Source: Segatella copri (GTDB taxonomy: Bacteria; Bacteroidota; Bacteroidia; Bacteroidales; Bacteroidaceae). Taken from it: a stretch of 64,000 nucleotides of DNA. A program made the translations under genes and the position numbers. The stretch's first letter is position 1, and the number at the start of each line of letters is the position of its first letter. The DNA lies in contig NZ_VZCB01000045.1 in the NCBI RefSeq assembly GCF_009494395.1, forward strand, positions 1 through 64,000, written 5' to 3'. A model generated the notes under the pieces. That model did not search any database, had not been told where the DNA came from, and saw nothing but the letters and a program-made list of their open reading frames with translations. Below are positions 1-64,000 of the stretch, piece after piece.

Positions 1-691
1 TGGCGGTAAGCTCGTCCAAGGTCAAGAACTCACGTTCCTTGTGGTCTGGGTCAACATGGTACATGGCAAAAGGGTTTCTCGGTATCTTGCCATTGTAGTG
101 TGCTGCTGTGACAATATGTTTCAGAGGTATGGAGTAAATCCAGATGGAGGACTGCGCAAGTCCGACAATATTCTTTAAGTACAAGCAATAGTCACGGATG
201 AACTCCTCGGTAAGCTCATTCATGGACATATCGCTGCGCTTGTACTGATACTTGATGAACTCGGCAACGTACTTTCTCACCACAAGATACTTGTTGTACG
301 TGTTCTTGGCTCTGTCCTTGCCTACACGCTTGGCAAACGCAGCGTTCTCCTTGTCAAAAGCTCTAAGCAAAGTCTCGTACTCCGTACCTATGCCTTGGTA
401 TGCGTTTCTCACCATTTCTGCGGTAACGAACGCCTCACGGTCGGAAAGTCGTTGGTAATGCTTGGCGATTTGAGCTTTGATGTTGTCAAGCGCAAAATTC
501 ACTTCCTTGGCTTCCTTGCTTTTGCCGATGGCTCTGTTGCCCTTGGCATCCCAGATAGCCTTGGTCACGCTCTGCTTGCAACTGAACTGTGCGATAGTTC
601 CGTTGATTGTCACTCGTCCCATAATAGGGACAATTCCGTTTCTCTCCTTGCTTCCATTTACATAGAAGACTGTCTTGAAAGTGCATCTCAT
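1..691 (-). CDS. Tyrosine recombinase (integrase), N-terminal part, cut by window edge
   Basis: This is the first 230 residues of a Bacteroidota-type tyrosine recombinase; the frame is still open at base 1, so the catalytic domain lies outside the window. Residues 1-75 read as the arm-DNA-binding domain (MRCTFKTVFYVNGSKERNG start) and about 100-200 as the SAM-like core-binding domain (KYVAEFIKYQYK, then EEFIRDYCLYLKN). Enzymes of this family integrate conjugative transposons and genomic islands. The ATG at 689-691 is preceded by a good promoter at 715-745. Since the gene points left, the element it serves probably lies mainly to the left of the window. The R-H-R-Y catalytic residues cannot be checked here. 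Confidence 0.85.
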   Translation of the reverse strand, partial: MRCTFKTVFYVNGSKERNGIVPIMGRVTINGTIAQFSCKQSVTKAIWDAKGNRAIGKSKEAKEVNFALDNIKAQIAKHYQRLSDREAFVTAEMVRNAYQGIGTEYETLLRAFDKENAAFAKRVGKDRAKNTYNKYLVVRKYVAEFIKYQYKRSDMSMNELTEEFIRDYCLYLKNIVGLAQSSIWIYSIPLKHIVTAAHYNGKIPRNPFAMYHVDPDHKEREFLTLDELTA

Positions 692-714
692 AATTCTTAC
701 TTTTTTGTTCGGTG

Positions 715-745
715 CAAAATTAAACTATGAGAGTTGCATGGCAAA
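715..745 (-). promoter_or_regulatory. Promoter of the integrase gene
   Basis: On the minus strand the -7 box TAATTTTG (715-722) is preceded 19 bases upstream by TTTG (742-745), the standard Bacteroidota promoter layout. It would start a transcript about 17 bases upstream of the integrase ATG. Confidence 0.6.
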
Positions 746-989
746 ACCAAAACTTACGCAGAATGGGGAAATATGAACCACCACCGTTAAAAAATGCTTA
801 TTAGGGCGTTTCTGCGAGGTAATGATTTGAAAGCGTTTCTATTTCATCAATCTGCGTTTTTTGCATTTCCTCGTCTATGCCACTAAAAGCAAACGGCTGC
901 CACAACCACTTGAAACTCAAAACAAAAGCATCATTCTGCTATTTTTTGCTTTTTTAGGCGTTATTTTTTTCTAAAAATGCACTAAAAAC
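746..989. other. AT-rich intergenic region between integrase and acyltransferase genes
   Basis: No gene is visible here. The stretch is AT-rich with several short poly-T runs. If the integrase belongs to an integrated element, the element end and attachment site could lie here, but no repeat that would mark the site is visible with only one end in the window. Confidence 0.3.
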
Positions 990-1020
990 TTGCCTCTGTC
1001 AAAAATATGTAGTACTTTTG
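990..1020 (+). promoter_or_regulatory. Promoter of the GNAT-like gene
   Basis: The -7 box TACTTTTG lies at 1013-1020 with TTG about 20 bases upstream (990-992). The predicted leader before the ATG at 1136 is about 110 bases. Confidence 0.5.
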
Positions 1021-1135
1021 CAGACGTTTTGTAGTTCTCTATCTTCTTGTAATACAAGATGTACGGACTGAATAGCTATATAAAACGGACTAATTATACT
1101 GATCAGAATTTGATTATAATCGAGTAAAAACTGTA

Positions 1136-2290
1136 ATGAGCAATATAAGAATAATACCAGTAACAACCCGAAAGGGATTGCGTGCCTTCGTAAACTTCTA
1201 TTATGAACTGTATAAGGGCAATAAATTTGCTGTTCCCTTCTTGCGCTTTGATGAAATGAATACGTTGAGTAAGCGCAAGAATCCTGCCTTCGAATTCTGC
1301 GAGGCGCAGTATTTTCTGGCTGTAGATGGTGAGGCGCGTATCGTGGGTCGTGTTGCTGCCATCATCAATCGCCGTGCCAATGAACAATGGAATAAGAAGC
1401 AGGTGAGATTCGGATGGTTTGATTTTGTGGATGATTTAGAAGTATCGCAGGCTTTATTAAATGCTGTTGAGGCTTGGGGACGCACAAAGGGAATGACTGA
1501 GTGCGTAGGACCGCTTGGCTTTACGGATATGGACCGTGAAGGATTGCTCATCGAGGGATTCCATCATAAATCTACCATGTATATCAATTATAATTATCCT
1601 TATTATAAGAACCACATGGAAGCCATGTCGTTCTATGAGAAGGATAATGACTGGCTGGAATATCGCATCAAGGTGCCTGAGGAAACCCCGGCCAAGTTTG
1701 TCAGAACTGCAGAGATGATAGAGAAAAGATACAATCTGCATGTGCATAAGTTTACTTTCCGAGAGTTGGTTAAGAGTGGTATGGGACGAGAGGTGTTTCA
1801 TATTGTAAACGAAACTTATAAAGACCTTTATGATTTTCAGCAACTCACGGACAGTCAGATAGATAAGTATGTAAATGATTATATCAAGAAGGCAGATCTG
1901 AATCTGGTTACGGGTGTCGTAGATGGTAATGATGGCAACAGATTGATAGGTTTTGGCGTATCTTTCCCTTCCTTTACCGATGCTTTGCAGAAGATAGGGA
2001 ATGGTAAACTGTTGCCTTGGGGATGGTTGAAAATTCTGAAAGTACTGAAGTTTCATGCCACAGATACGGTAGATTTACTCCTGATAGGTGTATTGCCTGA
2101 GTATCGTGCCAAGGGAGCCAATGCCTTGATCTTTGCCGATCTTATCGAGCAATATCACCGTTATGGATTTAAATGGGCTGAGGCTATGCCACAGATGGAA
2201 AGCAACAAAGGTGTACAGAGCCAATGGCAATATCTGGAAAGCGAACAGCATCGTCGTCGCAGATGTTACCGTAAGGTGATGGTTAGATAA
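1136..2290 (+). CDS. GNAT-fold acyltransferase-like protein
   Basis: A 384-residue cytoplasmic protein without signal peptide or membrane segments. It resembles the large YghO-like group of Bacteroidota proteins with an acyl-CoA N-acyltransferase fold: the C-terminal half has a GNAT-like strand and acetyl-CoA loop pattern (LLLIGVLPEYRAKGANALIF, about residues 315-334, in place of the usual V-x-P-x-x-R-x-x-G-x-A). An N-terminal segment with FVNFYYELYKGN is typical of the group. The substrate is unknown. It is a single-gene unit with its own promoter and a shared terminator with the convergent lipid operon. The acyltransferase fold call is from motif pattern only. Confidence 0.65.
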   Translation: MSNIRIIPVTTRKGLRAFVNFYYELYKGNKFAVPFLRFDEMNTLSKRKNPAFEFCEAQYFLAVDGEARIVGRVAAIINRRANEQWNKKQVRFGWFDFVDDLEVSQALLNAVEAWGRTKGMTECVGPLGFTDMDREGLLIEGFHHKSTMYINYNYPYYKNHMEAMSFYEKDNDWLEYRIKVPEETPAKFVRTAEMIEKRYNLHVHKFTFRELVKSGMGREVFHIVNETYKDLYDFQQLTDSQIDKYVNDYIKKADLNLVTGVVDGNDGNRLIGFGVSFPSFTDALQKIGNGKLLPWGWLKILKVLKFHATDTVDLLLIGVLPEYRAKGANALIFADLIEQYHRYGFKWAEAMPQMESNKGVQSQWQYLESEQHRRRRCYRKVMVR

Positions 2291-2327
2291 GATAAAACTG
2301 TATGGAAAATGCGATTTTAAGATAAAA

Positions 2328-2367
2328 AAGCGCCTGGCTTAGATAATTGATTCTGAGTCAGGCGCTT
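2328..2367. terminator. Bidirectional terminator
   Basis: A 14-base stem with two mismatches (2328-2341 with 2354-2367) is flanked by A-rich and T-rich runs on both sides. It separates the convergent GNAT-like gene and the PAP2-type gene and can serve both strands. Confidence 0.75.
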
Positions 2368-2378
2368 TGTTTTATTTC

Positions 2379-3227
2379 CTAATACCGTATGTTCTTTCTT
2401 TCTCCCAGAAAGCCCTTCAAGCCTCCCAGTTCCATCAGAATTACACCAATAAGGGTGGTGAGGATGCCCAAGATGACATCGATGATGTAATGATGGCCGG
2501 AATAAACGGCTGTCCACCAGATTCCTAAGCAGATGAAAGTGAATAGGACTATCGTGTACCAACGCTTATGGCTCATTACGGCATAGATGGTAGTGAGGAA
2601 CATGTAGGCTGCGTGCAAACTGGGAACGGCAGCAAATACATTGGCATTCTTGCCGTACAGTCCATGAAAGATGGAAAGTCCCGTCATTTCATCAAATCTT
2701 CCTAAACCTGCCACATTACCCGGGGTGTGGAGAACCGGCTCGAAACCGTAGTTCATCGCATACCAAGGTGGAGCTGCCGGATAAATATAATAGCCGATAA
2801 AGCCAATGATGTTGACCAGAAGAAAAGCCCATGAGAATCGTCTGAACCAGGAATACTGCTTCTTGATGTAGAGATAAATGGCGAAGGCGATAGGTACCGG
2901 TACCCAGCACAGGTAGAAGATGCCCGCCATGAAATCGGCTACTCCGCAGTTGTGAACCTTGAAGTATTCACCCGGTATCATGAGGCTAGTATGGTCGGCT
3001 ACAGCCTGCAGTTCGGCAGCTGTAGTGGCTGCTATTCCAAAGAGATATTTCTCTGCTTCATACAGATGAACTACATCGATGGAGTTTACCTTATAGTTCG
3101 GGTAGAGGCGCATCGAATCGTAGATGATTCCGAAGAGGAACCAAGGCAGGAAGTAGATGGCAAAGTTGCGGGTCTTCTTCCAAGCCATCAGCACGACCAA
3201 TAGAATGATTAAATATATGCTAAACAC
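2379..3227 (-). CDS. PAP2/AUR1-like inositol phosphorylceramide synthase candidate
   Basis: A 282-residue polytopic membrane protein with about six hydrophobic segments. The lipid phosphatase/phosphotransferase motifs are visible: PSLHAAYMF (P202, S203, H205) and SGHHYIIDV (H245/H246, D250), the AUR1-like form of the C2 and C3 motifs. Bacteroides thetaiotaomicron carries a similar gene in its inositol-lipid cluster (BT_1522-1526 region), where an AUR1-like enzyme moves phosphoinositol onto ceramide. It is the last gene of a four-gene operon, six bases after the CDP-alcohol transferase, which supports that role. A generic PAP2 phosphatase is the alternative. Confidence 0.8.
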   Translation of the reverse strand: MFSIYLIILLVVLMAWKKTRNFAIYFLPWFLFGIIYDSMRLYPNYKVNSIDVVHLYEAEKYLFGIAATTAAELQAVADHTSLMIPGEYFKVHNCGVADFMAGIFYLCWVPVPIAFAIYLYIKKQYSWFRRFSWAFLLVNIIGFIGYYIYPAAPPWYAMNYGFEPVLHTPGNVAGLGRFDEMTGLSIFHGLYGKNANVFAAVPSLHAAYMFLTTIYAVMSHKRWYTIVLFTFICLGIWWTAVYSGHHYIIDVILGILTTLIGVILMELGGLKGFLGERKNIRY

Positions 3228-3233
3228 TTTCTC

Positions 3234-3938
3234 TTATTTTTTTTTCATTACTCGATAGCAATGTGCGATGCGCCAGAATGCTGTGATGTTGGCAAAAATG
3301 GCGATGAGAATCATGCCGCTCGCCAACCACCATAAATCTCCGGTAATGCCAGTAACGATTGCAGATACGGCAGTAACTACTACTCGCTCCGGGCGTTGCA
3401 TGAATCCTACCTTGCACTCGATGTCTAGACCCTCTGCACGGGCACGAACGTAGCTTACCATCACGGAACCCGTCATGGCAGCAAAGGTCATTACGCCCAT
3501 CCAGAACCATTCGCCCTTGTCGGTAAGGAGGAAGACCAGACAGATGCCGAAGAGACTGACCAGCTCGCTGTAACGGTCGAGCGTAGAATCCCAAAGTGCA
3601 CCAAAGAGGCTGCTCTTGCCGCTCATACGGGCCAGTCTTCCATCCATCATATCGAAGAGACCAGAGGCAAGAATGATAAATCCACCCCATCCGATGAGAG
3701 TCATACAGTCGGCATAAGTATAGTCGCTAGTGCCGGCAGTCATCAGGGTAGGGTCGCTGTTGACTCCGCCCATTCCCAGAATCCACGCTGCGTCAATAAA
3801 GAAGCAGGTAGCAAAAATATTGCCGATAAAACCTACCAGCGTCACGATGTTTGGCGTGATTCCAATCTTTATCATCGCCTTGATGAGCGGATTGATCATC
3901 ACGTAGATTACTTTTTGTAAGAAATCTCTGTAATTCAT
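3234..3938 (-). CDS. CDP-alcohol phosphatidyltransferase, likely phosphatidylinositol-phosphate synthase
   Basis: A 234-residue membrane enzyme with the complete CDP-alcohol transferase signature: D96, D99, G100, A103, R104, G113, D117 and D121 with exact spacing, followed by several hydrophobic helices. The family joins CDP-diacylglycerol to an alcohol. Its neighbours (a PgpA-type phosphatase upstream, an AUR1-like synthase downstream) match the Bacteroides inositol-lipid cluster, so the acceptor is probably inositol-3-phosphate. That substrate would come from the myo-inositol-phosphate synthase encoded at 23.2-24.5 kb. The family is certain, the substrate is inferred. Confidence 0.88.
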   Translation of the reverse strand: MNYRDFLQKVIYVMINPLIKAMIKIGITPNIVTLVGFIGNIFATCFFIDAAWILGMGGVNSDPTLMTAGTSDYTYADCMTLIGWGGFIILASGLFDMMDGRLARMSGKSSLFGALWDSTLDRYSELVSLFGICLVFLLTDKGEWFWMGVMTFAAMTGSVMVSYVRARAEGLDIECKVGFMQRPERVVVTAVSAIVTGITGDLWWLASGMILIAIFANITAFWRIAHCYRVMKKK

Positions 3939-3982
3939 TTGTTTATTGTCATTTGTAATTTCCTAATATTCTTTTTTCCTTC

Positions 3983-4444
3983 TTATTGGAGGTCTTCAGG
4001 ATTCCTTCCTTCAGGAACCTCTTCTTCGTCCTTTTTCTTAAACACGAATTTCCTCTGTCCGGGATAATTCACCAGCACAGCTACAAGAAATGAAACCACA
4101 CATTTTGGAATCATGTAGTGGATATTGACGTGTTCATGCAGGTTGATGGCTTCTGTCAAGGCGATGGTACCGCCCGAATTGAGTGTCCAGCTCAAGGCCC
4201 AGATGATGAAATATCGCCATGCCACGCTCTTCTTCTTGCGCTTGGAGTCGCCGAATACGTAGCGGTAGTTGAGGGTGCAGTTGGTGATTCCGCCACTCAT
4301 GACGCCCAGGGCATTGGCTAGTCCGTAGTATATTCCGATGATGTCGGAGAGGAAGAAAGCCAGTCCGAAGTCTACTATCGAGGCTATTGATGCTGTCAGC
4401 TCAGCCTTTCCGAAGGTTACCAGTTCCTGCTTTATCTTACCCAT
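3983..4444 (-). CDS. GtrA-family membrane protein
   Basis: A 153-residue protein with four hydrophobic helices and a charged C-terminal tail (KKKDEEEVPEGRN), the GtrA/DPMS3 family layout. Such proteins help move polyprenyl-linked or other glycolipids across the membrane. The ATG at 4442-4444 is chosen because it sits inside the end of the upstream gene: the two overlap by 13 bases, which suggests translational coupling. A longer reading of the same frame to 4882 exists only as the shadow of the phosphatase gene. Its place in the inositol-lipid operon suggests a role in lipid flipping or headgroup handling (inference). Confidence 0.85.
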   Translation of the reverse strand: MGKIKQELVTFGKAELTASIASIVDFGLAFFLSDIIGIYYGLANALGVMSGGITNCTLNYRYVFGDSKRKKKSVAWRYFIIWALSWTLNSGGTIALTEAINLHEHVNIHYMIPKCVVSFLVAVLVNYPGQRKFVFKKKDEEEVPEGRNPEDLQ

Positions 4445-4968
4445 AAAAATATGATTTTGGCAATCAGCATGACGACGGCTGCATAGAATCCACCCAGCAG
4501 GTCGTCTGCCATGACATAGAAGGCTCCCTCTTTGCGGTCTAGCCACTTGATGCCAAGCGGCTTCACCATGTCGAAGAAGCGGAAGAGAACCAAGGCAACC
4601 AAAGCCCACCACCAGGCATCCTTGGGTGTTCCTGTGGCAGTAAATGGCGTAATTAGGGACAGCGGAATCCATACGCCAGCCATCTCGTCGATTACTACTC
4701 GGCTTGGGTCTTCTCCCCAGTAAGGCTGTAGTCGGGCTGTAGCCCAGGTTCCTAACAGGGTAGAGAGGATGACCAGGAAAAAGGTGATGCTTTGCAACGT
4801 TTCTCCGTTGAAGCCACCGAGGTAAGCCATCAATGCCCAAATAAGGGTGGCCAAGACTGAGCCTGCCGTACCTGGTCCCCAAGGCCAGAAGCCGCTTCCG
4901 AAGCCCGTTCCGATGATGACGGGCAGCAGAGGAGGGCGCTCATTGGTTAGATTTCCTTTATTGTTCAT
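4432..4968 (-). CDS. PgpA-type phosphatidyl-phosphate phosphatase
   Basis: A 178-residue membrane protein with all PgpA motifs: GFGSGFWPWGPGTAGS (22-37), DPSRVVIDEMAG (87-98), FRFFDMVKP (129-137) and MADDLLGG (153-160). PgpA removes phosphate from phosphatidylglycerophosphate. Here the operon context (CDP-alcohol transferase and AUR1-like enzyme downstream) suggests that the substrate is phosphatidylinositol phosphate, as proposed for the Bacteroides cluster. It is the first gene of the operon and has its own promoter at 5017-5047. Confidence 0.87.
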   Translation of the reverse strand: MNNKGNLTNERPPLLPVIIGTGFGSGFWPWGPGTAGSVLATLIWALMAYLGGFNGETLQSITFFLVILSTLLGTWATARLQPYWGEDPSRVVIDEMAGVWIPLSLITPFTATGTPKDAWWWALVALVLFRFFDMVKPLGIKWLDRKEGAFYVMADDLLGGFYAAVVMLIAKIIFLWVR

Positions 4969-5016
4969 TTTTGCCTAATTTCTATTCGTTTTGCTTGATT
5001 GTTTGTAATTCGGTTG

Positions 5017-5047
5017 CAAAATTACGCTAAAAAACTAAAATATCCAA
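5017..5047 (-). promoter_or_regulatory. Promoter of the inositol-lipid operon
   Basis: Minus-strand TAATTTTG (5017-5024) has TTTG exactly 19 bases upstream (5044-5047). It is back to back with the promoter of the DUF5686 gene. Confidence 0.65.
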
Positions 5048-5079
5048 ATAGTTTTCGATTATTTTCAGAATAATATGTA

Positions 5080-5087
5080 TATCTTTG
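5080..5087 (+). promoter_or_regulatory. -7 box of the DUF5686 gene
   Basis: TATCTTTG fits the TAnnTTTG consensus, about 90 bases before the ATG at 5178. No clear TTTG is present at the -33 position. Confidence 0.45.
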
Positions 5088-5177
5088 CATCCGAATTCGG
5101 AAAAAAGCCACAAATGAAGCCCAAAAGAGCTTAAATATGGCTTATTATATAAATAAGGTATTATTAGAAAGAGGTTA

Positions 5178-7748
5178 ATGAAGGATATGAATTTTAAAAG
5201 ATCATTCTTGTTGTTTTTTACATTGATGGTCTGTGCGCTCGAGATGGCTGCACAGCAGAAAATCAGCGGTCGCGTCATCGACGAGGATGGCTTTGCCGTG
5301 CCTTATGCTAGCGTGCAATATAAGGGACACAAGATTGCCGTTTCAAGTGATGGAGAGGGTAAGTTTACCATCGAGAAGCATCCCGAATGGGTGCTTACCG
5401 TGAGTGCCCTCAGCTATAAGTCACAGACTGTGAAGATTAGCGAAAAGCTCAATTTTCTGGAAGTGAAATTGAAAGATGATAGCCGCCGACTCAACGAGGT
5501 GGTGGTGAAATCGAAGAAAGGTAAGTACAAAAGAAAGGAAAATCCTGCCGTAGAGCTGATGCGACGTGTGATTGCTGCCAAGAAGAAGAGCAATCTGTCC
5601 AATCATGATTATTATCAGTTTGATAAATATCAGAAGTTAACCTTGGCGCTCAACGATTTGACCAAGGAACAGTTGGAGGGCAAGTTCTTCAGCAAGCGTC
5701 AGTATCTGTTGGACCAGGTGGAGAAATCGCCTTATAATGATAAGCTGACCTTGCCTGTGCAGGTCAACGAGACGGTTTCGCAGCATATCTACCGCAAGGA
5801 TCCAAAGAGCGAGAAAGATATTATCAAGGGTCAGCAGAGTAATGGTATCGGTCAGGTGATTCAGACGGGTGAAATCATCAATACTGTTCTCAAGGATGTA
5901 TTTACCGATGTCGATATCTACGATGATTATGTGCGCCTCCTGCAATATCCGTTCCCTTCTCCTATCGGTAGGACAGCCATTTCCTTCTACCATTATTATA
6001 TAGAGGATACGGTTTATGTAGAGCGTGATCTCTGCTATCATCTGCAGTTTATTCCTGCCAACAGTCAGGACTTCGGATTCCGTGGAGAGCTCTATGTGCT
6101 TGCTGACAGCACCCTGCATGTAAAGAAATGTAATCTTTATATGCCTCACAATAGTGATGTAAACTGGGTGAAGGATATGAAGATAGAGCAGGAATTTACG
6201 AAGCTCGATAATGGCGAGTGGGTTTTGACCAAGGACGATATGGTGGCAGAAATGCACATCAATAATCTGTTGCAGGACCTGCTGGTGGTAAGAAATACGC
6301 GACTCTCCGACTATGCCTTTGATGAACTGCCGAAGCAGCTGTTCAAGGGCAAGGCGAAGATAAGGCACGATATGGACGCCATGAACCGTGATGAGGCTTA
6401 CTGGAATAAATACCGACAGGTAGGCCTTACGAAGAGCGAATCGTCGATGGATAGTTTTATTCATCGTATGGAGAATTCCAAGGGCTTCAAATACATTATC
6501 CTGGGTGTGCGAGCCCTGATGGAGAACTATGTTGAGGTGGCTCATGCCAAGAAGACCGAGGAGAATAAGGAAAACAGAAGTTATTTCGACTTGGGACCTA
6601 TCAATACGTTCCTTTCCAACAACTTCGTGGATGGAATCCGATTGCGTCTGGCTGGTCGTACGATGGCTGCGCTCAATCCTCATTTCTTCTGGAATGGTTA
6701 CGGAGCCTATGGTCTGAAGAGTCATGAATGGTATTATGGTCATGTGCTGACCTATTCTTTCAACAAGAAGAAAAACAGTCCGTTCGAGTTCCCTATGCGC
6801 AACCTGACTTTCGAGGTGGGACATGATATTACTTCTCCATCTGATGACAACCTGTTGCACAACAAGGACAATTTCTTCATGACCCTTCGTGCCACGACTC
6901 AGGATCAGATGTATCTCTACCAGCGCCAGAAGCTGGGCTTTGTCTACGAGACCGATTGGGGCTTCCGCTTCGATACGAATATACGTTGGCAGAGCAACCG
7001 TACTGTGGGCAACCTGCATTATTATAAGGTGAACACGGGCGAAGAAGTAAAGAAAATCCGTACCACGGAGGTTTCGGCAGGACTCAATTACAATCCTGGT
7101 GTTACCTATGTGAATACCAAACAGCAGCGCTTGCCTATCAATCTGGATAGTCCTGAACTCAGCTTGCGCCATACGACGGGTCTCGATGGCTTTATGGGTG
7201 GACAGTATAAGAGCAACATCACCAGCCTGGGCATTTACAAGCGCCAATGGTTGGGAAGCTTCGGCTACATCGATTTCAATATCGTGGGTAAGATGCAATG
7301 GAACAAGGTGCCATTCAGCATGCTTATCCAGCCACCGGTCAACCTCTCTATCTTTGAACAGGAGGCCACTATCAGTATGATGAAAGACTGGGAGTTCCTG
7401 AGCGACCGTCAGGTATTCTGGTCTGTAGCCTGGGATATGAACGGCAAGCTGCTCAATCGTATTCCGCTCATCAAGAAGCTCAAGTGGCGTGAATATATTG
7501 CAGCCAAGGGAGTCTGGGGACAACTTACGGATAAGAACAATCCGCTGAAGAATCCGAACGATGATGTTCTCTTCAAGTTCCCAAACAACTCTTACACCTT
7601 TGGTGATACTCCATATTGGGAATTGGTGGCTGGCGTGCACAACATCTTCAAGTTCTTCGGAATTGATTATGTGCGCCGTATCAATTACCTGAATCATCCT
7701 AATGTAGACAAATGGGGCATCCGCATGGGATTCCTCATGACGTTCTAA
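5178..7748 (+). CDS. DUF5686 outer-membrane protein with carboxypeptidase-regulatory-like domain
   Basis: An 856-residue exported protein. A signal peptide (about residues 1-25, ending MAAQ) is followed by a carboxypeptidase-regulatory-like beta-sandwich (about 28-105; KISGRVIDEDGFAVPYASV start and LNEVVVKSKK end), then the long DUF5686 region that is predicted to form an outer-membrane barrel. It ends in an aromatic residue, as outer-membrane barrels do (GIRMGFLMTF). The molecular function of the family is not known; it is conserved in Bacteroidota. It has its own promoter and is read alone. A very long antisense frame across it is only a coding shadow. Confidence 0.85.
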   Translation: MKDMNFKRSFLLFFTLMVCALEMAAQQKISGRVIDEDGFAVPYASVQYKGHKIAVSSDGEGKFTIEKHPEWVLTVSALSYKSQTVKISEKLNFLEVKLKDDSRRLNEVVVKSKKGKYKRKENPAVELMRRVIAAKKKSNLSNHDYYQFDKYQKLTLALNDLTKEQLEGKFFSKRQYLLDQVEKSPYNDKLTLPVQVNETVSQHIYRKDPKSEKDIIKGQQSNGIGQVIQTGEIINTVLKDVFTDVDIYDDYVRLLQYPFPSPIGRTAISFYHYYIEDTVYVERDLCYHLQFIPANSQDFGFRGELYVLADSTLHVKKCNLYMPHNSDVNWVKDMKIEQEFTKLDNGEWVLTKDDMVAEMHINNLLQDLLVVRNTRLSDYAFDELPKQLFKGKAKIRHDMDAMNRDEAYWNKYRQVGLTKSESSMDSFIHRMENSKGFKYIILGVRALMENYVEVAHAKKTEENKENRSYFDLGPINTFLSNNFVDGIRLRLAGRTMAALNPHFFWNGYGAYGLKSHEWYYGHVLTYSFNKKKNSPFEFPMRNLTFEVGHDITSPSDDNLLHNKDNFFMTLRATTQDQMYLYQRQKLGFVYETDWGFRFDTNIRWQSNRTVGNLHYYKVNTGEEVKKIRTTEVSAGLNYNPGVTYVNTKQQRLPINLDSPELSLRHTTGLDGFMGGQYKSNITSLGIYKRQWLGSFGYIDFNIVGKMQWNKVPFSMLIQPPVNLSIFEQEATISMMKDWEFLSDRQVFWSVAWDMNGKLLNRIPLIKKLKWREYIAAKGVWGQLTDKNNPLKNPNDDVLFKFPNNSYTFGDTPYWELVAGVHNIFKFFGIDYVRRINYLNHPNVDKWGIRMGFLMTF

Positions 7749-7829
7749 TCAATTTCTGATGGTCTGGAAGCGGACCATCAGAAATCATATTTGTCATAAA
7801 CAACATAAAATAAGATAGGAGATAGAATC

Positions 7830-8468
7830 ATGAAAATTTTGCTAGCAGACAGACAGGACATCACGCGAGCAGGACTCAGCTACGTGATAGAGAAAATGGA
7901 AGGGCTGGAAAGCAAGTATGTGGAAGACAAGGCTGAGCTGATGCTTGCGCTCAAAGAGAACGAAGATACGGTCGTGATACTCGACTATACGAACTTCGAC
8001 ATCAACGATGCAGCAGAGCTGCTCATCCTGAACCAGCGTTTTCCTTATACCCGATGGCTCTTGTTTAGTGAAGACTTGAGTACCGACTTCGTGAAGGTAC
8101 TCGTGGCTAGCAGTAGTATGTTCAGTATTCTCCTGAAGGAGAGCCCGCTGATGGAAATCAAGGAGGCTATCCGTTTCTGTGCAGCCAGCAACCGTTTCAT
8201 CTGCCAGCGCATGATGGAAGTATTGCTCGCTCCTAAGAAAGAAACAGAAGAAAAGGTAAATCTTACCAAAACTGAGACTGAGATTCTGAAAGATATTGCA
8301 TTAGGAATGACTACGAAGGAAATAGCCGAAAAGCGTTTCTCCAGTTTCCATACCGTGAACACCCATCGTAAGAATATCTTCCGAAAGCTGTGCGTCAATA
8401 ATGTTCATGAGGCTACAAAATATGCTTTAAGAGCGGGCTTGGTAGATTCTGCAGAATATTATATTTAA
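7830..8468 (+). CDS. LuxR/NarL-type response regulator
   Basis: A 212-residue two-domain regulator. The receiver domain (about 1-120) has the acidic D7, the phospho-acceptor D52 in VVILDYT and the conserved K103. The C-terminal HTH (about 148-208) carries LTKTETEILKDIALGMTTKEIA and TVNTHRKNIFRKL, the GerE-type signature. No cognate kinase is adjacent, so it is an orphan here. A hairpin terminator follows the stop. Its targets cannot be told from the sequence. Confidence 0.88.
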   Translation: MKILLADRQDITRAGLSYVIEKMEGLESKYVEDKAELMLALKENEDTVVILDYTNFDINDAAELLILNQRFPYTRWLLFSEDLSTDFVKVLVASSSMFSILLKESPLMEIKEAIRFCAASNRFICQRMMEVLLAPKKETEEKVNLTKTETEILKDIALGMTTKEIAEKRFSSFHTVNTHRKNIFRKLCVNNVHEATKYALRAGLVDSAEYYI

Positions 8469-8519
8469 CTTCTGAACTTGCGAAACTTGAATACGATATT
8501 TGAGGATATGGTAAAAAAT

Positions 8520-8558
8520 AAGGTTTCAGATTGTCTCCCGACAGTCTGAAACCTTTTG
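8520..8558 (+). terminator. Intrinsic terminator after the response regulator
   Basis: An 11-base perfect stem (8520-8530 with 8545-8555) is followed by a T-rich run. Confidence 0.75.
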
Positions 8559-8656
8559 TTTCTAACTAACTTATTATCAACTATTCATTACTTACTGGCT
8601 GCAAAATTACAAGTTTTTATAGAAAAAAAAGTATTTTCTCTAGAAAAAACACACGT

Positions 8657-8664
8657 AAACGTTT
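8657..8664. promoter_or_regulatory. Likely LacI-type operator
   Basis: The palindrome AAACGTTT (extended gtAAACGTTTgc, 8655-8666) overlaps the -33 element of the promoter for the LacI-type gene. LacI-family operators are often A/T-flanked palindromes with a central CG, so autorepression is likely (inference). Confidence 0.45.
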
Positions 8665-8692
8665 GCAAATTCGAATAAAAACTGTATCTTTG
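8662..8692 (+). promoter_or_regulatory. Promoter of the LacI-type regulator
   Basis: TATCTTTG (8685-8692) with TTTG (8662-8665) 19 bases upstream, a textbook Bacteroidota promoter. The -33 element lies inside the palindrome described at 8657. Confidence 0.65.
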
Positions 8693-8738
8693 CACGTAAA
8701 AGTGCAATAATGCATCTTCTAATCTAACTTATTAGTAA

Positions 8739-9755
8739 ATGAAGCAACGTAGAACATCACTTAAAGATCTCGCAGACAAGTTGGGAGTGAGCATCGCTAC
8801 CGTGTCTCGAGCTTTACGAAATAGCCATGAGGTGGGAGAGGAAATGACTCAGAAAGTCAAGACCTTGGCAAAGGAACTCAACTATCGGCCTAACCCATTT
8901 GCACAGAGTCTTCGGAAGGAAGCTCCAAGGGTGATAGGCGTCATCGTTCCTAATCTGGTTACCCACTATTATGCTGCCGTGCTGGATGGCATAGAAGATT
9001 ATGCCTCAAAGTGTGGCTATTCGGTTATTAGTGCCAATAGTCATGAGAACCATGAGCGCGAAGCGAAGGCTCTTGACAATTTTCTCGATATGCATGTAGA
9101 AGGTATTATTGCTTGCCTCGCACAAGATACTACCGACTATTCTCATTTCGAGCAGCTCCACAAGATGGGAGTTCCTTTGGTGTTTTTTGCCCGTTGCTGC
9201 CTGGAAGAAAAGTTCTCTCAGGTTGTGGGTAATGGTGATGTGGCGGCTCAGGAGGCTACTCAGCACATGATTGAGACCGGCTCCCGCCGTATTGCTTTCA
9301 TTGGCGGTCCTAACCATCTCGATATGGTTCGCCGTCGCAAGCATGGCTATCTGGAAGCGCTCAGGGAGAACCGTATTCCTATCGACCGCGATCTGGTAGT
9401 CTGTGACAAGATAGATTTCGATGTAGCCCGTAATGCTACACTTCGACTTCTGGAGAGTGAGAATCGCCCGGATGCTATTCTTGCCTTCAACGATATCATA
9501 ACCTATGCTGCCTTTGATGCCATCAAGGCTAAGGGCTTGCGCATTCCTGAAGATGTTGCCATTATCGGCTTCACGGATGGAGATACGGCAGCCTTCGTTA
9601 CTCCACGCCTTTCTGCCATCATGGATAAGGCGCACGAACAGGGTACCAAGGCTTGCGAATTGCTCATGCGTAGCATCAATGGGGATGAGCAAATCTACAA
9701 GGAAGTTGTGCCGATGATTCTGAAAATCAGAGAAAGCTCTGAGAAGCAGGGTTAA
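8739..9755 (+). CDS. LacI-family transcriptional regulator
   Basis: A 338-residue regulator. The N-terminal HTH (about 3-50; KDLADKLGVSIATVSRALRN) and hinge (NYRPNPFAQSLRK) are followed by a periplasmic-binding-protein-like sensor domain that starts at VIGVIVPNL. It precedes the hybrid regulator and the glycosidase operon by position and strand, so a sugar effector is likely. A palindrome at its own promoter suggests autoregulation. The 103-base gap to the next gene shows no TAnnTTTG box, so the two may share a transcript. Confidence 0.9.
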   Translation: MKQRRTSLKDLADKLGVSIATVSRALRNSHEVGEEMTQKVKTLAKELNYRPNPFAQSLRKEAPRVIGVIVPNLVTHYYAAVLDGIEDYASKCGYSVISANSHENHEREAKALDNFLDMHVEGIIACLAQDTTDYSHFEQLHKMGVPLVFFARCCLEEKFSQVVGNGDVAAQEATQHMIETGSRRIAFIGGPNHLDMVRRRKHGYLEALRENRIPIDRDLVVCDKIDFDVARNATLRLLESENRPDAILAFNDIITYAAFDAIKAKGLRIPEDVAIIGFTDGDTAAFVTPRLSAIMDKAHEQGTKACELLMRSINGDEQIYKEVVPMILKIRESSEKQG

Positions 9756-9858
9756 AGGAACTTTTCCCTAGAACTGAAAGACCACTTTGAAGACTGATGA
9801 ACCTCGATGGAAAGCGATGATAAAGATAAAAACGACAAACTATAAATATAAACCTTGA

Positions 9859-12800
9859 ATGAGCATGTTTAAAAACTTGAATTTGCTGAGGCAGGCCCTC
9901 ATGGTTCTAGGATTTGTGCTGCTTCTGCAGCCTCTCCAGATGAGAGCGGCTTTACAAAACATCGAGTTCTCCAGTTTGAATAACCGTGACGGACTCAGTA
10001 ATAGCCAGGTGAATGCTATCTTGAAAGATAAGACAGGTTACGTCTGGTTTGGTACTCAGTCGGGACTCAATCGATTTGATGGATTCCGAATGAAGACCTT
10101 CTTGTATAGTGCCACAAACCAGACTTCATTGGCCAACAATTACGTAGATGAATTGCAGGAGGACAATGAAGGAAAAATCTGGGTGCATACTCCTGTGGGT
10201 TATTGTGTCTATGACCCAACTACCGAGCAGTTTGACCGCAAGCCGGAAGTTTGGTTGAAGACCATCAACATAGAGGGTGCACCACAGAGACTATTGGTGG
10301 ATTCGCAGAAGAATATGTGGATTCAGGTGTGGGGAAAGGGTCTTTATTATTATAATGTAAAGAACGAAACCACATACCTGTTCAAATATGCGAAGAAGCC
10401 TAAGAGCGGTTGTATCCTGGATGGCGACTTTAGCAACCTGAAGGATGTAGACGGCAAGCTGCTGGTTACTTATGGCGATGGAAAGCTGTGCCTGCTGGAT
10501 GGCGACAAACAGAGCGTGCTCTGGTATAATACCTTCCTAAAAGACCATCGTCTTTGTGGAGATAATGGCGCTTACAGTTTTGTAGAGAACAATCATACTT
10601 TCTGGGTTTCTACAACAACAGAATCTTATGTCTTCAATTCTCTTAACAGACAATGGCTTACAGTCCGTTCTTATCTTGCACAGAGAGGAATTCTTGTTCC
10701 TGTAAAAGACCGCATCGTCATGCGCGACCTTCAGGTAGACCCAAATGGTGCCTTGTGGGTTGCTACCGATCATCATGGACTTTTCTATATTGATTTCAAG
10801 TCAAAGACTTGTCACCAGTATGTGCATAGTAATGCCCGGGGAAGTATTGTAGACAATTCTTTACAGAAGGTTTATATTGACAATTTCGGAGCCGTATGGG
10901 TGGGCAGCTATAAGAATGGTGTGGCTTATTATTCACCATCTTCCAGCAAGTTCAATACCATTCCGCTCGGTGATGTCTGTACCATTACGCAGGATTTGGC
11001 AGGAAATCTGTGGTGTGGAACCAACGATATGGGAATCGTGGGTTATAATCCTGTAACCGGACAGACCTGGCATTTCGGTCAGGCTCAGACCGGTCTTGGC
11101 TCGGATGTCGTGGTGAGTAGCGTGACCATGAAGGATGGAACCATGTATTTCGGAACCTTCAACGGCGGCTTTACCCAGTTCAAGAATGGCAGGTGGAAGG
11201 CTTTCAATATTTCCAATAGCGGATTGGCTAATAATAGCGTCTGGTGCTTCCAGGAAGACCCTCAGCATCGTCTGCTTATCGGTACTTTGGGAAGTGGTGT
11301 GCAGATTTTTGATCCTGTCACAGAGAAATTCTCTACCTTCAATATTGCCAATTCGGGAATAACGAGCAATTTCATCAATTCCATCTTCCTGCTCAATAAT
11401 CATGAGGCTCTGATAGGTCATTCCCAGTATATTTCTGTCTTTGATCTTCATAGTAGGAAGATGACTAACATCAATAGTACCAAGGACGGAACTCCTTTCG
11501 AGAGTCCTTCTGTCAATTATGCGATGAAGGATAGCCGTGGCATCTTGTGGATGGCTTCGCCTGGAGGTATTTCGATGTATGACAGCAGCAACGGACAGTA
11601 TGAATCCATCAACGAACTGAATGGAACCACAGGAGCTGTGGGCTGTGCGGTTGTTGAGGACAAGCAGCATAATATCTGGCTGGTTTCCGAGTTTATCGTC
11701 ACCCGTGTAACCTTGACCAAGGATGCTCAGGGCAAGTGGAATCTTACCATGATCAGTTTCAATTCGCTGGATGGATTGCAGAGCCGACAGTTTAATATCC
11801 GTTCTGCCTATCTGATGCGAAACGGAGCGATTGCCATGGGCGGTCAGGACGGTATCAACATCATCCGACCTAGAACCATTCGCACCAGCAGGCAGCAGGC
11901 TCATGTGCTCTTCAGCGGATTGGTTCTCTTTGACCATCCTCTTACTGCGGGCGAAAAGTTCGAGGGCAGAGTGCCACTCAAATTATCGCTCGACAGCAAT
12001 CCGGAACTTGACTTGAGTTATAAGGACAAGGCGTTTACCATCCAGCTGGCTTCTGACCAGGTGTCGCTTCCGGCACGTTGCCGCTTCCTTTATCGCATGA
12101 AGGGATTGAACGATAAGTGGATGATGACTCCTGACGGAAGATCGGAAGTTACATTTACCAATCTCCTCTCGGGCAATTATGTGCTCGAAGTGAAGGTGGT
12201 GAATGGAGACGGAACCGTGAGCGAAGAGGTGAGCCGGCTGAAGGTTCACATCCATCCGCCGTTCTATCTCTCTACCTGGGCCATCATTCTTTATCTGCTC
12301 CTCGTTGTGGCTGTCCTCTGGTACTATCGCCGCCGCATGATAGAGAAGCAGAGAGTGAAGTATGAAATCCAGATCAGGGAAGACAGCATCAAGAAGACCC
12401 GTGAGATGAACGAGTTGAAGCTCAACTTCTTTACCAATGTGAGCCACGAGCTTCGAACTCCGCTCACCCTGATTATCTCGCCTCTTGTTACCATGATTCG
12501 GGATGAGGGCGACCCGGAGAAGCGCAGAAAGCTCGAACTGATTCATCGTAATGCAACCCGATTGCTGAATCTGGTCAACCAGATTCTGGATTTCCGCAAG
12601 TTCGACCAGAACAAGGAGAAGCTGTCTCTTGCCCGTATGGACATCGTGAGCTTCGTGGACAATATCTGCAATTCGTTCAGAATCCTGGCTAATAATAAGG
12701 TGAATCTGTCTTTCGAGTCGTATACTTCCAAGCTGATCATGACCTTTGATGCAGACAAGGTGGGCAAGATTGTCAATAATCTCTTGAGTAACGCCTACAA

Positions 12801-14103
12801 GTTCACCCCAGACGGAGGTTCTATTACGGTTAGACTTTCCGTTGCCTTGGGTGTAGAGGTGAAAGACCATACTCACGACATGTTGCGCATTAGCGTAGCC
12901 GATAACGGCAAGGGAATCAGCGATGAGGAGAAGAAGCACGTCTTCGAGCGTTTCTATCAGGTGAACGGCACGGAAATGCAGCCTGCCGGTGGAAGCGGAA
13001 TCGGACTCAACCTGGTGAAGAAGTTTACAGAACTTCACGGAGGTCAGGTAGAAGTAAGAGACAACGATGGCGGCGGTTCAGTCTTTATCGTAGACTTGCC
13101 GATGGATGATGGCGGAGCTGCCAAGACCAACGCCCATCTGGAATCCATGCGTGTGGCTCCAGTCATCGCTACCGTTCATAAGGCAGAAGATACGATAGAA
13201 GAAACGGTAGAGGAGGGAGGCTCTTCTGATGCGCTCTATGGCGTTCATCGTTCTTCGCAAACCGCCAAGCCTACCCGCAAGAACTATGTAGCTAAGGTAC
13301 TTCTGGTAGATGATAGCGATGACTTCCGCGAGTTTATGTGTGATGTGCTTACCGACTATCAGGTCATCGAGGCCGTGAACGGTCAGGATGCCTGGCAGAA
13401 GATTATCGAGGTTCGCCCGGACGTCATCCTCTCCGACGTGATGATGCCTGTGATGGACGGAATCGAACTCTGCCGCATGGTGAAGAGCAACGAGGAGACG
13501 GCTTCCATTCCGTTTGTGATGCTGACAGCACGTCTGGCTACCGACCATCAGGTAGAGGGATTGGAGAGTGGAGCAGACGATTACATCATCAAGCCGTTCA
13601 ATATCGATATGCTCAATCTGCGCATCCGCAATCTCTTGGGTTGGGCACGCCGTTCTGCGCGTCGTTCTATCCTCGACAAGGATAAGGAAGGCAAGAAGGA
13701 CCCAAACCAGCCTAAGGAGAGAGTGATTCCAAAGGGCGAGCTGGGCGACTTTGAAATGACAGCCAGCGACCGCAAGTTCCTGGCAGATGTGGATAAATAC
13801 ATCAAGGACATGATGAGCGATCCGGATACTTCGGTAGAGTCGATGAGTGCTCATCTTTGCATGTCGCGCGTCCAGCTCTACAAGCGTATGGTTTCGCTCA
13901 CGGGTACCACTCCTTCAGAGTATCTGCGTGCCAAGCGCATCAAGCGGGCTGAAGAGCTGATTCATAACGACGAGCTGAACATCAGCGAAATCGCTTATAC
14001 GGTAGGTTTCAACAATCCTCGCTATTTCACCAAATACTTCCAGGAGGCTTATGGACTGACGCCTTCCCAGTATAAGAAAAAACTGAATGGCGAGAGTATC
14101 TAA
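9859..14103 (+). CDS. Hybrid two-component system regulator (HTCS)
   Basis: A 1414-residue one-protein signalling system. In order: signal peptide (about 1-30), periplasmic two-propeller sensor made of Reg_prop repeats (about 35-690), Y_Y_Y domain (about 740-808), one membrane helix (about 816-836), HisKA with H863 in NVSHELRTPL, HATPase with NLLSNAYKF, DNGKGIS and GSGIGLNL, receiver domain with D1193 in ILSDVMMP, and an AraC-type HTH at the C-terminus (about 1315-1410). HTCS proteins sense oligosaccharides in the periplasm and switch on the linked polysaccharide locus. The GH31-GH2-GH31 operon directly downstream is the obvious target. Confidence 0.95.
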   Translation: MSMFKNLNLLRQALMVLGFVLLLQPLQMRAALQNIEFSSLNNRDGLSNSQVNAILKDKTGYVWFGTQSGLNRFDGFRMKTFLYSATNQTSLANNYVDELQEDNEGKIWVHTPVGYCVYDPTTEQFDRKPEVWLKTINIEGAPQRLLVDSQKNMWIQVWGKGLYYYNVKNETTYLFKYAKKPKSGCILDGDFSNLKDVDGKLLVTYGDGKLCLLDGDKQSVLWYNTFLKDHRLCGDNGAYSFVENNHTFWVSTTTESYVFNSLNRQWLTVRSYLAQRGILVPVKDRIVMRDLQVDPNGALWVATDHHGLFYIDFKSKTCHQYVHSNARGSIVDNSLQKVYIDNFGAVWVGSYKNGVAYYSPSSSKFNTIPLGDVCTITQDLAGNLWCGTNDMGIVGYNPVTGQTWHFGQAQTGLGSDVVVSSVTMKDGTMYFGTFNGGFTQFKNGRWKAFNISNSGLANNSVWCFQEDPQHRLLIGTLGSGVQIFDPVTEKFSTFNIANSGITSNFINSIFLLNNHEALIGHSQYISVFDLHSRKMTNINSTKDGTPFESPSVNYAMKDSRGILWMASPGGISMYDSSNGQYESINELNGTTGAVGCAVVEDKQHNIWLVSEFIVTRVTLTKDAQGKWNLTMISFNSLDGLQSRQFNIRSAYLMRNGAIAMGGQDGINIIRPRTIRTSRQQAHVLFSGLVLFDHPLTAGEKFEGRVPLKLSLDSNPELDLSYKDKAFTIQLASDQVSLPARCRFLYRMKGLNDKWMMTPDGRSEVTFTNLLSGNYVLEVKVVNGDGTVSEEVSRLKVHIHPPFYLSTWAIILYLLLVVAVLWYYRRRMIEKQRVKYEIQIREDSIKKTREMNELKLNFFTNVSHELRTPLTLIISPLVTMIRDEGDPEKRRKLELIHRNATRLLNLVNQILDFRKFDQNKEKLSLARMDIVSFVDNICNSFRILANNKVNLSFESYTSKLIMTFDADKVGKIVNNLLSNAYKFTPDGGSITVRLSVALGVEVKDHTHDMLRISVADNGKGISDEEKKHVFERFYQVNGTEMQPAGGSGIGLNLVKKFTELHGGQVEVRDNDGGGSVFIVDLPMDDGGAAKTNAHLESMRVAPVIATVHKAEDTIEETVEEGGSSDALYGVHRSSQTAKPTRKNYVAKVLLVDDSDDFREFMCDVLTDYQVIEAVNGQDAWQKIIEVRPDVILSDVMMPVMDGIELCRMVKSNEETASIPFVMLTARLATDHQVEGLESGADDYIIKPFNIDMLNLRIRNLLGWARRSARRSILDKDKEGKKDPNQPKERVIPKGELGDFEMTASDRKFLADVDKYIKDMMSDPDTSVESMSAHLCMSRVQLYKRMVSLTGTTPSEYLRAKRIKRAEELIHNDELNISEIAYTVGFNNPRYFTKYFQEAYGLTPSQYKKKLNGESI

Positions 14104-14137
14104 TCATAGGAATCTCTTGATTTCTTGTTAACGAAAA

Positions 14138-14175
14138 GGGTATAAAATGTGGTAATTAACATTTTATACCCTATT
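14138..14175 (+). terminator. Intrinsic terminator after the HTCS gene
   Basis: A 13-base perfect stem (14138-14150 with 14159-14171) is followed by TATTTTG. It separates the regulator from the glycosidase operon. Confidence 0.75.
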
Positions 14176-14213
14176 TTGTTACATTTCCACATATTATTAT
14201 CACTAAAAAAAAG

Positions 14214-14221
14214 TAATTTTG
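14214..14221 (+). promoter_or_regulatory. -7 box of the glycosidase operon
   Basis: TAATTTTG lies 59 bases before the ATG at 14280. A weak or missing -33 element would fit a promoter that needs activation by the HTCS regulator (inference). Confidence 0.5.
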
Positions 14222-14279
14222 CAGGCAGATATTCAATCTAATAATCATAAGTTTAAAAAACTTGTATAAACAATATAGT

Positions 14280-17234
14280 ATGAAGCTAACTAAGACGTTA
14301 TTGATTTCAGCCGTTTTGCTGATGAGCGCTTCTGGGCTCCAGGCAGTAGGCTTTATTCAGAAAGGTAACTATCTTACCGTTCAATTGAAACAGCACCAAA
14401 ATTTTGGTCCTAGTCAGATTCGCCTCCAGGTGGTGAGCGATAAGATTATCCGTGTGCAGGCTACTGCCGAGCAGGGATTCCGCGACAAGCAGAGTCTCAT
14501 CATCGTGCCTCAGAATGGAAAGGCTAATTATAAGGTAGAGGAACAGGGCGAAAAGCTCATCATTACCACAGCCGCCATGCGCGCCGTGTTGAATGAGGCT
14601 ACCGGTCAGATTACATTTTATGATCAGAAGGATCATGTGCTCCTCAACGAGGTGGCTCAGGGTGGAAAGACTTTCAAGCCTTTTACCGTTCCTGACCGTG
14701 AGATTGGCGTAGACATCGCCAAGGTTCCTGAATCACAGAAGCACGGATGGTCTTGGAGAGCCCTCTTCGATTCTCCAGACAACGAGGCCTTCTATGGTCT
14801 CGGTCAGCATCAGAGTGAGGAACTGAACATGAAGGGCAAGAACGAAGACCTCTTCCAGTATAATACGAAGGTGAGTGTGCCTTTCGTCATTTCCAACAAG
14901 AACTACGGTATTCTCTGGGATTCCTATTCTTATTGCCGTTGGGGTAATCCGGAAGATTATCTCCAGCTCAACCGTGCCTTCAAGCTTTACGACAAGGACG
15001 GAAAGGAAGGTCAGCTTACCGGTACTTACGTGGACAAGAACGGACAGAAGATTGTCCGTGGTGAAGACAGCATCTACTTTGAATATGCGATGCCTGAGGC
15101 TTCTGAAATCTGCAAAAAGACCGACAAGGGCGGTATCCAGAACCTGCCAAAGGGCTTTGCCCTGAATGGTTCCAAGGTGGTTTACGAGGGTTATGTGGAG
15201 GCTCCAACCAACAGTTTCTACCAGTTTATCCTCTACTATGCCGGCTACATGAAGATTTATATCGACGGCAAGCTGGTTGTGCCTGAGCGCTGGCGTACAG
15301 CCTGGAATCCTAATTCCTTCAAGTTTGAAACTCCAATCAAGAAGGGTGTAAAGACTCCTATCCGCATCGAGTGGCAGCCAGATGGCGACGTTTCCTACTG
15401 CGGTCTTCGCGTAGCTGCTCCTCGTTCAGAGGCAGAGAAGAACCAGCTGAGCATCTGGAGCGAAATGTCTCCTGACATGGATTACTACTTCATTGCCGGT
15501 CAGAACCTCGACGAGGTGATTTCGGGCTACCGTACGCTTACCGGCAAGGCTTCGCTCTATCCTAAGTGGACCCTCGGTTTCTGGCAGAGCCGTGAGCGCT
15601 ATAAGAGCAGCAAGGACATCGAGGAGAACCTCAAGAAGTTCCGCGACCTGAAGATTCCTGTAGACAATATCGTTCAGGACTGGAACTACTGGAAGCTCGA
15701 TTCATGGGGAAGCCATGAGTTTGAGGCTGCCCGTTATCCTAATCCGCAGGCGATGCTCGATAGCGTACATGCCATGAACGGAAGATTCATGATTTCCGTA
15801 TGGCCTAAGTTCTACGATACCGTCAAGAACTATAAGGAACTCGACAGCAAGGGCTGGATGTATCATCAGGCTATCAAGGATGATATTCATGACTGGCTCG
15901 GCTTCCGTGGCTCTTTCTATGATGCTTATGATGCTGGTGCCCGCAAGATGTTCTGGCGCCAGATGGACGAGAATCTCTATACCAAGTATAAGTTCGGAAT
16001 CGACGCATGGTGGATGGATGCTTCTGAGCCTAATGTTCGCGACTGTACCCCGATGTGGTACCGCAAGGCCCTTTCCGGTCCTACTGCCCTCGGTACATCA
16101 ACCGAATATTTCAACGCTTACAGCATCGTGAATGCTGACGCCATCTATCATGGCCAGCGTAGCGTGAACCCTAATCAGCGTGTCTTCCTTCTTACCCGTT
16201 CGGGCTTTGCAGGCGAGCAGCGCTACAGCACGGCTACCTGGTCGGGCGATATTGCTACCCGTTGGGAGGACATGCGCGCTCAGATGACTGCCGGCTTGAA
16301 CTATTCTATGGCGGGTCTTCCTTTCTGGGGAATGGACCAGGGTGGTTTCTGCGTAGAGAACCGCTACGTGGCTGCCCAGCAGGAGTTTGACAAGACCGGT
16401 AAGGAGAATGCCGACCTGAAGGAGTGGCGTGAGTTGCAGGCTCGCTGGAACCAGTTCGGCTGCTTCGTTCCGCTCTATCGCACCCACGGCCAGTGGCCTA
16501 CCCGTGAGGTCTGGAATATTGCGCCAGCCGATCATCCGGCTTACAAGACCATCGTGGCTTACGACAAGCTCCGTTACCGTCTGATGCCTTACCTCTACAG
16601 TATGGCGGGTATGGTTCATTTCAAGGATTATACCATGATGCGTGGATTGGTGATGGACTTCAACGGCGATGATAATGTTTACGACATCAAGGACCAGTGG
16701 ATGTTCGGTCCTGCCCTGATGGCTTGTCCTGTAGGCGAGTATCAGAAGTACAGCCGTAACGTTTATCTTCCTAAGCAGAAGGGCTGGTACGATTTCTATA
16801 CCGGCAAGTATTATGCAGGTGGTCAGACCATCGTAGCCGATGCGCCATTCGAGAAGATTCCTGTCTTCGTACCAGAGGGTTCTATCCTTCCTGTTGGTCC
16901 AGAGATGGAGTGGAGCGACCAGAAGAAGGCTGAGCTCATCGACCTCTATGTCTATGCAGGCAAGGACGGTTCTTATACGCTCTATGAGGACGAGGGAACC
17001 AACTACAACTACGAGAAGGGCAAGTATGCTATGATAGACTTCAAGTATAATGATGCCCAGAAGACCCTGACCATTGGTGCTCGCAAGGGTTCATTCGCAG
17101 GAATGCTGCAGAAGCGTCGCTTCAACGTGATTCTGGTGAATGCCCAGAACAACCAGGGCGTTAACCTCGCCAAGGCTCCTAAGGGCAAGATGGTGAAGTA
17201 TGCCGGTCAGGCAGTAACTGTAAAATTGAAGTAA
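14280..17234 (+). CDS. GH31 glycosidase with PA14 insert, probable alpha-xylosidase
   Basis: A 984-residue exported enzyme. A signal peptide (about 1-22) precedes the N-terminal GH31 beta-sandwich, a PA14-like insert (about 240-380; GQLTGTY start, YAGYMKIYIDGKLVV inside) and the GH31 barrel. The nucleophile is D580 in WWMDASEPN and the acid/base is D657 in WSGDIATRW. The PA14 insert is a hallmark of the xyloglucan alpha-xylosidases of Bacteroides ovatus and Cellvibrio, so xylose removal from xyloglucan oligosaccharides is the best guess; alpha-glucosidase is the alternative. The ATG at 14280 is chosen over an in-frame TTG 18 bases upstream because it starts the signal peptide directly. Confidence 0.9.
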   Translation: MKLTKTLLISAVLLMSASGLQAVGFIQKGNYLTVQLKQHQNFGPSQIRLQVVSDKIIRVQATAEQGFRDKQSLIIVPQNGKANYKVEEQGEKLIITTAAMRAVLNEATGQITFYDQKDHVLLNEVAQGGKTFKPFTVPDREIGVDIAKVPESQKHGWSWRALFDSPDNEAFYGLGQHQSEELNMKGKNEDLFQYNTKVSVPFVISNKNYGILWDSYSYCRWGNPEDYLQLNRAFKLYDKDGKEGQLTGTYVDKNGQKIVRGEDSIYFEYAMPEASEICKKTDKGGIQNLPKGFALNGSKVVYEGYVEAPTNSFYQFILYYAGYMKIYIDGKLVVPERWRTAWNPNSFKFETPIKKGVKTPIRIEWQPDGDVSYCGLRVAAPRSEAEKNQLSIWSEMSPDMDYYFIAGQNLDEVISGYRTLTGKASLYPKWTLGFWQSRERYKSSKDIEENLKKFRDLKIPVDNIVQDWNYWKLDSWGSHEFEAARYPNPQAMLDSVHAMNGRFMISVWPKFYDTVKNYKELDSKGWMYHQAIKDDIHDWLGFRGSFYDAYDAGARKMFWRQMDENLYTKYKFGIDAWWMDASEPNVRDCTPMWYRKALSGPTALGTSTEYFNAYSIVNADAIYHGQRSVNPNQRVFLLTRSGFAGEQRYSTATWSGDIATRWEDMRAQMTAGLNYSMAGLPFWGMDQGGFCVENRYVAAQQEFDKTGKENADLKEWRELQARWNQFGCFVPLYRTHGQWPTREVWNIAPADHPAYKTIVAYDKLRYRLMPYLYSMAGMVHFKDYTMMRGLVMDFNGDDNVYDIKDQWMFGPALMACPVGEYQKYSRNVYLPKQKGWYDFYTGKYYAGGQTIVADAPFEKIPVFVPEGSILPVGPEMEWSDQKKAELIDLYVYAGKDGSYTLYEDEGTNYNYEKGKYAMIDFKYNDAQKTLTIGARKGSFAGMLQKRRFNVILVNAQNNQGVNLAKAPKGKMVKYAGQAVTVKLK

Positions 17235-17242
17235 TCTAATCT

Positions 17243-17332
17243 CCCGCAGATTTCACAGATTACACAGATATTTGTAATTCTCTTTCAGGAAAGATGAATC
17301 TGTGAAAATCCGTGCAGTCTGCGGGACTTTTT
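17243..17332 (+). repeat. Intergenic inverted repeat, terminator-like
   Basis: A Bacteroidota dispersed inverted repeat: the left arm 17243-17269 (CCCGCAGATTTCACAG start) pairs imperfectly with the right arm 17296-17325, followed by TTTTTTT. Related copies lie at 37711-37890 and, inside a gene, at 28808-28848. Lying within the glycosidase operon, it could attenuate or process the transcript between the first and second gene. Confidence 0.7.
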
Positions 17333-17349
17333 TATATTGATAGGAAAGA

Positions 17350-19821
17350 ATGAATAAGAAAATAATATTTAGCGTTGCCTTGATGAGCGGGCTTTTTGCT
17401 CTTCCGATGAGTGCCCGCGAACATCTGTCTTTTGATAAGGGCTGGCTTTTCACTCTGGCTGATTCTGCAGGAATGTGGAAAGCGGATTATGCTGACGCCC
17501 ATTGGCGAAGCCTGAATCTGCCTCATGACTGGGCGATAGAGGGCGATTTCTCTCCAGGCAATCCTTCGGGAGCCGGCGGAGGCGCTCTGCCAGGCGGAAT
17601 AGGATGGTACAGGAAGCATTTCTCCGTGAATCCTCATGAGAAGTACGACCGCTTTACCATCACTTTCGATGGGGTTTACATGAACTCTACCGTATACATC
17701 AACGGCCATCAGCTCGGAACCCGTCCTTACGGCTACAGTACTTTCGAGTACGACCTTACACCTTATATTAATAGGAAGGGTGATAATGTGATTGCCGTGA
17801 AGGTGGATAATAGCGACCAGCCTAACAGCCGATGGTATTCGGGCTGCGGAATCTATCGCCACGTCTGGCTCACCAAGACCATGAAGAAGGCTTACATTCC
17901 TCAATGGGGACAGTATGTTTCTACCACTCCTCAGGGTGATGTCAGGGTGAAGACGGATTTTGCAGCTTCCGGCAACAGGATGAAACTCTCTGTCCGTAAC
18001 ACCATCTATGATGCTGCAGGAAAGATTGTAGCAAAGAGTAAAGGTGATCAGGAACAGAAACTGCAGGTGAAGAATCCGCATCTCTGGGACATCGGAAAGG
18101 GATATCTCTATACCGTCAAGAGTGAGCTGGTTCTAAATGGGAAGGTGGTAGATGTAGCCACAACCACTACAGGCTTCCGTGATGTGAAGTTTGATGCCAG
18201 AAAGGGATTTTTCCTCAATGGCAGGAATATCAAGCTGAATGGAGTCTGCGAGCATCATGATTTCGGCTGTCTGGGTGCTGCCGTAAACGAGGATGCGATG
18301 CATCGCAAGCTCACCATCCTGCGCAGCATGGGCGTGAATGCCATCCGAAGCAGCCATAATCCTCCGGCTCCTGAACTCCTCAACATGTGCGATTCGATGG
18401 GAATCCTCGTCATGGACGAGAGTTTCGACATGTGGCGACGCAAGAAAACGAATGGCGACTACGCCCGATTCTTTGATGAATGGCACAAGCGCGACCTCTC
18501 TGACCTGGTGAAGCGCGACCGTAATCATCCTAGCATCATCATGTGGAGCATCGGCAACGAGGTGTTGGAGCAATGGTCGGATGCTGCGGCAGATACGCTT
18601 TCGCTGGAGCAGGCGAATCTGATTCTGAATGCAGGGCATGATGCTTCTACGCTGGCGCATAGCGATGAGCTGAGCGTGAATTCGCTCCTCACCCAGCACC
18701 TTGCCCAGATAGTCAAGGAGTATGATCCGTGGGGAACGCGACCAGTTACGGCTGGCTGTAATGAGCCTGACCCGAAGAACCATCTCTTCAAGAGTGGAGC
18801 CATCGACGTGATTGGGTTCAATTACCATCATCAATGGGTGAAGGATGTTCCGAAGAACTTCCCTGGCAAGCCTTTCATCATGTCGGAGAGTGTCTCTGCC
18901 CTGCAGACCCGCGGCTTTTACATGATGCCTAGTGACAGTATCTATTCGGCTCCTAAGGAGTGGTGGCTGCCTTACTGCGACCCTTCCTTCAAGTGCTCGG
19001 CTTATGATAATATGCATGCTTCATGGAGCTGCACGCACGAGGAGACATGGGATGTGGTGAAACATAATGATTTCGTGGGCGGACAGTTTATCTGGACCGG
19101 TTTCGATTATATAGGAGAACCTACTCCTTATGCTTATCCGGCACGAAGCAGCTACTTCGGAATCATAGACCTGGCAGGTCTCCCGAAGGACACTTATTTT
19201 ATGTATCAGAGTGAGTGGACGCAGAAGAACGTGCTTCATCTCTTCCCTCATTGGAACTGGATTCCGGGACAGACCATCGACATGTGGTGCTATTACAACA
19301 ACGCAGACGAGGTGGAACTCTTCGTGAACGGCAAGAGCCAGGGTGTTCGCAAGAAGACCGTCTATGGTGAGAAGAACGAGGGTGAAGCCTTCCGGAAGAG
19401 TACGGAATATCACGTGATGTGGCGAGTTGAGTTCCAGCCGGGCGAAGTAAAGGTGGTGGCAAGAAAGGGCGGCAAGCTGGTGGGCGAGCAGACCATCAGG
19501 ACTGCGGGGGCTCCTCATCACATCGTCTTGAAGAAGACCTATCAGGGCAATCTGGCTTATGGCTCAGCAGAACCTACAACTTTCGTAGAAGTGAATGTGG
19601 TGGATAAGGACGGAAATCTCTGTCCGAATGCCGAGAACCAGATTTTCTTCTCTTCCGATGCTCAGATTCTGGGTACGGATAATGGTTGCCAGACCTCTCT
19701 GGAGCGTTTTACCGACCCTCATCGCAAGGCGTTCTTCGGCAAGTGCGTGGTGGTATTGAAGGGCAAGGGTAAGCTCCAGGCAAAGGCTGTTGACCTGAAG
19801 GAAGCGGCTTTGGAATTATAG
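17350..19821 (+). CDS. GH2 beta-galactosidase-like enzyme
   Basis: An 823-residue exported glycosidase. A signal peptide (about 1-22, ending MSAR) precedes the GH2 sugar-binding domain (LPHDWAIEGDF, WYRKHF), the immunoglobulin-like domain, the TIM barrel and extra C-terminal beta domains (from about 590). The acid/base is E404 in SIGNEV and the nucleophile is E513 in IMSESVSA; the NAIRSSHNPP and HHDFGCLG segments are typical of GH2. With two GH31 genes around it, removal of beta-galactose from xyloglucan side chains fits best. GH2 also includes other activities, so the sugar is inferred. Confidence 0.9.
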   Translation: MNKKIIFSVALMSGLFALPMSAREHLSFDKGWLFTLADSAGMWKADYADAHWRSLNLPHDWAIEGDFSPGNPSGAGGGALPGGIGWYRKHFSVNPHEKYDRFTITFDGVYMNSTVYINGHQLGTRPYGYSTFEYDLTPYINRKGDNVIAVKVDNSDQPNSRWYSGCGIYRHVWLTKTMKKAYIPQWGQYVSTTPQGDVRVKTDFAASGNRMKLSVRNTIYDAAGKIVAKSKGDQEQKLQVKNPHLWDIGKGYLYTVKSELVLNGKVVDVATTTTGFRDVKFDARKGFFLNGRNIKLNGVCEHHDFGCLGAAVNEDAMHRKLTILRSMGVNAIRSSHNPPAPELLNMCDSMGILVMDESFDMWRRKKTNGDYARFFDEWHKRDLSDLVKRDRNHPSIIMWSIGNEVLEQWSDAAADTLSLEQANLILNAGHDASTLAHSDELSVNSLLTQHLAQIVKEYDPWGTRPVTAGCNEPDPKNHLFKSGAIDVIGFNYHHQWVKDVPKNFPGKPFIMSESVSALQTRGFYMMPSDSIYSAPKEWWLPYCDPSFKCSAYDNMHASWSCTHEETWDVVKHNDFVGGQFIWTGFDYIGEPTPYAYPARSSYFGIIDLAGLPKDTYFMYQSEWTQKNVLHLFPHWNWIPGQTIDMWCYYNNADEVELFVNGKSQGVRKKTVYGEKNEGEAFRKSTEYHVMWRVEFQPGEVKVVARKGGKLVGEQTIRTAGAPHHIVLKKTYQGNLAYGSAEPTTFVEVNVVDKDGNLCPNAENQIFFSSDAQILGTDNGCQTSLERFTDPHRKAFFGKCVVVLKGKGKLQAKAVDLKEAALEL

Positions 19822-19840
19822 AATAAAAAACTTTTGAATC

Positions 19841-22270
19841 ATGAGAAAATCAATTTTAACCCTATGTGCCCTGAGCCTAGCGATGGCAGGCCAGGCACAG
19901 CTTAAAACTAATAATGGCATAGAATACTTACAATGCCAGGCGCCCGATGTTTCGGGCGATTTCAGCGATTTGGCAAATACTTATTTCCTTGCTGACAGCA
20001 TCGCTGGCTTCGACCTGGACAAGGGTGAAGGACTGCTCAACTGGAAGCGTTACCGGCTGGCACCCCGACAGGCTTTCAACCTCAACGGTTATTGGCCGGT
20101 CAGGATGAAGATGCTCGATTTCCCCGACACGCAGTATGATAACGATCCAAACCTGAAAATCAGGATTCAGAAGATTGACGACCGAACCCTGCGCGTTACC
20201 GTCTTCACTTCGCCTATCGAACCTAAGATGGACGAGGCCAACGACCCGATGTTCTCGCCTGAGTTTATCTCCGGCAACTTCGGCAACGGGAACGCCCGCA
20301 TGGGGAAGGGTAGATGGAACACGTCGGCGTCGGCACAAAGCATTATTTATAAAAACGGAAATGGAGAGCTGGAAATCCAGAAGTATCCGTTCCGATTGAT
20401 ACTTCGCGATGCGAAAGGAAAAATACTTACACAAACTCGACATATAATCGACAACGACAGTACGCAGGTAAAACTCCTGCCGTTTAATTTCATCAAGCGC
20501 GGAAGCGACAATTCGCGCAGCATCAACCCCGTCTTCATGCTTTCGCCGGGAGAGAGAATCTATGGTTGCGGAGAGAGTTTCACCTCGCTCAACAAGGTGG
20601 GGCAGAAGGTGAATATTTCCGTGGTAGACCCGCAGGGACCTGAAACCGACGGAATGTACAAGCCTGTGCCTTTCTATTTCTCCAATCGTGGATATGGAAT
20701 ATTTATGCATACTTCGGCTCCTACTACTGCCGATTTCGGAGCCAGCTACATCGGAGCACAACGCCTGTTTATGGGCGATGAGACGATGGACTTCTTCGTT
20801 TTCTTCGGAGAGCCAAAGGAGATTCTGGATAAATATACCAATGTGACGGGCAAGTCGCCGATGCTGCCTCTCTGGACTTTCGGTACCTGGATGAGCCGCA
20901 TTTCCTACTTCTCGCAGAAAGAGGGACTGGAGATTGCCCATCAGCTGAGAGCCAACCGCATTCCTGCCGACGTGATTCATTTTGACACGGGATGGTTTGG
21001 CGTAGACTGGCAATGTGACTATGAATTTGCCAAGGACCGCTTCAAGGACCCGGTAGGAATGCTGAAGACCCTGAAGAAGGAAGGCTTCCATACCTGCTTG
21101 TGGCAGTTGCCTTACTTCACTCCGAAAAATCGTTACTTCCATGAATTGGTTGAAGGCGGAATGGCGGTAAGAAATGCCAACGGAACGCTCAATTACGAGG
21201 ATGCTGTGCTCGACCTGAGCAATCCGAAGACCGTAAGCTGGTATCAGGACAAGATAGCCCATCTCATCAAGCAGGGAGTAGGCGTCATCAAGTGCGATTT
21301 TGGCGAGGCGGCTCCTTATGATGGTCTTTACGCCAGCGGCAAGACGGGCTTCTATGAGCACAATCTCTATCCTCTGCGTTATAATAAGGCACTCTGGGAA
21401 GCCGTGAAGGCAAATTCTGCCGACCATGAAGGCGTAATCTGGGCACGAAGTGCGTGGGCAGGAAGCCAGCGTTTTCCGCTCCATTGGGGTGGCGATGCGG
21501 CTACCAACGAGATTGGAAGCGTAGGAATGCTGGGCGATTTGCGAGGTGGCTTGAGTTTCGGATTGAGCGGTTTCTCTTTCTGGAGTCATGATATGGGTGG
21601 CTTTGTAACCCAGAGTCCTGACGATCTGTACCGTCGCTGGTTGCCGTTCGGTTTCCTGAGTTCCCATACCCGCGCTCATGGTGCGCCTCCTACCGAGCCA
21701 TGGCTCATCAGCAAGGATTTTACGGATGCTTTCCGTGCCAATGCCGAGATGAAGTATCAGCTGATGCCTTATGTCTATGCGCAGGCTAAGGATTGTTCGG
21801 AGAAGGGCTTGCCGATGGTTCGTGCGCTCTTCGTTGAGTTCCCGCATGATGCAGGTGCCTGGCTGGTAGAGGATGAGTACATGTATGGTTCCCAGCTGCT
21901 GGTGGCTCCGCTCCTGGAGTCGGGCAGTAGCCGTACGGTTTATTTGCCTAAGGGTAAATGGATTGATTATCAGAGCGGTAAGGTTTACGAGGGTGGCTAT
22001 CAGGAGATTTCCATCCCTACGGCTCAGGAGGTGAAGGCTTATGCTGAGGCTTCGGGCTCGGCAACAGTTTCCCAGCCTCTTCCTTGCATCATTCTGGTCA
22101 AGGATGGCAGCTTGATTCCTCAGGTTCCTGTGGCTCAGAGCACGGACAAGATTAATTGGAGCAAGCTCTCATGGCGTCCGTTCAAGGCTGATGCAGCCGA
22201 ATGCGTAGGCTATCTTTATCTGCCGGGAAGCGAGAAGATTGCAATCGTGTTTTATGATTCTATCATTTGA
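19841..22270 (+). CDS. GH31 glycosidase, YicI-like alpha-xylosidase
   Basis: An 809-residue exported enzyme, 19 bases after the GH2 gene. A signal peptide (about 1-19, ending GQAQ) is followed by the N-terminal beta domain and the GH31 barrel. The nucleophile is D486 in IKCDFGEAAP and the acid/base is D552 in HWGGDAATN. The stretch around FARS/ARSAWAGSQRFP-HWGGD and SGFSFWSHDMGGF closely resembles E. coli YicI, an alpha-xylosidase. It differs from the first GH31 gene, which has a PA14 insert, so the operon holds two distinct GH31 subtypes. Confidence 0.9.
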   Translation: MRKSILTLCALSLAMAGQAQLKTNNGIEYLQCQAPDVSGDFSDLANTYFLADSIAGFDLDKGEGLLNWKRYRLAPRQAFNLNGYWPVRMKMLDFPDTQYDNDPNLKIRIQKIDDRTLRVTVFTSPIEPKMDEANDPMFSPEFISGNFGNGNARMGKGRWNTSASAQSIIYKNGNGELEIQKYPFRLILRDAKGKILTQTRHIIDNDSTQVKLLPFNFIKRGSDNSRSINPVFMLSPGERIYGCGESFTSLNKVGQKVNISVVDPQGPETDGMYKPVPFYFSNRGYGIFMHTSAPTTADFGASYIGAQRLFMGDETMDFFVFFGEPKEILDKYTNVTGKSPMLPLWTFGTWMSRISYFSQKEGLEIAHQLRANRIPADVIHFDTGWFGVDWQCDYEFAKDRFKDPVGMLKTLKKEGFHTCLWQLPYFTPKNRYFHELVEGGMAVRNANGTLNYEDAVLDLSNPKTVSWYQDKIAHLIKQGVGVIKCDFGEAAPYDGLYASGKTGFYEHNLYPLRYNKALWEAVKANSADHEGVIWARSAWAGSQRFPLHWGGDAATNEIGSVGMLGDLRGGLSFGLSGFSFWSHDMGGFVTQSPDDLYRRWLPFGFLSSHTRAHGAPPTEPWLISKDFTDAFRANAEMKYQLMPYVYAQAKDCSEKGLPMVRALFVEFPHDAGAWLVEDEYMYGSQLLVAPLLESGSSRTVYLPKGKWIDYQSGKVYEGGYQEISIPTAQEVKAYAEASGSATVSQPLPCIILVKDGSLIPQVPVAQSTDKINWSKLSWRPFKADAAECVGYLYLPGSEKIAIVFYDSII

Positions 22271-22320
22271 AAAAATGCTATCATAAAAAATATTATTTTA
22301 AAAAATGCTATCATAAAAAA
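22271..22320. repeat. Short direct repeat after the GH31 gene
   Basis: The 20 bases at 22271-22290 recur exactly at 22301-22320, a 30-base period. It looks like a small local duplication. Confidence 0.6.
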
Positions 22321-22322
22321 AA

Positions 22323-22367
22323 TCCTTCGGAAGTAATGCGATGTTTACTTCCGGAGGACTTTTTTTT
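22323..22367 (+). terminator. Terminator of the glycosidase operon
   Basis: A 14-base stem with one mismatch (22323-22336 with 22345-22358) is followed by a run of eight T. Confidence 0.8.
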
Positions 22368-22402
22368 GTAGATGATAGTATGATTAATATGTTGTATCTT
22401 TT

Positions 22403-22885
22403 TTACTCGATGATGCTTTGCAGCAACCCCTGGCAGGCATCTTCCAATAGGGTGATGACCAGTTCAAAATCGCCCATGTCGCCATAATATGGGTCGGGAA
22501 CGGTGGTGTATTCGCGATGGTGGGTCAGGAAATCGGCCATCCGGACCACTTTGTCCTTGTCTGCCTGGCAGGAAGCCATGGAGGTAATGGCACGGTAATT
22601 CTCATTATCCATCACCACGATGGTTTCGAATCTTCCGAAATCTGACTTCTGGAACTGGCGGGCGTGACTGTTGAAATTATATCCGTGTTCAGCGCCACAT
22701 TTCCTCATGCGGCTGTCAGGCAGCTGCCCCACGTGCCAGTTTCCGATTCCGGCAGAATCGATTTCTAATTCATCTGCCAGTCCAGCCTTTTCTACCAGGC
22801 TCTTCATGATGCCCTCACCGGCTGGCGAACGGCAAATGTTGCCGAGGCAAATAAATAAAACGGTATGTTTACCTTTCTTTGTCAT
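22403..22885 (-). CDS. Low-molecular-weight protein tyrosine phosphatase
   Basis: A 160-residue cytoplasmic enzyme. The phosphatase loop C13-LGNIC-R19-S lies near the N-terminus and the general-acid motif DPYYGD near residue 131. These enzymes hydrolyse phosphotyrosine, often on kinases that control polysaccharide export, or act in arsenate reduction. No such partner is adjacent. It has its own promoter at 22971-22978. Confidence 0.92.
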   Translation of the reverse strand: MTKKGKHTVLFICLGNICRSPAGEGIMKSLVEKAGLADELEIDSAGIGNWHVGQLPDSRMRKCGAEHGYNFNSHARQFQKSDFGRFETIVVMDNENYRAITSMASCQADKDKVVRMADFLTHHREYTTVPDPYYGDMGDFELVITLLEDACQGLLQSIIE

Positions 22886-22970
22886 AAATTCTTTGTTAAA
22901 ATGTTTACTGAACTTGTGAAACTTGAAATGTTTATTTTAGCATTAAATCTGCATCCATCTAATTTGCCTG

Positions 22971-22978
22971 CAAAGTTA
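22971..22978 (-). promoter_or_regulatory. -7 box of the phosphatase gene
   Basis: Minus-strand TAACTTTG, with CCTTGG about 19 bases upstream as a possible -33 element. Confidence 0.5.
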
Positions 22979-23090
22979 GCATAAATCTCCGTATTATCCA
23001 AGGTTTTTCCTTTCTTTTTGGTTTTCTTCAGCTGAACTTTCGTAAGTTCTGTCTGTAAAAATAATAAATCTGTACTGTTTTTCTTCCGAT

Positions 23091-23131
23091 GAAAAAAATC
23101 CCGATAAAGAACTGGATTTGTCTTTATCGGG
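23091..23131 (-). terminator. Terminator of the inositol-phosphate synthase gene
   Basis: An 11-base perfect stem (23100-23110 with 23121-23131), followed on the minus strand by seven T, sits just beyond the stop codon at 23155. Confidence 0.8.
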
Positions 23132-23154
23132 AAAAATATCGGGGGAAAATATTT

Positions 23155-24483
23155 TTAGTCGATTTCCTCGTCTGCCTCATAACCGCCCATCTCGCGGATG
23201 GCATTCTTCAGCATGGTGTACTGCTGGTAGAGGTTGTTCACAGCCTCTTCACCCTGGGTGTAATCGTGCATTGGCGCCTTGAGGAAGAAGCTCAGGAAGC
23301 GCTGAATGCCGTAACGGCCCGCACGGGCTGCAAGGTCGCTCAACAGGCAGAGGTCGAGCAGCAATGGAGCGGCAAGGATGGAGTCGCGGCACAGGAAGTT
23401 GATCTTGATCTGCATTGGATAACCCATCCAGCCGAAGATGTCGATGTTGTCCCAACCCTCCTTGTTGTCGTTGCGAGGAGGATAATAGTTGATGCGAACC
23501 TTGTGATAATACTGAGTGTCCTCATCGTTGCCATGGCCGTAGAGGTCTGGCTGGACTTCTGGCTTCAGGATAGTCTCAAGGGTAGAGAGCTTGCTCACCT
23601 CCTTGGTATGGAAGTTGGCTGGCTCATCGAGAACGAGACCGTCGCGGTTGCCCAGAATGTTGGTAGAGAACCAACCGTTCAAGCCGAGGCAGCGGGTGCC
23701 GATGATAGGAGCAAAACCACTCTTCACGAGAGTCTGACCAGTCTTGAAGTCCTTGCCTGCGATAGGCATGTGAGTCTTCTCAGCGAGTTCCCACATGGCA
23801 GGAATGTCAACCGTTGTGTTAGGAGCACCCATGATGAAAGGAGCACCCTCGGTAAGGGCTGCATAAGCGTAGCACATGGATGGAGCGATGTGCTGGCGGT
23901 CGTCAGCCTTCATCGCAGCCTCGAGAGCTGCCAATGAGCCGTGGATTTCCATATCTACCGGTACGTAGATTTCTGTAGAAGCAGCCCAGGCTACGACGAT
24001 GCGGGAGCAGCCGTTCTTCTCCTTGAAGTCGCGGATGTCCTGGCGCAGAGCCTCCACCATCTCCCAGCGGGTCTTGCAGTCCTTCACGTTGTCTCCATCC
24101 AGACGCTTGGCGTAGTTCTTGTCGAAGGCAGCCTTCATTGGAACCACCTGCTCCAGTTCCTCGCGCACAGGGTTGATGTCCTTCTCCTTCAGAACCTCGG
24201 CATACATAGCAGCCTGGTAAGCATTCTGAGGATAAACATCCCAAGTGCCGAATACGATGTCGTTGAGATCTGCCATAGGCACGATGTCCTTGTAGTGAAG
24301 ATACTTCTTGTCTGCACCCTTGCCCACGCGAATCTTATCGTATTGAGTCATTGAACCAACTGGCTTTGCAAGTCCCTTGCGAGCCATAAATACACCAGTC
24401 ATGAATGTAGTAGAAACTGCACCACAACCTACAACCATGATACCCAGCTTGCCATCAGCTGGTTTAACCTTGTTTTGTTCCAT
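23155..24483 (-). CDS. ino1: myo-Inositol-1(3)-phosphate synthase
   Basis: A 442-residue NAD-dependent enzyme that turns glucose-6-phosphate into inositol-3-phosphate. The nucleotide-binding loop GIMVVGCGAVSTTFMTG is near the N-terminus, and the downstream core contains VVAWAASTEIYVP, SGFAPIIGTRCLGLNGW and the DEDTQYYHKVRINYYPP segment, typical of bacterial/archaeal-type synthases. It stands alone, with its own promoter and terminator, 18 kb from the operon at 2.4-5.0 kb that would use its product to make inositol lipids. In Bacteroides these genes sit together. Confidence 0.93.
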   Translation of the reverse strand: MEQNKVKPADGKLGIMVVGCGAVSTTFMTGVFMARKGLAKPVGSMTQYDKIRVGKGADKKYLHYKDIVPMADLNDIVFGTWDVYPQNAYQAAMYAEVLKEKDINPVREELEQVVPMKAAFDKNYAKRLDGDNVKDCKTRWEMVEALRQDIRDFKEKNGCSRIVVAWAASTEIYVPVDMEIHGSLAALEAAMKADDRQHIAPSMCYAYAALTEGAPFIMGAPNTTVDIPAMWELAEKTHMPIAGKDFKTGQTLVKSGFAPIIGTRCLGLNGWFSTNILGNRDGLVLDEPANFHTKEVSKLSTLETILKPEVQPDLYGHGNDEDTQYYHKVRINYYPPRNDNKEGWDNIDIFGWMGYPMQIKINFLCRDSILAAPLLLDLCLLSDLAARAGRYGIQRFLSFFLKAPMHDYTQGEEAVNNLYQQYTMLKNAIREMGGYEADEEID

Positions 24484-24550
24484 TATCTAAAAAAAATTAA
24501 TGTATTGTTAAGTCTTCTAATTCTATTGTTCAGTATGTCTATCTGGATTG

Positions 24551-24558
24551 CAAAGGTA
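24551..24558 (-). promoter_or_regulatory. ino1: -7 box of ino1
   Basis: Minus-strand TACCTTTG, about 68 bases before the start codon; the -33 element is not clear. Confidence 0.45.
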
Positions 24559-24655
24559 AGGAAAACTGATGGATTAATTGCAGTTTTTTGGAAATATCTG
24601 CAATAAATTTAGAAATATTAGCATTAGAATGATAAAAAAAACGATAAAAAGTAAG

Positions 24656-24663
24656 TATCTTTG
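24656..24663 (+). promoter_or_regulatory. -7 box of the SLC13-type gene
   Basis: TATCTTTG overlaps an in-frame TTG at 24661. Transcription would start near 24670, so that TTG cannot be the start codon. This fixes the ATG at 24694. Confidence 0.6.
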
Positions 24664-24693
24664 CAGAAGATTCATTTTAAATTCTTTCATAGC

Positions 24694-26583
24694 ATGACAA
24701 TAACGCTTATTATATTAATCATTACGGTTGCCATGTTTATATGGGGCAGAGTGAGAGCTGATATTGTGGCTCTTACTGCCTTGGCAGCACTTTTAGTTCT
24801 CGGAATCCTGACGCCGGCAGAAGCTCTTGCCGGCTTCTCTTCGCCCATCGTCATCATGATGATAGGCCTCTTCGTGGTGGGTGGAGCCATCATGCAGACC
24901 GGCCTTGCCAAGCTGACGGGCAATAAGCTGATGGCGCTCTCCCGTGGCAACGAAACCGTTACCTTCCTCCTCGTGATGCTCGTAACCTCCTTTATCGGAG
25001 CCTTCGTGAGCAATACCGGAACCGTGGCGCTGATGATGCCTATCATCATGAGTCTGGCTGCGGGTTCGGGAATGCAGTCGTCGCGATTCCTCATGCCCCT
25101 TGCCTTTGCCGGAAGCCTGGGCGGAATGCTCACGCTCATCGGTACGCCGCCCAACCTGGTCATCGACGAGGTGCTTACTGAGGCTGGATTCAAGCCGCTG
25201 GCTTTCTTCTCCTTCTTCCCAGTGGGAATCATCGTCATCGCCATCGGAATCATCGTCCTCATGCCCCTGAGCAAAATCTTTCTCAGCAAGAAGCAGAACG
25301 GTAAGAAAAAAAACAACGGCAAGTCGCTCGATGACCTGGTAGACGAATACCAGCTGCTCGACAACCTGCATCGCTACATCGTGCCAAGCAAGCGCACGGC
25401 TGCAGCCATCGATGAGAATGGGCAGATGATGGACATCGTGGGCAAGACCCTCAAGGACCTCAGCATTCAGAAGAAATATGGCGTGAGTATCATCGAGATA
25501 AGAAACGAGAAGAAATCGCGACTGGGACTCGTGAAGGACGTCAACCAGAACATGGCGAAGAGCAGCAGCACCATCGCCGTGCACGACACCTTATATATAA
25601 TGGGTGATGAGGAGAAGATTGAACGGTTTGCGCAGGATTACGACCTGAGGAAGATGAAGGACGTGAAGATTGATTTCTACGACCTGGGACTGACCGAGAT
25701 AGTAGTAATGCCTACTTCCAATTTTGCCGGATTGCGAATTGGAGATGCTAACCTGCGCAAGCGCTTCGGCATCAACGTGCTGGGCGTGAAGCGTGGCGGA
25801 AGCTCTTCTGACGGCAAGGTGGGCAAGGAATATATTACCGACAATCTGATAGCCACCAAGCTGCATGTGGGCGATATGCTCCTGGTGCAGGGAGAGTGGA
25901 CCAATCTGGCTCATCTTACGGCAGATACCACCAACTGGGTGGTGCTGGATCAGCCGGAGAAGACGGCAGACAAGGTGCTCCTGGACTACAAGGCGCCTGT
26001 GGCTGCAGCCATCATGCTCTTGATGATAGCGATGATGGTGTTCGACTTCATCCCCGTGGCTCTGGTTACGGCGGTCATCATCGCCGGACTGCTTACCGTC
26101 TTTGCCGGATGCTTCCGCAACGTGGAAGCAGCCTACAAGACCATCAACTGGGAGAGCATCGTGCTGATTGCCGCCATGATGCCGATGTCTACGGCGCTTG
26201 AGAAGACGGGAGCTTCGGCATTGGTTTCGCAGGGGCTGGTAGACAGTCTCGGCTCGATGGGACCGACGGCTCTGCTGGCAGGCATCTACTTCACAACTTC
26301 TCTGATGACGATGTTTATCAGCAATACCGCTACGGCTGTGTTGATGGCTCCTATCGCCCTGGTGGCAGCCCAGCAGGTGGGCGTGAGTCCTTATTCCTTC
26401 CTCTTTGCGGTAACGTTGGGTGCCAGCATGTGCTTTGCCTCTCCGTTCTCCACTCCGCCTAATGCGCTGGTGATGAAGGCGGGTGGCTATACGTTCATGG
26501 ACTACGTGAAGGTAGGTTTGCCGTTGCAGATCATCATCGGCGTGGTGATGACCTTCGTGCTTCCGCTCCTGTTCCCGTATTGA
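24694..26583 (+). CDS. SLC13/DASS-type anion transporter with two RCK-C domains
   Basis: A 629-residue inner-membrane permease. The N-terminal membrane block (about 1-195) contains the signature SNTGTVALMMP and GTPPNLVIDE. A cytoplasmic loop (about 205-430) holds two TrkA-C/RCK-C-like domains (LGLVKDVNQNMAKSS; LHVGDMLLVQGEW). The second membrane block ends with SNTATAVLMAP and ASPFSTPPNALVM. The duplicated SNT and TPPN motifs define the family, which carries sodium with dicarboxylates, sulfate or similar anions. The regulatory loop is common in the sulfate/unknown-anion branch. The substrate is not determined. Confidence 0.9.
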   Translation: MTITLIILIITVAMFIWGRVRADIVALTALAALLVLGILTPAEALAGFSSPIVIMMIGLFVVGGAIMQTGLAKLTGNKLMALSRGNETVTFLLVMLVTSFIGAFVSNTGTVALMMPIIMSLAAGSGMQSSRFLMPLAFAGSLGGMLTLIGTPPNLVIDEVLTEAGFKPLAFFSFFPVGIIVIAIGIIVLMPLSKIFLSKKQNGKKKNNGKSLDDLVDEYQLLDNLHRYIVPSKRTAAAIDENGQMMDIVGKTLKDLSIQKKYGVSIIEIRNEKKSRLGLVKDVNQNMAKSSSTIAVHDTLYIMGDEEKIERFAQDYDLRKMKDVKIDFYDLGLTEIVVMPTSNFAGLRIGDANLRKRFGINVLGVKRGGSSSDGKVGKEYITDNLIATKLHVGDMLLVQGEWTNLAHLTADTTNWVVLDQPEKTADKVLLDYKAPVAAAIMLLMIAMMVFDFIPVALVTAVIIAGLLTVFAGCFRNVEAAYKTINWESIVLIAAMMPMSTALEKTGASALVSQGLVDSLGSMGPTALLAGIYFTTSLMTMFISNTATAVLMAPIALVAAQQVGVSPYSFLFAVTLGASMCFASPFSTPPNALVMKAGGYTFMDYVKVGLPLQIIIGVVMTFVLPLLFPY

Positions 26584-26623
26584 TTTTACTTCAATCAATT
26601 CCCTCATTTGCGAAATGCTGGAA

Positions 26624-26680
26624 AAAGATAATCCCCAATCTCTTGGTGCTCCCGATGAGCCCGAGGATTGGGGATTTTCT
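26624..26680. terminator. Bidirectional terminator
   Basis: A 10-base perfect stem (26630-26639 with 26667-26676) with A-run and T-run flanks lies between the convergent transporter and HU-like genes. Confidence 0.75.
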
Positions 26681-26695
26681 ATCTTGGTAGTAGGA

Positions 26696-27292
26696 CTACA
26701 GGCCTACGTCTCCGCCAGCGTCTCCACCGCTGGTGCCACCGCCTTCGGTATTGCCTGAGCCGCCGCCTTCGGTATTGCCTGAACCGCCGCCTTCGGTATT
26801 GTCGGAGCCACCGTTGGTTCCACCGCCGTTAGGATCCTTGTCCGGGTCTTCCACGTTGCCGCCATCGCCCGAAGTAACGTTCTTCACCACCTTGCCGTTT
26901 CGGTCGATACAGGTAATCTGGATAGGAGTTCTCTGCAGCTCATCCTTGATATCCACGTTTGGGGTGAAGATAACTCTGCGGGTGGTGATGAGGCTACCTG
27001 CCACCTCACCCACGGTAGCCACACTCTTGGCTCGCACGCCGAATCTCATGGTTCCCAACCCCGGGATGGCTACGGAGTGTCCTTCGGTAGACCATGCCTT
27101 GATTACTTCGCCGGCAGCATCCCAGCATGCCTGCATCACGCCGCGGCTCACGCCACTTCTCAGAGCCGCCTCCTTGATAACCTTGCTCTCCGGGAGCTTG
27201 TTGTAAAGCTCGGTACTGAGAACGTAACGATACTTACCTTTCAACTCACCCACCTGGATGAGGGTTTCCTTTGCTTTCAAATTAATTGCCAT
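26696..27292 (-). CDS. HU-like DNA-binding protein with glycine-rich repeat tail
   Basis: A 198-residue protein. Residues 1-125 match the Bacteroidota long HU-like family (KETLIQVGELKGKYRYVLS, then VIPGLGTMRFG-type core with AIPGLGTMRFGVRAKS and TTRRVIFTPN). The C-terminus is a tail of GGGSGNTE repeats (24-base units at about 26745-26815) ending GGDAGGDVGL. This family accompanies DUF4248, smalltalk and primase-like genes in many Bacteroidota genomes, exactly as here. The tail length is likely to vary between strains by repeat slippage. Confidence 0.87.
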   Translation of the reverse strand: MAINLKAKETLIQVGELKGKYRYVLSTELYNKLPESKVIKEAALRSGVSRGVMQACWDAAGEVIKAWSTEGHSVAIPGLGTMRFGVRAKSVATVGEVAGSLITTRRVIFTPNVDIKDELQRTPIQITCIDRNGKVVKNVTSGDGGNVEDPDKDPNGGGTNGGSDNTEGGGSGNTEGGGSGNTEGGGTSGGDAGGDVGL

Positions 27293-27372
27293 AATCTTCT
27301 TGAATTTTAAATTGTTAATAAATTGATAAAAAATAATTATAAAGCTTTCCCCCCTTTCAGGGCGTGCCCATC

Positions 27373-27566
27373 TAGCCCCCTTCCAGCCCGCCTTCTAGCC
27401 CCCGTTCTTGCCGAGTCAGAAAAGGAGCGCAAGGCTCGTAGCCCCCTTCCAGCCCTCTTCTAGCCCCCGTTCTTGCCGAGCCAGAAAAGGAGCGCAAGGC
27501 TCGTAGCCCCCTTCCAGCCCCCTTCTAGCCCCCGTTCCCAGCGATTCCATCGCTGGTCCCCCCTAG
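27373..27566. repeat. 65-66 base C-rich tandem array ending in the palindromic repeat (copy E)
   Basis: Two full units (27373-27438, 27439-27503) and a partial third (from 27504) share a TAGCCCCCTTCCAGCCC start. In the third, the unit changes after CCCCCGTTC into the palindrome 27538-27556: arms CCAGCGA and TCGCTGG around the loop TTCCA. The palindrome is a variant of those near the transposase at 34-35.5 kb, with the same loop and compensating stem changes. Confidence 0.8.
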
Positions 27567-27593
27567 GCGTTCCGGCGTTTTTGCAAACCATCT

Positions 27594-27770
27594 TCACCTG
27601 ATGGTGATGGTTGGCACGAAGTGCGAAGAGTCGGCTCGCGTGGTGATATTGTTCTCCTGCTGCTGCCTCTGGTTCTTCCCGATCACGAGACCCGCGGTAC
27701 ACGAGCTGGTGAGGAAGGTGACGATGGCAGAGCATACGGCCACGATGAGATACTTGATGAATGCCTTCAT
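27594..27770 (-). CDS. Small smalltalk-like lipoprotein
   Basis: A 58-residue protein: a short positive N-terminus, one hydrophobic helix (YLIVAVCSAIVTFLTSSC) and a lipobox-like end at SSC, then a polar tail. It lies between the HU-like and DUF4248 genes, where Bacteroidota genomes usually carry the so-called smalltalk protein; function unknown. The ATG at 27768-27770 is preferred; another in-frame ATG lies four codons upstream (27782). Confidence 0.6.
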   Translation of the reverse strand: MKAFIKYLIVAVCSAIVTFLTSSCTAGLVIGKNQRQQQENNITTRADSSHFVPTITIR

Positions 27771-28065
27771 ATTTGGGTTCATACGCTTCTCTTGCCCCCT
27801 ATTAACTTCCCGTCTTCTTCTCGAAAGAAGAAAGAGAAGGACTCGTATCAGGGCTTGGAGTCGAGGTTGATAACTTGATGCATTTGGGATAATCTTATCC
27901 GGAATATCTCCCAGATGCCTTTTTTCATTTTTCCAACTGGAGAAATATTTTTCTCCAACTAGGAAAGTGATTTTCCAGCGCTTTCTGAATCACGATGCAA
28001 AGATACGAAATCCCCCACAGTCAGTTGGGCGATGGCATGTGAAGCCGTGCGATAGCGGAACATTT

Positions 28066-28290
28066 TTATGGTTCCCCCAGGTATTCCACGATGGCCTTCA
28101 CCTGCTTGGGCGAGAAAGCCTTGCAGGTCTTGTGGTACCCCATCGCCAGGAGTTCATTCCATAGCGGGGTGCAGAGATGGATCCATGCCATCAGATGGTT
28201 GACGGCTGTGCGTGGATAACTCTCGGGAAAGTACATCAGGGCAAGTTCCTTCTTGGTGTACATACGAATCTTGAAATCATCTATCATCAT
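28066..28290 (-). CDS. DUF4248 protein
   Basis: A 74-residue protein with the DUF4248 pattern: MYTKKELALMYFPES near the N-terminus, then AVNHLMAWIHLC, GYHKTCKAFSPKQV and a final EYLG. The family is unknown in function and nearly always accompanies HU-like and primase-like genes, as here. The two adjacent ATG codons (28290, 28287) cannot be told apart. Confidence 0.85.
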   Translation of the reverse strand: MMIDDFKIRMYTKKELALMYFPESYPRTAVNHLMAWIHLCTPLWNELLAMGYHKTCKAFSPKQVKAIVEYLGEP

Positions 28291-28356
28291 AATTCAATTT
28301 ACATTAAAAAATCAATTTGCATAAAAAATACTAAACTCGGTTTTTACCTACACGCC

Positions 28357-29457
28357 CTAGTAAGGGCAGAAGCTTTCCAGATAATACTCGCTGAAATCCT
28401 TGCAGCCTGGGGGCAACTGATGATGAACCAGATGGGGGAGAATCTCCCTGAGTTGCAGGAAGAGGCTTTCGCCGGGCGCATCCTGATCAGGAAACATGTG
28501 GAATTCCACCTGATATTGCCGCTCGATATCAGCCAGCAGCTGCTTATCCTCGGGTTTGAGAAGCGTGGCCGACGGAATGGCTATCGCCTTATGTCCGGCA
28601 GAAAGCATCGCCCAGCAGTCGCTGCATCCCTCCGTAATAAACAGCCTCTCGCCCGGCTTCAGCATCTTCACCACGGGAAGATTATAGATGCTGCATCGGG
28701 CACCATAGGGAAAGCGGAATCGGGGAGCCATCGGTTCCGTCTGATGTGAACCCTCCGTCTGATGTGAACCCTCCGTCTGAAATGAACCCTCCGCCTGATG
28801 TGAAGGAGAATCTGTGTCATCTGTGAAATCTGTGGGCGTTTTTTCCGCAGCCACCCCCTTTGCCTGGGTGGGCGTCTTCCTGTAATCGAGGTTTCTGTTC
28901 TGAATCCCAATCAGCTTTCCCTCCGTGCTGAAGTATGGAATCTGCAGCCAGTTCACACCATCCCTATCCGTCCAGGATGTCAATCTGCACCAATTCACCA
29001 CTCGCCAGTCAATCTTCCTCTCTTCGAACAGGAACCTCCTTGCCGCCTCGTTCAGCCACGGATGCTCAAAGAATCTCGCATACCTGCTCGCATCAAAGGA
29101 GGAGGATTTTCCCGAAGAGGAACCATTGGCAGAAGAGGCTTCGGAGGAAGGGGAAGAGGCTGAACCCTCTCTCTTCCTGTCATCCTCCAGGTAAACCTGA
29201 TGCTCCTCGGCGAGCCATCGGCAGGCCGAGAGGAAATCCTTCCCCAGGTATTTCATCACAAGGTCGATGGTGCCCACGGAATTACCCATGCAGACATAGC
29301 AGCGGCAGCTGTTCTTCCTCGTGTTGAACGAGAGGCTGGCGTGATGGTCATCATGAAAGGGGCAGAGTGCCTTGTGGTGCTCCACCTTTATCCCCATCTG
29401 CTCCGCAACCCTCTCTATCGGCAGGTCGCGGAGCTTTTGAATCTCATATTTCTCCAT
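28357..29457 (-). CDS. CHC2 zinc-finger/TOPRIM primase-like protein with repeat-filled linker
   Basis: A 366-residue DnaG-like protein. The CHC2 zinc finger uses C32, H35, C53 and C56. The TOPRIM part (about 275-350) has LFITEG with the catalytic-type glutamate and PDQDAPG for DxD. Primases of this kind belong to mobile or phage-like modules. The linker (about 205-245) is unusual: four 18-base tandem units (28737-28808, SHQTEG-type hexapeptides) adjoin an in-frame copy of the TCTGTG-type dispersed repeat (28808-28848). A second Ser-rich stretch (SASSPSSEASSANGSSSGKS) lies near residue 100. It directly follows the ATPase gene in an operon. Confidence 0.85.
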   Translation of the reverse strand: MEKYEIQKLRDLPIERVAEQMGIKVEHHKALCPFHDDHHASLSFNTRKNSCRCYVCMGNSVGTIDLVMKYLGKDFLSACRWLAEEHQVYLEDDRKREGSASSPSSEASSANGSSSGKSSSFDASRYARFFEHPWLNEAARRFLFEERKIDWRVVNWCRLTSWTDRDGVNWLQIPYFSTEGKLIGIQNRNLDYRKTPTQAKGVAAEKTPTDFTDDTDSPSHQAEGSFQTEGSHQTEGSHQTEPMAPRFRFPYGARCSIYNLPVVKMLKPGERLFITEGCSDCWAMLSAGHKAIAIPSATLLKPEDKQLLADIERQYQVEFHMFPDQDAPGESLFLQLREILPHLVHHQLPPGCKDFSEYYLESFCPY

Positions 29458-29475
29458 AAAAACTATTTTTTTACT

Positions 29476-30798
29476 TTATCCCTTATCCTTTCCCGCCGGC
29501 ATTCCCGTCAGATATTCTCTTGTCTTCGTATAAAGCCCCGTCTGAGCAGAATAGGTGATGAATTTGCGGTTCTTCCATACGTTAAGCTGATGCTTGGTGC
29601 CCTCCTTGCTCTTGCCAAGGCTCAAGCGGAGAGCCTCCAGCTGTAGCTCGTTGAATGATACTTCCAGATGGTCAAGCATATTCTTGGGACCGGTTTTCTG
29701 CACCTCCTCCTGCACATCGCCACACTTGAACATGTCGCCAAATACCTTCACTTTCGACCACAAGTCATAATAGCAGAACCATACCACGAAGTCCCCGATG
29801 GAGCGTGTCCACGTCTGGTCGTTCAGAATCCATAGCACGGCTCCCTTCTTCCATGCCGAAAAGATGCTGCGGTGGGAAAGCTCCCAGAGCATGTCATCAT
29901 CGGCAAGATCGGCAAGCCTTGCCATTTCTTCTGCCAGCTGGTCGGCCACCTTGTTGAGCTTCTTCACCACAAAACTGCCCTTACAGTTGTCCAGGCGCAG
30001 CAGATAGCTGTCCATCTTCTTCAGAAATTCCGCATCATACGTTCCCTGTCGTGGAATCTTGCCACTACGCTCGCCACGAGCCTTGTAGGCGAAAGGGATA
30101 CGACCGAAGAAACCATTGGTGAGGTCTTTCTTGTAGAACTGTCGGGCAGCCTCGGGGGTAGAAGTGAAGGTGAGGTTCACCCTGAGCACGGGATTGCCCG
30201 TTACGCCATCTGCCGTGGCGCGCAGGGCTCCGGCACGCTGACGGTCGTAGATGTTTCTTACCATCTGGCTTACCTGCTTATGGCCGCCACACATTCTATC
30301 CGCCATTTCAACTTCGGGCAGATTGATGTATTGCGTGCGCTCGCCCAGTTTTTCGCACGCCATGGCATTCTGGATAAAGGCAGGATTGGTGACATCGGCT
30401 GGTGGAAACCAGAAACTCACGTCCGGACGTTCGGGCTTTTCCTTGTTGGCGCCCTTGGTCTTCATCTGTCGCTGCCAGTCCACGAGTTTTTTGAACTCAG
30501 TCTCATCATGCTTGCGAAAAGTGCGCATGATAGCCTCTACCAAATGCCCCAATTGTGCCTTTCCGATACCCGAAGGACCAATCAAATGCCCCATCTGGCC
30601 GCACATTTCATAATATTTGTTGTCGGAATACATGAATCTTACATCCGTGAGATGAGCGGCAAGAGCCGGAATTGCCATCGGAATGAGCACTTCACGCATG
30701 TCTTTTGATGCCTGCGATAGGGCAAATTTCACAAATTCTGTGCCTTTGCAGGGTTTGGGCATCGCCGGAGCGGTATTGCTGAAAATGTTGTAAATCAT
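29476..30798 (-). CDS. DUF3987-type P-loop ATPase/helicase-like protein
   Basis: A 440-residue protein related to the DUF3987/VapE group found beside primase-like genes. The P-loop is GPSGIGKAQ (74-82), in which the residue after lysine is alanine instead of serine or threonine; this may weaken nucleotide binding. The segment SFWFPPADVTNPAFIQN and the core DRQRAGALRATADGVTG follow. It lies 18 bases upstream of the primase-like gene, so both form a replication-like pair of the accessory module. Confidence 0.75.
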   Translation of the reverse strand: MIYNIFSNTAPAMPKPCKGTEFVKFALSQASKDMREVLIPMAIPALAAHLTDVRFMYSDNKYYEMCGQMGHLIGPSGIGKAQLGHLVEAIMRTFRKHDETEFKKLVDWQRQMKTKGANKEKPERPDVSFWFPPADVTNPAFIQNAMACEKLGERTQYINLPEVEMADRMCGGHKQVSQMVRNIYDRQRAGALRATADGVTGNPVLRVNLTFTSTPEAARQFYKKDLTNGFFGRIPFAYKARGERSGKIPRQGTYDAEFLKKMDSYLLRLDNCKGSFVVKKLNKVADQLAEEMARLADLADDDMLWELSHRSIFSAWKKGAVLWILNDQTWTRSIGDFVVWFCYYDLWSKVKVFGDMFKCGDVQEEVQKTGPKNMLDHLEVSFNELQLEALRLSLGKSKEGTKHQLNVWKNRKFITYSAQTGLYTKTREYLTGMPAGKDKG

Positions 30799-30849
30799 TG
30801 CTTTTTAGAGAATTAAATTAAAAACTTGATGTTGTTTTCTGATTGCCGC

Positions 30850-31006
30850 AGTCTCAGTCTCAGAGTCTCAGTTATTTTTCATGTGGTCTCGCTTTCTATA
30901 TATGTTATATATAACTAATTAATAATCAATAAGTTATAAATGCTTAAGAAGCGGGTTCGAAGTTGGATTGTGACATTTATCCTAACTGAGACTGAGACGT
31001 GAGACT
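30850..31006. repeat. Long-range inverted GAGACT-rich repeats
   Basis: GTCTCAGTCTCAGAGTCTCA at 30851-30870 is complementary to the ACTGAGACT-rich stretch at 30983-31006. The arms are more than 100 bases apart, with an AT-rich centre containing the palindrome ATATATGTTATATATA. Each arm is itself built of tandem CTCAGT units. The role is unknown; a binding or replication site of the adjacent primase module is possible. Confidence 0.5.
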
Positions 31007-31011
31007 CCGTG

Positions 31012-31410
31012 TTATCTGTTATCACTCTTGCTGCAAATGCAGAGAAGCTCGTTGGCGGCTCCTCGGCAGAATTCCTCGAAGGTGAAAAAATTCTTGAACT
31101 GAGGTCTGCGGTTGAAGGTAGGGTAGAGCGTACCGTCATTCTTGCGGTTCACGTTGATGTAAGTTCCTTCATACACGTGTGGATTTCTCTGCACCACCTT
31201 CTCATTCTTCTTCTCGGAGTCGTTTTGCACGAATGTGAAGTGGTCTTCTCCGTCGTGCGTGATGGCTCCGTCCAGATACTCGCCAATGCCCAGGCGTCCA
31301 GGCTTGCGGGTTATCAACTTGAGGTCGATACCCAACTCTGTGTTGGGGTAGAATCCCTTTTCTTTCTTACTTGAACTTTCGTCCATATTGCCATTTAATA
31401 CTGTATTCAT
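31012..31410 (-). CDS. Hypothetical protein of the primase module
   Basis: A 132-residue soluble protein of no recognised family (GFYPNTELGIDLKL start, YINVNRKNDGTLYPTFNRRPQFKNFFTFEEF end). It lies upstream of the DUF3987-type gene on the same strand, behind a TATCTTTG box at 31555-31562. The ATG at 31408-31410 has the A-rich lead typical of this genome; an ATG at 31473 would add 21 residues. Confidence 0.6.
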   Translation of the reverse strand: MNTVLNGNMDESSSKKEKGFYPNTELGIDLKLITRKPGRLGIGEYLDGAITHDGEDHFTFVQNDSEKKNEKVVQRNPHVYEGTYINVNRKNDGTLYPTFNRRPQFKNFFTFEEFCRGAANELLCICSKSDNR

Positions 31411-31554
31411 TTTTATTTGAGTATTAAATAAGCCTCTCTGGTACGATGACGTTCGAAGAGGTATCCCCGTCATCTTTTTCTAGTACCATCATTCCCCATT
31501 TCGTGATTTGCAACTCGCCTGATGGGTAGTCATCTTGTTGTCAGATGACGGGTG

Positions 31555-31562
31555 CAAAGATA
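31555..31562 (-). promoter_or_regulatory. -7 box of the primase module
   Basis: Minus-strand TATCTTTG about 80-145 bases before the possible start codons of the first gene of the module. Confidence 0.5.
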
Positions 31563-31610
31563 AGGCGAAAACCCCTGGTATCAATGCTTTTCAAAAAGGC
31601 CTTCTCCGAT

Positions 31611-31670
31611 GTTCTCTAAAGTTCTCCAAAGTTCTCTGTTTTTCTCTGATATTCTCTCTACGTATAATCG
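31611..31670. repeat. Tandem TTCTCT-type 10-base repeats
   Basis: Five near-copies of GTTCTCTAAA follow each other at about one per helical turn, directly upstream of the promoter of the primase module. Phased short direct repeats next to primase genes resemble iterons of replication origins; no experiment is implied. Confidence 0.55.
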
Positions 31671-31690
31671 CATTTTTGTCATAGGGGTAC

Positions 31691-31734
31691 AAAAAAGCGA
31701 CCGATACCTGAACAAAAATCAAGTATCGGTCGCT
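31691..31734 (-). terminator. Terminator of the unknown two-gene operon
   Basis: A 12-base perfect stem (31696-31707 with 31723-31734) is followed on the minus strand by six T, downstream of the stop at 31784. Confidence 0.75.
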
Positions 31735-31779
31735 ATCAGTAGGTATCGGTCTCTATCAGGAAAGTACCAGTCGCTATCG
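31723..31779. repeat. Three direct repeats of 16 bases, iteron-like
   Basis: GTATCGGTCGCTATCA (31723-31738), GTATCGGTCTCTATCA (31743-31758) and GTACCAGTCGCTATCG (31764-31779) repeat every 20-21 bases, two helical turns. The first copy is also the right arm of the terminator hairpin. Confidence 0.65.
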
Positions 31780-31783
31780 TCTT

Positions 31784-32248
31784 CTAGTCCTTATTATAAT
31801 ATTTACAGAAAGTCTTGTATCCGAACCCTCCTTTCTCAATCGGCATACCCATGCGTATCAATTCTTCATGGGCATTTTTTGTGTTTTGTGGCAGCAGCAC
31901 CTTGCCCTCCTTTTTCAGTATGTTTAGTCTCTTGCAGATTTCCTGCACGTCAAATTGCTTTACCAGTCTCTCCACTTCTCTATGCACCTGCCATCCTTCA
32001 TCTTCTTCCAGTGCAGGATGCACAAAATGGAAGAGTTCCTTCTGAAATCCTTCTCCTGCAGCTTCATTGGCTTCATTAGCTTTTTCTCTCACCTCTGCCT
32101 CGTAATTCTCTCCCGTCACCTCTGTTTCTTCAGCAAAAAAATCCTTTGCAATCTGCATCATCTGTTGTGTAGTCAGATTGCCATGGATATTCAGCTCTTT
32201 GTGCTGGTTGTTGTAAATAACATTGCCTGCATAATAATTATTACTCAT
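31784..32248 (-). CDS. Hypothetical protein, second gene of an unknown pair
   Basis: A 154-residue soluble acidic protein without a recognised domain. Its N-terminus (NNYYAGNVIYNNQHKELNIH) resembles the C-terminal end of the 463-residue protein encoded just upstream (HYHAGSSTFDVHSKHLHLDH): both show an aromatic-AG start and a K-x-L-x-I/L-x-x end. The C-terminal part (KRLNILKKEGKVLLPQN, MPIEKGGFGYKTFCKYYNKD) looks like a small helical domain. The 45-base gap to the upstream gene makes an operon. Function unknown. Confidence 0.7.
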   Translation of the reverse strand: MSNNYYAGNVIYNNQHKELNIHGNLTTQQMMQIAKDFFAEETEVTGENYEAEVREKANEANEAAGEGFQKELFHFVHPALEEDEGWQVHREVERLVKQFDVQEICKRLNILKKEGKVLLPQNTKNAHEELIRMGMPIEKGGFGYKTFCKYYNKD

Positions 32249-32293
32249 ATTTCTTCCTTTTTTTTTTAATATTCTTGTAATATTTTAGTATGT

Positions 32294-33685
32294 CTAGAAT
32301 TCTGTTGGCAGCAGAGATGAATTCCCTTCTTCCGGGTGGTCAAGATGCAGATGCTTACTATGAACATCAAACGTAGAACTTCCTGCGTGATAGTGCTCTG
32401 CCTGAACCGTAGGCTTCTTTGCTACCTCTTTTAAAGCCTCCGTCTGTTCCTTGATGGCATTAATCTGTAGACCTTGTCTTGCCTCTTCAGAAAGGAAACG
32501 CTCAGTCATATTGTCAACCCGAAGTTTATATTCAGGGGGTAAATATGAAATCTCGTGGTAGATGAATCTCTGCAAAACCTCAACATCTTCTCGTCTGGCT
32601 AGAGTTTGGCTGTACTTAATGATTGTATCAATAAGGTAGTTTTCCTTCTGGCTTGATAGAGATGGGGTAGGGGAAAAGCTGTTTGTCGGCAGCCCCAAAT
32701 GAGTGCGCAGACGGTCTCTAATCGCGAAAGCGGTAAGCAATTGGCGAAACTTATCCAATGGAATGCGTGTGTAGTGAGCACGTATCAGCATTGCAACCTC
32801 ATCATCATTGGAATAAGGAGCCAATGCCGGAATATTGGAAAGTTCTGTCTCTAAATCTTCCAACCATGACATCATTTTCAAATTATCTGGTTTATGACAG
32901 TCGGCCCCCTTTAAGTGCAGCCAATCATGCCATGCCCTTTCTGCTTCATGAGTGGATAGTAGATGGGGAAGCCAACTTTCGCGAAGCTTCTTCAGGCGAC
33001 CCTCATTGCATAAACCGGTCAATAAGTGTTCTAGTTCATTCGCCATATAGCGCATCTTGTCGCCCTTTTTTGCTTCCATAGCTTTTATGATATTCTCTAT
33101 TCCCTCCTTCGCTTCGTACCATAGAGCATATTTTCCCATTGTTGTTAAAGTCTCTGTGTATTCCAGAAGTTCTTCTTTGTCATCAGTAGTAACTGTTTCA
33201 TGTTGCAGAATATCTTTCATCATCATCACAGCATCTTCTACGCATAAAAACTCCTCTGTCATAGGAAATATAGGTAGGAGCGGCTCCCATTCTTTCCAAT
33301 GATCTTTATGCAAGATGGGCACAATTGGAGTAGAATCAGTTTCTGCTTCAACAAAAAAATAGCCCTCTGTAGAAATTATAACCTCCTTAACCTGAGCGCG
33401 GAAATAACCCCGTCCGCTGGTTGTCAATGCAGCCTGAGCCAATGATTTATATTTTTCTCTATTACGTACATAGCCTGCCTTCCGACTCGCAAAGCGCGCA
33501 ACAAAAGCTTCTTCATCAGTTTCGTTAGTGGGTTCGGGTTTTACTGAAATATAGGGGTGTTTCCTGTCCAGCATGGTCAGAAATTCAATTGTTTTTTGTT
33601 GTTCTTGTGCAGTCATATCCTCACCTTTTACGTGGGTAGAATTTACTGCATATTGTACCCCAACTATTTTTATTAAATCTCCCAT
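32294..33685 (-). CDS. Hypothetical protein, first gene of an unknown pair
   Basis: A 463-residue soluble protein with no recognised domain. It is rich in charged helices (about 150-400; for example MRYMANELEHLLTGLCNEGR, LEDLETELSNIPAL), has a short N-terminal beta segment (LIKIVGVQYAVNS) and ends in a His-rich tail (HYHAGSSTFDVH, KHLHLDH). The tail resembles the start of the following protein. It is the first gene of a two-gene operon between the primase module and the transposase locus. Effector or defence roles are possible from context only. Confidence 0.7.
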   Translation of the reverse strand: MGDLIKIVGVQYAVNSTHVKGEDMTAQEQQKTIEFLTMLDRKHPYISVKPEPTNETDEEAFVARFASRKAGYVRNREKYKSLAQAALTTSGRGYFRAQVKEVIISTEGYFFVEAETDSTPIVPILHKDHWKEWEPLLPIFPMTEEFLCVEDAVMMMKDILQHETVTTDDKEELLEYTETLTTMGKYALWYEAKEGIENIIKAMEAKKGDKMRYMANELEHLLTGLCNEGRLKKLRESWLPHLLSTHEAERAWHDWLHLKGADCHKPDNLKMMSWLEDLETELSNIPALAPYSNDDEVAMLIRAHYTRIPLDKFRQLLTAFAIRDRLRTHLGLPTNSFSPTPSLSSQKENYLIDTIIKYSQTLARREDVEVLQRFIYHEISYLPPEYKLRVDNMTERFLSEEARQGLQINAIKEQTEALKEVAKKPTVQAEHYHAGSSTFDVHSKHLHLDHPEEGNSSLLPTEF

Positions 33686-33743
33686 TGGTTGTTATTTTAG
33701 ATTTTTGGAAAGCTGAATTTAGTTATTACGGCCGTCCGAAGTA

Positions 33744-33751
33744 CAAAGTTA
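33744..33751 (-). promoter_or_regulatory. -7 box of the unknown two-gene operon
   Basis: Minus-strand TAACTTTG, about 60 bases before the start codon at 33685. Confidence 0.5.
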
Positions 33752-33849
33752 CAAAATAAATTCCTATTAGCATTAAAATGTAACATTTTTAACATTATTC
33801 GTAATAAAAAACTAAATTTTACCCTTTTTGTGCAGCTTTTTAATAAAGA

Positions 33850-34096
33850 TGCTCCTTTTCTCCTCCCGTCTCCAATATCCCCCTCTTTCCTTCGCCTCCA
33901 ATATCTCCTCTCTCGCCTCCCTTTCCTTTCTTTCCTCTCTCGCTTCCCTTTCCCCTCTCGCTTCTCTTTCCTCTCTCGCTTCTCTTTCCTTTCTTTCCTC
34001 TCTCGCTTCCCTTTCCTCTCTTTCCTTTCTCGCCTCCCTTTTCCCCTCTTTCCTCCCTTTCCCCTCTCGCCTCCCTTTCCCCCTCTCGCCTCCGTT
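33850..34096. repeat. Polypyrimidine tract of degenerate CTCTCGC/CTTTCC units
   Basis: About 240 bases of the plus strand are nearly all C and T, built of degenerate units such as CTCTCGCCTCC, CTCTCGCTTCC and CTTTCTTTCC. It runs directly into palindrome copy A. Read on the minus strand it gives an Arg/Lys/Glu/Gly low-complexity frame, judged non-coding. Such a tract can form triplex DNA and slip during replication. Confidence 0.8.
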
Positions 34097-34119
34097 CCAA
34101 GCGATTCCATCGCTTGGTC
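34081..34119. repeat. Palindromic repeat copy A, 3' of the transposase gene
   Basis: The flank CCCTCTCGCCTCCGTTC leads to a palindrome at 34097-34117: arms CCAAGCGA and TCGCTTGG around the loop TTCCA. It lies 25 bases beyond the transposase stop codon. Copies B, C and D share flank and palindrome almost exactly. Confidence 0.9.
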
Positions 34120-34143
34120 TCCTTTCTCCAAGTCTCGTTATCT

Positions 34144-35325
34144 CTATTCCCCTTCAGCAATCCTTTCCGCCATCTCGTTCAGCTCCAGGCATTCCTCTCT
34201 GGTAATAGTTTTCTTCTCCATATGATACTCCCAGGGGCTAATCTGCAGCAGCAGCCCTTCAGAGCAAGCATCGAAGCTCTCCCCACAAGGCTTATACAAC
34301 CGTGGAAAACCATTCTCCCTCAAAAGCACGATCCTGTACCCCCGATTCATAGCCTCGCGCAAAACCTCCTTCTCCTTTATTGAAATAGCAGCGCTCACCA
34401 GCACGCCTCCACGTTCGCCGCAAGCCAGCCATTCCTTGCGCAAGCGGCACAAATCCTCCTCCGAATACCTGCGATGCACAATCACCGCCACCTTATCAGG
34501 AATATCGAGCAAGAAACAGTTACCCACCATCTGGCATCTGCGTCCCGCCACCACCTTATTCAGCATCACAGTAAAAAGCTCAGGGTTCATCCTCTTGACC
34601 ATCAGTCTTCTAGGGTTATCATCCAAGTACTTCTTCCACCTCTTCAGTTGGCCTTCATGCAGCAGAAGCTTGTCATTGTACCCCAATTCAAAGAGCCCCT
34701 TTCCAGTCATCTTTTTCATCCCACAAATTCTCCTGTAGGCCCTGTTGCATCCCAGCTTGAATCCTTTCACCACCATTCCCAGCGAATCCATCTCCTTTCC
34801 TCTTTTCGCCGTCATCCCCATAGAATCAGCTTTCTCCTCGCTTGTCAAGGCAGCGGCGTTCTCCTCGCTCGTCAAGGCAGCGGCGTTCTCCTGGCTCGTC
34901 AAGGCAGCGGCTTTCTCCATAGTCTCCGCCGAGGTCTGTCCCCCTCTCGCCTCCGTTCCAAGCGATTCCATCGCTTGGTCCCCTCTCAAGTCCTCCTTCA
35001 CCCTCACAATCAAGTGCACATGATCCGGCATGATGCAAACCTTCCAAACCTCCACCTGGGGATAATATCTGTGAATTTTCGGAATTTCCTCCGTCACGAT
35101 AGCCGTTCCCAATTCCGAAAGCATCACCTTAGGCGCATCGCCATCCCCCGGTCGAGCATTCACCCGTCCCTCCAGTCTTCCCAGCAGAGGCATGCGTCCC
35201 TCCACCACAAGCGTCAGCATATAAGTCCCTTTCTCATGGTAATCATGCCAGGGGCTCCTGCGTTTCATAGAGTGCCTGGTTTCGCGCACCTCCAGTCCTC
35301 TAGCTATAGCTTCATCTCTTTCCAT
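34144..35325 (-). CDS. REP-associated-type Y1 transposase with an inserted repeat and a C-terminal Rossmann-like domain
   Basis: A 393-residue protein. Residues about 30-110 and 185-240 form an IS200/Y1 (HUH) nuclease: the H102-V-H104 metal motif in MPDHVHLIV, the probable catalytic Y197 in NRAYRRI, and NPRRLMVKR after it, as in REP-associated transposases. Between the HUH motif and the tyrosine helix lies an insert of about 72 residues: the palindromic repeat translated as GDQAMESLGTEARGG (115-129) and four AAALTSEEN-type nonapeptide repeats (138-165). Residues about 240-393 (GGVLVSAAISIKEKEVLREA, then VLLRENGF, and LLQISPWEYH) resemble a DprA/SMF-like Rossmann domain. The HUH core looks intact, so activity is possible. 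Confidence 0.85.
   Translation of the reverse strand: MERDEAIARGLEVRETRHSMKRRSPWHDYHEKGTYMLTLVVEGRMPLLGRLEGRVNARPGDGDAPKVMLSELGTAIVTEEIPKIHRYYPQVEVWKVCIMPDHVHLIVRVKEDLRGDQAMESLGTEARGGQTSAETMEKAAALTSQENAAALTSEENAAALTSEEKADSMGMTAKRGKEMDSLGMVVKGFKLGCNRAYRRICGMKKMTGKGLFELGYNDKLLLHEGQLKRWKKYLDDNPRRLMVKRMNPELFTVMLNKVVAGRRCQMVGNCFLLDIPDKVAVIVHRRYSEEDLCRLRKEWLACGERGGVLVSAAISIKEKEVLREAMNRGYRIVLLRENGFPRLYKPCGESFDACSEGLLLQISPWEYHMEKKTITREECLELNEMAERIAEGE
34831..34914. repeat. 27-base tandem repeats inside the transposase gene
   Basis: About three units of 27 bases, starting TCCTCGCTCGTCAAGGCAGC on the plus strand, encode AAALTSEEN nonapeptides. The array is in frame and lies 5' (plus strand) of palindrome copy B, with a short spacer. 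Confidence 0.85.
34941..34987. repeat. Palindromic repeat copy B, inside the transposase gene
   Basis: The same flank (CCCCTCTCGCCTCCGTTC) and palindrome (34958-34978) as copy A, inserted in frame between the HUH motif and the catalytic tyrosine. Confidence 0.9.
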
Positions 35326-35447
35326 AATAATCCTAATAATATTGTTAATAATAAAGTTCCCTCCTCATCCTCTCGCATAGCAGAAGCAACTCCTTCCTCC
35401 CTTCGTAGCAGAAGCAGCTCCCGCCTTCTCTTCGAGTCTGAGTCTTG

Positions 35448-35490
35448 TCCCCCTCTCGCCTCCGTTCCAAGCGATTCCATCGCTTGGTCC
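35448..35490. repeat. Palindromic repeat copy C, 5' of the transposase gene
   Basis: The flank and palindrome (35467-35487) match copy A. On the plus-strand 5' side there is a short duplication: TAGCAGAAGCAACTCC (near 35379) and TAGCAGAAGCAGCTCC (near 35406). The copy lies about 120 bases upstream of the transposase start codon. Confidence 0.88.
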
Positions 35491-35590
35491 CCCATCTTCG
35501 CCAGCCCCCTCATCTTCATCCTTCCTTCCTTCACTATCTCCTTCACCCGTTCCTCAATCTTCCGCCACGGCTGCCTCAGGTTCACAGTTC

Positions 35591-35812
35591 TCACATAGAT
35601 GCGATGCCCCGGAAGATGCCCAAGATGACTCCCAAAATGATTCCCCAGAAGCCGCTCCAGCAAACCCTCTGTAACCCGAATTTCCTCAAATGAGGAAATC
35701 TTGTCAAAGTCTTTAGCAACCTGGCTCTGATGTCCTCATCAATACCTTCTATCCTCATCAGCCTCTTCAAGGTAGAAAAGATAACCCGGTTGATGACCAC
35801 ATCCAGAGTCAA
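35591..35812 (-). other. Shifted continuation of the upstream small gene
   Basis: This frame (73 residues, LTLDVVINRVIFSTLKRLM through a hydrophobic C-terminal helix FWGIILGVILGIF) begins exactly where the 103-residue gene loses its sense, in the +1 frame. A single skipped base in GACGAAATTG (near 35811) would join them into one protein of about 150 residues with a membrane anchor. It is therefore read as the 3' part of a frameshifted gene, with only a TTG available as an independent start. Confidence 0.45.
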
Positions 35813-36050
35813 TTTCGTCTATTCTGCCTGTCAGGAGTTTGCTCACTTCTGTGGCATCCTCCGCTTTCTTGGTTTCCAATACCGAGTTTACCCCGCAGGC
35901 CTCTTTAGCGACCTTGCAGATAACCTTGTTTGAGCCTACGCAGGCATAGCCACCGGGCTTGGTTTTGTCTATTTTCAGAAATTCCAGAAAGGCTTCCTTC
36001 CCCTGTTCCTGGCTTTTCCCTTCTAATTTAAAAATATTCTTATCTGCCAT
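35739..36050 (-). CDS. Small hypothetical protein, probably frameshifted
   Basis: A 103-residue frame of no known family (MADKNIFKLEGKSQEQGKEA start; lysine- and glutamate-rich). Up to about residue 78 (KLLTGRIDEI) it reads as a normal protein. The last 25 residues (CGHQPGYLFYLEEADEDRRY) look unlike protein, while the +1 frame over the same bases is well formed. It is divergent from the 77-residue gene at 36226, with duplicated GATCTAAGAAGATCT sites between them. Confidence 0.5.
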   Translation of the reverse strand: MADKNIFKLEGKSQEQGKEAFLEFLKIDKTKPGGYACVGSNKVICKVAKEACGVNSVLETKKAEDATEVSKLLTGRIDEIDSGCGHQPGYLFYLEEADEDRRY

Positions 36051-36097
36051 ATTTATTGTCTTATTTATAAGTTGTTTTGTAATTATATTTTTAGTTG

Positions 36098-36143
36098 GAT
36101 CTAAGAAGATCTTAATCCCATGGGTATCGATCTAAGAAGATCT
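36098..36143. promoter_or_regulatory. Duplicated GATCTAAGAAGATCT sites
   Basis: The 15-base word GATCTAAGAAGATCT occurs at 36098-36112 and 36129-36143, 31 bases apart (three helical turns), between two divergent small genes. A related GATCTTCTATC overlaps the promoter at 36174. These look like binding sites for a regulator (inference). Confidence 0.45.
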
Positions 36144-36173
36144 AATTGATTTGTTCATTTCGATAGGATCTTC

Positions 36174-36181
36174 TATCTTTG
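36174..36181 (+). promoter_or_regulatory. -7 box of the 77-residue gene
   Basis: TATCTTTG, 45 bases before the ATG at 36226, partly overlapped by the GATCTTC repeat. Confidence 0.5.
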
Positions 36182-36225
36182 CAACGTGTTTGATAATTAT
36201 ATCGTAGAATTTAACAACGAAATTT

Positions 36226-36459
36226 ATGGAAAAACAATGGATTTCAACTATTGAGCTGCTTAACTTTCTGAAGGAACATCCTAATAAGGAGAAAGAATGC
36301 AGACTCAATTTGGGCTATGGCCTAGGTTCCACCCATTATTGGTATTGGGACCCCGAGACAAACATGTTCATGCACTCCCGCGACTGGGATTTTGAGCCTT
36401 ATACCGCAAGTCAAGTGGTTAAATGGTACGGGGAAGGCAAATGGAAGATTGAACAATGA
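36226..36459 (+). CDS. Small hypothetical protein, aromatic-rich
   Basis: A 77-residue soluble protein of unknown family, rich in tryptophan and tyrosine (STHYWYWDPETNMFMH, VVKWYGEGKWKIEQ). It has a clear promoter and an A-rich start region. Its last 138 bases overlap a convergent minus-strand frame. Confidence 0.6.
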   Translation: MEKQWISTIELLNFLKEHPNKEKECRLNLGYGLGSTHYWYWDPETNMFMHSRDWDFEPYTASQVVKWYGEGKWKIEQ

Positions 36460-36621
36460 ATTGAGAGTGGGGGTGAACGAATAGTTCATCCCCTTGTCGG
36501 TTCTGCTTGGGAGAACTGCATCAAGAGGTAGCTCTCTCAGCGAATAATCCAGCAATGCCACGTTATGCTTCAGTATCTGCTTGGCTTTTTCCTGATTATA
36601 TGTTCTTTCTATTTTTGCCAT
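36322..36621 (-). CDS. Possible small hypothetical protein, convergent overlap
   Basis: A 99-residue frame starting MAKIERTYNQEKAKQILKH with a TAACTTTG promoter box at 36652-36659. The first 50 residues look like protein; the rest lies antisense to the 77-residue gene and may be only a shadow. Either a real overlapping gene or one that lost its stop. Confidence 0.35.
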   Translation of the reverse strand: MAKIERTYNQEKAKQILKHNVALLDYSLRELPLDAVLPSRTDKGMNYSFTPTLNSLFNLPFAFPVPFNHLTCGIRLKIPVAGVHEHVCLGVPIPIMGGT

Positions 36622-36651
36622 AATCGAAACCAGCTTTTTGTTTTTATGCCG

Positions 36652-36659
36652 CAAAGTTA
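36652..36659 (-). promoter_or_regulatory. -7 box of the convergent small frame
   Basis: Minus-strand TAACTTTG, 30 bases before the ATG at 36621. Confidence 0.4.
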
Positions 36660-36700
36660 AGATTATTATTTGGAATAAGCAAAGTTTTTGGGGCTTTTTC

Positions 36701-36731
36701 TTGGCGGTTTATCAGAAAATGAGTAGTTTTG
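36701..36731 (+). promoter_or_regulatory. Promoter of the MBL-fold hydrolase gene
   Basis: TAGTTTTG (36724-36731) with TTGG (36701-36704) 19 bases upstream. Confidence 0.6.
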
Positions 36732-36823
36732 CGGACGTGAATCTTCTCTGTAATAAGAGAATCAAATCTTCCTGATGATGAGGGAATCTGTTCCTGATGG
36801 GGGAGATTGAGATAAAACAAAAT

Positions 36824-37699
36824 ATGAATCATAACGAAAATAGCGAAGAGATGAATCAAATTACGATGCTCGGAACGGGAAATGCTACGGTTTCCCAGAT
36901 TTATAACACCTGTTTTGTGCTCCAGACTTCCAGCACCCTGATGCTGGTGGATGCGGGCGGAGGAAACGGAATCCTCTCGCAGTTGAAGAAGGTGAATGTT
37001 CAGATTTCTGACATTCATCATCTCTTCGTTACCCATGCCCATACCGACCACGTGCTGGGGGTAATCTGGGTAATCCGAATGGTGGCACAATGTAAGGGAT
37101 ACGAGGGATTGCTCCATGTGTATGGCAACGACAAGGTGATGAAGGTGATCAAGACCATCATCGACATGATTCTTGCCAAGAAGCAACTGGCTAAGGTGGC
37201 TGAAAGGGTGGTGTTCCATCAGCTGGAAGATGGCGATTGTTTTGAGGTGGGGGATATGAAGCTGGAATGCTTTGATATTCAATCTACTAAGGAGAAGCAG
37301 TTCGGATTCCGAGCTGAGCTGCCTGCTGTTTCTGAAGATAATGCTGCATCTGATAATGCTTCTGAAGATAATCATGCTAAGCCTTTGGTCCTGGCGTGTC
37401 TGGGCGATGAGCCTTATAACGAGCAGAACCGTCGCTACATAGAAGGGGCGGACTGGATGATGTGCGAGGCGTTCTGCCTTTATGCCGACCGAGATACGTT
37501 CAAACCTTACGAGAAATGCCACAGCACGGCGCTTGATGCCGGAAAACTGGCGGAGGAACTGGGGGTGAAGAATCTTATCCTGTATCATACGGAGGAGAAA
37601 ACGCTCGCTACCCGTAAAGAAAATTATACCCGTGAAGCTGCCAAGAACTTCAAGGGTAGAATCTTCGTTCCGGATGATTTGGAGGTGATAGAGCTGTAG
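36824..37699 (+). CDS. Metallo-beta-lactamase-fold hydrolase (RNase Z-like)
   Basis: A 291-residue cytoplasmic hydrolase. The core starts at MLGTGNATVSQ, followed by LMLVDAGGG and the metal motif THAHTDHVLG, then a late CHSTALDAGKLAEELGVKNLILYHT segment, as in RNase Z-like phosphodiesterases. Near residue 180 there is a short acidic tandem (SEDNAASDNASEDN). The ATG at 36824 follows an A-rich lead; an ATG at 36797 would add nine residues. The substrate is unknown. Confidence 0.85.
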   Translation: MNHNENSEEMNQITMLGTGNATVSQIYNTCFVLQTSSTLMLVDAGGGNGILSQLKKVNVQISDIHHLFVTHAHTDHVLGVIWVIRMVAQCKGYEGLLHVYGNDKVMKVIKTIIDMILAKKQLAKVAERVVFHQLEDGDCFEVGDMKLECFDIQSTKEKQFGFRAELPAVSEDNAASDNASEDNHAKPLVLACLGDEPYNEQNRRYIEGADWMMCEAFCLYADRDTFKPYEKCHSTALDAGKLAEELGVKNLILYHTEEKTLATRKENYTREAAKNFKGRIFVPDDLEVIEL

Positions 37700-37710
37700 G
37701 ATTTTCTTTG

Positions 37711-37890
37711 TCCCACAGATTTCTTTGTCCCACAGATTTCACAGATTTACACAGATTCTTGACCTGTTCGGTTTTTGGATAAAAAGGCACGCAGATTTCG
37801 CAGATTTTTTTGTTTGGATATTTGGGGGATTCTCCTCCCGTTTATGGCAAGAATGAATCTGTGTAAATCTGTGGTATCTGTGGGACTTTT
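37711..37890. repeat. Inverted dispersed repeat, TCTGTG type
   Basis: The left arm (TCCCACAGATTTC, partly duplicated at 37711-37750, plus a second half-unit near 37787-37806) pairs with the right arm at 37855-37885, followed by TTTT. It is the same family as 17243-17332 and ends both the hydrolase gene and the convergent cyd operon. Confidence 0.7.
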
Positions 37891-37916
37891 GAAGAGACTC
37901 ACTTTCCCTGTCTTTT

Positions 37917-39080
37917 TTAATACGCTTCTCCCTGCTCTATTTCTTCCTGCGTGATGCGCTTGCGGTCGATGGCACGCCAGGCGAAGACGATGTAGGCTAG
38001 GACGAACGGGATGAGGAGGGAAACTATCGCCATGGTGCGGAGCGTGAACTCGCTGCTGCAGCTGTTGGCGAGGGTGAGCGAACTCTGAAGGTCGATGTTC
38101 GACGGATAGTAGACGGTATTGTTCCAGCCGGCTATCAGCAGCAGAACCAGCACGGTGAGCACGGTTCCGATGCCCGTAAACCAGATTCCCTTTCTATACT
38201 GCACGCTTCTTGATGACTTGTAAATGCCTAAGAGAACGAGTACTACACCTATTAATAATATTACAAGCAAGATTGGCATCTCCAGAAGATTGTGAAGATA
38301 CTTCATGCTCTCTATCGTAATGCTGCCCGCAGATGCTGCGCTCATTCCTGCTTCTGCTGCTGTGCTGAATCCGTCCTTTATCATCAATCTGATGAGGAAT
38401 GGCAGGAAGAACAATAGGAAAATCAGGGCATTCCATGGCAACTGGCGGGTGCAGCGCTCCTGAATCTGCTGGTGCTCGATGTTGTTCTTGATGTAGAGCA
38501 TGCCCAGAATGCGGGCTAGCATCAGTACGGCAAGTCCCAGCACCACATTCCATGGGTCGAGCAGAGCATCAAGACCATGACTGGCGTTTGCCCATCGGCT
38601 GATGACGGGTTGCAGACTGTTGGTAATATTGCCCTTATCAATCAGAAAATTGCTGCCGTTGAAGAAGGTGGCTACGGCGCCGCCAAGGAGCAGAGGACCT
38701 ACAATGCCGTTGATGATAAGACAGATCTGAAAGGTCTTTGGTCCAAGAAAATTACCTATCTTGTTCTGAAATTCATAGCTCACGGCTTGAATCACAAACG
38801 AGAACAGGATGATCATCCACAGCCAGTAGGCTCCGCCGAAACTTGTGCTGTAGAACAGTGGGAACGAGGCGAAGAAGGCTCCGCCGAAGGTGACGAGCGT
38901 GGTGAAGGTGAACTCCCACTTTCTGCCCGTGGAGTTGATGATGAGGCGACGCTCTTCTTCCGTTTTTCCCAAACAGAAAATCAAGGTGTTGGCTCCCTGT
39001 ACAAACATGAGAAACACCAGCAGGGCTCCTAATAATGATACGAGGAACCACCAGTATGATTGCAAAAATTCGTATGTCAT
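37917..39080 (-). CDS. cydB: Cytochrome bd ubiquinol oxidase subunit II
   Basis: A 387-residue polytopic membrane protein, second subunit of the bd-type terminal oxidase that reduces oxygen with quinol. It begins MTYEFLQSYWWFLVSLLGALL and has about nine hydrophobic helices, with the FVQGANTL motif and the GRKWEFTFTTLVTFGGAFFA segment typical of Bacteroidota CydB. It lies downstream of cydA. The enzyme helps anaerobes such as these consume traces of oxygen. Confidence 0.95.
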   Translation of the reverse strand: MTYEFLQSYWWFLVSLLGALLVFLMFVQGANTLIFCLGKTEEERRLIINSTGRKWEFTFTTLVTFGGAFFASFPLFYSTSFGGAYWLWMIILFSFVIQAVSYEFQNKIGNFLGPKTFQICLIINGIVGPLLLGGAVATFFNGSNFLIDKGNITNSLQPVISRWANASHGLDALLDPWNVVLGLAVLMLARILGMLYIKNNIEHQQIQERCTRQLPWNALIFLLFFLPFLIRLMIKDGFSTAAEAGMSAASAGSITIESMKYLHNLLEMPILLVILLIGVVLVLLGIYKSSRSVQYRKGIWFTGIGTVLTVLVLLLIAGWNNTVYYPSNIDLQSSLTLANSCSSEFTLRTMAIVSLLIPFVLAYIVFAWRAIDRKRITQEEIEQGEAY

Positions 39081-39167
39081 AATACTTTCGGGTTTTGTTG
39101 TTTACTGAAAAACTATCCTATGATTCTTTTCGAAATCTTTCTGAAAAAACATTGATTATCAGAGAGA

Positions 39168-40706
39168 TTATTCATATTCCGGTCCTTTCTTAATCTGCTT
39201 CACCAGGATGCTGATTTCTACGGCAAGCATGGTGGTGAAGAGTGCCAGGAAGATGAAGAAGGTGGTGGCCACGCTGCCTGCCTCGACGTCGGAGATGGCG
39301 GCGCTTACTGGCAGCAGGTCTTGGATGGTCCAAGGCTGGCGACCGATTTCTGCTACTATCCAGCCCGATTCTGAGGCGATGTAAGCCAGCGGAATCATGA
39401 TGATGGCGGAAATGAGGAACCATCGGTATTGGGCGATTTCCTTCTTATAAACCAAAAATAGGCTGAGGGCGAAGAAGAGGATGAGCAGGCAGCCTACTCC
39501 CACCATCAGGCGGAAGGCGTAGAAGCAGATAGGGATGCTCGGCACCAGTTCCCTGGCGTCCTTGATGTAACCATATCCGAAGTATTTCATGTTCTCCCTG
39601 AGGATAGGAAGCTGGTCTTGCGCCTTGGTTTCGCGATAGGTTTTCAGGGCAACAATCGCCTTCTTGCCCCGGGCTATCTTCTCCTGCACGGATGGTTCCC
39701 GGGTGCCATCCTCTTTAGTGTAACCCTTGAGAATATCGTTCACACCTGGCACGTAGCCATCGGCTGTGCGGGTGGCTAAGAACGAGAGCATGTTAGGGAT
39801 GGCGATGCGCATGGCTGGCTCCTGCTCGTTTTCGTAATCCGGCTGCCGGAAGGGATGAACGGCTGCTATCGCCGTGAGGCTCTCACCCTTTCCACCATTA
39901 TATAATGCTTCCATCGCAGCCAGTTTCATTGGCTGCACCTGTGCCACCCGATAGGCGGAATTGTCGCCGGTCATCGCAGCCAGCAGGGTGGCGATGAGTC
40001 CTACGCCGGCACCCATCTTGATGCTCGCCTTGGCAAGTTGGGTTTCTCTCTTCTTCAGGAGATACCAGCAGCTTACGGCTACCACGAAGGTGGCGCCGAT
40101 GATCCAGGATGAAGTAACGGTATGGGTAAACTTGTTGATAGCGAATGGCGAGAGTGCCACATCCATAAACGAAGTCATCTCGAAGCGCATGGTGTCGGGA
40201 TTGAATTCCTGCCCCACCGGATATTGCATCCAGGCGTTGGCTACGAGAATCCACCATGCAGAAATGGTGGCGCCAAGTCCCGTGAGCCAGGTGGAGGCAA
40301 GGTGGAAGCCCCGGCTCACCTTATCCCAGCCGAAGAACATTACCGCCACGAAGGTGCTCTCCATGAAGAATGCCAGGATGCCTTCGATGGCTAGGGGAGC
40401 GCCGAACACGTCGCCCACGAACCAGGAGTAGTTGCTCCAGTTGGTTCCGAATTCAAACTCCAGGATGATGCCTGTGGCAACACCCATGGCGAAGTTTATG
40501 CCAAAGAGTTTTTGCCAGAAACGGGTTACGTGCTTCCAGAACGGTTTGTTGGTGCGGTAGTAACATGTTTCGGCGATGCCCATGATTACTGCCAGTCCCA
40601 GGGTGAGCGGGACGAACAGCCAATGGTAGATGGCCGTGAGTGCGAATTGCGCCCTCGACCAGTCGATGGTGGCTGATGTAATGTCTAACAATAGATTTGT
40701 CATCAT
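39168..40706 (-). CDS. cydA: Cytochrome bd ubiquinol oxidase subunit I
   Basis: A 512-residue haem-binding subunit. The haem ligand H28 lies in ALTAIYHWLFVPLTLG, and the conserved segments FGINFAMGVATGI, FMESTFVAVMFFGW, NAWMQYPVGQEF and GWIVAEIGRQPW follow in order. The quinol-binding loop between them is of medium length (about 250-350). It is second in the operon, after the DUF4492 gene. Confidence 0.97.
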   Translation of the reverse strand: MMTNLLLDITSATIDWSRAQFALTAIYHWLFVPLTLGLAVIMGIAETCYYRTNKPFWKHVTRFWQKLFGINFAMGVATGIILEFEFGTNWSNYSWFVGDVFGAPLAIEGILAFFMESTFVAVMFFGWDKVSRGFHLASTWLTGLGATISAWWILVANAWMQYPVGQEFNPDTMRFEMTSFMDVALSPFAINKFTHTVTSSWIIGATFVVAVSCWYLLKKRETQLAKASIKMGAGVGLIATLLAAMTGDNSAYRVAQVQPMKLAAMEALYNGGKGESLTAIAAVHPFRQPDYENEQEPAMRIAIPNMLSFLATRTADGYVPGVNDILKGYTKEDGTREPSVQEKIARGKKAIVALKTYRETKAQDQLPILRENMKYFGYGYIKDARELVPSIPICFYAFRLMVGVGCLLILFFALSLFLVYKKEIAQYRWFLISAIIMIPLAYIASESGWIVAEIGRQPWTIQDLLPVSAAISDVEAGSVATTFFIFLALFTTMLAVEISILVKQIKKGPEYE

Positions 40707-40781
40707 AGTTGAACGGTTTTAAAATTGTTATTATATAATGTTTTTGTATTTTTTCGATGTGGTAGTTGGGAATTCAGAACT

Positions 40782-41009
40782 TTATCTGTTCAGGATTTCT
40801 TTGGAAACGAAGCCAGCCTTGTCTCCGTTTTTTGCATTACTGTTAATATAATTCGGAAAGAAGAAGAGCTTGAGCACCAGGAAGATGATGGCAAGCTTGA
40901 TGAGGATGACAGCCCAGAGCGTCTTGCCCAGGGTCATCGTCCTGAAACCATCGTAATAGAGATGGAAAATCCGGGATAGCAGTCCTTGCTTCATTTCTTC
41001 CTTCTTCAT
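40782..41009 (-). CDS. DUF4492 small membrane protein of the cyd operon
   Basis: A 75-residue protein with FYxDGFRxMTLGKTLW pattern (YYDGFRTMTLGKTLWAVIL) and one strong hydrophobic helix (AVILIKLAIIFLVLKLFFF), the DUF4492 family. It sits in front of cydA in many Bacteroidota and may be the counterpart of the small CydX-type subunit (inference). The ATG at 41009 is chosen over the GTG two codons upstream. Confidence 0.88.
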   Translation of the reverse strand: MKKEEMKQGLLSRIFHLYYDGFRTMTLGKTLWAVILIKLAIIFLVLKLFFFPNYINSNAKNGDKAGFVSKEILNR

Positions 41010-41037
41010 AATCACTCTTTCTTTTTGATTTCTGCTG

Positions 41038-41069
41038 CAAATCTACAATAAAATTATGTAACTACCAAA
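41038..41069 (-). promoter_or_regulatory. Promoter of the cyd operon
   Basis: Minus-strand TAGATTTG (41038-41045) with TTTG 19 bases upstream (41066-41069). Confidence 0.6.
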
Positions 41070-41238
41070 TGTTTTGTTGAAAAAGTTACAAAAAAGGTTG
41101 TTTTTAGGTATCTCATAAAGAAGTTGTTTAAAAGTCTTTCTTTTGACTTTCATCTGTTTATCCATCCAAAAGAATCTATCTTCTCTAAAAACTTGCTTTT
41201 TATTCCTTTATGTTAAAATCTCTTCCTCAAAAATAGCT

Positions 41239-41246
41239 TATCTTTG
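41239..41246 (+). promoter_or_regulatory. -7 box of the methyltransferase remnant
   Basis: TATCTTTG, 63 bases before the ATG at 41309; the promoter is still intact although the gene is broken. Confidence 0.5.
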
Positions 41247-41308
41247 CAATCTCATTACAAGAAATGAGATGCAAAAAAACTTATCATATAAAATAGGAGA
41301 AAAGAAAA

Positions 41309-41475
41309 ATGGAAAAGAATGAAATGAAAGAAAATAAGGAAAATGTGGTGATTGATGATTTCGACTTCTCTCTGATAGCCGATTTCTTCAAGAGGGGGTA
41401 GATAGACAAGGTCCTGGAGGCGAGGCTGCAGGATTTCTGGAGTTATTGCAAGCCATCATCAGGTTCTTGCAATAA
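41309..41475 (+). pseudogene. Remnant of a SAM-dependent methyltransferase
   Basis: A 30-residue frame (ending VVIDDFDFSLIADFFKRG) stops at 41401. Three bases later, in another frame, RQGPGGEAAGFLELL continues to a stop at 41475. Together they match the N-terminus of a common Bacteroidota class I methyltransferase (IDDFDFSLI...RQGPG). The shift occurs next to a run of five G (41394-41398). The rest of the gene is absent; its 3' end overlaps the convergent AraC gene. Confidence 0.6.
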
Positions 41476-42478
41476 CTCCACGTCTTAATCTGAATTCCAT
41501 CGGGCTTACCCCGTGTTTCCGCTTGAATGCCGTGCAGAAATGACTCTGGTAATCGTAGCCCAATTTGATACCGATGTCGGCAATCGGCAGACTTGTGTCG
41601 AGGAGATAATGAACCGCTAAATCCATGCGGAAATCGAAGAGATACTGGAATACCGTGGTGCCAAACTCCTGCTTGAAGGCTTTCTTCAGGGTGCATTCGT
41701 TGGTGCCCACCATCGCCGCCAACTCGTGAAGCGAAGGCATTTCCTGATAGTGGGTGAGGATGATGCTTTGGGCATCGTGTATCTTGTCACGGATGCTGAG
41801 GCTGAAGGTTTGGGCGCTTGGCAAGAGACTGGCGGGTAGGAGAAATCCCGAGAGGCAGTCGATAATCTTCGATTCCAGGTATTTGGAGGCTTGGTTGCCT
41901 AACAGGCGGGAACGCTGGATGTCTCGTGCCGCCTTGATGACTGCTGCTATGGCAGGCTGGTTGTACTTGATGATGGTCTGGGTGTCGAAGGTAGGGCTGG
42001 TTAGAGGGGAGAGTTGCTCAAAAACCTCTGGGTCGTGCTCAATAAACTCTTCTATGAATTGCTGCGGGATGACCACGTTTAAGATTTCGAATTGGGTGCC
42101 CTGGTTCAGGTGAGTGTTGGCACCACCTTCGCCGCTTAGAAAACAGAGGCTTGCCTCGCCTGTTTTCCACATCATTTCCTTTTTTGTAACACGATTACCG
42201 TACACTTCTTTCATGCTGCCTCCAAGGGTTGGCATGGAAAAGAGCAGGGCTGGTCGAACCTCGTGCTGAGCGATAAACTTGGAGTTGTTCGCCTTGCCAA
42301 AATAGTGTTGGTTCATAATGCCAAACTTCTGGTAATGCCACTCCTTGAGCGAAACTTCCAATGCATCCGATTCGATGTGGTTGCTCCGTTCCATCCCATG
42401 GTTGTCGATGAAGGTAAGGCCGTTTTGCCTTACCTCTCCTTCTACCTTTCCATCTTTTATTATCTGACAGTCAACCAT
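41459..42478 (-). CDS. AraC-family transcriptional regulator (PchR-like)
   Basis: A 339-residue regulator with an N-terminal sensor part (about 1-230) and a C-terminal double HTH (about 235-335; LHELAAMVGTNECTLKKAFKQEFG and IADIGIKLGYDYQSHFCTAFKRKHGVSP, each within the AraC pattern). The N-terminal part with FGKANNSKFIAQHEVRPALLF resembles PchR-type siderophore regulators. It lies downstream of a TonB-linked-type outer-membrane barrel gene on the same strand, which suggests a metal- or siderophore-linked unit. Confidence 0.88.
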   Translation of the reverse strand: MVDCQIIKDGKVEGEVRQNGLTFIDNHGMERSNHIESDALEVSLKEWHYQKFGIMNQHYFGKANNSKFIAQHEVRPALLFSMPTLGGSMKEVYGNRVTKKEMMWKTGEASLCFLSGEGGANTHLNQGTQFEILNVVIPQQFIEEFIEHDPEVFEQLSPLTSPTFDTQTIIKYNQPAIAAVIKAARDIQRSRLLGNQASKYLESKIIDCLSGFLLPASLLPSAQTFSLSIRDKIHDAQSIILTHYQEMPSLHELAAMVGTNECTLKKAFKQEFGTTVFQYLFDFRMDLAVHYLLDTSLPIADIGIKLGYDYQSHFCTAFKRKHGVSPMEFRLRRGVIART

Positions 42479-42499
42479 TAGCTTTATTTTTAGTTGTTT

Positions 42500-42729
42500 T
42501 TATGCTGCGAAATTGCAATTAAGCAAGAAATACGTTGTAAATGTACGATTTTCTAAGTAAATATGCAAGTTTATCTCTAAATTTATAACCCTTTTTCGAA
42601 AAAAAAGCCTCTGCTCTATTTTCCTCCCATTCTTCCCACGGCTTCCTGGGCGGAGTTCTCGCCACGGTATTGCTTCTTGGCCTAGTTGAAGCGATAGGTG
42701 AGGCGGAGCTGCACGCTTCGGGTGTCTTC
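42500..42729 (-). other. Downstream part of the outer-membrane gene beyond its TAG codon
   Basis: The frame of the upstream barrel gene continues past the TAG at 42730-42732 as EDTRSVQLRLTYRFN, meets a second TAG at 42682-42684, goes on as AKKQYRGENSAQEA and stops at a third TAG (42616-42618). The first segment is the terminal beta-strand of such barrels. No other gene is seen between here and the AraC start. Confidence 0.6.
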
Positions 42730-45099
42730 CTACTTCTGCTGCTGGAATCGCACGTTGCCGTAGGTGCCATCGGTCTTGTAGCGCTTGGTGTTGAAGATAT
42801 CGTTCACGTTCAGGCTTAGCGAGAGGCGGTCTTTCAGGAAACTCTTGTAGAGCTGGAAGTCGAAGTTGTGCACGTTGTTGATGGTGAGGTATTCGTAGGT
42901 GCCGCTGCTTCGGTAGGAGAACGAGAGGTTCATGTACCAGCCCTTGGGCAGATGGAAGCCGTTGTAGAGGCTGAAGATGTAGTAGGGGTCGTGGAAGCTT
43001 TTCTCCTTGCCCATGCTGACGGCCTTGATGAAGCCCTGCTGGATGCCTGTTTGCACCTGTGGCTCGTAGAAGCCCCAGCGGTGGCGGTAGCCGAGGAAGC
43101 TGCCCCAGTTCCAGCAATGGTCGATGTTGGTCCAGGTGATGTAGCCCGTTTGCGGGTCATCTGAATCGGGTTCGATGATGCTGGTGATGTAATCCTTCAC
43201 GTAGGTGTAGCTTGCCTGGAGGAAGAGGTCGCCGTAGCTTGCCTGGTATTGGAACTCGTAGCGCTGGGATGGCTCCAGCTGGCTGTTTCCTACCTGTCTC
43301 ATGTAGTGGTTTGCGTAAACCGTGCCCGTGTTCAGCTCCTGGAAGGATGGGCGGATTTCGGAAGATCGGTAGCTCAGCGACTGGGAGAATCTGCCTGACT
43401 GATGAGTGAGCAGGAGGGATGGGTAGAGGTTGTCGTATTTGCGATGAAGCGGGGCTTCGGTGGAGGCTGTTCCTGGCGTTCCAGTTCTTCCAGTTTCTGA
43501 ATTACCATTTTCAAAACTTCCAATTCTTCCAATTCCAGTTCTTCCAGTTTCATCTTTCAGATAGTTCAAGCGGCTGTCTACGTGCTCGTATCTCAATCCT
43601 ACTCTTAATGAGAAGGGCTTGAAATCGAGTGAATACTCGGCGAAGACGGCAGCATGGTTTTCCTTGGTGATGCTGTGGGTGGAGGTTCCCTTATCGGCAG
43701 GGGTGTAATCGGTACGCGATTCGCTCTTCACGTAGTTGTACTCGGCGCCCATCATCCAGGTTTGCTTGTCGTTGATGGTGTAGTTGGCGCGGGCCTTTGC
43801 TCCCCAGATGGTTCCATCGCTTTGCGGCAGGAGTGTGAACTTGTTTCTGGCTTCCTGCAGGGGGGTACTTGAGGCGAGGGACCAAGCGATGGAATCGCTT
43901 GGAACGGAGGCAAGGAGGGAGACTGAAGGGAAGCTGCTTGGGGCTAAGAGGACGCTTGGGGCTACGAGGGCGCTTGGGGAGGTGGCTGCTCCTTTTCCTT
44001 TGGCTGCTCCTTTTCCTTTGGCAGCTCCTCTCTCCGAAATCTCATCCACGAATTGAGCCTGCTCCGTGTGCAGCTTCACGAAATCGCCGAAGAAGTTCAG
44101 CTTCCATTTCTCTCCGTATTTGCCCTGGTAGAAGGCGTTTACGTGGTGCTGCCAGTCGTAATAGAAAAACTTGTTGTTGCCCGTTACGTTGTCATCTACG
44201 TGATCGTTGGTCATCGCATAGCTCGTCATCTTGAAAGGCATCGGCTGATGGATGTTGTAGCCGTCGTATTTCACTCCGATGGTTTGCTTTTCAGTCAGGG
44301 CGAGGTCGGCTCCGGCACTCCAGTAGAAGTGGTCGTTGTAGCTGTGCTTGCAGTCGAGGGTGGCGGAGGCAATGTAGGTGGTGGCGTTATCGCCAGCCTG
44401 GCTGCCGCTTACGTAATTCGTAGCGATGTCCTGTTCTTTCCATATTCCCTGCCAGTTGGCGTAGCCCAGTTTGCCGTAGTACGTCATCTTGCCGTGGGTG
44501 TAGGTGAGGTCGAGGTCGTGGTTGTTGCTCACGAAGGAGTCGAAGAGGAAGCCGGAGTTCTCCACGATGGCGAGTCCTTGCAGGTTCTTCTTGGTTGTGA
44601 TGAGTAGCACGCAGCCCACGTTGTTGCCGTATTCAGCTCCGGGATGATGAATCACCTTCACCTCTTTTATCTGTGTAACGGGCAGGTTTTCTACCACGCT
44701 GTAATCCTGCACCTTTCTGTCGTTGATGTAGATTTCGGGTGAGCCGCCGATAAATGCCTGCGGTTTCCCATCCTTGTTTTTGAACATTCCGGGAAGTTTG
44801 GCAAGCACTTCCGTAGCTGTTGGCTCCTTCTCGAGAGAAGTTCCCGAGATGCGAGCCACGATTCCGCCGTTCTTCTGGCGGAATTGCGAGCGGGTTCCCT
44901 TGATGGTTACGGCTGCAAGCTGTTTCTCCCATTGGATGCTGTCCTGGCGCAGCTTTTCCTTTATCGCCTGGATGCTATCTGTAGAAATATTCTTTGCTGT
45001 AGAAATACTCTCTGTTGTAGTGGTCTTTGTCTGTTGAGCGTTTGCCATCATCGGGTTTCCCAGGACGAGCAAGCCGCTCATTATCAATTCATGTTTCAT
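42730..45099 (-). CDS. Outer-membrane beta-barrel (TonB-receptor-like) protein, repeat-invaded and cut before its last strand
   Basis: A 789-residue exported protein. A signal peptide (about 1-21, ending NAQQ) precedes a plug-like domain (about 65-165; LAKLPGMFKNKDGKPQAF, NDRKVQDYSVVENLP) and a barrel of the outer-membrane-protein type 3 group. Two low-complexity inserts interrupt it: about 350-416 (AAKGKG repeats, SALVAPSVLLAPSS, then palindromic repeat copy D read as VPSDSIAWS) and about 515-543 (ETGRTG-type repeats). The frame stops at TAG 42730, but the barrel-closing strand lies just beyond. It is probably non-functional unless the TAG is read through. Its promoter box is at 45179-45186. 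Confidence 0.8.
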   Translation of the reverse strand: MKHELIMSGLLVLGNPMMANAQQTKTTTTESISTAKNISTDSIQAIKEKLRQDSIQWEKQLAAVTIKGTRSQFRQKNGGIVARISGTSLEKEPTATEVLAKLPGMFKNKDGKPQAFIGGSPEIYINDRKVQDYSVVENLPVTQIKEVKVIHHPGAEYGNNVGCVLLITTKKNLQGLAIVENSGFLFDSFVSNNHDLDLTYTHGKMTYYGKLGYANWQGIWKEQDIATNYVSGSQAGDNATTYIASATLDCKHSYNDHFYWSAGADLALTEKQTIGVKYDGYNIHQPMPFKMTSYAMTNDHVDDNVTGNNKFFYYDWQHHVNAFYQGKYGEKWKLNFFGDFVKLHTEQAQFVDEISERGAAKGKGAAKGKGAATSPSALVAPSVLLAPSSFPSVSLLASVPSDSIAWSLASSTPLQEARNKFTLLPQSDGTIWGAKARANYTINDKQTWMMGAEYNYVKSESRTDYTPADKGTSTHSITKENHAAVFAEYSLDFKPFSLRVGLRYEHVDSRLNYLKDETGRTGIGRIGSFENGNSETGRTGTPGTASTEAPLHRKYDNLYPSLLLTHQSGRFSQSLSYRSSEIRPSFQELNTGTVYANHYMRQVGNSQLEPSQRYEFQYQASYGDLFLQASYTYVKDYITSIIEPDSDDPQTGYITWTNIDHCWNWGSFLGYRHRWGFYEPQVQTGIQQGFIKAVSMGKEKSFHDPYYIFSLYNGFHLPKGWYMNLSFSYRSSGTYEYLTINNVHNFDFQLYKSFLKDRLSLSLNVNDIFNTKRYKTDGTYGNVRFQQQK
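43478..43560. repeat. Simple repeat inside the barrel gene
   Basis: Tandem CCAGTTCTTCCAG/CCAATTCTTCCAA-like units encode the ETGRTG and GRIGSFENGN stretch, in frame. Confidence 0.7.
43878..43920. repeat. Palindromic repeat copy D, inside the barrel gene
   Basis: On the minus strand: the flank (TGCCTCCGTTC end) and palindrome 43882-43902 with arms CCAAGCGA/TCGCTTGG and loop TTCCA. It is in the opposite orientation to its host frame compared with copy B. Its 5' side carries tandem units (AAGGAAAAGGAGCAGCC twice and TAGCCCCAAGC twice, about 43925-44030). Confidence 0.9.
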
Positions 45100-45178
45100 A
45101 ATCTTCTTTTTTATTTAATGCAATATGCCACAAAGTTCTTGCGAATGTTACTGCGCAGGAATCTTGCGGATGATGTTG

Positions 45179-45186
45179 CAAAATTA
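45179..45186 (-). promoter_or_regulatory. -7 box of the barrel gene
   Basis: Minus-strand TAATTTTG, 80 bases before the start codon at 45099. Confidence 0.5.
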
Positions 45187-45260
45187 CGGATAAGGAAAGA
45201 GAAGGATTTTAATATAACGGAATTTCTTTGGATAAGATTTGTTTTTTTATGGAATAAGGC

Positions 45261-45290
45261 TTGCTGTTTCATCATAATTCGTTATCTTTG
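45261..45290 (+). promoter_or_regulatory. Promoter of the YjbR-like gene
   Basis: TATCTTTG (45283-45290) with TTG (45261-45263) 19 bases upstream. A 28-base near-repeat (TTTATAGGATAAG twice) follows in the leader. Confidence 0.55.
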
Positions 45291-45400
45291 CACTATTTAT
45301 AGGATAAGCTGGGGCTCAGTAAGTTTTATAGGATAAGTTGAATCTCGGCAAGTAGAACTAAATGAGAAGAAATGTAGAATTAATTTAATGTGAAGAAATA

Positions 45401-45769
45401 ATGAATATAGAATCTGTTAGAGAGTATTGCCTCTCGCTTCCCCTCGTAATCGAGGTTTTTCCTTTTGATGAGCGGACCTTGGTGTTTCGTATTTTGGGCA
45501 AGATCTTTGCCTGTGTTGACCTGGAGCGCCCCGAATGGGTTACGATGAAATGTAATGCCGATTACGCCCTCGAACTCCGGGAAGAGCATCCCGAAATAGA
45601 AGGCGCATGGCATTGGAATAAGAAATACTGGAATCAGGTAAACCTTTATGGCACGCTGGAAGATGATTTCATCCAGGCCCTGCTTCGCCACAGTTATTCC
45701 GAAGTGGTGAAGAAACTCAAGAAAAAGGAAAAGCTTGAGCATCCTGAAATCATGGAGGTGGTAGAGTAG
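45401..45769 (+). CDS. MmcQ/YjbR-family DNA-binding-like protein
   Basis: A 122-residue cytoplasmic protein with the YjbR pattern: N-terminal helix (MNIESVREYCLSLPLVIE), central FRILGKIFACVDLERPEWVTMKC, and WNKKYWNQVNLYG near residue 75. Its fold resembles the double-wing DNA-binding motif, but no biochemical role is firmly known. It has its own promoter. Confidence 0.87.
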   Translation: MNIESVREYCLSLPLVIEVFPFDERTLVFRILGKIFACVDLERPEWVTMKCNADYALELREEHPEIEGAWHWNKKYWNQVNLYGTLEDDFIQALLRHSYSEVVKKLKKKEKLEHPEIMEVVE

Positions 45770-45772
45770 TTT

Positions 45773-46222
45773 CTACCACTCCACCTTTTCGTTCAGGATA
45801 TCGCCATCAGTAGCATCCTCAGCTGTAAAGGTTGCACCACGATACTGCACGCAGAGCATCAGCAGAGGCTCGGCACCATTGTTGCGAACAGAGCGCTTGC
45901 CGGCTGGTGCTACTCTCACCACGCTTCCCTCCTGAATAGGGAATACCTTGCCATCTACCTGGAACTCGCCCTTGCCGCTGAGGAAGAAATACAGTTCCTC
46001 ATGGTTCTTGTGGGTGTGGAGGAATCCTGTCTCTGCGTCAGGAGCAAAGCTCTGGAATGAGAACTCACCACCAGTAGCATTCACGCTCTGACCTCCGAAT
46101 ACCTTTCCGGGAATCTTAATCTCAGGACCCAGCTCTAAAGTGTAATCCTTGATTTCACTCATCTTGCCAAAATCCGTGGCTGTGAAGTTTTCAGCCTTTG
46201 CAATAATCTTTGTTTCTTTCAT
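45773..46222 (-). CDS. Cupin-domain protein
   Basis: A 149-residue single-cupin protein. The metal-site motifs are LHTHKNHEELYFFLSGKGEFQ (with two His and Glu, about 70-90, given here by position) and a second motif near 115 (RSVRNNGAEPLL). Such small cupins often bind a metal or act as isomerases/dioxygenases. The ATG at 46220-46222 is preferred; an in-frame ATG at 46267 would add a lysine-rich leader of 15 residues. It is divergent from the HxlR regulator, a plausible controller. Confidence 0.82.
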   Translation of the reverse strand: MKETKIIAKAENFTATDFGKMSEIKDYTLELGPEIKIPGKVFGGQSVNATGGEFSFQSFAPDAETGFLHTHKNHEELYFFLSGKGEFQVDGKVFPIQEGSVVRVAPAGKRSVRNNGAEPLLMLCVQYRGATFTAEDATDGDILNEKVEW

Positions 46223-46335
46223 CTTGTCTGTTATTTTTAAATGTTTATATTTCTTTTTTTCTTTCACTTTATGTTATTTCTTATTGTGAATTTGTGAATA
46301 CTTCTGTTTTCTGCTTTCATTTCTGAATTGCGCTG

Positions 46336-46343
46336 CAAAGATA
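46336..46343 (-). promoter_or_regulatory. -7 box of the cupin gene
   Basis: Minus-strand TATCTTTG between two divergent genes. Confidence 0.5.
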
Positions 46344-46462
46344 CTGTAAAAAACTGGTTCCTGCAAGAGGGCACTTGGGGGTAAGATGGTTACTGGGAGG
46401 TAACTATTGCGTGGGAATGGGAGTAAGAAAAAAGAAGCGTTAACTTAGATTAACTTGGTATG

Positions 46463-46494
46463 TTTGGTATCTTTTCGGATATTAGTTACTTTTG
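46463..46494 (+). promoter_or_regulatory. Promoter of the HxlR-type regulator
   Basis: TACTTTTG (46487-46494) with TTTG (46463-46466) about 20 bases upstream. The following leader holds two copies of GAATATTATAGA (46507-46518, 46540-46551), possible operator sites. Confidence 0.5.
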
Positions 46495-46579
46495 TAGCCT
46501 ATTGTAGAATATTATAGAGTTTTGCAGAACATTATTGCAGAATATTATAGATTATAGTAGAATATAAAGAAGATAGATT

Positions 46580-46948
46580 ATGGGAAGAATGATAAAAGAA
46601 ATGGTAGTACAGGACTGTCCCATCCGTAACGTTCTGGCACGCGTTTGCGACAAGTGGTCGCTACTGGTAATCTACACCCTGAAATATCATCAGGATGGCC
46701 CCCTCCGGTTTAATGCCCTGCGTAAGCTGATTCCGGATATTTCGCAGAAAATGCTTACCAGCACGTTAAAATCGTTGGAGGCTGATGGCTACGTTACCCG
46801 CAAGGCTTATGCCGAAGTGCCGCCAAGAGTGGAGTATTCTCTCACACCCCGTGCTGAAACCCTTATTCCTATTATGGATCATCTGATAGAATGGGCGCTG
46901 GATAACATGGCTGTGATTCTGAAGGATAGGGATAAGGCAGTAGGCTGA
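46580..46948 (+). CDS. HxlR-family winged-helix regulator
   Basis: A 122-residue regulator. The N-terminal cysteine in QDCPIRNVLARVCDKWSLLVIYTL is the conserved HxlR/HypR position that senses aldehydes or disulfide stress in some members. The winged helix follows (FNALRKLIPDISQKMLTSTLKSLE, then EVPPRVEYSLTPRAETL). Being divergent from the cupin gene suggests that it controls it. Confidence 0.9.
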   Translation: MGRMIKEMVVQDCPIRNVLARVCDKWSLLVIYTLKYHQDGPLRFNALRKLIPDISQKMLTSTLKSLEADGYVTRKAYAEVPPRVEYSLTPRAETLIPIMDHLIEWALDNMAVILKDRDKAVG

Positions 46949-47049
46949 TTTCCAAGATGATATTTCTGGAAAATTTCCCAAGATGAGATTTCCGGAAAAT
47001 TATTCATTTTTTCTGTAGTTTGGGTAATGCGTGTTTTCGGGAATCTTCG

Positions 47050-47057
47050 TATCTTTG
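47050..47057 (+). promoter_or_regulatory. -7 box of the dxs-like gene
   Basis: TATCTTTG. The leader contains a 23-base-period repeat of ATCATCATATAATCAT (47073-47088 and 47096-47111). Confidence 0.5.
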
Positions 47058-47143
47058 CACTCGGAAATCATGATCATCATATAATCATGATTATAATCAT
47101 CATATAATCATAACTATAAGTATAAAAATTAAGTATAAAAAAT

Positions 47144-48934
47144 ATGTATATTGAGAAAAAAAAGTCGCCAGCCGACTTGAAGAAGCTGGATTTGAAGGAG
47201 TTGCAGGTGGTGGCTGATGAAACCAGACAGGCTGTGCTGAACCGTGTGAGCAAGCATGGCGGTCATGTGGGGCCGAACCTGGGATTCGTGGAGGCTACCG
47301 TGGCGCTTCACTACGTTTTTAATGCGCCAAAGGATAAGCTCGTGTTTGACGTAAGCCACCAATGCTATCCGCATAAGGTGCTCACCGGACGAGCTGCGGG
47401 ATTCCTCGGCGATGTGGATGACATGAATGCCATTTCGGGCTATTCTTCTCCTGCCGAATGTCCGGAGTATGACAATTTCGAGGTGGGGCATACTTCCACT
47501 TCCGTGAGTCTTGCCACCGGTTTGCAGAAGGCGCGCGACATCAAGGGAACCGATGAGAATATCATCGCCATTATCGGCGACGGCTCCCTTTCTGGCGGCG
47601 AGGCTTTCGAGGGACTGGATGAGGCTTCGGAACTCGGTACGGGCATCATCATCGTGGTGAACGACAACGAAATGTCTATCGCCGAAAATCATGGCGGAAT
47701 CTATAAGAACCTGCGTGCCTTGCGCCAGAGCAACGGCACCTGCGAGCACAACTGGTTCAAGGCATGGGGCTTTGAATACAAGTATCTGGAAGAGGGTAAC
47801 GACATCGAAAAACTCATCCAGGTTTTCGAGAGCGTGAAGGATACGGATAAGCCTACCGTGGTTCACATTCACACAGAGAAAGGTCATGGATTTGCGCCAG
47901 CCGTAGCCAATAAGGAGGCTTGGCATTGGGGAATGCCTTTCAATCTGGAAGACGGTTCGCGACCAAGAAGAAATGCCGATGGAACCCTCCCGGAGGTTGC
48001 TCCAACAGAGGATTACGGTACATTATTCTCCGACTGGATGCTGGGCGAGATGAAGCAGGATAAGACCCTCATCGCCGTAACCGCCGGTACTCCTACCGCA
48101 GGCGGCTTTACTGCAGATAAGCGAAAGTTGGCTGGCAATCAGCACATTGATATGGGAATCGCCGAAGAGCAGGCAGTGGCCATGATTTCGGGAATGGCGA
48201 AGGGTGGATTGCATCCGGTTTGGACCGTTTACAGTACCTTCATCCAACGTACCTACGACCAGATAGCGCAAGACCTCTGCATCAATTCCAACCCAGCCGT
48301 AATCAACGTGGTAGGAGGCGGAGTGAATTCGATGAACGACATCACCCACATCTGCCTTTTCGATATTCCGATGCTCTGCAGCATTCCTGGGCTCATCTAT
48401 CTGGCTCCAACCACCTGCGAGGAGTATTTCGCCATGCTCCGCTGGAGCATTCTGCAGGATAAGAAACCTATCGCCATCCGTGTGCCAAGCAATGGCGTGG
48501 TTCATACGTCAGAAGCCGTTGATGCTGAGTATGGTTACGAGGCAAAGTACAAGGTGATGCACCAAGGCGAGAAGGTGGCAGTCATCGCCGCCGGTTCGTT
48601 CTATCAGAAGGGCGAGAATGTAGTCCGCCTGTTGGCTGATAAGGGCATCGATGCTACGCTCATCAATCCCCGTTATCTGAATGAGGTGGATGCCGAAGCG
48701 CTGGATAGCTTGAAGGCAAACCATCAGTTGGTGGTAACCCTGGAGGATGGCTCGAAGGAGGGCGGCTTCGGCGAGCGCATCGCCTCTTACTATGGCACTT
48801 CAGAAATGAAGGTGATGGTGGGCGGCATCCGAAAGGGTCTCTACGACAGATACGATGTGAAGAAGTTGCTTTCGGATAATCGCCTGCTCGATGAGCAGAT
48901 TGTGGAAGACATCTTGTTAGTGATTAATGATTAG
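47144..48934 (+). CDS. dxs: 1-Deoxy-D-xylulose-5-phosphate synthase (short form)
   Basis: A 596-residue thiamine-diphosphate enzyme that joins pyruvate and glyceraldehyde-3-phosphate, the first step of the MEP isoprenoid pathway and a source for thiamine and pyridoxal. The ThDP motif starts GDGSLSGGEAFEGL and ends VVNDN (about 147-175), the core has VFDVSHQCYPHKVLTGR, and GIAEEQAVAMISGMA marks the pyrimidine domain. It is somewhat shorter than E. coli Dxs (about 620), and Bacteroidota often carry this short form next to a long one, so it may be a paralogue. Confidence 0.87.
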   Translation: MYIEKKKSPADLKKLDLKELQVVADETRQAVLNRVSKHGGHVGPNLGFVEATVALHYVFNAPKDKLVFDVSHQCYPHKVLTGRAAGFLGDVDDMNAISGYSSPAECPEYDNFEVGHTSTSVSLATGLQKARDIKGTDENIIAIIGDGSLSGGEAFEGLDEASELGTGIIIVVNDNEMSIAENHGGIYKNLRALRQSNGTCEHNWFKAWGFEYKYLEEGNDIEKLIQVFESVKDTDKPTVVHIHTEKGHGFAPAVANKEAWHWGMPFNLEDGSRPRRNADGTLPEVAPTEDYGTLFSDWMLGEMKQDKTLIAVTAGTPTAGGFTADKRKLAGNQHIDMGIAEEQAVAMISGMAKGGLHPVWTVYSTFIQRTYDQIAQDLCINSNPAVINVVGGGVNSMNDITHICLFDIPMLCSIPGLIYLAPTTCEEYFAMLRWSILQDKKPIAIRVPSNGVVHTSEAVDAEYGYEAKYKVMHQGEKVAVIAAGSFYQKGENVVRLLADKGIDATLINPRYLNEVDAEALDSLKANHQLVVTLEDGSKEGGFGERIASYYGTSEMKVMVGGIRKGLYDRYDVKKLLSDNRLLDEQIVEDILLVIND

Positions 48935-48999
48935 TTATTAATGATTAATTATTAATGATTAGTTATTAGTTAGTCGGCATAGTTAGTTTTTATTTAACG

Positions 49000-49039
49000 A
49001 GAAATCCAAGCCGGAGAATGATCTCTAGCTTGGATTTCT
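49000..49039. terminator. Bidirectional terminator
   Basis: A 12-base perfect stem (49000-49011 with 49028-49039) lies between the convergent dxs-like and His-rich protein genes; T-runs flank both sides. The bases before it (48935-48975) are AT-rich ATTAATGATTA repeats. Confidence 0.7.
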
Positions 49040-49105
49040 TCTGTTTTATCATCGAATGTTTGTCTTAATCTCATCTTAATCTTAGTCATCATTCCAGTCA
49101 TTATC

Positions 49106-49687
49106 TCAATCATCGTCATCGTCATCATCGTCATCATCATCCCAATCTCTATCGTGCTTCCACTTCTTCTTGTCGTGCTTCCACTTCTTATCGTGCTTGT
49201 GATGCTTGTGATGTTTGTGATGCTTGTCTGGCTTTCCTGGTCCATAAGTTACATGGGTACCGCCTGGCCATCCTGGTCTTCCGTAGCTGCACTCAGGGCG
49301 AGGGCGGCGCTTGTCGTGTCCCCAGTTATGCTTTGGATATTTGGTGTAAATATGGTGAACATACACATGATTATTCCAGCCGATAGGGCGATAGAAATAG
49401 TATGAGTTTATGAATTTCTTCCATTGTCTGGCGGTCATCATGCGCTTGAGCTGCTTGTTGCGGTAATGCCAGCCGTAGGCATCGATGTCGCGATAGCTGC
49501 GGATGCCGTCCAGGTAGGTGAAGTTGATGTTCAGGAGATTGTTGCGCTGGGCGCTGCTCAATCCCAGTTCCACCACCATCTTATCTGTGATAAAACGGGC
49601 TTCTGCCTGAATATTTGTCAGTCTCTGAGCATTCATAGATGTTATCATCATCCATGTCGCTACGATTGTCATCATTATTCGTTTCAT
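49106..49687 (-). CDS. Exported protein with His/Lys- and Asp-rich tail
   Basis: A 193-residue protein. A signal peptide (about 1-20, ending MNAQR) precedes a helical part (LTNIQAEARFITDKMVVELGLSSAQRNN, given to residue 50) that resembles short Bacteroidota exported proteins, then a Pro/Gly-rich middle. The tail is KHHKHHKHHKHDKKWKHDKK, then an acidic run of about twelve Asp. Such tails can bind metal ions; the function is unknown. The tail is coded by CATCATCGT-type triplet repeats and its length may vary. The frame ends with TGA, just before another Asp-rich stretch. Confidence 0.75.
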   Translation of the reverse strand: MKRIMMTIVATWMMITSMNAQRLTNIQAEARFITDKMVVELGLSSAQRNNLLNINFTYLDGIRSYRDIDAYGWHYRNKQLKRMMTARQWKKFINSYYFYRPIGWNNHVYVHHIYTKYPKHNWGHDKRRPRPECSYGRPGWPGGTHVTYGPGKPDKHHKHHKHHKHDKKWKHDKKKWKHDRDWDDDDDDDDDDD

Positions 49688-49736
49688 AACTGTCTTCTCT
49701 TTAAAGGGTTATTACTGCATTTATTTATTTCTGGTG

Positions 49737-49744
49737 CAAAGATA
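49737..49744 (-). promoter_or_regulatory. -7 box of the His-rich protein gene
   Basis: Minus-strand TATCTTTG, 50 bases before the start codon. Confidence 0.5.
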
Positions 49745-49891
49745 GGGAGAATAGCTGAAAAAAGCAAAGGGAAAACCATAATCTGATGTATGATTTTCCC
49801 TAAAAGCATCGGGGAGATTCCTGTAATAAGATTGTAGTATCTTTTATCTGTTAATTCAAATCCTTGTAACCTCATTGACACATAATACCCC

Positions 49892-49899
49892 TACCTTTG
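49892..49899 (+). promoter_or_regulatory. -7 box of the phosphatase/TonB operon
   Basis: TACCTTTG, about 85 bases before the ATG at 49984. The leader contains the hairpin CCCCGGAAGGGG (49923-49934). Confidence 0.45.
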
Positions 49900-49983
49900 C
49901 ACCCGAAATTTAACAGATACAACCCCGGAAGGGGAAAGGTATCATCAATATTTAATAAGGTATTATAGTCAGATAAAGAAAAA

Positions 49984-51054
49984 ATGGAAAAGAAAGTATC
50001 GGGTAAGCATAGCAGCATGAATGGCTTTGCTATGATAAAAGGTAGAATGGCTACTGTAGTTTTGGCTTCGGCTTTATTGTTGGGTGGAGGCTTGACTGCA
50101 CAGGCGCAAAACGCAGCATTAACAACCTGCTCTCAGAGTACTGCAACCGCCATTCCGCAGAATCCAAACTGGAAGGCGAATGCTGCCGAATGGCAGAAAC
50201 TGAAGGGCGAAATCACCCTCTACATGACCAATGATATGGGTCGCAACGGCTACTACGACCAGAAGCCTATCGCCGAACTGATGGGCGAGATGGCGGGCAC
50301 GGTAGATCCAGAATGCGTACTTGCCGTGGGTGACATCCACCATTTCAATGGCGTGGCTTCTACCCAGGATCCTCTGTGGCTTACCAATTACGAATGGGTT
50401 TATTCTCATCCCGACCTGATGCTCAACTGGTTCCCTGTTTGCGGCAATCATGAGTATCGTGGTAATACCCAGGCTTTTATGGACTACGGCAAGGTAAGCC
50501 GACGCTGGATGATGCCAGCCAAATATTATACCAAGGTGTTCGACCACAAGGGAACCACCGTGCGCGTCATCTTCCTCGACACCACGCCCCTCATCGATTC
50601 TTACCGCAAGAATCCGGAAATCTATCCTGATGCCTGCAAGCAGGATGCCGAGGCTCAGCTCTCCTGGCTCGACGAAACCCTGAAGAATGCCAAGGAAGAC
50701 TGGGTCATCGTGGTAGGCCATCATCCTATCTACGCCTACACCACAAAGAAGGAGAATGAGCGCCTCGACATGCAGAAGCACCTCCTTCCTATCCTCCATA
50801 AATATAATAATGTGGCGATTTATGCCTGCGGTCACATCCACAACTTCCAGCACATCCAGAAGAAGGGCGACAACATCGACTACGTAGTCAATTCCTCTTC
50901 TTCTCTGGCTCGTCCTGTGAAGCCTATCGATGGCACCGTGTTCTGCAGTCCAGCCGATGGTTTCTCTGTATTTACAGCAGATAAGAAGCAGCTCAGAATG
51001 TCGATGATTGACAAGGATGGAAAAATCATCCACACGATTACAAAAAGTAAGTGA
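49984..51054 (+). CDS. Purple acid phosphatase-like metallophosphoesterase, exported
   Basis: A 356-residue enzyme. The signal-peptide-like helix is MATVVLASALLLGGGLTAQAQ (about 23-42; an internal Met at 23 could be the real start). The metallophosphoesterase motifs are TNDMGRNGY (D-x-G site), VGDIHHF, CGNHEY, VVGHHP and CGHIHNFQ, giving the di-metal centre of tartrate-resistant acid phosphatases. It would free phosphate in the periplasm. Its downstream partners are a TonB receptor and a beta-helix lipoprotein, so it belongs to a phosphoester uptake unit (inference). Confidence 0.87.
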   Translation: MEKKVSGKHSSMNGFAMIKGRMATVVLASALLLGGGLTAQAQNAALTTCSQSTATAIPQNPNWKANAAEWQKLKGEITLYMTNDMGRNGYYDQKPIAELMGEMAGTVDPECVLAVGDIHHFNGVASTQDPLWLTNYEWVYSHPDLMLNWFPVCGNHEYRGNTQAFMDYGKVSRRWMMPAKYYTKVFDHKGTTVRVIFLDTTPLIDSYRKNPEIYPDACKQDAEAQLSWLDETLKNAKEDWVIVVGHHPIYAYTTKKENERLDMQKHLLPILHKYNNVAIYACGHIHNFQHIQKKGDNIDYVVNSSSSLARPVKPIDGTVFCSPADGFSVFTADKKQLRMSMIDKDGKIIHTITKSK

Positions 51055-51079
51055 AGAGTGAAGAACGAAGAGTGAAGAA
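51050..51079. repeat. Dispersed 30-base GAAGAGTGAAGAA-type repeat
   Basis: This 30-base stretch recurs as an exact reverse complement at 59312-59341, also just outside a gene end. It overlaps the end of the phosphatase gene. Confidence 0.75.
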
Positions 51080-51095
51080 TTCAATAGCGATATAG

Positions 51096-53897
51096 ATGAA
51101 AAGATTTTTACTGAGTGCGGCGCTTCTTGCCGCTGCAACTACCGCCATCCAGGCCCACACGCTGGATGGTGTAGTCAAGGATAACAAAACGGGCGAGCCC
51201 CTCATCGGAACCGTAATCCGAGTAAAGGAGCTGCCCAACGTGAGTACCACCACCGGACTTGATGGTACTTTCACCCTGCATGAACTGCCAGATAAAGGCA
51301 AGTTTACCATCATCGTTTCCTACATGTCTTACAAAACCAAGGAGATGGTTATAGATGTGGCTAAGAAAAATAAGGTGGATATTCCGATGAATGAAGACCT
51401 GAAGCAGTTGGGCGAAGTGGTGGTTACCGGTCATCGTGAATACCGCAGCGACCGCAGCGCCATTGAATCCGTGAAAAATGCCGGCAACGTGCTCAACGTG
51501 ATGAGCCAGCAGAGCATCCAGCTTTCGCCTGACGTCAACGTGGCGAGCGTTCTGCAGCGAGTATCGGGTGTCACCATGGAGCGTGATGCATCGGGCGAGG
51601 CTTCCTACGCCATCCTCCGAGGCATGGACAAGCGCTACAACTACACCCTGGTAAACGGCGTGAAGATTCCAAGTCCGGATGATAAAAACCGTTACATCCC
51701 ATTGAATATCTTCCCTTCAGATCTGATGGACCGCCTCGTGGTTTCCAAGTCTCTTACTGCCGATATGGAAGGCGATGCAGCCGGTGGCGTGGTGGATATG
51801 GTGATGAAGGATGCCCCATCCCGTTTCCAGATTCAGGCGAATGCAGCCATCGGAGCAAGTGATTATTTCTGGAAGGATGGCAGAGATTATCTTACCAGCA
51901 ACCGCTCTGATTATACAAAGAAATCTCCTTACGAGGCTTTCGGAAAAGACTACAAGGCGCAGATGAGCGATTTCAAGAACGGTCCTGTTCAGTTGAAGAG
52001 CCATTCCATGACATCTCCTAATTTTATAGGAGGTCTGAGCATCGGCAACCGCTTCTGGAACGACCGCCTGGGCGTGATGCTTGCCGGAAGCGTGCAGAAT
52101 GTTTTCCGTGGCACCGAGCGCACCTACAATTCCGTAAAGATGGCTTCGGGCGAGCAGGCCATGTACATTTCCAATCTGCAGCATCGCTATTATAGCATCC
52201 ACGACCTTACTGCGGGTGCTCATGCCAAGTTCGACTTAACCCTGCCTCGCCATAAGCTGGAATGGTACAACATGTATGTGCGCACCAATTCCAAGGGCAC
52301 CAGATACAACAATAGCGTCAACACCGAATACATCGGAGCCGACAGCTACACCCAGGATGATGAGGTGCGCTCTCTCTCAACCACCCAGAGCATCTTCGCC
52401 ACCAATCTGAAAGGTACGCATCATCTTACCAAGGATTTTACCGTAGATTGGTCGGGCGTGTTCTCGCAGGCTAAGGAGGAAGATCCGGATAGAACTTACG
52501 TTACCCTGACGAATACCGTGAGCAGAAAAGCCGAGAATGGCGGCGATGCCGTTTCGGGTTCCATCTGGGAAGGCGACAAGAACATCACCAAGACCCTGCC
52601 TAAAAGTGCCGAACGCCGATTCCAACACAACAAGGATACCGATTGGGCGGGTTACATCAACCTCTCTTACGATACCCGTTTCGCCAACGATGTGGAAGCA
52701 CTCTGGAAGGCGGGTGCACAGTATCGCAGAAAGGAACGCAGCAATAGATATTATTCTTACATCTTCAATCCAGCCGACATCTCGCAGCAATTGGATGGCA
52801 ACGGAATAGACCAGTATGCCAACATCGATTGGGTTTGCAAGACTCCTTATTCTCAGGCTTCTCAGCTCAACTACGATTCCAAGGAGCACATCGGCGGAGC
52901 CTACGCCATGGTAACCCTGAAGAGCGAGGTGGGCGAACTGAATGCCGGTTTCCGTGTCGAGCACACCAACCAGATTTACACCATGCTCCAGCACTTCCGC
53001 AACATGGGACAGGTGGGCGAGCAGAGCTACTGGGATTATCTGCCATCGGCATCCATCAAGTGGACGCCAACCAAGAAGATGAATGTGCGTCTCTCTTACT
53101 ATCGCTCCATCAACCGTCCGGGCTTTTACGAGATAGTGCCTTATCAGATTCAGGGCGAGGAGTATCAGGAAAAAGGTAATCCAAACCTGAAGCGTGCCCG
53201 CATCGACAACATCGACCTGCGCTGGGAGTGGTTCCCAAGCAAGACCGAGCAGATTCTTGCCGGCGTATTCTATAAGAATCTGAAAGACCCTATAGAGCAG
53301 GTGTTCGTAACATCGGATGGAAAGATTGGCGCCGGAACCGATGCTTACTACATGCCTGACAACCTGGGTAATGCCAGGAACATGGGCTTCGAAATCGATG
53401 TGATCAAGTACATCCGCCACTTCGGAGTAAAGGCGAATTATACTTACACTCATTCTGAAATCACCACCTCGAAGCGTGAGTACCAGGAGGGTAGTGCCGA
53501 GTATAAGACGGGTGTAACCCAGACCCGTCCGCTGGTTAACCAGGCTCCTCATACCGCCAACATCTCCTTATTATATAAGGATACGGAGCATGGCTGGAAC
53601 GCTCAGTTGGCCTCTTCCTTCACGGGCACCAAGCTCGCCCTGGTTTCTCCCTTCAAGGATGCCGACCAGTGGGACAAGGCGATGTTTGGTCTCGACCTGA
53701 GTGCCGAGAAGCAATTCAAGAACGGCATCTCCATCTTCTTCAAGGCAAACAATCTGCTCGATGCCAAGCGTGAGAGATACTTGAAGACCGTGAACAAGAG
53801 TAACCTGGAGTATGAGGGTCAGAAGAGCGATAAGACCATCGTGGGAACTTATCAGTATGGCAGAACCTTCCTTCTGGGAGTAAGATACAAACTTTAA
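51096..53897 (+). CDS. TonB-dependent outer-membrane receptor
   Basis: A 933-residue receptor. A signal peptide (about 1-20, ending IQA) precedes a carboxypeptidase-regulatory-like domain (about 21-105; LDGVVKDNKTGEPLIGTVIRV) and a plug (about 110-240; GEVVVTGHREYRSDRSAIESVKNA, RVSGVTMERDASGEASYAILRGMDKRYN), then the barrel, which ends in the aromatic-rich strand RTFLLGVRYKL. The plug resembles receptors for vitamin B12 or organic ligands rather than SusC. It follows the phosphatase by 41 bases. Confidence 0.92.
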   Translation: MKRFLLSAALLAAATTAIQAHTLDGVVKDNKTGEPLIGTVIRVKELPNVSTTTGLDGTFTLHELPDKGKFTIIVSYMSYKTKEMVIDVAKKNKVDIPMNEDLKQLGEVVVTGHREYRSDRSAIESVKNAGNVLNVMSQQSIQLSPDVNVASVLQRVSGVTMERDASGEASYAILRGMDKRYNYTLVNGVKIPSPDDKNRYIPLNIFPSDLMDRLVVSKSLTADMEGDAAGGVVDMVMKDAPSRFQIQANAAIGASDYFWKDGRDYLTSNRSDYTKKSPYEAFGKDYKAQMSDFKNGPVQLKSHSMTSPNFIGGLSIGNRFWNDRLGVMLAGSVQNVFRGTERTYNSVKMASGEQAMYISNLQHRYYSIHDLTAGAHAKFDLTLPRHKLEWYNMYVRTNSKGTRYNNSVNTEYIGADSYTQDDEVRSLSTTQSIFATNLKGTHHLTKDFTVDWSGVFSQAKEEDPDRTYVTLTNTVSRKAENGGDAVSGSIWEGDKNITKTLPKSAERRFQHNKDTDWAGYINLSYDTRFANDVEALWKAGAQYRRKERSNRYYSYIFNPADISQQLDGNGIDQYANIDWVCKTPYSQASQLNYDSKEHIGGAYAMVTLKSEVGELNAGFRVEHTNQIYTMLQHFRNMGQVGEQSYWDYLPSASIKWTPTKKMNVRLSYYRSINRPGFYEIVPYQIQGEEYQEKGNPNLKRARIDNIDLRWEWFPSKTEQILAGVFYKNLKDPIEQVFVTSDGKIGAGTDAYYMPDNLGNARNMGFEIDVIKYIRHFGVKANYTYTHSEITTSKREYQEGSAEYKTGVTQTRPLVNQAPHTANISLLYKDTEHGWNAQLASSFTGTKLALVSPFKDADQWDKAMFGLDLSAEKQFKNGISIFFKANNLLDAKRERYLKTVNKSNLEYEGQKSDKTIVGTYQYGRTFLLGVRYKL

Positions 53898-53923
53898 AAG
53901 TTAAAAAAGAAAAAAGGTAAGAA

Positions 53924-55309
53924 ATGAAAAAGATAAGTACTTTTGCTGCTTTGCTGTTGATGGCAGCAGCTGCAATGTTCTCCACATCTTGCGAGAACGA
54001 TAATATCAATCCATACGATTACGTGAATAATGGAGGTAATGGCAATGAGAACCAGGGTTCTAAAGATGTCATCACAACGAAGGTGGCAGAATATCCAGTA
54101 GGTTCTGTGGTTTGGAGCAAGGATACTACCCTGAGCGAGAGCGTTGAGATTCCTGTAGGAGCATCGCTCTACATTGAGCCGGGTGTAACCGTTACCTGCA
54201 AATCTGCGGTTAAGGTGCCTGTAGAGATCGTGGTGTTGGGCAATCTCTATTGTATGGGAACTGCCGAAAAGCCAGTAGTCTTTACTTCTGATACTAGGAA
54301 GCCTGCCGATTGGGGCGGCATCATCTGCGGATATAATTCAGAAGAGGTGGTGCTCAACCACGTGGATGTGGCCTATGCCGGTGCTACTCCTACCGAGAGT
54401 TCAGCTTCTTTCCAGAACAAGCTTTTCAAGACCACCATCGATGGCGGTGTGCCAGCCTTCCACTTCTGTAATGTAAACGGCAAGTTTGTGATGACCAACA
54501 GTTTCTTCCATGACAACTACAACGACCAGACTTACTTTACAGGTGGTAACGGCGTGATTATCAACAACATCTTCGCCGATAGCGGAAATGCTGCCGATGG
54601 CGGTGAGGCCATCAACGTAAAGGCAGGTTGCAAGCTCGATGTAGCCAACAACATCATCTACAATGCCTGCACCAACGCTTTCAAACTTTCTAATGCCGGC
54701 AATAGCGAGGTAATCCCTCTCTCTGAGATGACCGTCTATAACAACACCATCATCCACTGCGGCTGGCGCCGTTCCAAAAACAAGAAGGGTGGTTCTGTCT
54801 GGGTAGAGAAGGCAGCGAAGCCAGTCTTCGTGAACAACCTCATCTACGATTCCCGTTTCGGACTGAAGCAGCCAAAGAAGGATGGTGCTGATATGGAGCA
54901 CAGTCGTCTTACACCAAACTACTACTTTGCATCTACAGAGACAGGCGTAGTGCAGATGGCGAAGGATGCAGAGCTCGGCATCTGGTTTGATACCGATATC
55001 AAGAGCAGCGTGGCTGGTCAGCTCAATCCTCTCTTCAAGAGTTTCAAGCAGAGCGACAAGATGAACATCAATTGCGAAATTGATGATGTAGCCCAGGGTG
55101 CTCCATTGGCATTCGACAAGAGTTGGAATTTCGATTATCAGGCAGGCAGTCCTGCCCTCTCAGGAGGTGTAACCGATTTTGTCCGTCTTTTCCCACAAGG
55201 TCTGCCATTCTTCGGTATGAAGCAGGTAAATTTCCTGGATAAGAATAACGACCAGAACTATTACTTCGCCGCCCCATTGCCAAGCGCAAGATTCGGAGCA
55301 AGATTGTAA
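53924..55309 (+). CDS. Right-handed beta-helix lipoprotein
   Basis: A 461-residue exported protein. The lipoprotein signal ends at STSCEND (C24 lipidated), followed by a low-complexity NNGGNGNENQG linker and a beta-helix core with YIEPGVTVTCKS, NNIFADSGN, NNIIYNACTN and NNTIIHCGW turns. Such proteins bind or cleave polymers at the cell surface. It is third in the operon, 26 bases after the receptor, and may serve as its surface partner (inference). Confidence 0.85.
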   Translation: MKKISTFAALLLMAAAAMFSTSCENDNINPYDYVNNGGNGNENQGSKDVITTKVAEYPVGSVVWSKDTTLSESVEIPVGASLYIEPGVTVTCKSAVKVPVEIVVLGNLYCMGTAEKPVVFTSDTRKPADWGGIICGYNSEEVVLNHVDVAYAGATPTESSASFQNKLFKTTIDGGVPAFHFCNVNGKFVMTNSFFHDNYNDQTYFTGGNGVIINNIFADSGNAADGGEAINVKAGCKLDVANNIIYNACTNAFKLSNAGNSEVIPLSEMTVYNNTIIHCGWRRSKNKKGGSVWVEKAAKPVFVNNLIYDSRFGLKQPKKDGADMEHSRLTPNYYFASTETGVVQMAKDAELGIWFDTDIKSSVAGQLNPLFKSFKQSDKMNINCEIDDVAQGAPLAFDKSWNFDYQAGSPALSGGVTDFVRLFPQGLPFFGMKQVNFLDKNNDQNYYFAAPLPSARFGARL

Positions 55310-55328
55310 ACAGTAATTATAAAAAAGA

Positions 55329-55372
55329 AAAGCATGCAGGCTATAGAAATGTAGCTTGCACGCTTTTTTTTT
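55329..55372 (+). terminator. Terminator of the phosphatase operon
   Basis: A 14-15-base imperfect stem (about 55329-55343 with 55351-55365) is followed by a run of eight T. Confidence 0.65.
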
Positions 55373-55473
55373 CATGTTTCTACTCTCCTTTTCATGTTGA
55401 TCTTGGGAAAAGTTTAGGTTGTTACAGAAAAAGTATTGATTGTAACTGGAAAAGATTTTCTTTAATCCTTTTG

Positions 55474-55590
55474 AAATCTCCGTTCATAGACGTTGAACCG
55501 CGGTTCAGCGTCTTTGAACGGCGGTTCAACGTCTTTGAACGGCGGTTCAACGTCTTTGAACGGACATTCAACGTCGGTGAACGGAGATTT
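55474..55590. repeat. Hairpin array flanked by a 13-base inverted repeat
   Basis: AAATCTCCGTTCA (55474-55486) and its exact complement TGAACGGAGATTT (55578-55590) enclose four 21-base units (55493-55513, 55514-55534, 55535-55555, 55556-55576). Each unit forms its own hairpin, TTGAAC-GGCG-GTTCAA in the middle two. The whole can fold as a four-hairpin cruciform. It lies between convergent genes. Confidence 0.85.
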
Positions 55591-55629
55591 TATCCAGGTA
55601 TAAAATCAAATGCAAGTACAGTTTCTGTA

Positions 55630-56493
55630 TTATTTAATGGTAAGTCTTGTCCAAATCCATCTGGGAATCATTCGCCAGAGCGAAACGAGAATGCTGTATT
55701 TCCAGTCGATGGTTTTGACTGTTTTTCCCTGTTCTATAGCATTTACAATCTGCTGAGCCACTTTCTGAGGAGTTAATTGCTGGGGATAATTGCTGCCAGC
55801 TATCAGGTCGGTCTTTACGAAACCTGGCCGAATATCTGTGATAGCGATAGGAAGATGGCGCATGTGAGCTTGCTGGGTGAGGCACTCCAGGTAGTGGTTC
55901 TGGAAACGCTTGGTGGCAGAATAGGCAGGAGCAGCACCGAGCCCTTTTGTTCCGGCAATAGAGGTAATGCAGGCGATGCGGTAAGTATCATTGCCCTTGC
56001 TTTTATCTGATTTTTGCTCTAGTCTTAGCTCTTGCCCTTTATCTTGCTCTTGACTCTGTTGGGCAAACCAGTTGAAAGCCGTATCCACCATTCTTACAAA
56101 TCCCAGCCCATTGGTCTCAACGGTCTTCATTTCCTTTTCAAAATCAAGTGAATTGTTTTGCCATCCGATTCCTGAACTATGGAAATATAAATCCATCCCA
56201 CCGAGTTTTTCGATGAGTTCCTGAAGAAGAGTAGGGGCGTCAGCCGAAGTTACATCTATCTGCTGATAGCAGATGATTTCTCCCCTGGATGCTTTCATGC
56301 CTTCTGAAATGTTCCCCTTCTGAGATACTTTTGTTTTCTCAGAAATTATCTGGTTTGTATTTCTTTTTACTTCTTCAAGTCGCTCTACTCTTCTTCCGGC
56401 TATTCCCACCTGCCAACCTCTTTGCGCTAAGAGGCTGGCTACTTCCATTCCTATTCCTGAGGTTGCCCCCATCACAATCGCTTTCTTTGCCAT
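55630..56493 (-). CDS. Short-chain dehydrogenase/reductase
   Basis: A 287-residue NAD(P)-dependent oxidoreductase. The cofactor loop GATSGIGMEV (about 9-18), the catalytic serine region ITSIAG (about 185) and YSATK (about 200) follow the SDR rules. A hydrophobic, basic C-terminus (WRMIPRWIWTRL) suggests membrane association. Between the cofactor domain and catalytic site there is an unusual lysine/glutamine-rich stretch (KGQELRLEQKSDKSKGN). The substrate is unknown. Confidence 0.9.
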   Translation of the reverse strand: MAKKAIVMGATSGIGMEVASLLAQRGWQVGIAGRRVERLEEVKRNTNQIISEKTKVSQKGNISEGMKASRGEIICYQQIDVTSADAPTLLQELIEKLGGMDLYFHSSGIGWQNNSLDFEKEMKTVETNGLGFVRMVDTAFNWFAQQSQEQDKGQELRLEQKSDKSKGNDTYRIACITSIAGTKGLGAAPAYSATKRFQNHYLECLTQQAHMRHLPIAITDIRPGFVKTDLIAGSNYPQQLTPQKVAQQIVNAIEQGKTVKTIDWKYSILVSLWRMIPRWIWTRLTIK

Positions 56494-56559
56494 ATTTTTT
56501 CTTTGATGTTTTTCCTTATTCTTTTAAAAAAGGAATATTTCATTTTGTTAAACTAAATG

Positions 56560-56567
56560 CAAAGATA
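56560..56567 (-). promoter_or_regulatory. -7 box of the SDR gene
   Basis: Minus-strand TATCTTTG, 66 bases before the start codon, inside the gap after the efflux operon. Confidence 0.45.
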
Positions 56568-56590
56568 ATGTTTTTCTTTGAATGTGCGCA

Positions 56591-58123
56591 TTATCTGCTT
56601 GTTTTTTTCATCTTTCTTCCTACAAAATTCCATGCTGGCATTTTCTTCAGGGTGCTTCTTACTGGTTGCACATCCCAAAGCAGGAAGATAATCAGTACGG
56701 CAATGCCGATGAGGCAGGTTAAGCCATAAAGATTGCGGATGCTGATCATCAGTAGATTGGTAGCATCGTAAGGCAAGCCGCGCGACATATTGTCTGCCAT
56801 CTGATAACGGAGTCCGAAACTGTAAAGGCCTGAGCACATCGCTGACATCGGACCGTTGCGGATGATGCCTGCCATTGTCAATCCCATGAAGAAATGCTGG
56901 AACGGCATCAGTTCTTCCAGATACACGGTGAGCATGCAGAAGAAGATGGCGTTGCCGAAGCTTCGAAGGAAGCAAGGCAGATAGAGCGCTTCGAGGTTGA
57001 GTCCCGGATGGATGAGAAAATACATCATTACCGGATAACAGACCATCGTTGCCACACCTATCGTGAGCAGACGGGTGTATTTCTGATGAAGCACCTTGCA
57101 CCAGAAGAGGCAGAAGAGGCAACCGGCGATGGCTCCTGTCCATTCCACAAAGTTGAGCACGTTGGTGGTGATGTTGCCGAAATGCAGCACGCTACCCGTA
57201 AAGGCGGTTTGCAGCACTTTAGGCGTACTGCCCATAAATTCTACGAAAGCGAAGAGAATGAGCAGCGGGATGAGTCGCTTATATTTCCACGCCTGGGGAG
57301 CGATGTAAGGGTGGCGCACATGTAGCATTCGCTGGATGCAGAAATATCCTGTAAAAATAAAGAGTAATACATCCATCTGCATAATCTTGGAATCGAGCCA
57401 GTTGTAGTGCTCGCCATAGGTGAAGAAGAAGATGAACTCCAGCATCCATGCCGACCATAGTATGCAGCCTAGATAGTCGAGACTGATAAAAGGCAATGGC
57501 TTCATGAAGTGGAAATCATGGGTAGTGACGTAGACGGTAAGTGCCACCAGAAGCAGCGTTCCCGTCATCGCCCAGTTGATGATGCGCCAATCCTGATAGA
57601 TGTAAATCAGATGTTCGGTAATCCAAGGCGATAGGAACATGTTTCCCAAAACGATGCAATAGAGCAGGGGGAAGAAGATGGTGAAATCGCGCTTGGAGGT
57701 CATCCACAACTGGATGGTGCTCATACACTCGAAGGTTCCGCAGAGCTTGAAGAAGCCTGCGATGTAAGCGAGAATGCACATCACGGGCACAGAGTCGGTC
57801 CACATGATGAGGAAATTACAAGCTGCCACTACCAGGGCCGCATTCAGCAGGAGCTGGCGGTTGGTAAAGTGGAACTTCATCTTGAAGAGGAAGGGGAATG
57901 GCATCGCCACGCCCACCACGTTGAACATGATGATCATGAGTACGTCTTCTCTCATCAAACTGTATTCGCCCATCACCTGATTCATGGCTCCTCCATAGAT
58001 TCCGCCCGACATCAGGAAGATGAAGGCGAAGAGGAGATAAATCCATGGCTGTAACCGGCGAGGAATATATCCATTGAACGATGGAACCCTAAAGGGTCCC
58101 TGAAGCATTGGAGGTCCTGGCAT
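56591..58123 (-). CDS. MFS drug-efflux permease (EmrB/DHA2-like)
   Basis: A 510-residue inner-membrane protein with about 14 hydrophobic helices, the DHA2-type size. It is the third gene of an operon with an HlyD-type adaptor and a TolC-type channel, as in EmrAB-TolC pumps. Substrates are expected to be hydrophobic compounds or bile-type stress agents (inference). The family motif A (loop 2-3) is not obvious, so it belongs to a divergent branch. Confidence 0.82.
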   Translation of the reverse strand: MPGPPMLQGPFRVPSFNGYIPRRLQPWIYLLFAFIFLMSGGIYGGAMNQVMGEYSLMREDVLMIIMFNVVGVAMPFPFLFKMKFHFTNRQLLLNAALVVAACNFLIMWTDSVPVMCILAYIAGFFKLCGTFECMSTIQLWMTSKRDFTIFFPLLYCIVLGNMFLSPWITEHLIYIYQDWRIINWAMTGTLLLVALTVYVTTHDFHFMKPLPFISLDYLGCILWSAWMLEFIFFFTYGEHYNWLDSKIMQMDVLLFIFTGYFCIQRMLHVRHPYIAPQAWKYKRLIPLLILFAFVEFMGSTPKVLQTAFTGSVLHFGNITTNVLNFVEWTGAIAGCLFCLFWCKVLHQKYTRLLTIGVATMVCYPVMMYFLIHPGLNLEALYLPCFLRSFGNAIFFCMLTVYLEELMPFQHFFMGLTMAGIIRNGPMSAMCSGLYSFGLRYQMADNMSRGLPYDATNLLMISIRNLYGLTCLIGIAVLIIFLLWDVQPVRSTLKKMPAWNFVGRKMKKTSR

Positions 58124-58135
58124 TTTTTATAATTA

Positions 58136-58200
58136 ATAATTTATAGTTTATAGTTTATAGAACATTCTTGATAGTTTATAATTTATAGTTTATAGAACAT
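58136..58200. repeat. AT-rich direct repeats between pump genes
   Basis: TTTATAGTTTATAGAACATTCT recurs about 40 bases apart (first half near 58147-58168, second near 58183-58203), partly overlapping the stop of the adaptor gene. Confidence 0.55.
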
Positions 58201-58201
58201 T

Positions 58202-59239
58202 CTATTTAATGTGAACCTTGGTTTCTACGTTTAGTCCGGCACGGAGCAAGGCTATCTGTTTCGGGTCATTGTCCTTAGTGAGGGCGATGCGAACAGGCAC
58301 ACGCTGTTCTACCTTTACAAAGTTGCCGGTGGCATTATCCACGGGAATCATGGAATAGGCATTGCCGGCTGCGGCAGAAAGGGCTTCTACCTTGCCATGG
58401 AATACTACACCCGGGATGGCATCTGCCGTGAAATCTACAGTATTTCCGACGGTAATACCGTCCATCTGAGTCTCACGATAGTTGGCTACCACCCATACAT
58501 CGTTGTCATCCACGATGCGGGCGAGCATCTGACCAGGCTGTACCAGCTGGCCCTCGTGAATATCCTTTCTTCCCATCACGCCATCGCAGGTTGCCACGAT
58601 TACGGTATAGGAAAGGTTGAGGCGAGCCAGATTGAGCTGTGCCTCAGCCACGCTCTCTCCGGCACGTGAACCACCGAGCTGCTGGGTCTGAACATTACGA
58701 ACCGATGCTGCGCTAGCCTTTCTGCTGCTTGCCTGCTCATAGCGTGCCTTGGCTCCCAGATAGCGGGCATAAGCGTTGTCATACTGTTGACGGGTAACTG
58801 CATCCTTCTTCATCAGAGCAGCAAAGCGGTCGAAGTCCTGCTTGGCATTCATCATATCCACACGAGCCTCCTCAATACCGGCTGCTGCTGTCTGTACATT
58901 GGTATTGGTGGTGCCCATGCTGGCGGTAACAACCGAAGAACTTGACTTGGAGCCACGCAAGCCAGCTTCAGCCTGAGCCACATGCAGACGGAACTCAGCA
59001 TCCTCGATGATGAAGAGAGTATCGCCCTTCTTTACGTGCTGATAGTCGTTGAAACGAATCTCCTTGATGAATCCCGGCACGCGGGTGTTGATAGGAGTGA
59101 TATGACGGTTCACCTGTGCATCATCGGTATAAGCCACATCGCTGCCATGATAGAAATGGCTGAAGCACCAGCCGATAGCTCCCAGGAAAAGGAGGATAAT
59201 CACTACATTATATATTCTCTTGATAATCTTTTTGCTCAT
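58202..59239 (-). CDS. HlyD-family periplasmic adaptor (EmrA-like)
   Basis: A 345-residue membrane-fusion protein. One N-terminal helix (NVVIILLFLGAIGWCF) anchors it. The lipoyl half-motifs (INTRVPGFIKEIRFNDYQHVKKGDTLF and AIPGVVFHGKVEAL region) flank a coiled coil (about 80-190). It bridges the inner-membrane pump and the outer-membrane channel. Confidence 0.92.
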   Translation of the reverse strand: MSKKIIKRIYNVVIILLFLGAIGWCFSHFYHGSDVAYTDDAQVNRHITPINTRVPGFIKEIRFNDYQHVKKGDTLFIIEDAEFRLHVAQAEAGLRGSKSSSSVVTASMGTTNTNVQTAAAGIEEARVDMMNAKQDFDRFAALMKKDAVTRQQYDNAYARYLGAKARYEQASSRKASAASVRNVQTQQLGGSRAGESVAEAQLNLARLNLSYTVIVATCDGVMGRKDIHEGQLVQPGQMLARIVDDNDVWVVANYRETQMDGITVGNTVDFTADAIPGVVFHGKVEALSAAAGNAYSMIPVDNATGNFVKVEQRVPVRIALTKDNDPKQIALLRAGLNVETKVHIK

Positions 59240-59311
59240 AATTTTGCTAGTTTATTTTATAGTTTTTGAAGAGCAAATGAATTGGCTTTCCCTTCGGACG
59301 CCGAACGTTGT

Positions 59312-59341
59312 TTCTTCACTCTTCGTTCTTCACTCTTCACT
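59312..59341. repeat. Dispersed 30-base repeat, inverted copy
   Basis: Exact reverse complement of 51050-51079, lying between the adaptor and TolC-type genes. Confidence 0.75.
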
Positions 59342-59343
59342 TT

Positions 59344-60723
59344 CTAAATCTCTCCTGCCACGTACTTCATGCGATAGTAGGCATAGACGATGTTGATGCG
59401 GGCATCCACCTCGCTGAGCTCGGCATTGAGCTTGAGGTTGGAGGCATCCACCATATCCGTAACCAGGGCGAGCTGACTGAGATAGCGGGCATTCATCACG
59501 TCGTAGTTCTGCTGTGCCAGCTCTACACTCTTCCGCTGCGTTTCCAGTTCCACGTAGGTTTGCTGATACTGCACGTAGGCAGCCTGCACATTATTGTTGA
59601 GCTGCTCTGCCTGAACGGCATGTGCCTCTTTAGCCTGTCGGGTTTCCACGGCTGCCTGCTTGATTCGCTTGTTGCTCTTGAAGAGAGAGCTGAGGCTGTA
59701 TTTCACGCCTACGCCCACATACCAGACGTTGAGGTTCTTATCAACAGGTGGCAATTCGAAGAGGATAGGTCCATCGAAGTTATCTGCGGCAACGAAAGCT
59801 ACTTTTGGCAGAAGGTCGCTCTTGGCAATCTTTTCTTTCTGTTCGGCGATGCGGATGGCATTGCTGCTCTGCTCCAGGAGTGGTGAGTTTAGAGTACCTG
59901 CCGTCTGCCAGTAAGCCTCGCCTTCCTTGCCGTAGGTCTTGTCGGCAATGGTGGCATCGGGGATAATCTGAATCTCCTGATTTCCCTGGTTCATTTGGCT
60001 ATCCTGGTTCATTCCGAGGGTATTGCAAAGCTGATGGTTCAGGATGCTTCGGTTGTTTCGGAGCGCCGTAAGACCGAGCTTGAGGCTTTCCATCTGGAGT
60101 TCGTATCGGGTGATGTCGTTCTTCAGCGCCATGCCGTGCGTCTGTTTCTCCTTGATGTCGTCGATGAGCTGGCGAGTCAGTTCGATGTTCTTCTCATAAA
60201 CCTTGATACGGTTGTCTATCTTGTAAAGGTCGAGATATTGACCGAAGGCGATGAAGCGAATCTGCTGTCGGGTAAGTTTCACGCCTACTTCTGCCTGCTG
60301 CTTACCGAGTTCGGCGAGCTTGATGCCTGCGTTGATGGCTCCACCGGCGTAAACCACCTGCTGTGCCTGGAAGGCGAAGTTGTTGCCGAAATGTGGGGAT
60401 TTCAAACCATGAACGTTGCTGAAGTCGCGGTCGGTAATCAGCGCATTGCCGATGTAGCTGAAAGAGAGGGAAGCATCAAGGTCGGGCAGTTTCTTGCTTT
60501 TAGCCGATTCGATGCCGAGATGTGCAGTTTCTACTCCTGATAATGAAGTGCGAAGGCTTTTGCTGTTATCCTCAACCTTCTGGAAGAGTTGGCTGATGGT
60601 CATGTTTTCTTTCTTGCAGACAGGCAAGGATGTTGCCGCCCCTTCTGTGGTTTGTGATTGAGCCGGAGCCCAAAGAGTTCCTCCTGCAAGCAGAAGGCTT
60701 ACCAATAAGATGTTCTTAATCAT
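59344..60723 (-). CDS. TolC-family outer-membrane channel
   Basis: A 459-residue exported protein: signal peptide (about 1-20, ending WAPAQ) and two long helical repeats, as in TolC (ELGKQQAEVGVKLTRQQIRF; QAEQLNNNVQAAYVQYQQTY; NYDVMNARYLSQLALVTDMVDA). It is the first gene of the efflux operon. The ATG at 60721-60723 is chosen because the promoter box lies at 60751-60758, downstream of a longer frame start. Confidence 0.88.
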   Translation of the reverse strand: MIKNILLVSLLLAGGTLWAPAQSQTTEGAATSLPVCKKENMTISQLFQKVEDNSKSLRTSLSGVETAHLGIESAKSKKLPDLDASLSFSYIGNALITDRDFSNVHGLKSPHFGNNFAFQAQQVVYAGGAINAGIKLAELGKQQAEVGVKLTRQQIRFIAFGQYLDLYKIDNRIKVYEKNIELTRQLIDDIKEKQTHGMALKNDITRYELQMESLKLGLTALRNNRSILNHQLCNTLGMNQDSQMNQGNQEIQIIPDATIADKTYGKEGEAYWQTAGTLNSPLLEQSSNAIRIAEQKEKIAKSDLLPKVAFVAADNFDGPILFELPPVDKNLNVWYVGVGVKYSLSSLFKSNKRIKQAAVETRQAKEAHAVQAEQLNNNVQAAYVQYQQTYVELETQRKSVELAQQNYDVMNARYLSQLALVTDMVDASNLKLNAELSEVDARINIVYAYYRMKYVAGEI

Positions 60724-60750
60724 TGATTCTTGCTTTTTGAAATTCGGGTG

Positions 60751-60758
60751 CAAAGGTA
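60751..60758 (-). promoter_or_regulatory. -7 box of the efflux operon
   Basis: Minus-strand TACCTTTG, 28 bases before the TolC start codon. Divergent from the AraC promoter. Confidence 0.55.
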
Positions 60759-60846
60759 CGGAGTTTTGGGCGAACAATCACTTTAAATTTTTCGCGGCGG
60801 ATGGACGATTTGGGAATAATAGTTCTTTTATGTCACATATTTTGTG

Positions 60847-60854
60847 TAATTTTG
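60847..60854 (+). promoter_or_regulatory. -7 box of the AraC-type gene
   Basis: TAATTTTG, about 54 bases before the ATG at 60908. Confidence 0.5.
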
Positions 60855-60907
60855 CAACCGAAATAGGAATAAAGAGACATAATAACTCTATATATAATAA
60901 GCTGGAG

Positions 60908-61789
60908 ATGGAATTATCAGAATTAAGTAGTTATCAGGAAGCAAGCCTTTCCTGCTCTGGTTTGGAGGAATGGCAGGAGGGTCCGCAAGTATTGACTTAC
61001 GGAGCAATATTGATTTGCCGGAAAGGAAAGGCGAGGCTACAGGTGAATTATAAGGATTGGCAACTTTATGAGGGGGCGGTGATTACGCTGTTCCCGAATG
61101 ATGTGGTGGAACTGAAGGTTGAAGGGGATTGCAAATCCCCAGAAACTGAAAACGGGGATTGCAAATCCCCTCAAACTGCGAACAGCTTCCAAGTGGAAAT
61201 GCTGAAATATAATCCTTCCTTGCTTCGTGAAGCAAGTCTGCAGCTGGAGCAGACGGTGTATTCTTCCTTGCGGGAAGACCGCTGCAGGCAGGATACCCCT
61301 GTGGTGACAAACATCATCAATGGTATGTTTGCCCTATTAAAAGTTTATTTCGACCAATCGGAGTGTACTTGTATCTCCCAATTGGTATTGTGTCAGTTGA
61401 AGGCGTTCTTCATCGGTTTTCATGAGTATCTTCAGCGCAATCCGCAATACCGACCAGATGAAGTAAAGTCGTATCGTGTAAGAGAACTGTTCAATCATTT
61501 TATGATGCTGCTGGAGAGGGATTACAAGATTTCAAGGGATGTGAACTATTATGCAGTCCAGATGAATATCTCCTCGAAATATCTGACCAACATCGTGAAC
61601 CAGGTGACGGGGCACACTCCCAAAACCATCATTGACCAATACGTGATTCTGCAGCTCAAGATGCATCTTAAGCGAACCACGCAAAGTATCAAGGAGATGG
61701 CTTGGGAGTTTCATTTTGCCGATGTCAGTTTTTTCTGTCGTTATTTCAAGAAGCATACAGGGCTGACGCCGCAGCAAATCAGGGAATAA
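60908..61789 (+). CDS. AraC-family regulator beside the efflux operon
   Basis: A 293-residue regulator. The N-terminal sensor part is interrupted at about residues 74-90 by GDCKSPETEN-GDCKSPQTAN. This is a 30-base tandem unit carrying the palindrome GGGGATTGCAAATCCCC twice. The C-terminal double HTH (about 195-290; VNYYAVQMNISSKYLTNIVNQ and IKEMAWEFHFADVSFFCRYF) ends at GLTPQQIRE. It is divergent from the TolC-EmrA-EmrB-type operon, its likely target. The ATG at 60908 begins MELSELSSYQ and lies downstream of the promoter. Confidence 0.88.
   Translation: MELSELSSYQEASLSCSGLEEWQEGPQVLTYGAILICRKGKARLQVNYKDWQLYEGAVITLFPNDVVELKVEGDCKSPETENGDCKSPQTANSFQVEMLKYNPSLLREASLQLEQTVYSSLREDRCRQDTPVVTNIINGMFALLKVYFDQSECTCISQLVLCQLKAFFIGFHEYLQRNPQYRPDEVKSYRVRELFNHFMMLLERDYKISRDVNYYAVQMNISSKYLTNIVNQVTGHTPKTIIDQYVILQLKMHLKRTTQSIKEMAWEFHFADVSFFCRYFKKHTGLTPQQIRE
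61124..61170. repeat. Two copies of a 17-base palindrome in the AraC-type gene
   Basis: GGGGATTGCAAATCCCC lies at 61124-61140 and 61154-61170, with 30-base period, in frame. The stem is seven bases with a three-base loop. Confidence 0.85.
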
Positions 61790-61804
61790 AAGGGAAGGCG
61801 CGTG

Positions 61805-64000
61805 CTAGAAACTCTGTTCCAGCACGTGCTGCAAGCAATCTGTAACAACCTTCAATTTCTTCCTAATCTCTTCTTCTCCATTCTCTTGAATATGTTCAGG
61901 CGATAGTGCCTTCAGTTCTTCCAGACAACTCATCTGCATCATACTGGCAATCGGCAGAAGTTTGTGAGCAGCTTTTCCTATTTTATCTATAGATAAGGAC
62001 TCCTCCTCCATGGCTTCTTTCAAATTCTTAAGATGTTCTGCCAGTTCCTGCTTCACGGTGTTGAGTATCTCTTTTGCTGCCTCTTCATCGCCCTCTGCAA
62101 AAGCCAGAAGAGCGTCAAAGTGGGATTGAGGTTCAGAATCTATTCCCAGGATAGCTGATAACTTTTCTATACTGAATGGCTTGAAAAGACAGTCGTCGAA
62201 GCCAGCTTTTATAAGTTGTTCCCGGATACTCGTATCATGCGCTGTCATTGCAATGACAGTCATATTGGTATGGTTGATGTGGGTAATCATCTCTGTACCA
62301 TTCATTTCTGGCATTTCTATGTCCATCAGCATGAGGGCTGGCTGCTCATTGTGCAGGATGGTGAGTGCATCAATCACATGATTGCAGGCGAATACTTGCC
62401 AGGAATCGCCTGCTATGCGTCGCAGCATTTCCTGGAGAAGTTGAAGCTGAAGCTTGTCGTCATCGAGAATCAGAACCTTATGGTTGGCAAACTCTTGTTG
62501 AGCCTTCTTTTTGTTGTCTGAGTCCTTGGCTTCCTGATGATCAGATGTTTGTTTGATATCCTCCTGCGAATCATCTTTTGGGGCAGGTTCTATAGGTAGC
62601 GTAACGATGAAATTGGAACCTTTTCCCAAGGTAGAACGAAGTAGAATTTCTCCACCGAGAAGCGATACCAGTTCTTGAGTGATGGACAAGCCCAGGCCTG
62701 TTCCCTCGATGCCTTGTGCACTCTTTAATCTGGTGAATGCCTGGAATACTTTCCGCTTTTCCTCATCGTTCATTCCCTTACCCGTATCTTTCACGCTCAT
62801 GGTGAGTGTCAGCTTACCCATGATTTTTGAAACTCGTGCCTCAATGTTGACACTTCCGTGATCGGTATATTTGATGGCATTGCTCACCAGATTATCCAGA
62901 ATCTGACGAATACGGAAAGCATCGGCTAGGAATAATTCCTTGTCAGTTTCATTCTCCTGATTTGCTTCCTTTTTCATTCCCATCGTCATCTCATACGAAA
63001 TGGCTAAGCCTTTCTCTTCGGCTCGCAATCGCATTCCCTCTACTGATTCCTTTACCAGTTGAGTAGGAGAGAAAGAGACAGGCTGAACCTTCATCAGTCC
63101 ATTTTCCAACTGATGATAATCGAGAAGAGAGGCTACTAGTCGGGAAAGATGAGCAGCAGAGTTCTTGATATTTTGAAGACACTCCATACCTTGTGCTTCG
63201 GTGACGTATTCTTTCATCAGGTCGATGAAGCCGGAAATGGAGGCTGCTGGAGCCTTGATATCGTGTGTAATGGTGAGGAGAAGTCGCTCACGTTGGTTCA
63301 TGATACGTTGGATTTCTTCGTTGGCTGCCTCCAGGTTCTCACGGTAGATGCGTTCTTTTCTTGCATCGCGCCAGATGAACCAAATCATGACGATAATCGC
63401 AAGGAAGGTTACTAGTGTAAGCAAACCTATTTGCCACAATAGCTGTTTACGGGCAGCCATCGCTTTGTTGATGGCTTTTTGCATAGAGTCACGTTCCCTT
63501 TGGTGCACATCACTCAGTTGCTTGGCAGAACGTAAGGCAAGTTTTGTACTGACTATTTTCAAGTCTTCCATCTCTTTGTTGATACTTTCCTTATGATCTT
63601 GCGTAGCAACCTTCTCCTTCTTGTCTATCTGGTCCAGAATGTTGGCTACATTTTCTGCCACATTCACAGGAGTTGTGATAGAATCAATGATGGCTCTGTT
63701 GCTGTCTTGCTTGATGCTTAGCGTTTCTGCGTGCTCTTTCTTGAAAGCATCGGCCAGTCGGCGGAAGAATCCTCGGCGGGTCTTCATCACTTCCACCGTA
63801 GTTTTCTTTGCCTCATGGGTTTGTGGGGCTTTGGAATGAACAACGATAGAATCCTTGCCGGTATTCAGACTTTTAACCTTATCTTGCAGATAATTGGACG
63901 TAGATTTCCCTGCCATTGCATCAGAGAGTTGCTTCAGGTTCTTCTGCTCTTCTTTGAGCAGAGAAGTCATGGTACTGTCGGCTGCATCCTTTTTCTTGAT
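61805..64000 (-). CDS. Hybrid histidine kinase with receiver and HPt domains, cut by window edge
   Basis: At least 731 residues; the frame is open at base 64000, so the true start lies outside. After a coiled periplasmic part, one membrane helix (LLWQIGLLTLVTFLAIIVMI) leads to HisKA with the histidine in LTITHDIKAPAASISGF, HATPase (NLVSNAIKYTDHG, GTGLGLSIT), a receiver domain (LMLMDIEMPEMNG) and a C-terminal HPt domain with histidine in IGKAAHKLLPIAS. The phosphorelay order H-D-H suggests it passes phosphate to a separate response regulator, not in the window. An ATG at 63970 is the first Met visible. Confidence 0.9.
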   Translation of the reverse strand: MKKKDAADSTMTSLLKEEQKNLKQLSDAMAGKSTSNYLQDKVKSLNTGKDSIVVHSKAPQTHEAKKTTVEVMKTRRGFFRRLADAFKKEHAETLSIKQDSNRAIIDSITTPVNVAENVANILDQIDKKEKVATQDHKESINKEMEDLKIVSTKLALRSAKQLSDVHQRERDSMQKAINKAMAARKQLLWQIGLLTLVTFLAIIVMIWFIWRDARKERIYRENLEAANEEIQRIMNQRERLLLTITHDIKAPAASISGFIDLMKEYVTEAQGMECLQNIKNSAAHLSRLVASLLDYHQLENGLMKVQPVSFSPTQLVKESVEGMRLRAEEKGLAISYEMTMGMKKEANQENETDKELFLADAFRIRQILDNLVSNAIKYTDHGSVNIEARVSKIMGKLTLTMSVKDTGKGMNDEEKRKVFQAFTRLKSAQGIEGTGLGLSITQELVSLLGGEILLRSTLGKGSNFIVTLPIEPAPKDDSQEDIKQTSDHQEAKDSDNKKKAQQEFANHKVLILDDDKLQLQLLQEMLRRIAGDSWQVFACNHVIDALTILHNEQPALMLMDIEMPEMNGTEMITHINHTNMTVIAMTAHDTSIREQLIKAGFDDCLFKPFSIEKLSAILGIDSEPQSHFDALLAFAEGDEEAAKEILNTVKQELAEHLKNLKEAMEEESLSIDKIGKAAHKLLPIASMMQMSCLEELKALSPEHIQENGEEEIRKKLKVVTDCLQHVLEQSF

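Follow-up and report, generated by a model that had tools for sequence, protein, structure and literature searches.

The window analysed here, a stretch of 64,000 nucleotides from Segatella copri (contig NZ_VZCB01000045.1, positions 1 to 64,000), contains a gene like those of REP-associated tyrosine transposases (RAYTs) that is preceded, interrupted and followed by copies of one palindromic repeat. We consider it likely that gene and repeat constitute a REPtron, that is, a RAYT together with a REP family that it probably recognises, and that RAYT-driven spread produced the copies, those lying in frame being tolerated in surface loops. RAYT-driven spread is supported by the association of copy number with the gene, synteny in a second genome, shuffle tests, matching between internal and flanking palindromes, the position of the gene on the family tree, the structural match to REP transposase 4er8, and a beta-barrel gene site that lacks the insert in a relative. 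Against it count the sub-cut-off profile scores, genome G042, several genomes with a second palindrome class (class B) and no RAYT match, the missing GT[AG]G foot, and internal palindromes that outnumber their matches in the flanks. G000 denotes the genome of the window, G001 onward the others among the 100 genomes compared, and L numbers denote loci.

The RAYT-like gene and its REP copies

The RAYT-like gene lies on the minus strand, starts at 35325, ends at 34144, and encodes 393 aa. Its HUH motif, H102-V-H104 (35014-35022), is followed by a probable catalytic tyrosine, Y233 (34627-34629), in YLDDNPRR, the Y..NP motif of RAYTs. H102, H104, Y233, N237 and P238, as well as P100 and D101, were invariant in both alignments (25/25 and 77/77 sequences). 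The preliminary description had assigned the catalytic role to Y197; this residue is not conserved, and Y233 replaces it. The protein matched NCBIfam REP_Tyr_transpos with an E value of 2.4e-6 and 27.5 bits (cut-off 80), and scored 21 bits against Pfam Y1_Tnp (cut-off 23). Both scores fall under their cut-offs; an insert splits the domain. The Y1_Tnp search of G000 gave one weak match besides this gene.

The predicted structure has pLDDT of at least 90 for 281 of 393 residues and comprises two domains. Residues 31-226, the HUH domain of the model, match TnpA enzymes (IS608 2a6o: Z 11.2, 103 aligned, rmsd 2.5), and the model also matches 4er8 (Z 11.8, 135 aligned, rmsd 5.3, 17% aligned identity). 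The C-terminal domain, residues ~252-392 (34150-34572, minus strand), has a DprA/ShosA-like fold, with matches to ShosA 8zva (Z 12.3, 132 aligned, rmsd 3.1) and to DprA 4ljk (Z 11.0, 128 aligned, rmsd 3.4) and 3uqz (Z 9.7). Foldseek also returned the fold matches of both domains. Sequence-profile hints were weak (TnpA, E 0.07; DprA, E 0.25), and Pfam DprA had no match in the protein.

The palindrome, CCAAGCGAT-TCC-ATCGCTTGG, has 9-bp arms and a 3-nt loop and is found at 34097-34117, 34958-34978 and 35467-35487, each time with CCTCTCGCCTCCGTTC exactly before it. The three copies, A (34081-34119), B (34941-34987) and C (35448-35490), all on the minus strand, thus share palindrome and flank precisely as first described. 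As the gene reads from the minus strand, copy C lies upstream of its start codon and copy A just past its stop codon. Copy B is indeed in frame inside the gene, corresponding to residues ~113-129 (palindrome, 116-123) between the HUH motif and the tyrosine, now Y233. The palindrome gave no match at up to three mismatches in 100 dinucleotide shuffles of the window. The canonical GT[AG]G foot is absent from this REP, which we term class A; its flanks are GGGGACC and GGAACGG. Across G000 the class A core has variant arms (CCAAGCGAT, CCAGGCGAT, CCGAGCGAT or CCAGCGAT), a loop that is mostly GGA, a G-rich left flank and the right tail GGAACGGRGGC, and decayed variants are present.

Several other features were seen nearby. 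A pyrimidine-rich array with 9-nt periodicity (33879-34095) directly adjoins copy A. Beside the gene, 35531-36461 holds remnants of sequence that in G042 (L327) lies within longer genes matching Pfam McrBC and AAA_5; in the window this is a broken McrBC-type restriction locus. The protein encoded at 36797-37699 has a metallo-beta-lactamase fold and matches anti-Pycsar Apyc1 below threshold.

We searched the 100 genomes for class A with a core-plus-tail pattern, allowing at most one mismatch. G000 had 16 places, G045 had 31, G042 had 2 and G007 had 1; the other 96 genomes had none. With up to three mismatches the pattern matched in 24/100 genomes, at no more than three places per genome outside G000 and G045. 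These two genomes were also the only ones among the 100 with protein matches of >80% identity, and some RAYT homolog (E<=1e-10) was found in 33. The G045 ortholog is 80-83% identical and has all three REPs at matching places, A and C in synteny around the gene and B at the same site within it. Conserved HUH and Y..NP motifs, flanking palindromes that are dispersed in the genome, and a copy number that tracks the ortholog bear out the initial identification of a RAYT-like gene accompanied by a REP family. The preliminary description had also asked whether copy number falls to zero without the transposase. It does fall to background (0-2) in 98 genomes; however, G042 has two exact copies and no RAYT match at E<=1e-10, which counts against strict co-occurrence of REP and RAYT. 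Judging from its family, the RAYT would act on REP hairpins in single-stranded form and thereby disperse further copies; its cleavage activity, mobility and specificity for class A are putative, and a local preference of the enzyme may account for an excess of REP copies at its own locus.

The derived insert and internal palindromes of the family

The internal REP belongs to an insert of residues ~114-180 (34786-34986, minus strand) between the HUH strand and helix 182-201. This insert is missing in relatives that are 64-71% identical, in which the HUH-to-Y distance is 70 residues; in G000 the distance is 133. On a FastTree tree of 142 family genes, which carried a long-branch warning, the genes of G000 and G045 are each other's partners. 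They belong to a supported set of 16 genes, 13 of them without an internal palindrome. The insert is therefore derived, as both the tree position and its absence from the closest relatives other than G000 and G045 indicate, and the alternative raised in the preliminary description, that residues 112-184 are an ancestral domain, does not hold. The insert is predicted to be mostly disordered (pLDDT 40-55 over residues 121-180, and 72 over 111-120). A repeat search revealed three copies of a 27-nt tandem repeat in it (34829-34918, minus strand). The G045 gene has a different repeat unit here: its internal REP and tail are nearly unchanged, and the remaining insert consists of poorly alignable repeats. 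A stretch at the far end of the insert (34773-34794, minus strand), with three mismatches, may be a decayed REP copy; this assignment is uncertain, the stretch being partly native sequence. We infer that one REP entered the gene in an ancestor shared by G000 and G045, at the surface loop that joins the HUH strand to helix 182-201 and with the frame kept, and that short repeats then expanded beside it. In other members of the family the palindromes occupy a second loop, after the helix.

Homologous genes were examined for palindromes with arms of at least 8 and a loop of 3-7. Of 81 unique stop-to-stop ORFs from the homolog loci of the genome set (a few of which are not RAYTs), 52 carry one. For a shuffle test we used the 73 ORFs with PDHxH and dropped 8. 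A palindrome was present in the tested part of 45/73 genes, compared with a mean of 7.8 and a maximum of 14 in 50 synonymous-codon shuffles, and at 10-180 aa after HUH in 42/73 (mean 3.7, maximum 7; 50 shuffles). Eighty named homologous loci, among the matches listed, come from Prevotella, Prevotellaceae, Muribaculaceae, Bacteroidaceae, Candidatus Sodaliphilus and uncultured Bacteroidales/Bacteroidia records, which suggest the label Prevotella-type used here for the host. A usable gene was obtained from 77 of them, and 40/77 had a palindrome between HUH and Y (2.1 in 100 shuffles, maximum 6); as both sets come from one group, this set is not fully independent of the first.

Pooling 69 and 77 genes, a few of them identical, gave 142 non-redundant genes, 80 with an HUH-Y palindrome and 62 without a perfect internal palindrome. 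For 22 of the 80, a matching palindrome was found within the 700-nt flanks, compared with 2.9 (maximum 10) in 2000 permutations. Palindromes within the ~300 nt between HUH and Y in 80/142 genes, against matches in 1400 nt of flank for 22/80, make plain local insertion insufficient as an explanation.

Over half of the HUH-Y palindromes (57/99) are found 38-52 aa past HUH, on the far side of the next helix; in G000 and G045 the distance is 20 aa and the palindrome precedes that helix. Because two separate loops are occupied, the internal palindrome had at least two origins, and probably more. At 38-52 aa after HUH, 45/52 odd-length palindromes are in one reading phase. Constant phase was rejected as proof of one ancestral insertion, the CCGAAT class being in two other phases; the encoded peptides may filter phase. 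L057 and L149 carry one 21-nt palindrome in differing phases; the tree joins the two as sisters, so that a second insertion and a local shift of frame are equally likely. A universal tetranucleotide foot was also rejected: CCGT was commonest near internal palindromes (50/98), but it fell to 19/54 after similar arms were collapsed.

An alternative is that the internal REP is kept because it is functional: the transposase would limit its own expression by binding the hairpin that its gene or mRNA carries, and pairing would be under selection. Comparison of the 80 palindrome genes with their nearest relatives revealed 26 stem pairs in which both bases had changed and pairing was retained, besides 46 broken, 460 unchanged and 161 unalignable pairs. 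Independence would give about 1-2 double changes by a rough estimate, and compensatory change is suggestive; the query genes were, however, chosen for having a palindrome, and a swap for another REP would also alter both arms. The palindrome is retained at up to one mismatch in 52/63 alignable cases. The palindrome classes jointly follow the tree (53 changes vs 74.8 shuffled, 0/200 as low), and this, like the preferred position beyond the helix, favours such a function; however, the GCTGxGGC class alone does not follow it (15 changes vs 15.4), and presence is only weakly clustered (38 changes vs 46.5, 4/500 as low; at least 23 by supported branches, with gain and loss not told apart). The 62 genes without an internal palindrome include the nearest relatives outside the G000/G045 pair. 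We regard a retained function as unlikely, while ranking it first among the alternatives to RAYT-driven spread.

REP copies in other reading frames

A window search revealed a fourth exact palindrome copy at 43882-43902, on the opposite strand. It lies, together with repeats, in an in-frame insert (43855-44030) of a beta-barrel gene (42730-45099, minus strand; Pfam OMP_b-brl_3, E 1.1e-48) whose product reads as TonB-receptor-like. The insert is 176 nt long in G000, with the frame kept, whereas the relative in G042 has 29 nt at this site. A second insert in the same gene, 43455-43567, has no palindrome and is ~111 nt long vs 9 nt in G042. A variant copy (27537-27557, minus strand) stands at the end of a spaced 65-bp tandem repeat (27392-27557). 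The unaligned stretch at this site is ~280 nt in the window, ~54 nt in G042 and 25 nt in G045, as estimated from match coordinates, the alignment itself being poor.

The preliminary description suggested a REP-like system that inserts into coding sequence. The beta-barrel copy, missing in G042, is in line with this; as a general property of class A, however, the suggestion was rejected, because the copies in G000 and G045 are mainly intergenic. When the 16 class A loci of G000 were inspected by eye, the RAYT and beta-barrel copies alone lay in convincing genes; the ORFs covering the others were short or overlapped better genes. In G045, 3/28 sampled copies were in an ORF of at least 150 aa, the three RAYT-locus copies and two nearby ones being outside the sample.

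Class B, TGTTGCTGT-NNN-ACAGCAACA, is a sister REP class to class A. At up to one mismatch it was found in 19/100 genomes, all in the genus of the window; 16 of these have a RAYT match at E<=1e-10, and G005, G018 and G031 do not. A further palindrome, GCTGCGGC-NNN-GCCGCAGC, was present in 8/100 genomes, and the RAYT gene at L085 (G059) has one long insert with five in-frame GCTGCGGC palindromes. Outside RAYT genes, 18 of 20 sampled class B copies in G034, G059 and G033 lie in ORFs of at least 250 aa; the sample (L233-L251) was drawn from at least 26 copies, and L241 and the first L242 copy are doubtful, being near the ORF start. Of 16 host ORFs scanned, 15 matched Pfam families and L249 matched none. 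The families include GltD-type oxidoreductase, acyl-CoA dehydrogenase, GH97, GH43, GH32, SusD-like, methylmalonyl-CoA mutase (twice), GcpE and NRPS. In L237 (SusD-like) and L238 (GH32) the copy is near the N-terminus, directly before a Cys, a position that on reading resembles a lipoprotein signal peptide. For MutA and GltD, the differences among relatives fall in a variable loop, and the MutA of L268 has no class B copy. As net length differs little and further MutA relatives have many Cys at this place, clean insertion in these two genes is putative. Class B in host genes may thus reflect either insertion or replacement of a variable loop.

The palindrome-free sites bear on a further alternative, namely that the copies spread long ago and that what is left of the transposase is a decayed or domesticated remnant. 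The single weak additional Y1_Tnp match, the decayed REP variants of G000 and the repeat-filled insert favour this. The frames are open and HUH and Y conserved in the genes of both species (G000 and G045), however, and close relatives have REP-free sites; we consider a remnant somewhat less probable still than a retained function. An ordinary coding repeat or terminator-like hairpin, unrelated to the enzyme, is a highly improbable reading. Despite the simple tandem repeats in the insert, the palindrome belongs to a REP family that is dispersed in the genome and has a conserved tail on one side; it is associated with the ortholog and matched at the same loci.

Relation to known systems

RAYT-driven spread with in-frame tolerance can be compared with described systems. 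The preliminary description took a repeat inside the transposase frame to be undescribed. This proved incorrect: in the sections of Quentin et al. 2018 (PMC6006769) that treat TnpA_REP subclass 2.4 (Bertels group 4), genes of this subclass carry in-frame REPs, generally between HuH and Y, as copy B does here, together with flanking REPs. The REP region of subclass 2.4 is variable and modelled as peripheral there, and Bacteroidetes are among the hosts. The insertion lies between beta3 and alphaC, as in G000 and G045, whereas most relatives of our gene have it after the helix. Subclass 2.4 is described with the motifs NH[IFV]H and YIxNNP and without the core extension that most other subclasses have; the present protein has PDHVH, YLDDNP and a C-terminal extension, the domain of residues 252-392. 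Because of these differences in motifs and extension, we set it apart by description and did not file it under subclass 2.4. The REPs of subclass 2.6 are also called atypical in that source. Intragenic REPs in general had likewise been reported: the relevant part of PMC3733652 describes GTAG/CGTC REPs and Rickettsia palindromic elements in genes for unrelated proteins. The copies in such genes here resemble them; unlike them, they come with a candidate enzyme that carries a matching palindrome.

The protein shares with the E. coli-type RAYT 4er8 the HUH fold, the Y..NP motif and nearby REP hairpins, and differs in its extra insert, its C-terminal domain and REPs without the GT[AG]G foot. With DprA and ShosA (4ljk, 3uqz, 8zva) the C-terminal domain shares a fold (Z 9.7-12.3) at 11-18% identity; here the domain is fused to a RAYT, and single-stranded DNA binding is putative. 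A literature search found neither a RAYT-DprA fusion nor a Prevotella REP system in print, and the sections of PMC6006769 covered by it make no mention of DprA. What is new here is a Prevotella-type lineage that lacks the subclass 2.4 motifs, has two insertion loops and carries a C-terminal domain of DprA-like fold; so is a sister REP class found mostly inside long reading frames. The fusion suggests a link, not found in print by this search, between REP spread and the handling of single-stranded DNA.

At one locus after another a candidate enzyme can be paired with a palindrome, and dozens of natural variants as well as palindrome-free sites are available; recognition, in-frame insertion and loop tolerance thereby become testable. 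To our knowledge, no transposase is known for Rickettsia palindromic elements. We tentatively propose, as a reading with somewhat less than even chances, that Prevotella-type bacteria have a distinct lineage of DprA-fused REP transposases whose palindromes have entered reading frames again and again and stayed there, in the transposase gene itself and, for one class, in metabolic and surface-protein genes, and that the internal copy is a maintained recognition or autoregulatory site. If true, in-frame palindromic elements like those of Rickettsia would gain a candidate for the enzyme that mobilises them.
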